Source: Mariprofundus sp.
GTDB taxonomy: Bacteria > Pseudomonadota > Zetaproteobacteria > Mariprofundales > Mariprofundaceae
NCBI GenBank assembly: GCA_027019785.1
Contig: JALUWF010000268.1
Coordinates: forward strand, 1-38,357
Length of the DNA: 38,357 nt
Direction: 5' to 3'
Below are positions 1 through 38,357 of this stretch, in pieces. Position numbers and translations under genes: made by a program. Numbering within the stretch: position 1 is the first letter of the stretch; each line of letters begins with the position of its first letter. The notes beneath the pieces are model-generated. The model was not told the origin of the DNA. It did not search any database and saw only the letters and a list, made by a program, of their open reading frames with translations.

Positions 1-95
1 CCGGCGATATACATCAGCCCGTACCAGTGAATGGCCAGCGGGCCCAGATGTAGTGCGACCGGATCAATGCCGGACCAAACCCAATGCTTATCCAC
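1..95 (-). CDS. lgt: Prolipoprotein diacylglyceryl transferase, N-terminal fragment (cut by window edge)
   Basis: Reading the minus strand from a GTG at 95 gives about 31 residues that include [19 protein letters not shown], the characteristic first segment of Lgt, the inner-membrane enzyme that transfers diacylglycerol from phosphatidylglycerol to the lipobox cysteine of prolipoproteins. A good ribosome site (GGGAGGA, about 5 bases before the GTG) supports the start. It is missing from the ORF track because only the first 95 bases are inside the window; the rest lies to the left. The family call rests on the conserved HWYGLMY motif and the reading frame open to the edge. Confidence 0.85.
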
Positions 96-190
96 GTTTC
101 CTCCCGTTTTTATGACCGACTACTTCCGGCGGCATAGTGCCAGCGCAGCCATCATCTGGACAGATCGAATCGTGCGCCTCAGTCAAAACC

Positions 191-219
191 CTAACCCGGC
201 ATAGCCGCAACCAAACAGG
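191..219. repeat. Dispersed 29-bp repeat, copy A
   Basis: This segment in the lgt/histidine kinase gap shares a core GCATAGCCG.AACCAAACAG with 22988-23016, downstream of the znuB-like gene. Over 29 bases the two copies differ at three positions, starting from a shared CTAACC. The rest of the 96-309 gap holds no gene that I can support; only weak 5 to 7-bp dyads (for example 259-285) are visible. Confidence 0.5.
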
Positions 220-309
220 GCAACCTTAAAAAGTGCAGATTGCCCTCAAAGCACCAGGGCATTGCACTAATCCGGACAGCAATGCATATGAGTTGCTATC
301 CCAGGGCGG

Positions 310-2619
310 CTACGGCTTCAGCAGTGTGTAGACCACGCGGCTTAGTTGCGAGCAGGTGTATGGTTTAGCGAGAAAATCTACCCGTCCGGCTGGCCATTGT
401 TCGCTGATGCTCATGGTTTTGTCGTATCCCGTTGCCATCAGAATGGGTATCTGTGCATTGATCTTGCGCATCAGGCGCGCGGCATCAATGCCTCCCATGC
501 GCGGCATGACCATATCCAGCAATACCAGATCAATCTGGTCCGCTTGCTGCTCAAATATCTGCATGGCTTCCACGCCGTCGCCAGCCTCAATCACCTTGTA
601 GCGCAGATGTTCCAACAGCATTCGGTTAGTTGCGCGAACCGATGCCTCATCATCTGCAACCAGAATGGTTTCGCCATGCCCTTTTCTGATTTTTACGCCT
701 TCCGGTGATTCCTCTGTCTGAACTTCATCCACCTGATTCAAGGGCAAAAACAGATGGAACGATGTCCCTTCTCCCGGTTGGCTTTCCACTTCGATTCCGC
801 CGCCGTGCGACTCCACACTGCCATAAGCCATGGAAAGCCCCAGTCCCGTTCCGCGCCCAACCTCCTTCGTGGTATAGAATGGCTCAAAGATTTTCTCCAT
901 CTCATGTTCGGGAATACCACAACCATTGTCCGAGATGCTAAGGCAGGCAAGCCGTTGCCCATCCATGTGCGGATGGCGCACCAGCAGACCTTCATCCGCC
1001 ACGCACTCTTCCAGGCGGACATGAATAACTGGATGCGCCACGTCTTCCATCGCATCACAGGCATTATTCATCAGATTCAACATGATTTGTTGAATCTGCG
1101 TCGCATCGACCTCCACTGCCAAATCCCCGTTTTTTACATCCAGATGCGTTTCAATATTGTCGGGAAGACTGATACACGCCAGTTCAAAGGATTCACGTAC
1201 CAGCGGTGCTAATTCCACCACCTTCTTAATCATGCGACCCTTGCGTGCAAAGGTCAGCATTTTTTGGATCATGGCTGCGGCGCGATACCCGGTCTTATCC
1301 ACATCCGCCAACATCTTGTCTATATCCTTGTTCCAGGCCATTTTCATGCGCACGATCTCTATCTTTCCCAGCATGGCGGCCAGCATATTATTAAAATCAT
1401 GCGCGATACCACCGGCCAGAGTCCCGACCGCTTCCATCTTCTGGGCATGACGCAACTGATCTTCCAGCTCCATCTCATGCGAAATATCGCGCATCATCAC
1501 AATAAAATGCCTTGCAATGCCATCACCCGTACGCACCGGGGTCACTGAACTGCGTGCGTTCACCACACCATCCCCGTCCCGTTCAATTTCCGCTATGCCC
1601 TGCCACTGCATCCCTGATGTAATCGCCTGATCGCACAGCACACAACCCAGCTCGGCAAAATTCCGTTCCTCGACATCCTCCGCCTTGCAACCAGTCAGTC
1701 GTGAAAATGCCGGGTTGGCATATTCAATGTTGCCGTCAGCATCTGTAATCACCATGCTCTCATCCATCTGTTCGATAGCTAACGAGAGTTTATCCAGTTC
1801 TGCTTGTTGTTGCTGAACAGTGCACAGCTCCGTTTTCAGTTGTTCGTTAACACGCAGAACCTCTCCGGCTCGCTCCTCGACCAAGGCTTCCAGATGCGCC
1901 TGATAACGCGCCAATTCGCCGTCCCGCTGTTGCAGCGCTTCCAGCATCTCGTTAAATCCGCCAATTAACTGCCCGATTTCATCCGCACTGCGTCCAGTTG
2001 CGCGCAACGAAAAATCTCCTTCCTTCGAAACCCGCTGTATCGTTTTCAACAGTCTTTCCAGCGGTGTTGAAATACCGCGATGAAGTCGCCCTGAGAGGAT
2101 AAGCGCCATCAACATACTGAAAACAAACACAACCAATGCAGCGATCAGACTTGTCTGCTGGGTATGGCGGACAATATTCAGATTAGAGCATAACGACACC
2201 ATCCCCAGACGCTCGCCATCCGGCAACACCACAGGTACATTCACAATCAACCGCCCATCCATGAAAAACGATCCCGACTGCCGCATATCCGCAGCCGGCA
2301 CAGCATGCCTGCCCGGATGCAGCGATGAAACAAACACCGAACCGTCCGCTTTCAGTACATAGGCTGCGTCCACATGAGAACTTGTTTGGAACTTGCGCAT
2401 CATGTCTTCGAGCAAATGCGTGTCGTTAAAGGCCAGCGCGGCCTGACTGGCGCCTGCAATCAGCCTGGCTTCGCTCCGCATCACCCTTTTCGCCTCGTTC
2501 TCAATCAGGCTGCGATCCAGCGCCACCCAGGCCATAGCCATTACCATCACTGCCGCACCTGCGGCAATAAGCATCATCGCCGCCAGCTTGCGCCGGACAG
2601 GCATATCCCTGAAATACAT
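310..2619 (-). CDS. Hybrid sensor histidine kinase (CHASE8-HAMP-PAS-HisKA-HATPase-REC)
   Basis: Membrane-bound hybrid sensor kinase of about 769 residues. Order of parts, numbered from my start: TM1 (about 11-34), a periplasmic CHASE8-like domain with SQAALAFND (about 57-65), TM2 (about 157-180), HAMP, a coiled coil rich in Gln and Glu, one PAS domain (MVITDADGNIEYANPAFSRL), then the H-box GGIAHDFNN with phospho-acceptor His407, N-box LMNNACDAM, G1 box DNGCGI, G2 box GRGTGLGLS, and a C-terminal receiver with acidic DDE, acceptor Asp702 and Lys752. The ORF track begins at GTG 2628, but GGGAGG lies 8 bases before ATG 2619 and directly abuts the GTG, so 2619 is the better start. It is the last gene of an operon with a YfiR-like protein and a TonB-dependent receptor, which suggests that it reads a periplasmic or receptor-linked signal. 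The output target is unknown. Confidence 0.9.
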   Translation of the reverse strand: MYFRDMPVRRKLAAMMLIAAGAAVMVMAMAWVALDRSLIENEAKRVMRSEARLIAGASQAALAFNDTHLLEDMMRKFQTSSHVDAAYVLKADGSVFVSSLHPGRHAVPAADMRQSGSFFMDGRLIVNVPVVLPDGERLGMVSLCSNLNIVRHTQQTSLIAALVVFVFSMLMALILSGRLHRGISTPLERLLKTIQRVSKEGDFSLRATGRSADEIGQLIGGFNEMLEALQQRDGELARYQAHLEALVEERAGEVLRVNEQLKTELCTVQQQQAELDKLSLAIEQMDESMVITDADGNIEYANPAFSRLTGCKAEDVEERNFAELGCVLCDQAITSGMQWQGIAEIERDGDGVVNARSSVTPVRTGDGIARHFIVMMRDISHEMELEDQLRHAQKMEAVGTLAGGIAHDFNNMLAAMLGKIEIVRMKMAWNKDIDKMLADVDKTGYRAAAMIQKMLTFARKGRMIKKVVELAPLVRESFELACISLPDNIETHLDVKNGDLAVEVDATQIQQIMLNLMNNACDAMEDVAHPVIHVRLEECVADEGLLVRHPHMDGQRLACLSISDNGCGIPEHEMEKIFEPFYTTKEVGRGTGLGLSMAYGSVESHGGGIEVESQPGEGTSFHLFLPLNQVDEVQTEESPEGVKIRKGHGETILVADDEASVRATNRMLLEHLRYKVIEAGDGVEAMQIFEQQADQIDLVLLDMVMPRMGGIDAARLMRKINAQIPILMATGYDKTMSISEQWPAGRVDFLAKPYTCSQLSRVVYTLLKP

Positions 2620-2624
2620 GCGGC

Positions 2625-3182
2625 TCACCTCCCGATCACCTGAATCGCCAGCTCCAACAATTGAGCACGAGCCTGCAAATGCGCCTGCCGCATGGCTTCA
2701 TGATTAATGATAAACGTTGCTCTGCCATGGCTGAACACCACTTCAATCATGCCGCCATGCGCAGCAAATCCGTGAATATCAGATACCGTCAACACCGGCT
2801 TCCCCTGCAAACGATGCAGCAATTGTGCCACATGTTGCTGCTCTGTCCGTCCGACAAACACCACAGCAGCAGAATCCGTGCAAGCTATGTGTTCGCATGG
2901 ACGAACTGCGAGCGATGTGTGCTTGATATTCCTGCCGGACAAAACCGCCATAGCATCTGCAACGCCAGTATTGCCAAGTATGGCAATATCAAAAGACTGC
3001 TGTTGCGCAAATTCAGTATCATCAGGCCATTCGATAAATTTGGGAAAATGGTAGAGATAGGCTGCTGTGACTTCCTTCGGCGTAGCCGTTTCGGCCATCG
3101 CAAAGGGCGAATGCACCAGCAATATCGTGCAGACAGTCAGGATATTGAGCCAGACTGCCCGAAGATTCTTGCGCCGTATCAT
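2625..3182 (-). CDS. YfiR-family (DUF4154) periplasmic protein
   Basis: About 185 residues: an N-terminal signal peptide ending near FAMAE, then a compact domain with TAAYLYHFPKFIEWP at its start, DIAILG and PVLTVSD strands, and GGMIEVVF near the end. This is the pattern of the YfiR/DUF4154 family. YfiR of Pseudomonas is a periplasmic repressor of the diguanylate cyclase YfiN; in many genomes DUF4154 proteins instead sit between a TonB receptor and a sensor kinase or GGDEF protein with a CHASE8 domain, as here. The inferred role is a periplasmic modulator of the downstream kinase. The track start at 3194 is a TTG; ATG 3182 is preferred, although neither has a clear ribosome site. The stop is 5 bases before the kinase ATG. 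Two cysteines (CEHIAC) could form a disulfide. Confidence 0.85.
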   Translation of the reverse strand: MIRRKNLRAVWLNILTVCTILLVHSPFAMAETATPKEVTAAYLYHFPKFIEWPDDTEFAQQQSFDIAILGNTGVADAMAVLSGRNIKHTSLAVRPCEHIACTDSAAVVFVGRTEQQHVAQLLHRLQGKPVLTVSDIHGFAAHGGMIEVVFSHGRATFIINHEAMRQAHLQARAQLLELAIQVIGR

Positions 3183-3197
3183 AGCTGAGTTCAAAGG

Positions 3198-5213
3198 TTA
3201 AAAGGTAGCTGTGAGCTTGCCATAAATACTGCGGCCAAACGGCAACCGTAGCTTCGAGGCCGTACTGAGTTCTTCGTGCTTCTCATCGAATACATTTTGA
3301 ACGGCCACACTCATTTCCATCGTATCTACAGGTTTCCAGCCAAGTCGCAAATCCACCCGTGTCCAGGCGGAAATTGCGCGTGCAGGATTGCTGATGTTGG
3401 GCCTGCTGCTGGTGGTGTAGAGCATGGTGTCGAAATTCATATGGTATGGCAGTTCCAGATAGGATGAGAGCGACAGATGATTGCGCGGCGTGCTTTCCAG
3501 GCCAATCGCCGAACCGGGATCGGTGGAAGAATAGGCGTGCAACAGCAGCCATGACCATGATGCTGTTAGCCGCCATGGGTCAAACACCTGCCAACGCGCT
3601 GTCACCTCCGCTCCGTAGGTGCGGGCGCTCATGTCATTGCCTTGTGAAATCGGCAAGAGCCCCGTAGCCGGATTGAACGAACCTGTAGTTGTTGTGGTCA
3701 GATCTTTGTAATCATTGATAAATACTGTGCTATCCACGGAGAAATCAGGGCTAAATTGATTCCGATAGCCCATTTCATAGGCAATGAGATCAATGGTATT
3801 CAGTGCTGCGTTGGGCACCAGCGCCAGATTAAAGCCCGGCACACGCACAAAATTGTGACGCATGGATGCTTCAGCCTGTGACGGAGGCACATAGGCGCGC
3901 GATACCGCGCCCCAAAGCTGCTGTGTATCCGTTACATGCCACAGTAACCGTGCGCTGGGCGCGAATTCATATCCGCTCAGATCATTCTTTTCAAACCTGG
4001 AACCCAGGGTCAGTGACAACGCCTCCGGAATCAGCGTGATTTCATCCTGCACAAAGGCGCTGAACAGGCTATCGCTGCGTTTGTCCGGATTGAAGGAAAT
4101 GGTCAGGCCTCCCGGCAGGTCTGAACGCGTCAAGCGGTAACCCAAGCCCCATTGAACATCATGAATACCGAAAGGGTCGTGGTGATATTTCAAATCGAAA
4201 TCAAAGGTATCCCGATTTTCGACAAAGGTCGCCTGATCACGCCGAACCTTGTCATAATAGGCTTGAACACTCAGGCCTCCGGAAGTCCAGCGGCTCAATA
4301 TATTGCCGCCCGCCACGTTAATGAGGTCATTAACGGTCTGCGAAAACGGCGCTGCGGGAAGAATCAGCGAACGTTGTTTACCTTCATGGCCGCGATAAAT
4401 ATCACCCTGCAACGTCCACTCGCCATTGGCCATATCCATATCGGCGCGGAATCCACCGCGCAATTGCTCGTAATTATCAATCTTCCGGGCAAAGAAATCC
4501 TTGGCATTATCACGGGAAAACCCTTTACCGTAAACGCGAAAATAGCCATTATCGCCCAAGGCTCCGCCATAGCGAAGCGCGCCGAAACCACGTTCATCCT
4601 GCGTGCCGCCACCGCCAGCCAGCAATCCGCCCTGCGTATCTTCGGCGTGTTTGGTGATAATGTTAATCACCCCATTCACGGCGTTGGCGCCCCATACGCT
4701 GCCGCCGGGGCCGCGGATCACTTCGATGTGGTCCACATCCTCCAGCATCACATCCTGAACATCCCAGTTAACACCATTAAACAATGGTGTAAAAACGGAA
4801 CGGCCATCAATCATAACCAGTAAATTCTCCGAAAAAATGTTCGTGAAACCGCGTGCAGATACCGCCCACGAGTGACCGTCAACACGCGCCACATCCAGCC
4901 CCGGCACCAACCGCAGGGCTTCCGGAATCGTAGTTGCGCCCGAATGCCGGATATCCTCGCCTGTCAGAACAAACACTGCGGCAGGCGTATCGCGTACAGC
5001 TGTAGGTTTGCGTGTAGCGATGCTCACATTCACCTGCATCAAATCAGACAGCGCCATATCCGCCAGCGCTAATACACGCGTATGCGAACCATCAGCACCC
5101 GCCTGCGCCAGAGGCGCCAGTAACATCAATGACAATAAGCATCCTGAAATTCGCCACAGCCCACCATGGCAGCGTAATCTGCATCTGCTTCTCAATATCC
5201 CCTCACTCAACAC
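3198..5213 (-). CDS. TonB-dependent outer-membrane receptor
   Basis: 671-residue receptor with an N-terminal signal (LLSLMLLAPLAQA), a plug domain (TPAAVFVLTGEDIRHSGATT, VMIDGRSVF, VEVIRGPGGSVWGANAVNG-type block) and a long C-terminal barrel ending in the aromatic-rich GRSIYGKLTATF. It would take up a ligand across the outer membrane using TonB energy, or sense one. The GTG at 5213 has AGGGG about 6 bases upstream, which supports this start. No obvious TonB box was seen between the signal and the plug. The substrate cannot be read from sequence; no siderophore-, B12- or haem-specific signature was recognised. It is three bases upstream of the longest YfiR reading and probably co-transcribed with it and the kinase. 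Confidence 0.9.
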   Translation of the reverse strand: MLSEGILRSRCRLRCHGGLWRISGCLLSLMLLAPLAQAGADGSHTRVLALADMALSDLMQVNVSIATRKPTAVRDTPAAVFVLTGEDIRHSGATTIPEALRLVPGLDVARVDGHSWAVSARGFTNIFSENLLVMIDGRSVFTPLFNGVNWDVQDVMLEDVDHIEVIRGPGGSVWGANAVNGVINIITKHAEDTQGGLLAGGGGTQDERGFGALRYGGALGDNGYFRVYGKGFSRDNAKDFFARKIDNYEQLRGGFRADMDMANGEWTLQGDIYRGHEGKQRSLILPAAPFSQTVNDLINVAGGNILSRWTSGGLSVQAYYDKVRRDQATFVENRDTFDFDLKYHHDPFGIHDVQWGLGYRLTRSDLPGGLTISFNPDKRSDSLFSAFVQDEITLIPEALSLTLGSRFEKNDLSGYEFAPSARLLWHVTDTQQLWGAVSRAYVPPSQAEASMRHNFVRVPGFNLALVPNAALNTIDLIAYEMGYRNQFSPDFSVDSTVFINDYKDLTTTTTGSFNPATGLLPISQGNDMSARTYGAEVTARWQVFDPWRLTASWSWLLLHAYSSTDPGSAIGLESTPRNHLSLSSYLELPYHMNFDTMLYTTSSRPNISNPARAISAWTRVDLRLGWKPVDTMEMSVAVQNVFDEKHEELSTASKLRLPFGRSIYGKLTATF

Positions 5214-5412
5214 AGCATACCCCTACAAATTCGTGCCGGAGCAAACTATAGACAAGTCAACCGGAGTAAAGCACACATATCTTTGTGGATTCCCGTCTGG
5301 AATAAGGGAGTAGGGGGGGTCTTCGAGTGCAATCTGCAACCTGTCAGAGTCGGAATCAAAAAACTTAATGTCTGATATTCCGGCACACGCTTTCGACCGA
5401 AGTGTAAGGTTT

Positions 5413-5433
5413 AATTCGTGTCCGTTCATTCGC
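5413..5433. repeat. ATTCGTG-type intergenic repeat, single copy
   Basis: AATTCGTG-TCC-GTTCATTCGC belongs to the same repeat type as the ATTCGTG arrays in 10746-11068. It lies at the point where similarity to the POT transporter remnant stops, so it may mark a junction. Confidence 0.5.
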
Positions 5434-5458
5434 TTCAAATTGCGCTTCACTTATCCAT

Positions 5459-5574
5459 GCGCATACGTAGTAACTGAATCGCTCCGCTGCTTCATTGCCG
5501 ATAATAAAGGCAATACCGGGCGGCAATGTGGTGGTAGCCAGCGGTGCGCTGCGATATTCAGGTGTCGGCATCAC
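5459..5574 (-). pseudogene. Remnant of POT-family (proton-dependent oligopeptide) transporter, N-terminus only
   Basis: The track ORF 5365..5574 begins with YRSAPLATTTLPPGIAFIIG followed by NEAAERFSYY. PPGI..IIGNEAAERFS.Y is the conserved first segment of POT/PTR peptide transporters, which runs straight into the first membrane helix, normally as ...FYGMR. Here the frame reads VCAW, but inserting one base after TAC TAC G restores G-M-R, so the copy also carries a frameshift. After that the similarity ends, within 40 bases, at an ATTCGTG-type repeat. All transmembrane helices are missing. The start would be GTG 5574. I interpret it as a deletion remnant of a former gene, not a functional 69-residue protein. 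Confidence 0.6.
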
Positions 5575-5610
5575 CCATTGATAACCTGAACAGACACGAT
5601 TGGCAATTTT

Positions 5611-5634
5611 GAATCAGTGGAGCGAATCAGTGGA
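5611..5634. repeat. 11-bp direct repeat upstream of lptD
   Basis: GAATCAGTGGA occurs twice with a 13-base period (5611-5621 and 5624-5634), 33 bases before the lptD ATG. It could be a local duplication or a tandem operator. No regulator is suggested by the sequence. The remainder of 5214-5666 holds only the POT remnant and one dispersed repeat. Confidence 0.55.
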
Positions 5635-5666
5635 CGAGTAGAAATTGTAGGATAGCTTGCCTCGCC

Positions 5667-7817
5667 ATGCCCCGCCTGCACCACTTGTTCTCGCTCCTTG
5701 TCGCGCTCGCACTGTTGCCGCTCGTTGCGTCAGATCTGTTGGCCGCGCCGGTGGATATTGATGCTGACCAGATCAGTCGAACTGCCGATGGCGTAGTGAT
5801 TGCACATGGTCATGTGATCATCAAACGCCAGTTCGATACGTTGACGGCCGATGAGGTGACCTACCGAACCCACGAGCATGTACTGGAAGCCAAAGGACAT
5901 GTGATCATCAAATCGGACAAGGCCATGATCACGGCAGAACAGGCCATCATGAGCACCGGCAGCAAAACCGGCCATATGCGCAAGGCTGTCATTACGCTAC
6001 CCGGCGGCGAGCGCCTGACCGCTGAACGGGTGAAGCGCATTGATGATCAAACCTACGAAGCGGATGAATTGACCTTCTCTTCCTGCCCGATTGATCAGGA
6101 ATCATGGCGTATTGCGGCAAAACATGCGGTGCTGGACGAGCAGGACGGCAGCCTGCGCGCCAGCCACAGTCGCTTCGAGCTGTGGGGCGTTCCTGTGCTG
6201 TACACGCCGTGGTGGCAACAGTCGCTAAAAAGGAAAAGTGGCCTGCTGACCCCTTCTGTTGGCAGCGGCAAACGGCGTGGCACCGAGCTGGCCCTGCCAT
6301 ACTATTTTGCGCCGGCGGACAACTGGGATGTCACGCTGACGCCGCACTGGATGAGCGCGCGTGGTTTAATGGGCGAGGGAGAGCTGCGTCATGTATCTAC
6401 CTGGGGCAGGGAAATGATTGATGTGGCCGGCATCAATGATACGGTAACCGGCACCAATCGCAGCCGTTTGCGGGGTGACCTGCACTGGCGTCTGCCGGCG
6501 AATTTGCAATTGGATGCACACGCCGATCATGTGAGCGATCATGATTATCTCGCTGATTACGCCAGCGGCAGGACAATCAGTTCCATCTATCTGCAAAGCA
6601 TGGCGACACTGTCGCAACCGCTGCAGTTCAACACACAGCAATATGGCCGGGTTCAGGGCGACTGGCAGGTGCAGGCCGCCCATCAACAGAATCTGCTGTT
6701 AACCAGCAATGCCGCAACACTGCAGATCGTGCCACGCATCCAGAGCAATCTGCAGTGGGCACCTTCCGCCCATCCCACCTTCCCCCATGCAATCTTGCAT
6801 TTTGATCAGCAAAGCACCCGTTTTGTCCGGCGCAGCGGCGTCGATGGCTGGCGGGTTAATCTGCATCCCTATGTGGAAATACCATGGCAACTGACCGGAG
6901 GTGGCATATCGGCCACCGCGCGCGGGGGGCTACAACATACGCGTTACTGGTTGAATCAGCCGACGGCGCTGGGTGATACCACGCCGAGCCGAACCACCGG
7001 TGAAGCCAGCCTGCAGGTTCGTTCCGATTTCGAACATATAGGCAGCGACCGAACATGGCGGCATGTAATTTCACCCATTGTACGCTACGATTATGTTGAT
7101 GCTCCCAACCAGTCCGCACTGCCAAATTTTGATTCGGCGTTCGGCCTGATGAGCTGGAGCAACCTGCTCTCCGGCAACCGCTTTTCCGGCTATGACCGTA
7201 TCGAAAAAACAAGTCGTATCAGTGTGCTGCTGGAGAGCCGGCTGCAATCGAAGCCGGCGGTTTCAGCCGCCGCTCGCGATATCCTCATTGTCCGGGCCGG
7301 AGGTGCCTACGACCTGTTGCGCAAAAGTGTGGATAATGCCCTGCAACCGGCCCCTACGCGGCCATTCTCCAACCTGCTCGGAGAGTTGATTTGGCAACCT
7401 GTCGCCGGGGTGCGTTTCTACACTAGCGGCCAGTACAACACGGCGGTGCGCTACTGGGCCACCTTTAATTCATCCGTGGACTGGACCGTATCGCCGGGTA
7501 ACAAGCTCCATGCCGGCTATCGTTTTACTGATGCGCGTTATTTCAGACGAGCCCAGTTACTTGATCTGCGCGCCAGCACCCGCTTGGCTACCCGCTGGCA
7601 GGCAACAGGCCGGGTGCAATATGATCTGGCGCTAAAATTATCACAACAAACCGCTATCGGACTACAATATAGTCATGCCTGTTGGCGGCTCGGTGGCGAG
7701 GTTTATCGCGTCAACCGGCGCAGTGGCACCACGACAGCGGCCAATTTTGGCTTCCATCTGTTGCTCGAATTCAAGGGGCTGGGTAGCGTTGGTTCCTGCC
7801 CTGGCAGTGCTTCCTGA
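5667..7817 (+). CDS. lptD: LPS-assembly protein LptD
   Basis: 716-residue outer-membrane protein that, with LptE, inserts lipopolysaccharide into the outer leaflet. Features: a signal peptide ending near LLAAPVD; an OstA/LptA-like periplasmic domain (about 30-130) with repeating units ADEVTYRTHEHVLEAKGHV; the conserved LTFSSCPIDQESWRIAA segment; the ELWGVPVLYTPW and KSGLLTPSVG...LPYYFAPADNWDVTLTP blocks that open the C-terminal barrel; and a final strand ending near residue 710. It is somewhat shorter than E. coli LptD (784). Cysteines are few (CP near 145, CW near 671, one near the C-terminus), so the disulfide pattern may differ from E. coli. First gene of lptD-surA-pdxA. Confidence 0.93.
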   Translation: MPRLHHLFSLLVALALLPLVASDLLAAPVDIDADQISRTADGVVIAHGHVIIKRQFDTLTADEVTYRTHEHVLEAKGHVIIKSDKAMITAEQAIMSTGSKTGHMRKAVITLPGGERLTAERVKRIDDQTYEADELTFSSCPIDQESWRIAAKHAVLDEQDGSLRASHSRFELWGVPVLYTPWWQQSLKRKSGLLTPSVGSGKRRGTELALPYYFAPADNWDVTLTPHWMSARGLMGEGELRHVSTWGREMIDVAGINDTVTGTNRSRLRGDLHWRLPANLQLDAHADHVSDHDYLADYASGRTISSIYLQSMATLSQPLQFNTQQYGRVQGDWQVQAAHQQNLLLTSNAATLQIVPRIQSNLQWAPSAHPTFPHAILHFDQQSTRFVRRSGVDGWRVNLHPYVEIPWQLTGGGISATARGGLQHTRYWLNQPTALGDTTPSRTTGEASLQVRSDFEHIGSDRTWRHVISPIVRYDYVDAPNQSALPNFDSAFGLMSWSNLLSGNRFSGYDRIEKTSRISVLLESRLQSKPAVSAAARDILIVRAGGAYDLLRKSVDNALQPAPTRPFSNLLGELIWQPVAGVRFYTSGQYNTAVRYWATFNSSVDWTVSPGNKLHAGYRFTDARYFRRAQLLDLRASTRLATRWQATGRVQYDLALKLSQQTAIGLQYSHACWRLGGEVYRVNRRSGTTTAANFGFHLLLEFKGLGSVGSCPGSAS

Positions 7818-7852
7818 CAGGATCGGTCAATCACCGACTCTGTTATAGCAAC

Positions 7853-7878
7853 TTGATGGCTTCGAAAGTGGCCATCAA
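7853..7878. terminator. Hairpin between lptD and surA (8-bp perfect stem)
   Basis: TTGATGGC and GCCATCAA form a perfect 8-bp inverted repeat around a 10-base loop, 35 bases before the surA start. No T-run follows, so it is more likely an attenuating or mRNA-stabilising stem than a full intrinsic terminator. Confidence 0.4.
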
Positions 7879-7913
7879 CTATTAAGTTCAACATTCTCAC
7901 CACTGGAGTCTTC

Positions 7914-9635
7914 ATGCCGTTCCCATTTTTGCTGGTTATAGCGCTATTATTCGCCCTTCCGGCCAGAGCTGAACCGATTGACAGCATTGCGGCGATTGTG
8001 AACAACGAGGCGATCACCTGCTATCAGGTCGAGCAGGACACCGCTGATCTGCTAATGCAATTGCGTCAATCCGATTCAACATTTCTCCCCTCCACCGAGG
8101 CGCTCAATCAACGCTCGCTGGATGCGCGCATCGTCAAGACGCTGCAGCTGCAGGAGGCGCGCAAGCTGGAGTTGAAAATCAGCAAGGATGAGCTGAATAA
8201 TGCCATTGAAAACGTGGCAGACAAAAACAACCTGTTGCCCGATCAGTTGAAGGATGCGCTTGAGCAGCAAGGCCTCGACTTTCAGCGTTTCAAGGACAAC
8301 CTGCACGACCAGCTGCTGATCAGTAAACTGATTAACATTGGCGTGCGCAGCAAGTTGCAAATCTCCGAAGAGGCCATTGATGAGTACTATAGGAAATATA
8401 TAGCGGTGCCCAAAGCGCGTCGGGAAGTGCAGCTGGGTCAGATCTTTCTCTCCCTGCCCGCCGAACCGTCGCCTGAATTGCTGGCTCGCGTGCGCGACAA
8501 GGCACGCAGCATTCGACAGCAGCTGGCTGGCGGCAAGGATTTTGCCCAATTGGTTGCCATCTATTCGGAGTCACCCGACCGGCAGCAACAGGGTGTCATG
8601 GGCTGGTTCACCGAAGGCTCAATTACACAACGCTTCGCTCCGGCACTGGAGCTGCCTGTGCATGAAGTCACTCAGCCCATTCGTTCACCATCCGGCTTTC
8701 ATATCCTCAAGGTCTTGAACGAACGCTGGAAAAAACCCAAAGCTGTCGGAAAAAGCTATGATGAGGCGCATGCCCGCCATATTCTGCTGCGTATACCTGC
8801 ATCTGCCGACGAGGCGACCCGCGCCAAAATCCGGCAACGCGCCGAGGATATTGCCAGTAACATGCAGGATGCCAGTGACGAAGCCTTTGCAACCCGCGCC
8901 AAAGAGATATCCCAGGGTCCCAGTGCCAGCAGGGGCGGTGATCTGGGATGGTTCAAGAAAGGCTCCATGGTGCCGGAATTTGAAAAGGCCGTCTTTTCCA
9001 TGCAGCCGGGGCAGACCAGTGGTGTCGTCAAGACCAAATTCGGACTACATATCATCCGCCTGATTGCTCGCCGCCATGTCGATCCCAATTCGCTACAGGC
9101 CAACCGCGATAAAATCAGCCAGATTCTGTCTAATGTGGAGATGCAGGAGCAGTTGCCACGCTGGATTGCCAGCTTGCGTGCCGATGCCGATATTGAGTAT
9201 CGCCCCTGTCCGGACAGCGATGCCCAACTGGAACGCCTGCAAGCTAAAGCCGGGCAGCAGGAAACCCTGCCTTCAAAAGCGCTGGATGCCGAGTTGAAAG
9301 CGGCAATGCAACAGTGGCAACAAGCGTGGAGCAACAGGGATGTTGCCGCTTATCTGGCTGCCTATTCCAGCCACTTTAATCCGGGCAAGCAGTTCGCCGA
9401 TCTCGCGGCCTGGAAAGCAGCCAGAACTCGCGCCATTAGCAGTAAGAAACATATCCGTATCTCCATCGGCAATATCAAGATCAGCCACCTCGATCAGGGC
9501 CATGCCCGCATCGAATTCAGCCAGCATTATGAAGCGGATACCCTGGCCCGTAATGATGCCAAACTGCTACTCATGGAAAAAAGCAAATCAGGCTGGAAAA
9601 TTATCCGTGAAATGACAGCCGCGCCCGTCAAATAA
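7914..9635 (+). CDS. surA: SurA-type periplasmic chaperone/peptidyl-prolyl isomerase with C-terminal NTF2-like domain
   Basis: 573 residues. A short signal peptide (ends ALPARAE) is followed by the SurA N-domain (DSIAAIVNNEAITCYQVE, about 22-165), a first PpiC parvulin domain (about 170-270, SESPDRQQQGVMGWF) and a second (about 285-385, HARHILLRIP, SRGGDLGWF, FGLHIIRL). SurA proteins usually end near residue 430. This one continues for about 120 residues with AMQQWQQAWSNRDVAAYLAA, W-KAARTRAI, ISIGNIKI, ARIEFSQHYEAD and WKIIREM, the pattern of the NTF2/SnoaL-like domain found at the C-terminus of Cds6-type L,D-transpeptidases and other envelope proteins. The start is supported by GGAG 5 bases upstream. 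Role: folding of outer-membrane proteins such as the adjacent LptD. The extra domain might bind peptidoglycan or a ligand (inference). Confidence 0.9.
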   Translation: MPFPFLLVIALLFALPARAEPIDSIAAIVNNEAITCYQVEQDTADLLMQLRQSDSTFLPSTEALNQRSLDARIVKTLQLQEARKLELKISKDELNNAIENVADKNNLLPDQLKDALEQQGLDFQRFKDNLHDQLLISKLINIGVRSKLQISEEAIDEYYRKYIAVPKARREVQLGQIFLSLPAEPSPELLARVRDKARSIRQQLAGGKDFAQLVAIYSESPDRQQQGVMGWFTEGSITQRFAPALELPVHEVTQPIRSPSGFHILKVLNERWKKPKAVGKSYDEAHARHILLRIPASADEATRAKIRQRAEDIASNMQDASDEAFATRAKEISQGPSASRGGDLGWFKKGSMVPEFEKAVFSMQPGQTSGVVKTKFGLHIIRLIARRHVDPNSLQANRDKISQILSNVEMQEQLPRWIASLRADADIEYRPCPDSDAQLERLQAKAGQQETLPSKALDAELKAAMQQWQQAWSNRDVAAYLAAYSSHFNPGKQFADLAAWKAARTRAISSKKHIRISIGNIKISHLDQGHARIEFSQHYEADTLARNDAKLLLMEKSKSGWKIIREMTAAPVK

Positions 9636-9660
9636 CACTGCTTTTCTAGGGAGACCAACC

Positions 9661-10716
9661 ATGAAACCAACCGTCATCACGGTCGGCGAGCCGGCCGGTA
9701 TTGGCCCTGACTGCGTTATCCTCGCCTGCGAATGTCAGCCGGAACTGTTTGATCACTGCATCATTGCCGCACCGGCAAGCTGGCTAAAACAGCGGGCCAG
9801 CATGATGAATCGCACCGTGACGATCCACGAATACGACAACCTGGATGCGGCTGCCCCGCATGCCAGTCCGGGTGAATTGCACTGCTGGAACCCGCTCTCC
9901 ACGCAGCCATCGGGGCCAGTTTCTCCTGGCCATCCGTCCGCAGCTACGGCTACGGCTGTCATCCACTGTATTGAAGCGGCCGCACTGGCCTGTCTGCGGA
10001 GCGAGGCTGCCTCCATAGTGACCGGCCCGATTGAAAAAGCGGTATTACGCAGTGCCGGGTTTGATTTTCCCGGACATACTGAATTTCTCGCCTGGCTTGC
10101 TGCTGCATCTGAATTACAACCAGCCAGCCAGCCACAATCCGGGCCGAAAACCGGCGAACGCACCGTCTCTGACTTTGTCATGATGCTGGCATCCGACCAG
10201 ATCCGTGTCGCCTTGCTGACAACCCATATGGCCATGCGCGATGTGCCGGATGCGCTGGATGTGAAGAAAACGCTGCAATGCTTGCATATTGTCAACCATG
10301 ATCTGCGCAGTCGTTTCGGTATTGCCACGCCGAAGCTGGCGCTGTGCGCCCTGAATCCACACGCCGGCGAACAGGGTCATTTTGGTCGTGAAGAGATCAA
10401 TATCCTGGAACCAGCCGCACAGCTGGCCCGCGATCAGGGCGTGACAGTCAGCAAGCCGTTGCCGGCTGACACGGTATTTTCGGCAGCCATGCGAGAGCAG
10501 TATGACGCTATAGTCTGTTGCTACCATGATCAGGCCCTGATTCCAATCAAAGCGTTGAGTTTCGGCGAGGCGGTAAACGTAACTCTGGGGTTGCCGTTTA
10601 TTCGAACCAGCGTTGATCACGGCACTGCACTTGACCGGGTTGGCCAATCCAGCGTATCCTGTTCCAGTATGATTGCGGCCATTCGCATGGCAGACCGGAT
10701 GCATACGCGTTTATAA
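9661..10716 (+). CDS. pdxA: 4-hydroxythreonine-4-phosphate dehydrogenase PdxA
   Basis: 351-residue cytoplasmic enzyme of pyridoxal-5'-phosphate synthesis; it oxidises 4-phosphohydroxy-L-threonine with NAD, followed by decarboxylation to the precursor used by PdxJ. Family marks in order: GEPAGIGPD at the N-terminus, SIVTGPIEKAVL, FPGHTEFLAW, LLTTHMAMRDVP with a metal-ligand His, ALNPHAGEQGHFG, and CCYHDQALIPIKAL with the last metal His. The C-terminal block is FIRTSVDHGTALD. Length is close to normal (E. coli 329); the extra residues lie in a Gln/Pro-rich insertion (about 153-170). The ribosome site GGGAG sits 10 bases before the ATG. Third gene of lptD-surA-pdxA, the same order as in E. coli, although rsmA does not follow. 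Confidence 0.95.
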   Translation: MKPTVITVGEPAGIGPDCVILACECQPELFDHCIIAAPASWLKQRASMMNRTVTIHEYDNLDAAAPHASPGELHCWNPLSTQPSGPVSPGHPSAATATAVIHCIEAAALACLRSEAASIVTGPIEKAVLRSAGFDFPGHTEFLAWLAAASELQPASQPQSGPKTGERTVSDFVMMLASDQIRVALLTTHMAMRDVPDALDVKKTLQCLHIVNHDLRSRFGIATPKLALCALNPHAGEQGHFGREEINILEPAAQLARDQGVTVSKPLPADTVFSAAMREQYDAIVCCYHDQALIPIKALSFGEAVNVTLGLPFIRTSVDHGTALDRVGQSSVSCSSMIAAIRMADRMHTRL

Positions 10717-10839
10717 CAAATAAGGTTAGTTCGTGAGAGCGAAGCGAACCGCGAATGAACGCGAATAAGGGCAAGGGCTTATTCTCCTGTGAGGGATGTA
10801 GAGCAGCATACAAGTATATACTTTCGATCTATGCTATAT

Positions 10840-10867
10840 GATTCAGATAAAACGATTCAGATAAAAC
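10840..10867. repeat. 14-bp perfect tandem duplication
   Basis: GATTCAGATAAAAC occurs twice in direct succession in the pdxA/glmM gap, with no intervening base. Confidence 0.7.
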
Positions 10868-11000
10868 GTATCCGTTCTCCGCGATAGCGGCTTCGTACAA
10901 CCACCATCCGGAGATCATGAACACAGTAGGCGCATGTGCAGATCAACCAGCTTACGGGTCAAATCCTGCTGGCATCGCCTTCTGCAAATTGCCTTTTAAT

Positions 11001-11067
11001 TCGTGTTCATTCGTGTTCATTCGTGTTCATTCGTGTTCATTCGTGTCATTCGTGTCATTCGTGTCCA
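11001..11067. repeat. Short tandem array of TCGTGTTCAT units
   Basis: Four perfect 10-bp copies of TCGTGTTCAT (11001-11040) are followed by two 9-bp versions TCGTGTCAT and a partial TCGTGTCCA. This looks like a slippage expansion of the ATTCGTG-type intergenic repeat whose other arm is at 10746. The 10-base unit equals one helical turn. It is probably variable in copy number between strains (inference). Confidence 0.75.
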
Positions 11068-11179
11068 GATTTGCTTTTCTAAAACAGACACTTAACCTGT
11101 TGATTACCAACATGCAATTCAATACTTCTAAAATTTCTTCTACATTTTGTACGAGATATTTTCGTAAGAGACTAACGCC

Positions 11180-12529
11180 TCACACTGACTCACATCGCTC
11201 TCTGATCGCCTCGCTTAGTGGCTCGCCAATATCCAGCATCAACCCTTCATCTTCCGCTTCAATCATAATACGCAGTTTTGGTTCGGTACCCGACATACGC
11301 ACATTGATGCGGCCACTTTCGCCCAGGCGCGTTGCCGCTTCATCAATCATCAACTGTAGCTGTGTATCGGCCAAAACATCCTTGCGTTCCTGCATCACAA
11401 TATTCCACAGCTTCTGGGGAAACAGCGTCATCTCCGAAGCCATCTCGGAGACCGGTCGGTTCTGCACGCGCATGGCGGAGAGCAGCTGAATCCCGGTCAT
11501 CAAACCATCGCCTGTCGTGTTGTGATCCAGCAGAATCATATGGCCGGACTGCTCGCCGCCGATGTTGCAACCTTTATCGCGCATCATTTCCAGCACATAG
11601 CGATCGCCCACTGCAGCACGGTGCATGGTTAGCCCCAGACCACCCAAATAACGTTCGAGCCCCATGTTGCTCATCAGCGTGGTGACAACACCGTTGCCTC
11701 TTAAATGGCCGGAGGCGTGCGCATGCTCGGCCAGAATCGCAATCACGCGGTCGCCATCAACAATACGACCATTGGCATCGCAGGCAATCAAACGATCTGC
11801 ATCACCATCCAGCGCCAGCCCAATATCCGCACCCGACTCCACCACGCGTCGCGTCATGGATTCAGGATAGGTCGAACCACATTCATGATTAATATTATAA
11901 CCATCCGGCTTGTTATGCATGCTGATCACGTCACAACCCAGTTCGCGCAGCATGCGCGGCGCCACATCATAAGCCGCACCATTGGCGCAATCGATCACCA
12001 CCTTAAAACCATCCAGCCGCATATCACGAGGCAACGATCCCTTCAGGAACTCGATATAACGTCCGCGCGCATCATCGATGCGAATCGCTTTACCAACCCC
12101 GAGAGCTGGCGGCAACGGTGGCAGGGCATCGATACAGGCTTCGATTTCCATCTCGATTTCATCCGGCAATTTATACCCGTCCGCAGCAAAAAACTTGATG
12201 CCGTTATCACCGGCCGGATTGTGCGAAGCGGACAACATCACGCCGGCGTCAGCACGCAGGCTGCGGGTAAGATAAGCCACCGCCGGCGTCGGCACCGGCC
12301 CGACCAGCAGCACATTCATGCCCTGCGCCGTCAATCCGGCGCACAGTGCTGACTCGATCATGTAGCCGGACAGTCGCGTGTCCTTACCGATCAGCACATA
12401 CGGCTGATGCGACAGGTGGCGGGTTAATACATGGCCGGCAGCCCGCCCCAAAGTCAATGCGAATTCAGCAGTCATCGGACTTTGATTGACTGTACCGCGC
12501 ACACCATCCGTACCAAAATAACGTCGCAT
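11180..12529 (-). CDS. glmM: Phosphoglucosamine mutase GlmM
   Basis: 449-residue enzyme that interconverts glucosamine-6-phosphate and glucosamine-1-phosphate on the way to UDP-GlcNAc, feeding peptidoglycan and LPS. Visible motifs: FGTDGVRG at 5-12, the phosphoserine loop MLSASHNPAGDNGIKFF with Ser102 as the phosphorylated residue, the metal loop DGDADR (242-247), the sugar-binding GEQSGH, and the phosphate-binding RMSGTEPKLRIMIE near the C-terminus. Length matches the family. Its ATG shares one base with the cdaR stop, so it is translated with cdaA-cdaR. Last gene of the minus-strand operon; its 3' end faces pdxA across the repeat-rich gap. Confidence 0.97.
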   Translation of the reverse strand: MRRYFGTDGVRGTVNQSPMTAEFALTLGRAAGHVLTRHLSHQPYVLIGKDTRLSGYMIESALCAGLTAQGMNVLLVGPVPTPAVAYLTRSLRADAGVMLSASHNPAGDNGIKFFAADGYKLPDEIEMEIEACIDALPPLPPALGVGKAIRIDDARGRYIEFLKGSLPRDMRLDGFKVVIDCANGAAYDVAPRMLRELGCDVISMHNKPDGYNINHECGSTYPESMTRRVVESGADIGLALDGDADRLIACDANGRIVDGDRVIAILAEHAHASGHLRGNGVVTTLMSNMGLERYLGGLGLTMHRAAVGDRYVLEMMRDKGCNIGGEQSGHMILLDHNTTGDGLMTGIQLLSAMRVQNRPVSEMASEMTLFPQKLWNIVMQERKDVLADTQLQLMIDEAATRLGESGRINVRMSGTEPKLRIMIEAEDEGLMLDIGEPLSEAIRERCESV

Positions 12530-13221
12530 TATGTGCCTCCTTTTCCTGTCTTGTTATGCCGCTGTACGGATTTTCGCACCAATATCCCCTGTACAGCAAT
12601 ATCCACTTTTCCCTTGCTCAGCCTGATCGCTTTGCCGGATGGACTCTCAATTCCCGTTTTGACTTCAAACGGCCCCGCTTTCAAATCCGGTCGGATGGGG
12701 GTCGTGTCCACGGCACGCAGTGTCTCCAGCCAGACTTCAGGCCCTGTGAGCGCCACCTGCTGTGGCTTGATGCTGACCACACGCACCTGCCAACCTTCGG
12801 GCAATTCAAAATGCGCTTTCACGGGCACCGAACGAGTAGCCAGTTTGTCCACCTGCAGCTCAAGCCGATCGGGCTGAACCTTCTCAATATGCAGCCCCAC
12901 CGGCAACGATACCGACGACAATTGCGGCGCCCGCTCAACCACCCCCGGCGTGGTCAGATCAGAAGCATTGATCGGCACAGTCAAATCCTGCTGGTTCAGA
13001 TCTTTCAATCGCGTCTGCAGCCCGTTGATAGTGATGCGCACATGATCCGGCAGATCATTGACGATCACCATATCTGCCGGCAACCCCTGTACCTGTATCG
13101 GAACATCCATACTGACGGAACCTTCACCCTGACCATGCACCTGCAACCACATGGCAATGGCAATCACAACCGCCCAGAATTGCAGATTATAGCGCCGGAA
13201 CAGATCCATGCTGCGCTGCAT
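12529..13221 (-). CDS. cdaR: CdaR-like YbbR-domain protein
   Basis: 230 residues: one N-terminal membrane anchor (LQFWAVVIAIAMWLQV, about 14-29) and an extracytoplasmic part made of YbbR-type beta repeats, for example DVPIQVQGLPADMVIVNDLP, DLTVPINASDLTTPGV and RSVPVKAHFELPEGW. In Firmicutes CdaR binds and tunes the diadenylate cyclase CdaA, and the gene sits directly after cdaA and before glmM, exactly as here. The start is supported by AAGGAG 7 bases upstream inside the cdaA 3' end; the genes overlap by one base at each junction. Only about two YbbR repeats are visible, fewer than in Bacillus (four), so regulatory detail may differ. Confidence 0.82.
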   Translation of the reverse strand: MQRSMDLFRRYNLQFWAVVIAIAMWLQVHGQGEGSVSMDVPIQVQGLPADMVIVNDLPDHVRITINGLQTRLKDLNQQDLTVPINASDLTTPGVVERAPQLSSVSLPVGLHIEKVQPDRLELQVDKLATRSVPVKAHFELPEGWQVRVVSIKPQQVALTGPEVWLETLRAVDTTPIRPDLKAGPFEVKTGIESPSGKAIRLSKGKVDIAVQGILVRKSVQRHNKTGKGGT

Positions 13222-14021
13222 CAGCCATCTCCTTCTGTAATTGAATCACCTGGTTGAGGTGTCCGTATCATAGCATTCAGACGCTTAGCCAACGCCTGAT
13301 GCAATGCCCGACTACTCATGACTGCGCCCATCTGTCCCTCTTCGACCAGGTGTACTTCGCCGCTCTCCTCGGATACAACGATCACCAGCGCATCCGTTTC
13401 TTCAGTTAATCCGACCGCAGCCCGATGACGCGTGCCGTAACTGCCAGCTACTGCATTGGCCTGCGCCAGTGGCAGCAACACGCGTGCGGCCACAATTCTG
13501 CCTCCGCGTTCATCGGAATCGATCACCACAGCCCCATCATGCATAGGCGCATCCGTACAGAACAATGCCTGTATCAGATCAGGACGCAGGGGCGCATCCA
13601 TCTCCACGCCCGAGTCAAACAGATGTCTGAGGCCGGTATCTCGTTCAATCACCAACAACCCGCCCCAGCCGCGATGCACCAGTGAAAAGGCCGACTCGAC
13701 CAGCTCCGCCAGCATGACCTCCCGATGATCGGGGCCGCTGGACAGAGGATTGATCGCCACGCGCATCAGGGCGCGACGAATCTCCTGCTGGAACAGTACG
13801 ACCAGAATCACCATGAAAGCCGAGAAGAAATGGCCGAACATCCACTCGACAGTGAACAGACCGAACACGCGTGCCAACTGGTAGGTCACCACCACAATCG
13901 CAATGCCAATGAGCATCTGCACTGCACGCGTACCGCGAATCAGGCGCAGGAAAAAATAGACGACGATGGCGACGACCGTGATATCGACCACATCGGTGAT
14001 GCCGAATTGCCAGTTAGCCAT
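13221..14021 (-). CDS. cdaA: Diadenylate cyclase CdaA (DAC domain, c-di-AMP synthase)
   Basis: 266-residue membrane enzyme that makes cyclic di-AMP from two ATP. Three hydrophobic helices (about 9-27, 34-50, 57-77) precede the DAC domain, which carries the signature PMHDGAVVID (DGA at 162-164) and GTRHRAAVGL (RHR at 198-200), the residues that bind ATP and metal. Length and layout match CdaA/DacA. The gene order cdaA-cdaR-glmM is the one known from Firmicutes, where CdaA, CdaR and GlmM interact physically. c-di-AMP is less usual in Gram-negatives and shows that this organism probably uses it for osmotic or wall control. No c-di-AMP phosphodiesterase (GdpP, PgpH) is present in this window. Confidence 0.95.
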   Translation of the reverse strand: MANWQFGITDVVDITVVAIVVYFFLRLIRGTRAVQMLIGIAIVVVTYQLARVFGLFTVEWMFGHFFSAFMVILVVLFQQEIRRALMRVAINPLSSGPDHREVMLAELVESAFSLVHRGWGGLLVIERDTGLRHLFDSGVEMDAPLRPDLIQALFCTDAPMHDGAVVIDSDERGGRIVAARVLLPLAQANAVAGSYGTRHRAAVGLTEETDALVIVVSEESGEVHLVEEGQMGAVMSSRALHQALAKRLNAMIRTPQPGDSITEGDG

Positions 14022-14197
14022 TGGCGTAATTTCTCCGGACAGAGGAAGTTTTTTCCGAAATTTTTATTGGAAAGAAGCAATGAAAAAACATACGAAGTCA
14101 GGATAGTTCAATTATTTCAGCTTGCAAGAAAAAAAAGATAAAGACATGCCTTATAGATATCAGCGATAGTAATATTGAATATGGGGACGGACTTATT

Positions 14198-15088
14198 TTA
14201 CTCTGTGTCCTCTGTGGTGAAATGCCTTTGACTCTCCGCCCTGTAAAGCTCCTCTGCGCTCAGAGCAGACGCCACCCGGATCGCCCGCTTTTGTTGAGCC
14301 ACATCGTGCACGCGCAATATATCGGCGCCACAGGCGATGCCCATGGCTCCGGCAGCGCCGGTTTCCAGTTCACGGTCAGCCACCGGTGCGCCGGTCAGTT
14401 GTCCTAAAAATGATTTACGTGACAGGCCGAGTAACAGCGGCATATCGAAAGTGGTTTTGAAATGCGACGTCGCACGAATCAGTGCCAGGTTGTCCTCTAA
14501 TCGTTTACCGAAACCGATACCGGGATCGAGGATGATCGAGGATGCATGTATGCCTGCCTGCAAGCAGGCCTCTATACGCTGCGTAAAAAAATCGCTGATC
14601 TCCTGAACCACATCGTTGTATACAGGCTGTCGCTGCATGGTTTCGGGATTGCCCTGCATATGCATCAGACAGACATCCGCCCCGCTTTGCGCTGCGGCTT
14701 GCAATGATCCGGCGTCAAATCTCAGTGCGCTGACATCATTGATGATACTTGCGCCGAATTCAATGGCCTGACACATGACTGCCGCTTTCATCGTATCCAC
14801 AGATACCGTGCAACCATGCGCTGCCAGCGCCCGAATCACCGGCATCACCCGTTCCATCTCTTCCTTCTCCGATACGGGTACGGCGCCGGGTCGGGTGGAT
14901 TCACCACCCACGTCAATAATATTCGCTCCCTGCTCGTACATTTCAATACCGTGCGCAATGGCGGCATCGACATTGAAAAAATCACCGCCGTCCGAAAACG
15001 AATCGGGAGTGCAATTCAGCACCCCCATAATCCATACATCGCCCCGTTGACCATCTTCAGTCAGCGGGCGCTGCCAGCACGATGGCAT
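14198..15088 (-). CDS. folP: Dihydropteroate synthase FolP
   Basis: 296-residue TIM-barrel enzyme that joins p-aminobenzoate to the pterin pyrophosphate in folate synthesis; the sulfonamide target. Motifs: MGVLNCTPDSFSDGG (21-35), IIDVGGESTRPGA, SVDTMKAAV, IINDVSAL, LMHMQGNPETMQ, ILDPGIGFGK, LLGLSRKSF and LRVHDVA. The last eight residues, HFTTEDTE, and the stop codon context are encoded by a CTCTGTG-type intergenic repeat (14201-14218), so the natural C-terminus has been replaced or extended by the repeat. The ATG overlaps the ftsH stop by one base. Confidence 0.96.
   Translation of the reverse strand: MPSCWQRPLTEDGQRGDVWIMGVLNCTPDSFSDGGDFFNVDAAIAHGIEMYEQGANIIDVGGESTRPGAVPVSEKEEMERVMPVIRALAAHGCTVSVDTMKAAVMCQAIEFGASIINDVSALRFDAGSLQAAAQSGADVCLMHMQGNPETMQRQPVYNDVVQEISDFFTQRIEACLQAGIHASSIILDPGIGFGKRLEDNLALIRATSHFKTTFDMPLLLGLSRKSFLGQLTGAPVADRELETGAAGAMGIACGADILRVHDVAQQKRAIRVASALSAEELYRAESQRHFTTEDTE
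14201..14218. repeat. CTCTGTG-type repeat inside the folP 3' end
   Basis: CTCTGTGTCCTCTGTGGT (plus-strand reading) is one arm of the same repeat found as an inverted pair at 23020-23074. It overlaps the folP coding end. Upstream on the plus strand is GGGGACGGACTTATTTT, a short sequence that I recognise as recurring in many bacterial intergenic regions. The rest of 14022-14197 is AT-rich with no gene visible. Confidence 0.65.
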
Positions 15089-17019
15089 CAGTTGGCCTTG
15101 GCCTCGTCCCCGGATGGTTTATCCGCTTTCGTTTCACTGCCGACATCAACCTTCTCGGATGGCTCTTCCGGCGGCGTGCCGGTTGAAGATGGCCGCTCTT
15201 CATATTCCTTGATCAACAGGGGCTCCTTGCCCTCCATGACGCGATCAATATCGGTCGTATCCAGTGTTTCATACTTGATCAGCGCCTTGGCCAGCAGATG
15301 CAACTGATCCATGTGTTTCTTCAGAATCTGCCTGGCACGATCATAATTATCCTCGATGAGTTTACGCACCACAGCATCAATCTTGCGCGCCGTCTCTTCC
15401 GATATATTGGTCTGACGGGTAATTTCACGACCCAGGAAGGGTTCGTGTTCACGTTCGCCATACACCATCGGCCCCAACTCATCCGACATACCCCACTGGG
15501 TCACCATATTGCGCGCTAACTGGGTGGCGCGCTCGAAATCGTTGGATGCGCCGGTGGTCATCTGACCCAGCACCAGCTCCTCGCCCAGTCGACCGCCCAT
15601 CATAATGGAAATCTGGTCACGTAGATATTCCTTGTCATGATTAAACCGGTCTTCCTCCGGCATCTGCATGGTAATACCAAGCGCCTGTCCACGTGGAATA
15701 ATACTCACCTTATGCACCGGATCGGCATGCTTCAGATGTTTGGCAACCAGGGTATGACCAGCCTCATGATACGCCGTCGTTTTCTTCTGTTCGTCGGAGA
15801 TAATCATGGAGCGCCGTTCCGTTCCCATCATCACCTTGTCCTTGGCCGTTTCAAAATCAGCCCGGGTAACTTTATCGCGATCATAGCGCGCCGCATTCAG
15901 CGCCGCCTCATTGACCAGGTTGGCCAGATCAGCGCCTGAAAAACCCGGCGTGCCGCACCCCAGTTCCTTGGCGTTCACATCGCTGGACAACGGTACTTTA
16001 CGCATATGCACTTTCAGAATCTGTTCGCGACCCAGCAAATCAGGGCGTGGCACCACCACCTGCCTGTCGAAACGACCGGGGCGTAACAGCGCCGGATCCA
16101 GCACATCGGGGCGGTTGGTGGCAGCCACCAGAATCACACCTTCATTGGACTCGAAACCATCCATCTCGACCAGCATCTGATTCAGCGTCTGTTCACGCTC
16201 ATCATTACCACCGCCAATACCTGCACCGCGATGACGCCCCATGGCATCGATTTCATCGACGAATATGATACATGGCGCATGCTTTTTGGCCTGCTCGAAC
16301 ATATCGCGCACACGCGATGCGCCGACGCCGACAAACATTTCCACAAAATCGGAGCCGGAAATAGAGAAGAACGGCACATCCGCTTCGCCGGCAATAGCGC
16401 GCGCCAGCAGCGTTTTACCTGTGCCTGGCGGGCCAACCAGTAGTACGCCCTTGGGAATTTTGCCACCGAGCCGGGTGAATTTGGATGGCTCACGCAAAAA
16501 CTCAATCACTTCGGTCACTTCCTGCTTGGCCTCATCACAGCCAGCCACATCTTCAAAGGTAGCGCGTGCATTATCCTGATTGAGCAGTTTGGCCTTGCTC
16601 TTGCCAAAGCCCATAGCGCCGCCCTTGCCACCGCCCTGCATCTGACGCATAAAGAACACCCATACGCCAATCAGCAACAGCATCGGAAACCAGGAGATCA
16701 GCACCGACAGAAAAAACGGTACCTCCTCCTTCTCCTTGACGTTAACCACCACGTGCTGATCCAACAAACGCTTGGTCAGGGTTGGATCATTCATTGGCAC
16801 CGTGACATCAAAATTCTTTAACTCGCCGGACGAATTCCGCAGCTGCCCGATCACTTCGTTATCCTTGATCGTCGCTGTTTCCACCATGCCCTGATCCACT
16901 TTCTCGATAAAAGTGGAGTAGGCCATTCTATTCGCCTTGGTCATCGGCGTGGAAAACATGTTGAACAGGCTCATCATGGTCAGGCCGATGACGACCCACA
17001 ACAGTATGTTCTTACCCAT
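15088..17019 (-). CDS. ftsH: ATP-dependent zinc metalloprotease FtsH
   Basis: 643-residue inner-membrane AAA+ protease. Two membrane segments (about 4-22 and 103-123) flank a periplasmic part; then the AAA domain with Walker A GPPGTGKT (196-203), Walker B IIFVDEID, the pore motif FVGVGA and second region of homology [21 protein letters not shown]; then the protease domain with zinc site HEAGH (418-422). It degrades misfolded membrane proteins and, in enterobacteria, LpxC and sigma-32. The C-terminal tail (after about 610) is acidic and low-complexity. A GAGGATAG ribosome-site-like sequence precedes the ATG. A 120-base gap separates it from tilS, so it may have its own promoter; no clear one was read. 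Confidence 0.97.
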
Positions 17020-17139
17020 AAATTTCTATCCTCGCTTAAATTCAGTCATGCTTGCTTCCTGGTTGCTTACACAGCATGCCAGAATCACGCAGTGGCGCGT
17101 AAGGCTGCCCCGCTTGTATGAAAACTAGATGAACAATGG

Positions 17140-18162
17140 CTATTTATCCCGACCGAAAGCTGACGTGACGGGCCGCAGATGCAAGTCATCCCGCTCTCTG
17201 TAGAGTCGGCAGCGTGACAAATCAAGTCCGCCACGCCCACTTTTTTTGGTCCACGTCTCAACCATGATAATATGCCGGCGACCCGGTGTCACACCGTCGC
17301 CCAGTAGTTGAAGCATGCATTTTTGCAATAATCGAGCCCGTGCCGATGGTAAAGCATCGACCCAGACCGCCCACGGCAGGCAGAGCCCGGTTTCGGTCCG
17401 GCTTAGTTGCTGCATCAACACATCAACAACCGCATCAAGACGCGCCGCCACGCATTCGGCCTGCCGCTGCCACCTGAGAAACAGTTCGTCCGGGGCGACA
17501 CCCGCCTTCGATATGGCGGGGAACAGTCGATGCCGAATCCGATTGCGCCAGATACGCAGATCACGGTTGCTCGGATCATCCAACCAGTCGATGCCTGCTT
17601 GCGCCATAGTCTGCCGTATGGTGCTTGCAGGAAGATGCAACAACGGACGCACAATGCGCAGATGTCCGATCCGACGTTCGCGCCACATGCCCCGACATCC
17701 CACTGAGCCAGCCCCCTGCAACAGGCGCATGCAGACGGTCTCGGCCTGATCGTCCCGGTGATGGCCCAGGCAGAGCGTCGCCAACTGATATTGCCGACTC
17801 CATACTTGAAATTGCGCATACCGCCCGGTCCGCGCCTCCGCCTCACTGGCATGTGAAGCGACCGCCAAACGGGCTGCGACAAAAGCAATACCCCATGCCT
17901 CTGCCTGTTCGGCCAGTTGCTCTGCCTCCCGCGCCGAAGTGTCGCGCCAGCCGTGATCAACATGCCATGCCATAACCTTGCGCCCGCTGCATACAAGCGC
18001 CAGCAACAGCGCAGTCGAATCTGCCCCGCCAGACCAGCCAACAGCGACGCTATCCGGCAAATCTGGCATATCCGCTGCGCTCAGCCACGTCTTGCACGTA
18101 TCGCTGAACGTGTCATTCAACGCATCCCCGAATGCATCAATGCGTCGAAACGTACGCATCAT
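17140..18162 (-). CDS. tilS: tRNA(Ile)-lysidine synthase TilS
   Basis: 340-residue PP-loop ATPase that converts C34 of the AUA-reading tRNA-Ile to lysidine. The PP-loop is VGWSGGADSTALL (SGGADS at 44-49); further family marks are HVDHGWR, LGHHRDDQAET, RPLL and WLDDPSNRD followed by RNRIRH. E. coli TilS is longer (432); here the C-terminal domain is shortened to a stub. Its ATG overlaps the stop of the upstream 750-residue protein by 4 bases, and ftsH follows 120 bases later, as in several proteobacteria where tilS or ftsH cluster with folP. Confidence 0.93.
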   Translation of the reverse strand: MMRTFRRIDAFGDALNDTFSDTCKTWLSAADMPDLPDSVAVGWSGGADSTALLLALVCSGRKVMAWHVDHGWRDTSAREAEQLAEQAEAWGIAFVAARLAVASHASEAEARTGRYAQFQVWSRQYQLATLCLGHHRDDQAETVCMRLLQGAGSVGCRGMWRERRIGHLRIVRPLLHLPASTIRQTMAQAGIDWLDDPSNRDLRIWRNRIRHRLFPAISKAGVAPDELFLRWQRQAECVAARLDAVVDVLMQQLSRTETGLCLPWAVWVDALPSARARLLQKCMLQLLGDGVTPGRRHIIMVETWTKKSGRGGLDLSRCRLYRERDDLHLRPVTSAFGRDK

Positions 18163-20411
18163 GCCCAGCGCATCAGGCCGCGTTCAATGATGCAGGCGGT
18201 CGCCGGAGCATCTGCATCCATCAATTCAAAGATATCCGTATCCACACCGGCCAGATTTGTCTTGCCCGCCTTGATCAGCAACCACGGCGCTTCATCGTCA
18301 TAGCCAAAGCGCTGGATCACCAGCAACTCCAGCCCGCCGGCAGGCATCTGATAACCGTCCAGCACCCCAGCAATTTCCGCTTGCTGCGGTCGCACGCTGC
18401 GGATGGAGGCTTTATTGCCCAACACTGCAGTCAATTCGGTGAGGGCGGATTCAGTCAGGGCGAAACCGCTATTATATAGCATCTGCACACGGTTGCCTGC
18501 CCCTGTGTTGACAGTTTTGATATGCACCTGACCCAACGGAGCCACGCCTTTGCCTCCATCGCTCGACATCACCTGCTTCGCATTATGGTCACGGCGTACG
18601 CCAGCGCTGACTTGCGGTATAGCCAGTGAAAAGGCGATGCGCTGTAGCCCCAATTGCGGGTGATTCAATTCTGAAAATGACCATTCGCCGGTCATATCCA
18701 TACACATCGACAACGCCGGCATGCCAACATCTTCAATACATGCATCATGTTGTTCCAGCGCCAGCACCAGCCATTGGCGCAATCGTCGGCGCAGATCAAT
18801 ACCCGCTTGCGCCAGTGCCAGCACCGAGCCGCGCAAGACGCATCCGCAGGCCGAACAGTGATCGAGAAACAGGTATTCACGTTCATCCACCAAGGTTAGC
18901 AGACCCGGTAAAAATGTTTTGGCCATAAAATCAGCCGCATGACCGCCATACAAGGCATGCATTCTGGCCAGATATTCGGACCACTCGATATTCAGGCAGC
19001 CCTGACGCTGCGACAACACCTGACCGCTATGCAGCGCTCTGGTCACATTCGACTGAATTAGCACCAGTTCCCCGTCTTTCCATGCTTTCTCCAGCACTGC
19101 ATCCGATTCACCGCCAACACCTTTAGCGACATGGCCGCTGCGTAAACCACCAGCACTACGTAAGCCGCTACTGCGTAGTCCTGAAATCTGACCTGCTGTA
19201 CCGCTTGCCTGTTTTTTGTGAGCCAATTGCTCTTTGCGATCCAGCCATGATGTTTCCGAACGCCGCCTTGCCACCTCGACTTTGACATCTTCATCAAACA
19301 CCCGAAATGCCATCAGGGTGATATTATCCTGTAACCACGGTTCACCCACCGCCTTGACAGCCCTGCCGCCTGCCATGCTCGCCAGCAACCATTTGGCGAC
19401 CGGCGTGGCATGGTTGGCATTCAGATTTTCCATGGCCGCTTCATCGGGCTGAAGCTGACCGGCCAGCAACTGATCAAGCCGCTTGGCATGCAGGACATAA
19501 CGCATCCAGCCACCGAAATTGCTGTCCATGCCAAGCTTCCACAATGACAGTCGCGCCCATGTCCGCCGTTGCAGATGCGCCCCCAGCTTATCTCTGGCCA
19601 GCAGTTGCAACATGCCGCCTTCATTGTGCATGCCCACTTTGGCGCGCAATTGACGCATACGCGGCACAATCTCCGGCTCCAGTCCGTAGGCGCGGATTAT
19701 GCGGCTGTCATCGCCGAGCAGCGATGCATCCGGCTGATACTGTAAAAATGCCATGGGGGTGGCGGGCAACATCATCGACTCATAGGTGGCGATGCGCGTT
19801 ACCTCAACCACGCCTTCCAGATAGCGTTTGAGAAAATGTTGCAACGCCCATACATAGAGTCCGCCAACCACGCACAGCATCACATGGCTGGTCTGGTCGG
19901 CATGTTCATCAGACAATCCGGCAATCGCACGGCGAATCAGTTTTAACAACAGCACATTGATAGCAGGCACCCAGGGCGCAGCATCCGCCTGATCCTGTTT
20001 CCAGCCCTGCTCCCACATCACTTCGCAAACATTCAACAGCGCCGTCGCGCCCTTTGGGTCGGCGCACCAGTGGTGTAGCAGATCGCGTGACAAATGTGGA
20101 TTCTGCTTGCGCAGATAGGCCACCATGCGCCGCACCTTCTCATCCATATGCGGCAAGGTATGGGCCGAAACTTTCTCCCCCTGCACCACATAGCGCACTG
20201 CATAGGCCTGTAATTTACGCAACGCAGTCGCAATGGTCCGCTCCACATCCGGCTGCACTGCATAGGGAATATACTCACGCGCCTGTGCGCCCGGCACGCG
20301 AATCGGTAAGCGCTGAACATCCACAGCACAGCGGTCGGCTGGCTGCTCCTGCCGATTCAGAATGGGCCGGTACCAGCTCCAGCGGAATGAAAAATAATCG
20401 GGCGAAATCAT
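18159..20411 (-). CDS. Large protein of unknown function (750 aa)
   Basis: I do not recognise this protein. It appears soluble: no signal peptide and no clear membrane helix. The N-terminal third is helical and rich in Trp and Arg (DEKVRRMVAYLRKQN, GGLYVWALQHFLKRYLEG). The middle has MAGGRAVKAVGEPWLQDNIT followed by LMAFRVFDED. At 410-426 is a Ser/Gly/Arg repeat linker (SGLRSSGLRSAGGLRSG) that looks like a hinge between two halves. The C-terminal half contains FLDHCSACGCVLRG, CMDMTGEWSF and a NSGFALTESALTEL stretch; its layout loosely recalls a degenerate nucleotide-cyclase fold, but the catalytic residues are not evident, so I do not assign it. It heads the tilS-ftsH-folP-cdaA-cdaR-glmM string and is divergent from znuA across 105 bases. 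Confidence 0.75.
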   Translation of the reverse strand: MISPDYFSFRWSWYRPILNRQEQPADRCAVDVQRLPIRVPGAQAREYIPYAVQPDVERTIATALRKLQAYAVRYVVQGEKVSAHTLPHMDEKVRRMVAYLRKQNPHLSRDLLHHWCADPKGATALLNVCEVMWEQGWKQDQADAAPWVPAINVLLLKLIRRAIAGLSDEHADQTSHVMLCVVGGLYVWALQHFLKRYLEGVVEVTRIATYESMMLPATPMAFLQYQPDASLLGDDSRIIRAYGLEPEIVPRMRQLRAKVGMHNEGGMLQLLARDKLGAHLQRRTWARLSLWKLGMDSNFGGWMRYVLHAKRLDQLLAGQLQPDEAAMENLNANHATPVAKWLLASMAGGRAVKAVGEPWLQDNITLMAFRVFDEDVKVEVARRRSETSWLDRKEQLAHKKQASGTAGQISGLRSSGLRSAGGLRSGHVAKGVGGESDAVLEKAWKDGELVLIQSNVTRALHSGQVLSQRQGCLNIEWSEYLARMHALYGGHAADFMAKTFLPGLLTLVDEREYLFLDHCSACGCVLRGSVLALAQAGIDLRRRLRQWLVLALEQHDACIEDVGMPALSMCMDMTGEWSFSELNHPQLGLQRIAFSLAIPQVSAGVRRDHNAKQVMSSDGGKGVAPLGQVHIKTVNTGAGNRVQMLYNSGFALTESALTELTAVLGNKASIRSVRPQQAEIAGVLDGYQMPAGGLELLVIQRFGYDDEAPWLLIKAGKTNLAGVDTDIFELMDADAPATACIIERGLMRWA

Positions 20412-20516
20412 AATATTGGCAGTGTCCTCATAAGCAGGCTAATTATCAAGGGGCAACAGGAAATAAACGACAATCAAGTTTCGTGCCACTCTGCCAAGTG
20501 GTAGCATGCCGGCCTT

Positions 20517-21329
20517 ATGCACCAAACTTTCATACTCCGACAACTGCTGGCGACGGCAATCATATTGCTCATGCCAATGACTGCTGGGGCGGCTGAAATT
20601 GCTGTCACGCTGCCGCCACTGGCCGGTCTGGTGACCATGCTGGATCAAAAAGCGGAGGTGACCTGCCTGCTGCCTGCCGGTGCCGATCCGCACCATTTTC
20701 AAATGTCCCCACGTAAAGTTGAAGCCCTGAACCACAGCGAATTGCTCATTCGCGCCGGTGCTGATGATGCCGGCTGGCCCCTGCTCCCAGACCATGCCCG
20801 AACACTGAAGCTGTGGCCCCGCACGGATCACGGCTGGCTTAATCCGTCATCCGTGCGCGATGCACTGCCATTGATCGCCAAGGCACTGATCCGGCTGCAA
20901 CCAGAAAGACGGGACGCCATTGATATAGCACTGATTCATGCCCTGCAACAGACGCGTGATATAGAACAGGCATGGCGCAAAGCCCTGTCCGGTCTCGCCA
21001 CTGACGGCGTCCTGATGCAGCATCCATCCTGGCGACGCCTGATGCAGCATATGGGCATTGCCGTTCTGGCGGTACTGGAATCCACCCATCACGGGCACGA
21101 AATGGGGCCGCACAAGCTGGAATATGCCCTGTCCACGCTCAACCAGCATCCCGATGCCTGGCTGCTGGACGATGCCACCCATAGCAATCAGGCGCTCGAC
21201 TGGCTGGCCCGACACGCCGCCCGCGCACCACACCGCGTCACTCTCGATGCTCTGGGTAGTTGCGGTCTCTCATGGAGCGAACTGATGCAGATGAATATCG
21301 CTCGCATCAAAGGCCGGTCGCAGCCATGA
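20517..21329 (+). CDS. Zinc/manganese-type ABC transporter periplasmic binding protein (ZnuA/TroA family)
   Basis: 270 residues with a signal peptide cut near TAGAAEIAV, and the cluster A-I fold of metal-binding lipoproteins and periplasmic proteins: VTLPPLAGLVTML, then LLPAGADPHHFQMSPR in which His59 or His60 is a metal ligand, SELLIRAG, a central helix, and the second-lobe motif VLESTHHGHEMGPHKLEYAL with several histidines, then DAWLLDDATHSNQALDWLA. Most likely it binds Zn(II), possibly Mn(II); sequence alone does not separate them. No lipobox is seen. Its TGA overlaps the ATG of the ATPase gene, which makes an operon with the ATPase and permease. No clear Zur operator was read in the 105-base gap upstream. 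Confidence 0.87.
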   Translation: MHQTFILRQLLATAIILLMPMTAGAAEIAVTLPPLAGLVTMLDQKAEVTCLLPAGADPHHFQMSPRKVEALNHSELLIRAGADDAGWPLLPDHARTLKLWPRTDHGWLNPSSVRDALPLIAKALIRLQPERRDAIDIALIHALQQTRDIEQAWRKALSGLATDGVLMQHPSWRRLMQHMGIAVLAVLESTHHGHEMGPHKLEYALSTLNQHPDAWLLDDATHSNQALDWLARHAARAPHRVTLDALGSCGLSWSELMQMNIARIKGRSQP

Positions 21330-22159
21330 GCGTTCCTGTTCTCCAGGTCAGTCATCTCAGTTTCGGACCGCTTCACAAACCGATTCTCGACGGCATTAAC
21401 CTGAAACTGGAGGCCGGCCACTTCCTCGGCATTGTCGGCCCCAACGGCGCCGGCAAAAGCACGTTGCTCAATATGATGGCCGGGCTGACGCCCCCTTCCA
21501 GCGGTCATATTGATCTGTTCGGTCGTTGCCTGACGCGCTTCAGCCGCCACAAACTGCTCAGTCAGATCGGTTTTTTACATCAGTTGCACGATGCTACGCC
21601 AAGGCTGCCTATGCGTGTGCAGGATGTGGTGGCAATGGGTTTAGCCGATTACGCCACGCCATGGCGGCGTAACCGTCACCTTCAGGAGATCGTGGATACG
21701 TTAAAATTGCTCGATATGGATCATCTGGCCGATGCCGATTTCCGCCAGCTCTCCGGCGGCCAGCGTCAACGCGTCCGCCTGGCCCGGGCGCTGGTCCGTC
21801 AACCGAAATTACTGTTGCTCGATGAGCCGTCGGCAGCGCTGGACAGCGTACGACAGGAGAAACTGTTTCAGCTGCTACGGCGATTATGTGATGACGCCGG
21901 CATGAGCGTGATTATGGTTGAGCACGATATTGCCGCCATCAGTTCGCATGTCGATTCCGTCGCTTGCCTGAACCGGCAGATTCATTATCACGCCATGAAA
22001 GGCGAAGACATCCCCGAAGATGCCTGGCGCGCCATGTATGGCGATCATATCCACATCGTAGCGCACGACGCCCACTGCATCGGCTGCGCCCCGGGCGATT
22101 TGAATCAAGAACATCAGACGCAGATGAACACAGATAAAATAACTGGGATACAGCGGTAG
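21326..22159 (+). CDS. Metal ABC transporter ATP-binding protein (ZnuC-like)
   Basis: 277 residues from ATG 21326; the ORF-track start at 21260 adds 22 residues that overlap the binding-protein gene and is rejected. Walker A GPNGAGKST, Q-loop IGFLHQLHD, signature LSGGQRQR, Walker B LLLLDEPSAALD and switch His in VEHDIAA are all intact. Two oddities occur at the C-terminus: HIVAHDAHCIGC, a His/Cys cluster suited to metal binding, and a final tail HQTQMNTDK that is encoded by an ATCTGTG-type intergenic repeat (22116-22139). It pairs with the permease that starts 4 bases downstream. Confidence 0.9.
   Translation: MSVPVLQVSHLSFGPLHKPILDGINLKLEAGHFLGIVGPNGAGKSTLLNMMAGLTPPSSGHIDLFGRCLTRFSRHKLLSQIGFLHQLHDATPRLPMRVQDVVAMGLADYATPWRRNRHLQEIVDTLKLLDMDHLADADFRQLSGGQRQRVRLARALVRQPKLLLLDEPSAALDSVRQEKLFQLLRRLCDDAGMSVIMVEHDIAAISSHVDSVACLNRQIHYHAMKGEDIPEDAWRAMYGDHIHIVAHDAHCIGCAPGDLNQEHQTQMNTDKITGIQR
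22116..22139. repeat. ATCTGTG-type repeat inside the 3' end of the ABC ATPase gene
   Basis: GACGCAGATGAACACAGATA (plus strand) has the same two-half layout as the CTTTGCG, CTCTGTG and ATTCGTG repeats in this window. It is translated as HQTQMNTDK near the ATPase C-terminus. Confidence 0.55.
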
Positions 22160-22163
22160 TAGT

Positions 22164-22991
22164 ATGACAAGCATGATCTCTGAATTTCTGGCTAGCCCGG
22201 TGATGCGCGAGGCGTTGCTGCCGGCGCTGTTGGTGGCTTTTGTGACGGCCTCCATGTCGGTGATGGTGATGGCGCACCGCTTATCATTTCTGACCGTCGG
22301 TGTATCGCATGCGTCACTGGCCGGGTTGGGCCTGGCTGTGACATTGTCACTGCCGCTGCTGCCGACAGCGACTGTATTCTCGGTCTTGATCGCACTGCTG
22401 TTGGCCCTGATGCCGAGGAAGAAGGGTATCTCCGAAGATGCTGGAACAGGCATGTTGTTTGCCGGCAGTATGGCGCTGGGCGTGCTGCTGATCTCTTCGA
22501 CCAATAGCGCCCGGGTCGATCTGTTTGGATTGCTATTTGGTAATATCCTGACAATTTCGCCGGTCGATCTGCACTGGCTCTACCTGATGTCCAGCCTGAT
22601 TCCGCTATTGTTTGTGCTGGCGGCGCGAGCCTGGTGGAGTATCGCCTTCGATGCGGTGACGGCGGATGCATCCGGTTTGCCCGTATCCGCGCTGCGCCTG
22701 CTGCTCTACGGTCTGGTTGGCCTGACCGTGATTCTGTGTGTCAAACTGGCCGGCATTGTTTTAACCGCCGGGCTGATGATTCTGCCGGCTGCCTGCGCCT
22801 GGTTCTGGGGCCGCTCGTTGTTCAGCCTGTGGCTGCTTTCGTTGCTTTTTTCTGTGACAGGTGCCATGGCCGGACTGTTCTTCTCCTATATCTACGAATG
22901 GCCTTCCGGAGCAACGGTGGTGCTGTCTCTGTGCACGCTGTTCATCCTCAGTTGGGGGCTAAACTGGGCAAAATCACGTCTAACCGCCTAA
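22164..22991 (+). CDS. Metal ABC transporter permease (ZnuB/ABC-3 family)
   Basis: 275-residue polytopic membrane protein with about eight hydrophobic helices. Family features: MREALLPALLVAFVTASMSV at the start, VGVSHASLAGLGLAV (the conserved SHA..G block), GMLFAGSMALGVLLIS, GLLFGNILTISPVDL and KLAGIVLTAGLMILPAACA. These are typical ABC-3 permease segments that form the channel for Zn or Mn import. Length is normal. It directly follows the ATPase gene and ends just before an inverted CTCTGTG-type repeat that may act as a shared 3' end with the convergent permease gene. Confidence 0.9.
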   Translation: MTSMISEFLASPVMREALLPALLVAFVTASMSVMVMAHRLSFLTVGVSHASLAGLGLAVTLSLPLLPTATVFSVLIALLLALMPRKKGISEDAGTGMLFAGSMALGVLLISSTNSARVDLFGLLFGNILTISPVDLHWLYLMSSLIPLLFVLAARAWWSIAFDAVTADASGLPVSALRLLLYGLVGLTVILCVKLAGIVLTAGLMILPAACAWFWGRSLFSLWLLSLLFSVTGAMAGLFFSYIYEWPSGATVVLSLCTLFILSWGLNWAKSRLTA

Positions 22992-23016
22992 CCAAGCATA
23001 GCCGGAACCAAACAGG
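22988..23016. repeat. Dispersed 29-bp repeat, copy B
   Basis: Second copy of the element at 191-219, sharing GCATAGCCG.AACCAAACAG. Here it overlaps the last codon of the permease gene and directly abuts the CTCTGTG-type inverted repeat. Confidence 0.5.
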
Positions 23017-23019
23017 TTC

Positions 23020-23074
23020 GAACCACAGAGGACACAGTGAGCACAGTTTTGACTTTCTCTGTGCTCTCTGTGGT
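23020..23074. repeat. CTCTGTG-type inverted repeat at a convergent gene end
   Basis: The left arm GAACCACAGAGGACACAGTG (from 23020) and right arm TTCTCTGTGCTCTCTGTGGT (23055-23074) can pair into a stem with a loop of about 10 bases, followed on the plus strand by a T-run (AAATTTTTTTT). It sits between the 3' ends of the znuB-like gene and the TauE gene, so it could end plus-strand transcription. Confidence 0.65.
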
Positions 23075-23098
23075 AAATTTTTTTTCGCATTTTACACA

Positions 23099-23908
23099 TC
23101 ACTGGGTTCGCACTATCACTATCACCGCTATCAATAATCCGGCAGACAGTGATGCAAAGACAACTTTAAGGGCCGGACGGAGCACCGACTCGGGCACGCT
23201 GTTGTGCAGGCGCGCCGACCAGCTGCTGCTTTTGGGCAGAATAAGCAAAATTCCCAGCCATGCGCCAGACAGAAACAACAGCTGGCCGTCCAACACATCG
23301 CGCCAACGATTCTCCAGCAGCATGTTGATGGTGATAGCGCCCAGCGCCATCATCAGTCCGCACAGGGCCGAGGTGCCAACAGCAAAGCGCAATGCCACAA
23401 AACGGCGCAGCAATGGCGCCAACATGGTGCCGCCGCCAATACCCAGCGCACCGGAAACAAAGCCGATGGGGCCGGAAAACAGCGAAAGAGACAGGCGACT
23501 GACCGAGCCATGCTTTGCTTCCCGGCCATAATCGAAAGCAATCCATGCATCTAATGCTGCCAGCGCCAGCAACACCCATGCATCGGGCAGTCGCAGGGTG
23601 ATCCATAAGCCCAGTCCGGCGCCGATGATGAGTCCGGGCAGCAATTGTGTTGCCGCATGGTTATCGATATGTCCGAGACGCCAGTGGGCGCGGGCTGAAA
23701 AAAAGCCGGTAATCACCACCGCGACCAGACTGGCGAACACCTGCACGGCAACCCCTTCAGTTGACCTTGGCATGCAGGCGTAAAACAGCGGCATATAAAT
23801 CAGGCCACCGCCCACCCCTGCCAGGCCGGCCAGCGTGCCGGCGACCGCACCCGCTGCGAGTCCGACCGCCAAACCATACAGCAACAGGGACAGATCAATT
23901 TCAGGCAT
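23099..23908 (-). CDS. TauE/SafE-family membrane permease
   Basis: 269 residues from ATG 23908; the track start at 24094 runs back through the upstream gene and is rejected. About eight membrane helices with two Gly-rich repeats typical of TauE/SafE proteins: GLAGVGGGLIYMPLF in the first half and GALGIGGGTMLAPLL in the second. Members export or import small sulfur or carbon anions (sulfite, sulfoacetate, taurine-derived compounds); the substrate here is unknown. It overlaps by 8 bases a small upstream gene, so the two are translated together. Confidence 0.88.
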   Translation of the reverse strand: MPEIDLSLLLYGLAVGLAAGAVAGTLAGLAGVGGGLIYMPLFYACMPRSTEGVAVQVFASLVAVVITGFFSARAHWRLGHIDNHAATQLLPGLIIGAGLGLWITLRLPDAWVLLALAALDAWIAFDYGREAKHGSVSRLSLSLFSGPIGFVSGALGIGGGTMLAPLLRRFVALRFAVGTSALCGLMMALGAITINMLLENRWRDVLDGQLLFLSGAWLGILLILPKSSSWSARLHNSVPESVLRPALKVVFASLSAGLLIAVIVIVRTQ

Positions 23909-24167
23909 GTGGGGCCAGTTCAGCAGATGTAGGGTTTGAATGCTTGAACAGCAGGTAGCGCTGATACTCTTCCAGACCCATCTTGCCCTGAACATAGAGC
24001 TGCTGGTCGGCCAGCGTGTCTGCATCGCTGATGCCATGCTGCCGATTATGGGCATCCGCAACAGCCATGCGCTGGTTAATTTCATCATCAACAATCCCGC
24101 TTGAACGCTGCATAGCCACTTCGCGCCACTCGGAGGAGTTGGAATATTGACTCTTATTTCGGCTCAT
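23901..24167 (-). CDS. Small hypothetical protein linked to TauE (VbhA-antitoxin-like C-terminus)
   Basis: 88 residues from ATG 24167 (track start 24254 rejected because it is upstream of the natural MSRNKSQ start and in the divergent intergenic DNA). Charged, helical, no membrane segment. The segment DADTLADQQLYVQGKMGLEE recalls the short C-terminal helical motif of antitoxin VbhA-like proteins, which inhibit Fic toxins, but no Fic gene lies nearby. Its 3' end overlaps the TauE gene by 8 bases, which argues for co-expression. Function is not assigned. Confidence 0.6.
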   Translation of the reverse strand: MSRNKSQYSNSSEWREVAMQRSSGIVDDEINQRMAVADAHNRQHGISDADTLADQQLYVQGKMGLEEYQRYLLFKHSNPTSAELAPHA

Positions 24168-24324
24168 GAGCCAGATAATACAGCGATTGAACGCATAGTC
24201 GAAACTCAAGGCATCGAGGCGGCCGGGGACGTTGAAAAATTGACGCCACAACATTCGGAGGTTCAGTCTGAGGGGTGCGGAGGAGGCATCGCTTCACCGA
24301 CATTCAAGCAGCAAGGAGTTTCAG

Positions 24325-25191
24325 ATGATGGAACACAAGAAACGCACCAAACTCAGATCACAGCAAAACCAGAGCATCCAGCGCTATTCATGCATGGATG
24401 TCCACTACGAGGATCATCTCAGGTTGGCTTGGTTATCCATGAACGCAAAGCCTGTGCCCTGCTTTACACCGGCACTTAGCCAAGAGATTCAGCACTGGTA
24501 TAGCTTGTTGCGGGAGCAGAAAGCTCCCGAGTATCAAGGCATCCGCTATATTGTCTCCACCGGCGCTCAGGGTGTCTACAATCTGGGTGGCGACCTGAGC
24601 CTCTTCTGCAAACTGATTGAGCAACAGGATCGACAAGGATTACTGGACTATGCCATTGCCTGCAACGATATCCTGTACAGCAATCACACCGGCATTAACG
24701 GTGAAATAACAACGATCGCGCTAGTGCAGGGCGATGCGTTGGGCGGCGGCTTTGAGGCGGCAGTATCCAGTGAAGTCTTGATTGCCGAGCGTAGCGCCAA
24801 AATGGGACTGCCCGACATCCTCTTCAATCTATTCCCCGGCGCAGGTGCTTACAGCCTGTTGTCGCGAAAAATCGGCATGGTCGAAGCCGAACGACTGATT
24901 CTCAGTGGCAAGTTGTACACGGGTGAACAGATGCATGCGCTCGGCGTGGTGGATATTCTGGCTGAGGATGGTCAGGGCAAACAGGCGGCTTACGATTATA
25001 TCAAAAGAGAGAGCCGATTACGCAATGGTTATCGCGCTTTCCGAAAGGCCAAACGTTGTACCAATCCGCTCACGTTTGAAGAATTACGTAATGCCGCGTT
25101 TATCTGGGTCGATGCAGCATTCCGGCTTGAAAGCAAAGACCTGAGAATGATGCAACGGCTGGTGAAGCGGCAAATGGCAAGATCAGTCTGA
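24325..25191 (+). CDS. rpfF: RpfF-like DSF synthase (crotonase family)
   Basis: 288-residue crotonase-fold enzyme. RpfF makes the diffusible signal factor, a cis-2-unsaturated fatty acid, by dehydrating a 3-hydroxyacyl-ACP and releasing the acid. RpfF-specific blocks are clear: YNLGGDLSLF (85-94), ALVQGDALGGGFEAAVSSE (132-150) and KMGLPDILFNLFPGAGAYSL (159-178). The first catalytic glutamate of Xanthomonas RpfF (Glu141) corresponds to Glu144 here. The second (Glu161) corresponds to Asp164 by simple residue counting, a conservative change at an active-site position. The start is supported by AAGGAG 6 bases upstream. It is convergent with an rpfC-like kinase, as rpfF and rpfC are in Xanthomonas, and separated from it by hairpins. 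Confidence 0.88.
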   Translation: MMEHKKRTKLRSQQNQSIQRYSCMDVHYEDHLRLAWLSMNAKPVPCFTPALSQEIQHWYSLLREQKAPEYQGIRYIVSTGAQGVYNLGGDLSLFCKLIEQQDRQGLLDYAIACNDILYSNHTGINGEITTIALVQGDALGGGFEAAVSSEVLIAERSAKMGLPDILFNLFPGAGAYSLLSRKIGMVEAERLILSGKLYTGEQMHALGVVDILAEDGQGKQAAYDYIKRESRLRNGYRAFRKAKRCTNPLTFEELRNAAFIWVDAAFRLESKDLRMMQRLVKRQMARSV

Positions 25192-25195
25192 CTGC

Positions 25196-25237
25196 AGTAA
25201 TGCATACTCCGGATTGACATCCGGAGTATGCATTACT
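25196..25237. terminator. Perfect 19-bp hairpin between rpfF and rpfC
   Basis: AGTAATGCATACTCCGGAT, a 4-base loop TGAC, and the exact reverse complement form a 42-base perfect hairpin that begins 5 bases after the rpfF stop. There is no T-run, so it is not a textbook intrinsic terminator. It would still be a strong mRNA 3'-end stabiliser or block on either strand. Confidence 0.7.
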
Positions 25238-25268
25238 CATTGCAGAAAGGACCTATGGCACACGCACC

Positions 25269-25297
25269 CCCGGCTTATTAATCATAAATAATCCGGG
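25269..25297 (-). terminator. Hairpin directly after the rpfC stop codon
   Basis: CCCGG.TTATT and AATAA.CCGGG flank a short loop, an 11-position stem with one mismatch. It starts at the base after the rpfC TAG. Probably the 3' end of the rpfC transcript. Confidence 0.5.
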
Positions 25298-27772
25298 CTA
25301 GGCGTTCATGCGTTGCACATATGCTTGCAATGCGGAACATCCCCGTTGAAATGCGTGTCGCAACTGTGCTGTATAGTGCGCCATATCATCGCCATCCAGT
25401 ACATCCCGTTGAGATTCAATTTCGATGCAGAGTGACACAACGCTCTGGACACCCAATGTGGCAGCGCTGCCTTTAAAACCATGCACACGTTCAAGAAATT
25501 GACTGGTTTGTCCCAAGCGGGCAAGGGCATCGAGTTGCGCCAGATGCTCTCTGCCACTGGAGAGAAAAGACTGAAACAGATGTTGCCGTTTGTGCGGTGA
25601 AATGATCATGCTGAACAACTCATCAAGCGTATCTTCATGAAGCGTCGTCTCCGATTTGGTATCTGCCTGGGCTTCTATATGCACGATATCGGAATGGACA
25701 TCGCTATGGGCATGCTCCGCTACCTTCTCCAATAATGTGGCCATCTGTACCGGCTTGGTGATATAATCATTGGCTCCGGCGTGCATGCATTCCCTAATGG
25801 TATTCGGCAAGGCATCGGCGCTGAGCATTAATACCGGCGTGCTGGCGCTGGTATCCATAAATCGGAATTGTTTGAGCACTTCTAATCCACTGACTTTGGG
25901 CATATTCATATCCAACAGAATCAGATCGAATGTTGCATCGTTGGCCAACATATCGAGCGCTTGCTCGCCATCTCCGGCCAGAGACACCCGGTGACCGGCT
26001 TGCCTTAGTACGGCGAGGATGACCTCCTGATTCACCGGGTTGTCTTCTGCAAGCAGAATATGTAGCGGATTGGCTGCCTGTTTTCGTTGCAAGACTTCAA
26101 CCATGGAAATCACATCATCGGAATGATGCACGACACTTGCTGCGTGCAGTGCGTTAAATAATAGCCTATCCTGCACAGGAGGATGTAACACGGCAGCAAA
26201 CCCGCCTGCAATCATGGCCGCATCTGTCGTGCGCTGCTGATCCAGTCCAATCAGAATCATATTCAAGCCGGCCAGTTCCTGTTTGTCGCGAACAGCTCGG
26301 GCCATAACCTCAGGCTTACAATGCAAAGCATGCATATCCAGAATCAACACATCAAAGCCCTGCCCCGACGACCATGCATCCACCAGCATGGATAATACCT
26401 GTGTTTCTTCATGCACCAACGCCACATGCACGCCCCAGCCTTGTAGCAATAGTTCCACCGATGCGTCGGTTTTTTCGACGTCTGAAAGCAATAACGCATG
26501 CAACCGTGAGAGTGCCTGCTCCCCGTTTTGCTCTGCCTGCCGTTCAAATGGCAGCTCTATGGTAAACGTACTGCCCTTATCCAGCTTGCTGACCAAAGAT
26601 ATACGCCCCCCCATCAGTTCAGCCAGGTTTTTTGCAATCGTGGTGCCCAGCCCGGTACCACCAAAACGGCGTGTGATGCTACTGTCGGCCTGCGTAAAAC
26701 GCTCAAAGATCATAGACTGTTCCTCATCGGACATGCCGATACCGGTATCGCGAATGCAAAAATGAAGCCGTGTTGAATCTTCGGCCACTTCGATCATTTC
26801 CACCACGATATCCACGCCTCCCTGCTGGGTAAATTTCACTGCATTACCAATGATATTGACCAGGATTTGTTTCAGCCGTTTCGGATCACCCAGCAGTGCA
26901 TAGGGCGCTTCGGGATCAAGTAACAGATTCACACCAATACCTTTGTCTATGGCCTGCGCTTCAAACATGGCGACCACGGCATGCATCAGTTGATGCAGAT
27001 CAAACGCTTCATCCGCCAGTTCCAGCTTGCCCGCTTCGATCTTGGATATATCCAAAATGCGCTCAATCAAACCCAGCAGGTGATAGGAAGAATCCCTGAT
27101 GACATTGGCAAAATGCATTTGTTCGGGGGTCAAATTAGAACTCCGGGACAGATCATTCATGCCGATAATGCCATTGAGCGGCGTCCGCAGTTCGTGGCTC
27201 ATATTGGCGATAAAGCGGGATTTGGCTTCATTGGCTGCCTTGGCTGCATCAATGGCATGGTTCAGCTTTCGAATCAGGCTGGCCATAAACATCGGCACAA
27301 CAGCAAGAATAATCAGCATGGACAGCACCAGCCCTATATGCTGATGCCAGAATGGTGCCAACAGGGTGATCGGTAAAAATGCTGCTAACGATAGCAACGT
27401 AGTATAAATCAGGTACTTCAGACCGAACCTGAAACCGTTGCCGGTAATCACCCACAGATAGATAGTAACAAATACTACGCCATCTTCACCTTCCGCCAAA
27501 ATCACGCCGAGCGAAATCATTGCAATATCAGCTGTTATGCCGAGCAGCCTGCGAGTACGATTCTTTTCCGGTGAGATCAGAATCCACGCCAATATGCCCA
27601 GCGCGACAGGCAGATAGGCCAGACTCAGGTAACAGGCCAGATCAGGGCCTGTAAAACAGAAATAGATGCTGATTAATACGGCAATCAGGATACGGAACAG
27701 CGTTTGTTCATGCTCGCTGTCCGGTCTGTTTTGCAGGCGTTCCTTCACCCAAATCAGCCTTTTTGTTGTCAT
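25298..27772 (-). CDS. rpfC: RpfC-like hybrid sensor kinase (5TM-HisKA-HATPase-REC-HPt), DSF receptor
   Basis: 824 residues. The input region has about five or six membrane helices (25-165) with little periplasmic sequence, then HisKA with ANMSHELRTPLNG (His193), ATPase boxes including RDTGIGM and RRFGGTGLGTTIAKNLAELMGG (the GLGTTIAK form is typical of RpfC), a degenerate receiver (about 424-545) without a clear acidic pocket, a full receiver (about 569-685, AEDN, Asp621, Lys673) and a C-terminal HPt domain (VHGFKGSAATLG, His764). RpfC senses DSF and, in Xanthomonas, also binds RpfF through its receiver to limit signal output. The usual partner RpfG (HD-GYP response regulator) is not in this window. 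The gene begins only 32 bases after the stop of the small Cys gene that ends the SUF operon. Confidence 0.87.
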   Translation of the reverse strand: MTTKRLIWVKERLQNRPDSEHEQTLFRILIAVLISIYFCFTGPDLACYLSLAYLPVALGILAWILISPEKNRTRRLLGITADIAMISLGVILAEGEDGVVFVTIYLWVITGNGFRFGLKYLIYTTLLSLAAFLPITLLAPFWHQHIGLVLSMLIILAVVPMFMASLIRKLNHAIDAAKAANEAKSRFIANMSHELRTPLNGIIGMNDLSRSSNLTPEQMHFANVIRDSSYHLLGLIERILDISKIEAGKLELADEAFDLHQLMHAVVAMFEAQAIDKGIGVNLLLDPEAPYALLGDPKRLKQILVNIIGNAVKFTQQGGVDIVVEMIEVAEDSTRLHFCIRDTGIGMSDEEQSMIFERFTQADSSITRRFGGTGLGTTIAKNLAELMGGRISLVSKLDKGSTFTIELPFERQAEQNGEQALSRLHALLLSDVEKTDASVELLLQGWGVHVALVHEETQVLSMLVDAWSSGQGFDVLILDMHALHCKPEVMARAVRDKQELAGLNMILIGLDQQRTTDAAMIAGGFAAVLHPPVQDRLLFNALHAASVVHHSDDVISMVEVLQRKQAANPLHILLAEDNPVNQEVILAVLRQAGHRVSLAGDGEQALDMLANDATFDLILLDMNMPKVSGLEVLKQFRFMDTSASTPVLMLSADALPNTIRECMHAGANDYITKPVQMATLLEKVAEHAHSDVHSDIVHIEAQADTKSETTLHEDTLDELFSMIISPHKRQHLFQSFLSSGREHLAQLDALARLGQTSQFLERVHGFKGSAATLGVQSVVSLCIEIESQRDVLDGDDMAHYTAQLRHAFQRGCSALQAYVQRMNA

Positions 27773-27775
27773 AGC

Positions 27776-27803
27776 TCTATACTGGCAGCAAATCTGTTGC
27801 CAA
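27776..27803 (-). promoter_or_regulatory. Possible promoter immediately before rpfC
   Basis: On the minus strand, TTGGCA, 16 bases, then TATAGA. The -10 lies 3 bases before the ATG, so any transcript would be nearly leaderless. It may be chance; the alternative is read-through from the SUF operon. Confidence 0.25.
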
Positions 27804-27804
27804 T

Positions 27805-28008
27805 CTATTGATGGGCTGGCCGAACCTCGTATTTAAGATAGTCGATACTGGAAACGCTACGGACATCATAACAAGGAAGTGTAGCAGATTTGAAATTAAA
27901 TGCCCTGCAGCCATGGCGCTGCTGTTGATGCCAGCTGATCAAATAGTGCCGACAACTCAGACACGGCGCGGGCTTTGGCCTCTCGGCGTCCTGCGCCTGC
28001 TCAGTCAT
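27805..28008 (-). CDS. Small conserved cysteine protein (CxxC, putative metal-binding)
   Basis: 67 residues: PCLSCRHYLISWHQQQRHGC, then RAFNFKSATLPCYDVRSVS. The pattern C-x2-CRHY-x-W...G-C-RAF-FKS is one that I recognise from small conserved proteobacterial proteins of unknown function, possibly zinc- or iron-binding; some are named uracil-DNA glycosylase-like in databases without basis. The ATG overlaps the end of the Rieske gene by 8 bases, so it belongs to the SUF transcript. A role in Fe-S or metal handling is inferred only from context. Confidence 0.75.
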   Translation of the reverse strand: MTEQAQDAERPKPAPCLSCRHYLISWHQQQRHGCRAFNFKSATLPCYDVRSVSSIDYLKYEVRPAHQ

Positions 28009-28315
28009 CCGTATCCACTTGAATCATACCGTTTTCAACCCGGACGGGAAATGTCTCAATATCATCATAGGCAGGCGGTGTTAGCGCTTTGCCATCTCGG
28101 ATACAGAAACGAGCACCATGGCGCGGGCAGATAACCTGATCGCCTTCACATTCGCCGCTGGCCAATTCGCCGCCGTCATGCGTACAGACATCCTCGATGG
28201 CAAAGTATTCTCCATCGAGATTGAATATGGCGATTTCACAATATGGTGTATTAATGATTTTACGACTGCCCGGCGGCATCTCGCTCACCGGTGCAACATC
28301 AATCCATTCAGCCAT
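28001..28315 (-). CDS. Rieske-type [2Fe-2S] ferredoxin (non-haem)
   Basis: 104 residues from ATG 28315, which has GGAGG 5 bases upstream; the track ORF from 28441 adds 42 residues translated from repeat DNA. Cluster ligands are CTHDGGELASGE (Cys-x-His) and CPRHGARF (Cys-x2-His), the standard two Cys, two His Rieske set. Its small size and DVAPVSEMPPGSRK start resemble the NirD/ferredoxin class of stand-alone Rieske proteins that accompany SUF operons. Probable role: electron donor during cluster assembly or a client of it. It lies between sufT and the small Cys protein. Confidence 0.9.
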   Translation of the reverse strand: MAEWIDVAPVSEMPPGSRKIINTPYCEIAIFNLDGEYFAIEDVCTHDGGELASGECEGDQVICPRHGARFCIRDGKALTPPAYDDIETFPVRVENGMIQVDTDD

Positions 28316-28356
28316 CATATCCTCCAGTAATCGAACAGGCACAACATACAAGCATT

Positions 28357-28497
28357 GAACCGCAAAGTACGCAAAGGTACGCAAAGTTAAAACCAAAGAT
28401 GAAAGCGTTGAATATCCGGTGTCTTGAGGTAAAGACTCCAAGCCCCAATAAAATCTTATTTTGACTTTCTTTGCGAACCTTTGCGCCCTTTGCGGTG
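28357..28497. repeat. CCGCAAAG/CTTTGCGG inverted repeat, SUF copy 1 (sufT-Rieske gap)
   Basis: Left arm GAACCGCAAAGTACGCAAAG (from 28357) and right arm CTTTGCGAACCTTTGCGCCC (from 28469, ending GGTG at 28497) are inverted and separated by about 80 bases. It fills most of the gap between the sufT stop and the Rieske gene. Confidence 0.8.
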
Positions 28498-28516
28498 AAA
28501 GTTTTTGACTATGCCT

Positions 28517-29083
28517 TTAAAACATCCCCAGTTGCAAGCGCGCTTCATCGCTCATCATGGAACGATCCCAGACCGGATCGAAGACCAGTTGCACTTCCAC
28601 ATCATGGACATGCTTGACGGATAGCACCTTGGCGCGTACATCATCGACAATGAACGGGCCCATGCCGCAGCCAGGTGCGGTCAGCGTCATGATAATATCG
28701 ACATGGTTTTTGCCATCATCGGTGTCCACCACATGCACATCATAGACCAGCCCGAGATCGACAATATTGACCGGGATTTCGGGATCGTAACAGGTTTTCA
28801 ATACATCCCGGATGGCCTTCTCTTCGACAGGGCCGCATGCAACAGATGTTTTTTCATCAACTTTAGCTTCAACTGCGTTGTTGCTTTCCCCAAGCCCCAG
28901 CGCATCAGCATCCTTGCCGTCCACGCGGGCCAGGTTGCCGGAAACACTAACTGTATAGGTGCCGCCGAGCTCTTGCGTGATCAGCACCATCGCACCGGCC
29001 GGAATGGTGACCGGCGTGCCAAGTGGAATCAGAATTGCATCAACATCGCGGGTGGTGGTAACGGTATCACCGGTGCTGTTCAT
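28517..29083 (-). CDS. sufT: SufT, Fe-S assembly protein (MIP18/DUF59 family)
   Basis: About 188 residues. The N-terminal part ILIPLGTPVTIPAGAMVLIT and TYTVSVSGNLARVDGKDADA is specific to the SufT subgroup; the C-terminal DUF59 domain has VLKTCYDPEIPVNIVDLGLV and TLTAPGCGMGP with its conserved Cys, and ends in VFDPVWDRSMMSDEARLQLG. SufT helps deliver Fe-S clusters to target enzymes. The ORF-track start (29158) runs into sufU; ATG 29083 or the ATG 3 bases earlier, which overlaps the sufU stop by one base, is the real start. Confidence 0.92.
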   Translation of the reverse strand: MNSTGDTVTTTRDVDAILIPLGTPVTIPAGAMVLITQELGGTYTVSVSGNLARVDGKDADALGLGESNNAVEAKVDEKTSVACGPVEEKAIRDVLKTCYDPEIPVNIVDLGLVYDVHVVDTDDGKNHVDIIMTLTAPGCGMGPFIVDDVRAKVLSVKHVHDVEVQLVFDPVWDRSMMSDEARLQLGMF

Positions 29084-29085
29084 CA

Positions 29086-29541
29086 TTATTCCGTTTTCGC
29101 TATGGTATGGGAGTCGGTGACGGCTGATTTCAGGGTATGCCAACACAGCGAAGCACATTTGATGCGACTGGGAAACTCGCGCACGCCGGCCAGCACGGCC
29201 AGTTTGCCCAGCGCCTCTTCATCCGGCGTTTCATCCAGATCGGATGTGACCATATGCTGGAACATGTCAAATTTCTGTGCGAATTCCGATAACGGCGTGC
29301 CTTTCACCGCTTCTGTCATCAGCGACGCCGAAGCTACCGAAATGGCGCAGCCCTCGCCCTCGAATGATACATCTTCAATCATGCCATCGTCGTTCACATC
29401 CAGATACACATGCAGCCTATCGCCGCAGAGCGGATTATAGCCATCGGCCTCATGGTTAAAATGCGCCAGCTTGCCGAAATTACGCGGCGCTTTATTGTGA
29501 TCGACGATCACCTGCAAATATAAATCTCTCAAATCAAACAT
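29086..29541 (-). CDS. sufU: SufU-type Fe-S scaffold/sulfur-transfer protein
   Basis: 151 residues from ATG 29541 (MFDLRDLYLQVIVDHNKAPR). Conserved cysteines are Cys39 in PLCGD with Asp41, Cys65 in EGEGCAIS and Cys129 in RIKCASLCW, the SufU/IscU-like set; the insertion between the second and third cysteines marks the SufU type. SufU takes sulfur from SufS and needs zinc in Bacillus. Its presence together with the absence of sufE fits a SufS-SufU pair. The track start at 29574 is an extension into repeat DNA. It overlaps sufT by one base. Confidence 0.93.
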   Translation of the reverse strand: MFDLRDLYLQVIVDHNKAPRNFGKLAHFNHEADGYNPLCGDRLHVYLDVNDDGMIEDVSFEGEGCAISVASASLMTEAVKGTPLSEFAQKFDMFQHMVTSDLDETPDEEALGKLAVLAGVREFPSRIKCASLCWHTLKSAVTDSHTIAKTE

Positions 29542-29556
29542 AAATAAACCCTTTTT

Positions 29557-29702
29557 GAACCGCAAAGTGCGCAAAGGTACGCAAAGAAGTCAAAACCTGT
29601 GATGGTCTGGGCAGTCTTGAAAGCTGGCAACTATTATTCTGGAGCCAAGTCATCGTAAAAAAATTCGATTTTCCTTTGCGTGCCTTTGCGTCCTCTGCGG
29701 TG
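29557..29702. repeat. CCGCAAAG/CTTTGCGG inverted repeat, SUF copy 2 (sufS-sufU gap)
   Basis: Left arm GAACCGCAAAGTGCGCAAAG (from 29557) and right arm CCTTTGCGTGCCTTTGCGTC (from 29673) are inverted and about 85 bases apart. The right arm begins 8 bases beyond the sufS stop and the left arm ends 15 bases before the sufU ATG, so the element spans nearly the whole gap. Confidence 0.85.
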
Positions 29703-29709
29703 AAAAAAA

Positions 29710-30927
29710 TCATGCAAAGATCGCTTTGGCTTTTTCTAATGCTACGAACAATGAATCGACTTCGGCTTCAGTGTTGTAAACCGAAAACGAAGCACGCGCG
29801 GTGGCCGGCACCTTGAAAAACTGCATCACCGGCATGGCGCAATGGTGACCGGCACGAATGGCGACGCCTTCACGATCCACAATCGTACCCAGATCATGCG
29901 GATGCACCTGATCCAGCACAAATGACAATACGCAGGCTTTATGCGCTGCCGTGCCAATCTGGCGCAGACCATCGAATGCTTCCGCTTTGGCTGTGGCATA
30001 GGCCAGCAGCTCTTTTTCGCGTTTGGCAATCACATCAAAACCGATGCCCTGAATATATTCAATGGCCTTGCCGAAACCGATAACGCCGGCGATATGCGGC
30101 GTACCAGCCTCGAATTTGTAAGGCAGATCGTTATATTCGGTTTTTTCAAAGCTGACGGTCAGAATCATGTCGCCGCCGCCCTGATAAGGAGGCATGGATT
30201 CAAGTATCGATTCCCGGCCTATCAATACGCCAATGCCGGTCGGCCCATACATTTTGTGCGCACTGGTAACATAGAAATCACAATCCATCGCCTGCACATC
30301 TACAGCCATATGGCCCGCCGCCTGAGCGCCATCCACCAACACTTTTGCCCCCACTGCATGGGCTTTTTCTATGATCCTCTCAACCGGATTGATGCTGCCC
30401 AGCGCATTGGACATATGCACCACGCCAACGATTTTTGTGCGCTCGGAAAGCAGCGCCTCGAATGCATCCATGATCAACTCGCCGCGTTCATTGATCGGCG
30501 CGACTTTCAGTGTAGCACCAGTACGTTCGCAGAGCATCTGCCACGGTACGATATCAGAGTGGTGCTCCATGTGCGTGATCAGGACTTCATCGCCTGCGCC
30601 GATATGCGCGCCACCCCATGATGAAGCGATCAGATTGATGGCCTCGGTGGTGCCGCGCGTAAAAATGACTTCACGCTCACTGCGCGCATTGAAAAACGAT
30701 GCAATGCGCTGGCGCGCCGCTTCATAATTCGCCGTAGCGCGTTCGGACAGCGCATGCACGCCACGATGCACATTGGCATTATCACAAGTATAGTAGTGAT
30801 TCACCGCATCAATCACGCACTGCGGTTTCTGAGTCGTCGCCGCATTATCCAGATAAGCCAGCGGCTTACCGTACACTTGCTGATTCAGAATCGGGAAATC
30901 ACCCCGAATTTTCTCAATATCAAACAT
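29710..30927 (-). CDS. sufS: Cysteine desulfurase SufS
   Basis: 405 residues from ATG 30927 (MFDIEKIRGDFPIL); the 15 extra residues in the track come from repeat DNA. PLP enzyme that removes sulfur from cysteine for cluster synthesis. Motifs: LDNAATTQKP, THMEHHSDIVPWQ, VDGAQAAGH, the PLP lysine in TSAHKMYGPTG (Lys225), and the catalytic cysteine in RAGHHCAMP (Cys363). The short class II active-site loop (RAGHHC) places it in the SufS group, not IscS. It stands between sufD and sufU and would donate sulfur to SufU. Confidence 0.97.
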   Translation of the reverse strand: MFDIEKIRGDFPILNQQVYGKPLAYLDNAATTQKPQCVIDAVNHYYTCDNANVHRGVHALSERATANYEAARQRIASFFNARSEREVIFTRGTTEAINLIASSWGGAHIGAGDEVLITHMEHHSDIVPWQMLCERTGATLKVAPINERGELIMDAFEALLSERTKIVGVVHMSNALGSINPVERIIEKAHAVGAKVLVDGAQAAGHMAVDVQAMDCDFYVTSAHKMYGPTGIGVLIGRESILESMPPYQGGGDMILTVSFEKTEYNDLPYKFEAGTPHIAGVIGFGKAIEYIQGIGFDVIAKREKELLAYATAKAEAFDGLRQIGTAAHKACVLSFVLDQVHPHDLGTIVDREGVAIRAGHHCAMPVMQFFKVPATARASFSVYNTEAEVDSLFVALEKAKAIFA

Positions 30928-30944
30928 ATTCAAAACCTTTTTTT

Positions 30945-31040
30945 GAACCGCAAAGGACGCAAAGTTTCGCAAAGAAAACCAATCTATTTTCGGTCGGTTT
31001 TTTTGTCTTTCCTTTGCGTACCTTTGCGCCCTTTGCGGTA
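30945..31040. repeat. CCGCAAAG/CTTTGCGG inverted repeat, SUF copy 3 (sufD-sufS gap)
   Basis: Left arm GAACCGCAAAGGACGCAAAG (from 30945) and right arm CCTTTGCGTACCTTTGCGCC (from 31011), inverted, about 37 bases apart. The element lies between the sufD stop and the sufS ATG. Confidence 0.85.
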
Positions 31041-31059
31041 GAAATATTATAAAGCGTAT

Positions 31060-32345
31060 TCATCCCAACAAGCCATCCAGATCGGTCATGTTCGGTAATT
31101 TGGCGAAAGCGGCTTTTTCGATGAAGCGACGGATGGCATTGTTATCCATGGCGGTGAGGATTTCATCGGCGAAGGCGAATGTCAGCAACTGGCGCGCTTC
31201 GGTTTCGGACAGGCCGCGCGATTTCAGGTAAAATAGTTGGTTTTCATCCAGTTGTCCGACCGTGACGCCATGGGCGCACTTCACATCGTCATTGTAAATT
31301 TCCAGTTCCGGCTTGGTGTCGATTTCTGCATTTTTTGATAACAGCAGATTACCATTGGACTGGGCCGAGTCGGTTTTGACTGCACCTTCGGCCACCACAA
31401 TCTTGCCATTGAATACGCCGTGCGCCCGGCCATCAAGGACGGTGCGATATTGCTCGCGACTGGTGCAGTGCGGCGCGGCATGATCAATGCGGGTATGGTG
31501 ATCGATATGCTGGCGACCAGATGCGACAAACAGGCCGTTCAGATCGCATGATGCGCCTGCTTCGGCCAGTTTTACGACAATATCGGTGCGCGACAGGCTG
31601 CCGCCCAGTTCCACCGCATGCAGGGTATAACGGGAATCGCGCGCCTGTTTGACTTCAACGCGGCCAATATGAAACTGTTTGGCGCTTTCCATCTGTAAAC
31701 GATAATGAGTCAGTGAGGCGTTATCTTGCAAACGGAGATACGTGGCAATATTGCTCAGTCCGGCGCCAGCGCTGTCGCCACCCACAAAGTGCTCAATCAA
31801 TGTGACTTCTGCGCCTTGTCCCAGCATCAGGCCGTTTAATACATGTGCAGTATTATTGCCAACATGCACCACATACAACGGCCTATCGAGTTTTATATTT
31901 TTACCAATGCAGGCGCACAGGCCATCGCTGGCCAGCGCGCTATTGGTGGCCAGAAAACCATTAAATAACGGAGCGGATTCATCCAGTTTAAACAGGCAAT
32001 GCGAGGGTTCATCCGCACCTTCAGTCAGCAATGCCGAGAGCGGCTTGAGTTGGATGGTATCCGGCAGATTCGATGATTCCGGTTGAAAAACGCCAGCGAC
32101 AAAGACAATACGGTACGCATCCAGTCCTTCAATATCTGAAATCTCTGTTACAGAGATTTCAGTTGGCATCGGCAACCACCATGTTTCACCCAATGTGCCG
32201 GTGATGCGAGAAATATCAGTATATTTCCAATCTTCATCCCGCCGTCCAGGCAAACCAGTGCGTGTAAATGTATCAACGGCCTGTTGACGCAAGGCCTGTA
32301 CACCGGCATCGCCGGGCAGCGTTGAAAAATCCAGTGTCAAATCAC

Positions 32346-32349
<4 letters not shown>
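31060..32349 (-). CDS. sufD: SufD, SufBC2D scaffold subunit
   Basis: 429 residues, SufB/SufD fold: an N-terminal helical part ([12 protein letters not shown], the family's W-K-YT motif, about 36-47) and a beta-helix core with [39 protein letters not shown], then [20 protein letters not shown] and [20 protein letters not shown], and [10 protein letters not shown] near the end. With SufB and SufC it forms the scaffold on which clusters are built; SufD supports iron entry. The ATG overlaps the sufC stop by 4 bases. Confidence 0.96.
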
Positions 32350-33104
<755 letters not shown>

Positions 33105-33118
33105 AGTCAAAACCCTTT

Positions 33119-33192
33119 TACCGCAAAGAACGCAAAGGTACGCAAAGAAAAACAATAAAAATCCTTTGCGTACCTTTGCGTACTTTGCGGTT
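33119..33192. repeat. CCGCAAAG/CTTTGCGG inverted repeat, SUF copy 4 (sufB-sufC gap)
   Basis: Left arm CCGCAAAGAACGCAAAGGTA (from 33121) and right arm CTTTGCGTACCTTTGCGTAC (from 33164), with TTTGCGG completing it. The loop is only about 13 bases, so this copy can fold into a long hairpin in the SUF mRNA. It is the most compact of the four SUF copies. Confidence 0.88.
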
Positions 33193-33198
33193 CATTCT

Positions 33199-34689
33199 TT
33201 ATCCTACTGCCCCTTCGAGGGAGACTTCCATTAATCTGTTGGCTTCTACGGCGAATTCCATGGGGAGTTCGTTGAACACATCTTTGCAGAAACCATTCAC
33301 GATCATATTTACTGCATCTTCTTCCGAGATGCCCCGGCTCTGACAATAGAATAATTGATCTTCACCGATTTTTGATGTCGTCGCCTCATGCTCCATCGTG
33401 GCAGTCTGATTCTTCACAACCACATAGGGAAAGGTATGCGCCCCGCAGCTATCGCCAATCAGTAACGAATCGCACTGGGTATAGTTGCGCGCGCCATCTG
33501 CTCCCTTGCCAATATTAACCAGACCGCGATAGGACTGATTGCCATGTCCGGCGGCGATGCCCTTGGAAACAATCGTGCTTTTCGTGCGCTTGCCAATATG
33601 AATCATCTTGGTGCCGGTATCAGCCTCCTGACGCATTTTGGTCAACGCTACCGAATAAAATTCGCCCACCGAATCATCCCCGCGCAAGACGCAACTCGGG
33701 TATTTCCAGGTAATTGCACTACCTGTTTCCACCTGTGTCCAGCTCACTTTGGAGCGGTCGCCCCGGCAGTCGGCCCGTTTGGTAACAAAATTATAAATAC
33801 CCCCGACGCCGTTCTCATCACCCGGATACCAGTTCTGCACGGTGGAGTATTTGATTTGTGCATCATCCATCGCCACCAGTTCTACCACTGCGGCATGCAA
33901 CTGATTTTCATCGCGCTGTGGTGCCGTACAGCCTTCCAGATAAGAGACATAAGCACCTTCATCGGCAATGATCATAGTACGCTCGAACTGGCCGGTATTC
34001 ATGGCATTGATGCGAAAATAGGTGGATAACTCCATCGGACAACGCACGCCCTTGGGGATATAGACAAATGAACCATCGGTAAACACGGCGGAATTCAGCG
34101 CTGCATAAAAATTATCGCCCGTCGGCACCACCGTGCCGAGATATTGCCGCACCAGTTCCGGATATTCACGCACGGCTTCGGAAATCGGGCAGAAAATCAC
34201 TCCGGCTTCTTTCAGTTTTCCCTTAAACGTAGTGGCAACGGAAACCGAATCAAAGACGGCATCGACAGCCACGCCGGCCAGCATCTCCTGCTCGCGCAAC
34301 GGAATACCCAGCTTTTCGTAGGTTTCCACCAGTTTCGGGTCAACTTCGTCCAGACTTTTGGGGCCGTCCTCTTTTGATTTCGGTGCCGAATAATAAGAGA
34401 TAGATTGAAAATCTATCGGGGGGTATTGCACGTGCGCCCAGTGCGGCTCGGTCATGGTCAGCCAGTGCCGAAATGCCTCCAACCGCCAGTTCAACAACCA
34501 TTCCGGCTCATCCTTTTTGGCCGAGATATGACGAATCACATCTTCGTTCAGGCCGGGCGGCAGGGTATCCGCATCAATATCCGTAACGAATCCGGCTTCA
34601 TATTCCTGATTCGCAAACTCTTCCGGTTTTATGTCTGATTCGATGCCCGATACGATCTCTTGTTTGGTGGTCGGTTTCACGTCACTCAT
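33199..34689 (-). CDS. sufB: SufB, SufBC2D scaffold subunit
   Basis: About 496 residues from ATG 34689; the track start is a GTG one codon earlier. Family marks: [16 protein letters not shown], the catalytic-region sequence [56 protein letters not shown] with the conserved cysteine, [17 protein letters not shown] and [19 protein letters not shown]. SufB holds the nascent cluster and receives sulfur. The ATG shares a base with the stop of the Rrf2 regulator gene (TGATG), so both are translated together. It is the first structural gene of the SUF operon. Confidence 0.97.
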
Positions 34690-35147
34690 CACTGCACCTT
34701 CGCAATCGCAACGCCGCGTTGCAGGCGGAATACCGGTACAAAGTCCTGTTCCGTCATGTCCGCCAGCGAAATATCTTCCAGTGCCTGACGCACGGCCTGA
34801 TTGATGCGTTTCCAGTTATTGCTGGTGGAGCAGACCTCATGCTGATCGCAGGAGCCTCCGTCTTCGAGATTGCACTCGGTCAGCGCAATCGAACCTTCAA
34901 ACACGCTGATCACATCGCGCACATTGATATCATTCGCAGACCGGATCAGGCGATAACCGCCATGCGCGCCGCGCACCGAGTCGAGCATGCCTTCATGCAG
35001 CAGCATTTGCAGAATCTTGCTAACAGTCGGCATGGGAATATGGGTGCTTTCCGACAACTCCGCCGCCGAAGAGCGCTCATGCCCGGATGCCGCCATGCAC
35101 GTCATCAGCAAAATCCCGTAATCCGTCAATTTGGTCAGTCTGAGCAT
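34689..35147 (-). CDS. Rrf2-family SUF operon regulator (Fe-S sensing)
   Basis: 152 residues from ATG 35147, with GGAG 5 bases upstream; the 54 extra track residues are intergenic. Winged helix-turn-helix of the Rrf2/IscR family: [19 protein letters not shown], recognition region [17 protein letters not shown], wing [12 protein letters not shown], then a cysteine motif [16 protein letters not shown] giving Cys92, Cys100 and Cys106, the three probable cluster ligands. These match the SUF-associated Rrf2 regulators of proteobacteria (SufR-like, TIGR02944 type), expected to repress the operon when carrying a cluster. It is the first gene of the operon and divergent from the bufferin operon. Confidence 0.93.
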
Positions 35148-35202
35148 ACGCACTCCAGCCGGAAGAAGACATGACATCACCTCATCCGATCTATAGGCGA
35201 CC

Positions 35203-35231
35203 ATTCTAGTCCGGTTTGTAATCCGGAACAA
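35203..35231 (-). promoter_or_regulatory. Predicted SUF operon promoter with embedded dyad
   Basis: On the minus strand TTGTTC, a 17-base spacer, then TAGAAT, 56 bases before the regulator ATG. The spacer carries TCCGG...CCGGA (two CCGG boxes 12 bases apart, plus-strand 35210-35227), positioned between the -35 and -10. A dyad here suits an Rrf2-type autoregulatory operator, though its sequence is not the known IscR consensus. Confidence 0.5.
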
Positions 35232-35271
35232 TACAGTACAGATTGTGGTTATTTTGCAAATCGTGTTGCCA

Positions 35272-35294
35272 ATGCCGTAAGAAGGCGCCGGCAT
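35272..35294. other. Small dyad in the bufferin/SUF intergenic region
   Basis: ATGCCG and CGGCAT are separated by 11 bases, 57 bases before the bufA start. It could be an operator or leader stem for the bufferin transcript. No convincing bufA promoter was read in 35148-35350. Confidence 0.3.
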
Positions 35295-35350
35295 CTGCGA
35301 CACATGCATATCATGGCAAAGTCATGCTATTATTTTTGGAGGTTACTTTT

Positions 35351-35605
35351 ATGCAAATGCAAACTAAACTTATGCTCGGTACGGCGCTGGTCAGCGTTAT
35401 GTCCATGGGCTATATCACTCAGGCCGTGGCTGCTCCAGCCATGGAAAAGTGCTATGGCATTAATGCAGCATTCAAAAATGACTGTAAATCACCAGGTCAC
35501 TCCTGTGCCGGGCAGGATAAAATAGCCCGTGACACTAAAGCTTTTATCGCAGTGCCAGCTGGCCTCTGCGCCAAAATTGATGGCGGTAGCACCAAAGAAG
35601 GGTGA
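35351..35605 (+). CDS. bufA: Bufferin precursor peptide (DUF2282, BufA1-like)
   Basis: 84 residues from ATG 35351, which has GGAGG 8 bases upstream; the ORF track's 36 extra residues are rejected. An Ala/Val/Met-rich signal peptide (ends TQAVAAPA) is followed by a short mature part MEKCYGINAAFKNDCKSPGH then SCAGQ, with four cysteines (34, 45, 52, 73). CYG...KNDC....HSCAG is the DUF2282 core. In characterised bufferins the core cysteines are modified by an MNIO enzyme and its partner, to thiooxazole-type heterocycles in Caulobacter, and the peptide binds copper in the periplasm. Here the enzyme, partner and DoxX genes follow directly. Copper handling is inferred from the family. Confidence 0.9.
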   Translation: MQMQTKLMLGTALVSVMSMGYITQAVAAPAMEKCYGINAAFKNDCKSPGHSCAGQDKIARDTKAFIAVPAGLCAKIDGGSTKEG

Positions 35606-35641
35606 TTTTATCCACCTTCGTCTCTGCGATCATATCATCTG

Positions 35642-36502
35642 ATGTTATATCCTGACGATACACAACCAATCCCGGCTCATGCCGGGATTGGTCTGCGTGC
35701 GCCGCATATTGCGCAGGTGATTGAGCACTTGCCGTCAGTGACATGGTTTGAGGTGCATAGTGAGAACTATTTCGTCCAGGGCGGTGAAATGCTTCGTCAG
35801 CTTGCTGCTGTGCGCGAGCACTATCCGATCAGCCTGCACGGCGTTGGATTATCACTGGGCAGTGGAGACCAACAATATCGTGCACACATGACCCAATTAA
35901 AAACACTGATTGATAATGTACAGCCGGGGCTGGTTTCGGAACACATTAGTTGGGGCGGCGCAGGCCAATTTCATCTCAATGCCCTGTTGCCATTGCCCTA
36001 TACTGAGGAAGCGCTGGATGTGATGATTGAGCATGTGGATACAGCGCAATCGTTTCTGAAACGACAAATTCTGGTTGAAAATGCCTCGACATATCTGGAA
36101 TACGCCCACTCCACCATGCCAGAATGGGAGTTTGTCACCGAACTGGTGCGCCGCACCGGCTGTGGTCTGCTGCTCGATGCGAATAATATTTACGTCAATA
36201 GCATCAATCATGGCTTTGATCCCTTACTGTTTATTGATGCTGTTTGTGCCGAAACAGTAGGGGAGATGCATCTGGCCGGCTTCTCCCGCAAAGAGGGCTT
36301 GCCGGTACCGCTATTGATTGATTCGCATGATCATCCGGTCTATCCCGAGGTGTGGGAGTTGTACCGGCAAACTGTGCAGCGCATCGGCATCAAACCGACG
36401 CTGATTGAATGGGATACGCACATCCCTGAATTTTCCGTTTTACAGGCCGAAGCCGACAAAGCCGAGGAGGTGATGCATGCACACTGCGCCATCACTTGCT
36501 GA
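35642..36502 (+). CDS. bufB: MNIO-family (DUF692) peptide-modifying oxidase, BufB-like
   Basis: 286 residues, TIM-barrel multinuclear non-haem iron oxidase. Putative iron-ligand positions occur along the barrel: GIGLRAPH, WFEVHSENYF, SLHGVGLSLG, VSEHISW, LVENASTYL, GLLLDANNIYVNS, EMHLAGFS, IDSHDHPV and IEWDTHIPEF. MNIO enzymes such as MbnB use iron and oxygen to convert cysteines of a peptide substrate. The substrate is presumably the upstream 84-residue precursor, 36 bases away. The DUF2063 gene overlaps its 3' end by 26 bases, matching the need of these enzymes for a partner that presents the peptide. Confidence 0.93.
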   Translation: MLYPDDTQPIPAHAGIGLRAPHIAQVIEHLPSVTWFEVHSENYFVQGGEMLRQLAAVREHYPISLHGVGLSLGSGDQQYRAHMTQLKTLIDNVQPGLVSEHISWGGAGQFHLNALLPLPYTEEALDVMIEHVDTAQSFLKRQILVENASTYLEYAHSTMPEWEFVTELVRRTGCGLLLDANNIYVNSINHGFDPLLFIDAVCAETVGEMHLAGFSRKEGLPVPLLIDSHDHPVYPEVWELYRQTVQRIGIKPTLIEWDTHIPEFSVLQAEADKAEEVMHAHCAITC

Positions 36503-37268
36503 ACTACAAAATAATTTCATGGCCAATGTGTTGCATGGCGACAGCGCCATCGAGTCACACATCGAGACCAATGGCTTGCCTGCATCACAACGCATGCAAA
36601 TATATCAACATATTGTGGAAAACACATTGACCGAAGCCCTGCAAACCAGTTATCCGGCCTTGCGACTGCTGGTCGGCGATGATTTTTTCGATGTGGCGGC
36701 TGATCGCTATATGCGCCAATATCCGCCCATAAGCGGCAATCTGCAGGATTACGGCGTGCAGTTTTCTGAGTTGTTAGCGAACATGGAAGAGGCTGCTTCG
36801 CTCGCTTATCTGCCCGATACCGCCCGACTGGAGTGGGCCAGACAACTGAGTTTTCTTGCCGCAGACGCTGAGGCGCTGGAGGCATCGGAAACTGTATTTC
36901 GACTGCAATATCTGGGCAACAGCCCGATGCAAATGATGCTGCATCCATCCGTGCAACTGGTGCGCTCATCGCACCCGATATTCGATATCTGGCATTACTG
37001 CATGCAACCGTCTGAACAACCGCTACAACTGGATGCAGCAGGGCAGTCTGTATTGTTGTGGCGCGATGGCGTTCAAATTGCCATGCAGACCATGGATGCT
37101 CCGGCCACAGCATTCTTGCACGCCGTACTGGACGGTATGGAGATGCATCACGCCTTTGGCGCCGTACAGGCGCAGGGGCATGCCGATTTTGATCTGTCTG
37201 AACTGCTGCCATTTCTGGTGGCCAACCAACTTGTTATTGATATTCACGCCATAGGGGCATCCACATGA
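36477..37268 (+). CDS. bufC: DUF2063 (HvfC/BufC) partner protein
   Basis: 263 residues. The N-terminal half carries the DUF2063 helical domain: QRMQIYQHIVENTLTEALQT and SYPALRLLVGDDFFDVAADR, then YMRQYPPISGNLQDYG. The C-terminal half is a beta-rich winged-helix-like part that in this family recognises the precursor leader and hands it to the MNIO. The ATG has GAGGAGG 6 bases upstream inside the preceding gene. It overlaps the DoxX gene by 4 bases. Its role as peptide-presenting partner comes from characterised MbnC/BufC relatives, not from the sequence alone. Confidence 0.88.
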   Translation: MHTAPSLAELQNNFMANVLHGDSAIESHIETNGLPASQRMQIYQHIVENTLTEALQTSYPALRLLVGDDFFDVAADRYMRQYPPISGNLQDYGVQFSELLANMEEAASLAYLPDTARLEWARQLSFLAADAEALEASETVFRLQYLGNSPMQMMLHPSVQLVRSSHPIFDIWHYCMQPSEQPLQLDAAGQSVLLWRDGVQIAMQTMDAPATAFLHAVLDGMEMHHAFGAVQAQGHADFDLSELLPFLVANQLVIDIHAIGAST

Positions 37269-37765
37269 AACATATGCTTTGCACAATCTGTTCCATCTAT
37301 TCCAAACTCACATTGATGTTGGCGAATTTGCAACCGCTGAGTTTGCTTCTGTTTCGCCTGTGGGTGGCATTGGCCTTCTGGCGCGCCGGCGTGGTAAAGC
37401 TCGATAATCCTATGGGAACCTCTTATCTGTTCAATTATGAATACCATGTGCCGCTTCTCTCGCCCGATCTGGCCGCCACGATTGGTACCTACGTCGAACT
37501 GATTGTACCATGGCTTTTGGGTTTCGGGCTGTTCGGACGCATATCCGCCATCTTCCTGTTCGTGTATAATATTGTAGCCGTCATCTCTTATCCGGATCTG
37601 TGGCCGCATGGTTTGTGGACGGACTTTATTGGCCACGAATTTACCGACCATAAAGTCTGGGGCATGATGTTGCTGGCCATTGTCCTGTTCGGCCCTGGTA
37701 AGTTGTCGATTGATGCAGCCATTTCAAAGTGGCTGCTGCCCCGTTCTTCCAAGCGGGATCATTAA
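37265..37765 (+). CDS. bufD: DoxX-family membrane protein (BufD-like)
   Basis: 166 residues with four membrane helices (about 24-45, 69-90, 92-112, 133-150). DoxX marks: LLLFRLWVALAFWRAGVVKL, the loop YEYHVPLLSPDLAATIGTYV and VELIVPWLLGFGLFGRISAI. DoxX-type genes regularly close bufferin operons; a redox or membrane role is inferred, and its exact job is unknown. It overlaps the DUF2063 gene by 4 bases. After its stop the gene-poor 37766-37854 holds no strong terminator, only a 4-bp ACCC/GGGT stem. Confidence 0.85.
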   Translation: MKHMLCTICSIYSKLTLMLANLQPLSLLLFRLWVALAFWRAGVVKLDNPMGTSYLFNYEYHVPLLSPDLAATIGTYVELIVPWLLGFGLFGRISAIFLFVYNIVAVISYPDLWPHGLWTDFIGHEFTDHKVWGMMLLAIVLFGPGKLSIDAAISKWLLPRSSKRDH

Positions 37766-37854
37766 CCCAACCCGCATGGGTATGTCCACTAGCCGGATGA
37801 GGAAGACCCGCAGTCGAACACCTTGCCATAGATAATGGGACTACGGGTGGGGCA

Positions 37855-38178
37855 TTAGTGGATGAGTACAGCCTGTTTGTTTTGAAAGTCTTCAGATCGG
37901 GTTGAGGCAACGTATCGAATGACTGCTGTAACATCATCATTGCAGTTTTTGAAAGCAAGGCGACTTAAGATATTTTGCCCATATTCGAGCACCAGCACTC
38001 CGATAGCCTCATCAATATAAGATTGCGTGACAATGCCAACGCCGGAAAAGTCCAGTGTGATATGATCATTGGCATTAAGACATTCTTCGATTGCCATGCG
38101 CAGTTGCTGACCGCCTGAACGACCGCCATGAAAAACGCGTGCTTCCTGCGCATTGCCCAGTTTAATGACCTTGTTCAT
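37855..38178 (-). CDS. STAS-like DUF4325 domain protein
   Basis: 107 residues, with LDFSGVGIVTQSYIDEAIGV in the centre and ARVFHGGRSGGQQLRMAIEE at the start, the pattern of the DUF4325/STAS-like family. These small proteins are often coded next to an ATP-binding (GHKL) or DNA-binding partner and are thought to work as anti-anti-sigma-like switches. No partner is visible: the 3' neighbour is the convergent bufferin operon, and the 179 bases upstream hold no gene that I can support. The partner may lie beyond the right edge. Confidence 0.75.
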   Translation of the reverse strand: MNKVIKLGNAQEARVFHGGRSGGQQLRMAIEECLNANDHITLDFSGVGIVTQSYIDEAIGVLVLEYGQNILSRLAFKNCNDDVTAVIRYVASTRSEDFQNKQAVLIH

Positions 38179-38357
38179 GCGCTAACGCTACCGTTAATGA
38201 TCAGAAAAAGTCCAGATTTACAATTGTTTTCCTGGATATTCGACATAAAAAATTGAGTTCAATAGAGATGTACGAAACGTCCCCATGAGGTGGCATAATC
38301 GGCCATATATGAGCTTAATAAGATTGCAAGGTAGTTGGGATAGCCTCTAACGGAAAA

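Follow-up and report, generated by a model that had tools for sequence, protein, structure and literature searches.

What kind of protein heads the tilS-to-glmM operon of Mariprofundus sp., and does it take part in the same process as the genes beside it, as was suggested in an earlier note on this locus? The gene in question (hereafter X) lies in a window of 38,357 nucleotides, the whole stretch of DNA that was analysed, where it forms a 750-residue ORF on the minus strand (18159-20411), with its ATG at 20411 and its stop codon at 18161-18159. This stop shares 4 bp with the start of tilS (ATG at 18162). X is a genuine gene of 750 codons and not a chance ORF, since it has full-length homologues that are 31-86% identical and evolves under purifying selection (pairwise dN/dS of 0.05-0.12 over the whole protein). 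According to Pfam matches, it is followed on the same strand by tilS (PP-loop family, 17140-18162), ftsH (15088-17019), folP (pterin-binding, dihydropteroate synthase, 14198-15088), cdaA (a diadenylate cyclase with DAC and CdaA_N domains, 13221-14021), ybbR/cdaR (12529-13221) and glmM (11180-12529), with which X is probably co-transcribed and translationally coupled. Upstream, the zinc uptake genes znuA, znuC and znuB are divergently oriented (20517-22991, plus strand). The cdaA-ybbR(cdaR)-glmM segment (11180-14021, minus strand) displays the canonical order that is best known from Firmicutes, here in a proteobacterium.

The earlier note recognised no family in X, and this stands after database searches. 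X has zero matches in Pfam, NCBIfam, PHROG and PADLOC, 25 homologues scanned one by one gave only scattered matches at chance level, profiles of the whole protein or of either half matched nothing among PDB sequences, and neither half has a paralogue in the genome from which the window comes. Full-length homologues were found in 64 of 78 Zetaproteobacteria genomes, representing 12 of 18 genera, and in none of ~320 other Pseudomonadota (an evenly drawn sample), while scanning the species representatives of GTDB for peptide patterns yielded 57 loci, each of them labelled as Zetaproteobacteria groups or unresolved proteobacteria. The closest named homologues are from Mariprofundus, and others are from Ghiorsea and Mariprofundaceae. 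Within the genomes sampled, X is a protein specific to the iron-oxidising Zetaproteobacteria. A viral, plasmid or defence origin was rejected because the searches gave zero matches (no homologue was found on plasmids or in viruses), and the idea of a stalk-specific gene was set aside since X is present in Ghiorsea and across the family. In the Zetaproteobacteria stalk pan-genome paper, tilS and ftsH go unmentioned (PMC8250860), and term searches found no description of X either there or in the paper on the genome of M. ferrooxydans PV-1 (PMC3179512). Flagellin shows no clean pattern of co-occurrence with X, genomes that lack X being found both with and without it.

The tight linkage to tilS seen in the window proves to be general. 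In each of the 51 loci whose sequence extends far enough, tilS is directly downstream of X, the 4-bp overlap is present in about half of the 23 loci examined for it, the whole operon is linked in most, and a divergent znuA is upstream in 49 of 52 loci. Such linkage argues for X acting in the process of its operon partners (c-di-AMP/cell wall precursors or FtsH-mediated proteolysis), for example by regulating CdaA, GlmM or FtsH. However, genomes lacking X argue against it. In nine of these, znuA and tilS are adjacent with a short spacer, and in five of the nine the genes znuABC / tilS-ftsH-folP-cdaA-ybbR-glmM are all in order with X alone missing (one contig ends within glmM), which indicates that the tilS-glmM neighbours are independent of X. 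Co-occurrence of X with cdaA-ybbR-glmM is therefore not obligatory, as these five genomes keep the operon through cdaA. Moreover, a DAC domain is encoded in 71 of 78 Zetaproteobacteria genomes irrespective of X, and tilS adjoins znuA in the outgroup family too, where ftsH and cdaA were not detected, so that the linkage of X may be positional. The role in the wall/c-di-AMP process proposed in the earlier note is thus not borne out, and an involvement of X in the process of its operon partners at large seems unlikely. X is instead a self-contained insertion or loss at the znuA-tilS site, and a tree of the flanking proteins places its absences at no fewer than four separate points, besides the outgroup family. 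Across the class, the clean absences between znuA and tilS (loci L164-L167, L168, L169 and L170-L172) are independent of one another. One genome from the same genus has a disrupted znu-tilS junction, and X was not found there. Its tilS adjoins the gene of a different ABC ATPase, and its znuABC genes are on another contig.

What does X itself look like? The earlier note had divided it into two halves, and with 51-sequence alignments AlphaFold2 yields two confidently predicted domains, a compact all-helical N-terminal domain (residues 1-400, 19212-20411, pLDDT 92.6, pTM 0.91) and an alpha/beta C-terminal domain (residues 428-750, 18162-19130, pLDDT 88.6, pTM 0.84). The SGLRSSGLRSAGGLRSG linker that was described between the halves is indeed there (residues 410-426, 19134-19184) but is no family-wide feature, since it varies in length and, in the alignment, its SGLRS repeat is limited to close relatives. 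The query protein has no strongly hydrophobic, transmembrane-grade stretch (maximum KD19 of 1.5), from which X is taken to be soluble and cytosolic.

The N-terminal 400 residues are the most constrained part of X. Residues 1-400 have a pairwise dN/dS of 0.03-0.06, against about 0.1-0.2 in residues 428-750, and 34 positions are invariant among 51 sequences in the N-terminal half (including H113, H114, W115, R283, R287, D313, D375, E379 and R383) versus 12 in the C-terminal half. The separate fold searches proposed in the earlier note were informative for the C-terminal half (see below) but not for residues 1-400, for which no match at E<=0.001 was found either in the PDB (best E 0.052, TM 0.15) or among the viral structures of BFVD (best E 0.1). 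As modelled, and compared with the PDB and viral structures, this domain is possibly a new fold.

The N-terminal domain also contains near-invariant cysteines and histidines (C28, H84, H113, H114 and C116), which, considering the position of znuA, would be compatible with X being a zinc-responsive or zinc-binding protein functionally tied to the divergent znuABC. This is very improbable, as genomes lacking X keep znuABC in the same place and no Zur box, or palindrome resembling one, was seen in the X-znuA spacers on inspection by eye. A role shared with either zinc uptake or the c-di-AMP/wall genes has linkage as its basis, and genomes without X weaken the case for it. In the spacer itself (20412-20516), as in those of related loci, X is preceded by a leader that is conserved (TTGATTAA ... 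GGAAACT ... ATG). A GGCATGCTAGCA-like block is conserved as well, and could be a znuA promoter element on the opposite strand.

For the C-terminal half, in which a cyclase fold had been loosely suspected, the fold search supported that suspicion. When residues 428-750 were compared with the PDB using Foldseek, the best 50 matches were all class III adenylyl/guanylyl cyclases, 18 of them at E<=1e-3 with a probability of about 1, the best being 5o5l_A (E 1.5e-5, probability 1.00). The predicted order of elements (beta1-alpha(long)-beta2-beta3-alpha3-beta4-beta5-alpha4-...-beta6-alpha-beta7-beta8) fits the class III fold, and both fold and order are shared with the catalytic domains of a bacterial adenylyl cyclase (soluble domain, 5o5l), CyaC (1wc3), Rv1900c (1ybt) and human sGC beta (3uvj). 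On this model, the likeness is nevertheless remote, with moderate target-normalised TM-scores of about 0.5-0.6 and an identity of about 10%. X is set apart from these enzymes by its unrelated N-terminal domain and by insertions, some between alpha4 and beta6, others close to the C-terminus. At the sequence level the relationship is undetectable: Guanylate_cyc (PF00211) has zero matches in 26 members of the X family, and an attempt to prove homology with hhalign was negative (probability of about 0.1%), even though the 30 cyclase domains compared came from the same or related genomes. As a control, PF00211 detects other, separate cyclase genes in 39 of 41 same and related genomes. Three of these genomes encode a distinct class III cyclase type, which scores about 215 bits with PF00211, far above others in the genus. 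The diadenylate cyclase CdaA shares an operon with X but is otherwise unrelated, since PF02457 matches the cdaA product and misses X.

Could this domain make cyclic nucleotides? In a register that was inferred from the order of elements rather than by superposition, the canonical catalytic residues (the metal-binding Asp pair and NxxxR) are not conserved in X. The beta2-beta3 turn, where a metal Asp is expected, has an acid in none of 51 homologues and reads S-A-S-G, and in place of NxxxR there is Q(x)3G/A (Q600 in 50/51, G/A at +4). The canonical cyclases of the same genomes retain the metal acids and the NxxxR residues. It is around this turn, in the predicted beta2-beta3 hairpin, that the CSACGC highlighted in the earlier note is found (residues 519-524, 18840-18857). 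It is, however, a local sequence rather than a motif, since Cys519 occurs in 20 and Cys522 in only one of the 51 homologues (Gly523 in 51, Cys524 in 48), the family pattern being S-A-S-G-C-L-L-R-G. The variation of these cysteines led us to reject a metal-cluster motif. Lacking a recognisable cyclase active site, the domain is most likely a pseudo-cyclase, i.e. under this register it has probably lost the canonical catalytic residues. Several acids are nonetheless kept in this half, including D517 (D/E in 51/51), D/E479 (92%), E729 (51/51) and, on beta1, E476 (86%), and conservation at 479, 517 and 729 leaves room for an unusual metal site or activity. Together with the class III fold, they are what would speak for an active, divergent nucleotidyl cyclase whose metal site is non-canonical (E476/D479 with D517, for instance). 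Such an enzyme is decidedly unlikely, given the acid-free turn, the unconserved NxxxR position, the replacement of E476 by A, Q, V or S in 7/51 homologues, and the fact that the C-terminal half is the less constrained part of X. Degenerate subunits are familiar among class III cyclases, in which the non-catalytic half of heterodimeric enzymes is a pseudo-cyclase. Like X, these have the cyclase fold but not the full catalytic set. Known pseudo-cyclases retain a recognisable cyclase sequence, though, which X does not, and X has no identified catalytic partner.

The reading that we favour, although with no more than even confidence, is that X is a cytosolic, lineage-specific two-domain regulatory or scaffold protein, which combines a degenerate cyclase domain with a helical domain. 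The N-terminal helical domain would probably carry the specific interaction or sensing function, and the C-terminal domain, instead of synthesising cyclic nucleotides, would be a regulatory module that dimerises or binds a nucleotide or other ligand. It counts against this reading that no function co-occurring with X was identified. A more specific version of it, which is tentative and somewhat unlikely, is that residues 1-400 are a new fold that arose or survived only in Zetaproteobacteria, fused to a cyclase domain repurposed for sensing nucleotides without synthesising them, which would make X a class-specific signalling receptor.

In conclusion, X is a conserved gene outside known families that is present in most marine iron oxidisers of this class (the 64 genomes above), and its product, as modelled, associates a helical domain unlike solved structures with a cyclase fold apparently devoid of catalysis. 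If the fold of the N-terminal domain is new, it would be a clear target for structural work, and the independent absences of X offer natural comparisons for finding its role. Should X prove to be a pseudo-enzyme that senses nucleotides, the nucleotide signalling of bacteria would gain a branch specific to this lineage.

What the first reader, a model, noticed from the sequence alone, without database searches (positions are those of the whole stretch)
24325..27772. DSF quorum-sensing pair (rpfF/rpfC) outside its classic hosts
Seen: a crotonase with RpfF-specific blocks is convergent with a hybrid kinase of RpfC architecture (multi-helix input, HisKA, ATPase, two receivers, HPt, with GLGTTIAK). 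Known: RpfF makes cis-2 fatty-acid signals and RpfC senses them. The layout is as in Xanthomonas but without rpfG or rpfB here. In a non-pathogen this would point to fatty-acid signalling in an unexpected niche.
Basis: partly seen in the sequence, partly recalled or inferred. Interest (0 to 1): 0.7.

Follow-up and report, generated by a model that had tools for sequence, protein, structure and literature searches.

The report
Fatty-acid signalling pair with swappable specificity
This marine iron-oxidising bacterium carries a genuine enzyme-and-receptor pair of the DSF fatty-acid signalling type, and comparing its relatives suggests that the enzyme and the listening end of the receptor change together while the rest of the receptor stays put, as if bacteria were switching signal dialects.

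Summary
Window 24325-25191(+) encodes an RpfF-type crotonase, convergent with an RpfC-type hybrid kinase at 25298-27772(-). The host is a Mariprofundus-like zetaproteobacterium. The pair outside xanthomonads is not new: it is published for Methylophaga, Thiobacillus and Leptospirillum, and I found it in dozens of genomes, usually with rpfG. Zetaproteobacteria keep rpfF><rpfC (30 of 33 loci; the other three stretches hold no rpfC) but nearly all lack an adjacent rpfG. No RpfG-like REC-HD-GYP was found in the host genome (94.6% complete).

Two things look new. (1) The window RpfF replaces the second catalytic Glu by Asp (D164 = Xcc E161) and the pocket Met by Ala (A173 = Met170). The two changes always occur together, only in Zetaproteobacteria, with three origins on the tree. 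(2) RpfF and the RpfC input domain co-vary, while the kinase core follows genus. Close relatives show two islands of divergence, rpfF and the rpfC N-terminus, in otherwise ~85-95% identical DNA. Thiobacillus-like genomes show the same. This resembles pherotype polymorphism of ComQXPA; I found no report of it for DSF systems. Signal chemistry and specificity are inferred, not shown.

The parts
24325..25191 (+). rpfF-like gene: DSF-synthase-type crotonase, 288 aa
   Evidence: PRK08788 344 bits over cut-off 177; phmmer to Xcc RpfF 2e-54; Foldseek top hits are RpfF
24754..24756 (+). codon of Glu144 = catalytic Glu141 of Xcc RpfF (conserved)
   Evidence: alignments
24814..24816 (+). codon GAC of Asp164 = catalytic Glu161 of Xcc RpfF (substituted)
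24841..24843 (+). codon GCA of Ala173 = pocket Met170 of Xcc RpfF (substituted, always together with Asp164)
   Evidence: role of Met170 from PMC9864630
25298..27772 (-). rpfC-like gene: hybrid sensor kinase, 824 aa
   Evidence: Pfam, PDB sequence hits, conserved neighbour of rpfF in relatives
27248..27772 (-). RpfC input domain (aa 1-175): short N-terminal sensor helix and membrane helices; the part that co-varies with RpfF
   Evidence: AlphaFold model pLDDT 94, helices 2-14, 20-41, 44-66, 72-92, 95-116, 118-138, 146-208; co-variation
27704..27727 (-). R-P-D-S-E-H-E-Q (aa 16-23): all five residues needed for DSF sensing in Xcc RpfC (R15, D17, S18, E19, Q22)
   Evidence: residues from PMC5391125
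27287..27289 (-). Phe162 of RpfC: Phe in all 13 receptors paired with D/A-type RpfF; Tyr in 56/56 non-zetaproteobacterial RpfC
27029..27226 (-). HisKA (phosphoacceptor His193)
26543..26890 (-). HATPase_c
26138..26485 (-). degenerate receiver-like region (about aa 430-545), not recognised by Pfam
   Evidence: no match; inference from position and sequence
25721..26059 (-). canonical receiver domain
25352..25579 (-). HPt domain

Best explanation
The locus is a DSF-type fatty-acid signalling pair of a zetaproteobacterium. RpfF converts a 3-hydroxyacyl-ACP into a free cis-2-unsaturated fatty acid (or a close relative). The RpfC input domain senses it at its membrane-proximal N-terminal segment and drives a His-Asp-His phosphorelay to an unlinked response regulator, because the usual RpfG is not adjacent and no REC-HD-GYP was found in this genome. 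The signal-specific parts, RpfF and the RpfC input domain, evolve and are exchanged together, while the kinase core is inherited with the lineage. The window carries the 'D/A' specificity type (Asp164/Ala173 in RpfF, Phe162 in RpfC), which probably makes and hears a signal different from that of the 'E/M' type. Shown here: homology, gene layout, residue patterns, the mosaic. Inferred: catalysis, ligand, direction of phosphotransfer, signal difference.
For: RpfF identity by profile, sequence and fold. All five DSF-sensing residues kept in RpfC (PMC5391125). Convergent pair in 30/33 zetaproteobacterial loci and 59/73 others. Coupled E-to-D and M-to-A/I: 80 E/M, 10 D/A or D/I, none mixed; 15 against 19 in Zetaproteobacteria; three origins, one clade rejected p-AU 0.003. 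Input-domain tree groups by RpfF type (3 changes; genus 13); core tree groups by genus (7 changes) and scatters type (7 changes). Partial correlation RpfF~input given core 0.54, p 2e-4; only input-domain blocks carry it strongly, in two independent data sets. DNA islands: G087/G088 flank 94%, rpfF 54-70%, core 77-97%, input 44-51%; also G096/G097, G085/G082, G067/G081a, Thiobacillus-like L117 against L120/L130. Reverse case window/G007: RpfF 93%, input 81%, core 59%.
Against: No activity, ligand or cross-talk was measured. The RpfF, input and core trees all reject one another, so exchange is not as one intact module. Only three origins of the D/A type exist, too few for a sign test. The window keeps the D-S-E sensor motif although its RpfF is D/A type. 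A catalytic Glu-to-Asp change could weaken the enzyme. Many genomes are draft MAGs.
Confidence: 0.7

Rival explanations
1. An ordinary DSF pair. The N-terminal membrane part of RpfC and RpfF simply evolve faster than the kinase core; no change of signal specificity is involved.
For: Sensor domains of kinases often diverge faster than cores (general knowledge). Mean identity of the input blocks is 30-47% against 52-67% for HisKA/HATPase blocks among Zetaproteobacteria.
Against: The input domain is as conserved as the core, or more so, when the RpfF type is the same (window/G007 81 against 59; L125/L120 93 against 80). At similar core identity (0.65-0.67) the input is 0.36 for different-type and 0.52 for same-type pairs. 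The degenerate receiver is equally fast (0.31-0.37) but shows no co-variation.
Confidence: 0.17
2. The D164 RpfF no longer makes DSF. It works as a thioesterase or only as a regulatory partner of RpfC, as catalytically dead RpfF can in Xylella.
For: Glu161 is described as essential for DSF synthesis and is Asp here (PMC9864630). Dead RpfF variants still support signalling in Xylella (PMC4504480).
Against: Glu144, the oxyanion glycines, Trp261 and the rest of the fold are kept. The change is conservative, always coupled with Met-to-Ala/Ile and matched by changes in the receptor, which suggests retuning rather than decay.
Confidence: 0.1
3. The mosaic is an artefact of chimeric metagenome assembly.
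For: Most genomes compared are draft MAGs; G081 carries both types on different contigs at about 5% contamination.
Against: The islands lie inside single contigs at the same two places in many pairs. The single-contig genomes G008 and G012 follow the same rule: core 71%, input 47%, RpfF 57%; DNA 72/53/61%.
Confidence: 0.02
4. A plain enoyl-CoA hydratase next to an unrelated hybrid kinase.
For: Pfam alone says only ECH_1 and a hybrid kinase.
Against: Profile, sequence and fold all place it with RpfF; the adjacency is conserved across phyla.
Confidence: 0.01

Closest known systems
RpfF-RpfC(-RpfG) DSF system of Xanthomonas campestris
   Same: Convergent rpfF and rpfC; RpfF fold and Glu141 equivalent; RpfC input-HisKA-HATPase-REC-HPt; the five DSF-sensing residues of the RpfC sensor.
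   Different: No adjacent rpfG, rpfB or rpfH; no REC-HD-GYP found in the genome; Glu161 is Asp and Met170 is Ala; an additional degenerate receiver-like region in RpfC.
rpf clusters of Leptospirillum, Methylophaga, Thiobacillus, Acidithiobacillus ferrivorans
   Same: RpfF and RpfC homologues in non-pathogens, including iron oxidisers.
   Different: These usually keep rpfG next to rpfC and all those compared have Glu/Met in RpfF.
RpfF-RpfR system of Burkholderia and Cronobacter
   Same: RpfF-type synthase (5fus, 6dgn; 34% identity in the fold alignment).
   Different: The receptor here is a membrane hybrid kinase, not PAS-GGDEF-EAL.
ComQXPA pherotypes of Bacillus subtilis
   Same: Signal-making genes and the N-terminal membrane part of the receptor kinase are polymorphic while the cytoplasmic kinase is conserved (PMC4008528).
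   Different: Peptide signal and Gram-positive host; unrelated proteins. Functional groups are proven there, only inferred here.

Membership tests
RpfF (DSF synthase) | RpfF-type crotonase by profile and fold | tested here: met
   PRK08788 over cut-off; Foldseek top hits all RpfF/DfsA
RpfF (DSF synthase) | NCBIfam RpfF equivalog cut-off (NF053515, 550 bits) | tested here: not met
   230 bits; A. ferrivorans and Methylophaga RpfF also fail it (242-248 bits), so the cut-off fits xanthomonad RpfF only
RpfF (DSF synthase) | Catalytic Glu141 | tested here: met
   Glu144
RpfF (DSF synthase) | Catalytic Glu161 | tested here: not met
   Asp164: hence 'RpfF-like'; works-like claim kept, strict membership not claimed
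RpfF (DSF synthase) | Makes cis-2-unsaturated fatty acid from 3-hydroxyacyl-ACP | not testable with these tools
   needs enzyme assay
RpfC (DSF receptor kinase) | Input-HisKA-HATPase-REC-HPt order | tested here: met
RpfC (DSF receptor kinase) | Five transmembrane helices in the input domain | tested here: inconclusive
   model shows one short and six long helices; no PDB relative
RpfC (DSF receptor kinase) | Sensor residues R15, D17, S18, E19, Q22 | tested here: met
   R16-P-D-S-E-H-E-Q23
RpfC (DSF receptor kinase) | Binds DSF; receiver binds RpfF | not testable with these tools
   receiver similar to 3m6m_D
Rpf/DSF system of the Xanthomonas kind | rpfF convergent with rpfC | tested here: met
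Rpf/DSF system of the Xanthomonas kind | RpfG (REC-HD-GYP) partner | tested here: not met
   none adjacent; genome has REC-GAF-HD-GYP, a lone HD-GYP and a broken one; genome 94.6% complete
Rpf/DSF system of the Xanthomonas kind | RpfB acyl-CoA ligase | tested here: inconclusive
   six AMP-binding proteins elsewhere in the genome, not assigned
Pherotype (specificity group) system | Synthase and receptor input co-vary, kinase core does not | tested here: met
Pherotype (specificity group) system | Communication works within but not between groups | not testable with these tools
   needs cross-activation assays

The most novel reading that the evidence does not exclude
DSF systems have pherotypes: the RpfF synthase and the RpfC input domain form a co-evolving, recombining specificity module. 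In Zetaproteobacteria a recurrent Asp/Ala active site makes a chemically distinct fatty-acid signal that only matching receptors hear, with output through something other than RpfG.
Probability: 0.4. Interest if true: 0.82.

Novelty: new variant of a known kind. Interest (0 to 1): 0.62.

Why it matters
DSF signals are usually treated as a broadly shared language in which product differences come from substrate supply rather than from the synthase (PMC4504480). A co-varying synthase/receptor-input module with a recurrent active-site change would mean that DSF systems diversify into private dialects, as peptide systems do. It gives exact residues and natural chimeras to test fatty-acid signal specificity, and puts such signalling in the marine iron-oxidising bacteria that build iron mats.

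Tried and rejected
Ordinary enoyl-CoA hydratase: rejected by fold and profile. Novelty of the host range: rejected, the literature already lists non-pathogens (PMC4504480, PMC8357829, PMC9040811). RpfG elsewhere in the genome: searched with a zetaproteobacterial RpfG (L043), no full-length match in G000; the REC-GAF-HD-GYP at C288 gave the best partial match but similar proteins are present irrespective of rpfF. Single origin of the D/A type: rejected, p-AU 0.003. Strict co-inheritance of RpfF and input domain: rejected, trees reject each other, though each prefers the other over the core tree (by about 511 and 300 log units). Independent-pairs tests gave no significance because only three pairs exist. 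Fold search with the RpfC input domain: nothing significant. Searches for papers on DSF pherotypes (none) and on RpfF/RpfC co-evolution or specificity polymorphism (one review, whose only relevant passages concern AHL specificity and Bacillus polymorphism).
Full report
WHAT IS THERE. ORF 24325-25191(+) (288 aa) and ORF 25298-27772(-) (824 aa) are open and convergent with 106 bases between them. The first scores 344 bits against NCBIfam PRK08788 (cut-off 177) and 230 bits against the RpfF equivalog (cut-off 550, not met). A. ferrivorans and Methylophaga RpfF also fail that cut-off, so it fits xanthomonad proteins only. Best solved relatives are 7zq7, Xcc RpfF 3m6m, and the RpfF/DfsA entries 6dgn and 5fus. 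The AlphaFold model (pLDDT 89) matches 3m6n/3m6m with TM 0.92, and every RpfF/DfsA entry ranks above ordinary hydratases. The second protein is input domain-HisKA-HATPase-REC-HPt, with the phosphorelay residues in place.

HOST. The window's genome is therefore a member of Mariprofundaceae, in the same genus as the record named Mariprofundus. This is inference from kinship codes and shared contigs.

DISTRIBUTION. Of 73 non-zetaproteobacterial loci, 59 have rpfC convergent with rpfF and 46 of these have an HD-GYP gene in the flank. Of 33 zetaproteobacterial loci, 30 have the convergent pair, the other three stretches hold no rpfC, and only one (G027) has an HD-GYP gene beside it. The host-range point is therefore already known in kind (PMC4504480, PMC8357829, PMC9040811). 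I found no paper describing it in Zetaproteobacteria.

OUTPUT. The genome (94.6% complete) contains a REC-GAF-HD-GYP protein near flagellar genes, a lone HD-GYP and a broken one. A zetaproteobacterial RpfG query found no full-length REC-HD-GYP. There are 16 GGDEF and 65 receiver matches. The output is unknown; an unlinked regulator is inferred.

RECEPTOR SENSOR. In Xcc RpfC, R15, D17, S18, E19 and Q22 are needed for DSF sensing (PMC5391125). The window RpfC has R16-P-D-S-E-H-E-Q23, so all five are kept. Across 75 receptors E19 and Q22 are nearly invariant and the others vary. The input domain models as a short helix plus six long helices (pLDDT 94) and has no solved structural relative.

ACTIVE-SITE CHANGE. 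The second catalytic Glu (Xcc E161) is Asp164, and the pocket Met (Xcc Met170, described as a contact for the DSF precursor, PMC9864630) is Ala173. In 90 RpfFs the two positions are E/M 80 times, D/A 9 times, D/I once, never mixed; all D are zetaproteobacterial. In a wider zetaproteobacterial set there are 15 D/A or D/I and 19 E/M. Further positions shift in all three D clades: 52, 257, 258, 266. On a tree built without the key columns, D/A has three origins in every bootstrap tree, and one clade is rejected (p-AU 0.003). If three changes at site 173 fell at random by branch length, hitting the same three branches has probability about 3e-5. A formal independent-pairs test cannot reach significance with three pairs.

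MOSAIC. The RpfC core (aa 176-824) tree follows genus (7 changes) and scatters RpfF type (7 changes). The input-domain (aa 1-175) tree groups by RpfF type (3 changes) and not by genus (13 changes). Distances: RpfF against input given core, partial r 0.54, p 2e-4. In 60-aa blocks along RpfC, only the three input blocks show a strong partial correlation with RpfF throughout (0.41-0.54 in Zetaproteobacteria; 0.31-0.54 in 56 other genomes). The core blocks are mostly near zero, with a weaker signal at HPt, which lies next to the rpfF 3' end. The equally variable degenerate receiver shows none, so this is not just fast evolution. In topology tests the input data prefer the RpfF tree to the core tree by about 511 log units and RpfF prefers the input tree to the core tree by about 300, but all three trees reject one another: exchange is linked, not rigid.

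DNA VIEW. G087 against G088: flank 94%, rpfF 54-70% after its first 150-300 bases, core 77-97%, input 44-51%, beyond mostly 82-94%. The same two islands appear in G096/G097, G085/G082 and G067/G081a, and in Thiobacillus-like L117 against L120 and L130, where rpfG is again similar. The reverse occurs for window/G007: RpfF 93%, input 81%, core 59% (protein). G017/G008/G012 form a control trio: core 69-72% in both comparisons with G017, but rpfF 74 against 60 and input 65 against 51 for same and different type. G008 and G012 are single-contig genomes, which speaks against assembly chimeras.

RECEPTOR MATCH. RpfC position 162, in the last membrane helix, is Tyr in 56/56 non-zetaproteobacterial receptors and 14/16 E/M partners but Phe in 13/13 D/A partners. 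Position 101 is Phe in 13/13 D/A partners and 3/16 E/M partners. The sensor motif x-P-E-x-x-Q-S occurs in 8/13 D/A partners and 1/16 E/M partners; the window keeps D-S-E.

MECHANISM, WITH STATUS. Shown: homology, layout, residue patterns, mosaic. From literature on family members: RpfF dehydrates 3-hydroxyacyl-ACP and cleaves the thioester (PMC4504480, PMC9864630); RpfC is activated by DSF at its N-terminal segment (PMC5391125). Inferred: the window pair does the same; the Asp/Ala site retunes substrate or product; receptors match; output is not RpfG. The comparison with ComQXPA pherotypes rests on PMC4008528, where the ComP N-terminal domain is variable and its cytoplasmic part conserved.

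VERDICT. A real DSF-type pair, ordinary in kind, in a host group where I found no earlier report, with an unusual active site and a co-varying specificity module that I did not find described for DSF systems.

Noticed in passing
window 23901-24254 (-): Small protein divergent from rpfF, conserved beside it in several Mariprofundus-like genomes; no Pfam match.
   Followed up: partly
window 18159-20411 (-): 750-aa protein without any Pfam match between the tilS-like gene and a zinc-uptake cluster.
   Followed up: no
window 35642-37268 (+): MbnB/TglH/ChrH-type RiPP-modifying enzyme followed by a DUF2063 protein: possible small peptide-modification locus.
   Followed up: no
L184 (G020), L185 (G023), L186 (G018): RpfC-like receptors in genomes where no RpfF was found: possible listeners without a synthase, or draft gaps.
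   Followed up: partly
L245 and L249 (G081): One Ghiorsea MAG carries two rpfF-rpfC pairs, one of each active-site type, on different contigs; contamination about 5%.
   Followed up: partly
L048 6150-6890 (-) (G031): A separate REC-HPt protein is encoded next to rpfF in this genome: a candidate extra phosphorelay partner.
   Followed up: partly
L053 (G000 contig 6), about 6023-6470: An HD-GYP gene in the window's own genome is split over two frames and looks broken.
   Followed up: no
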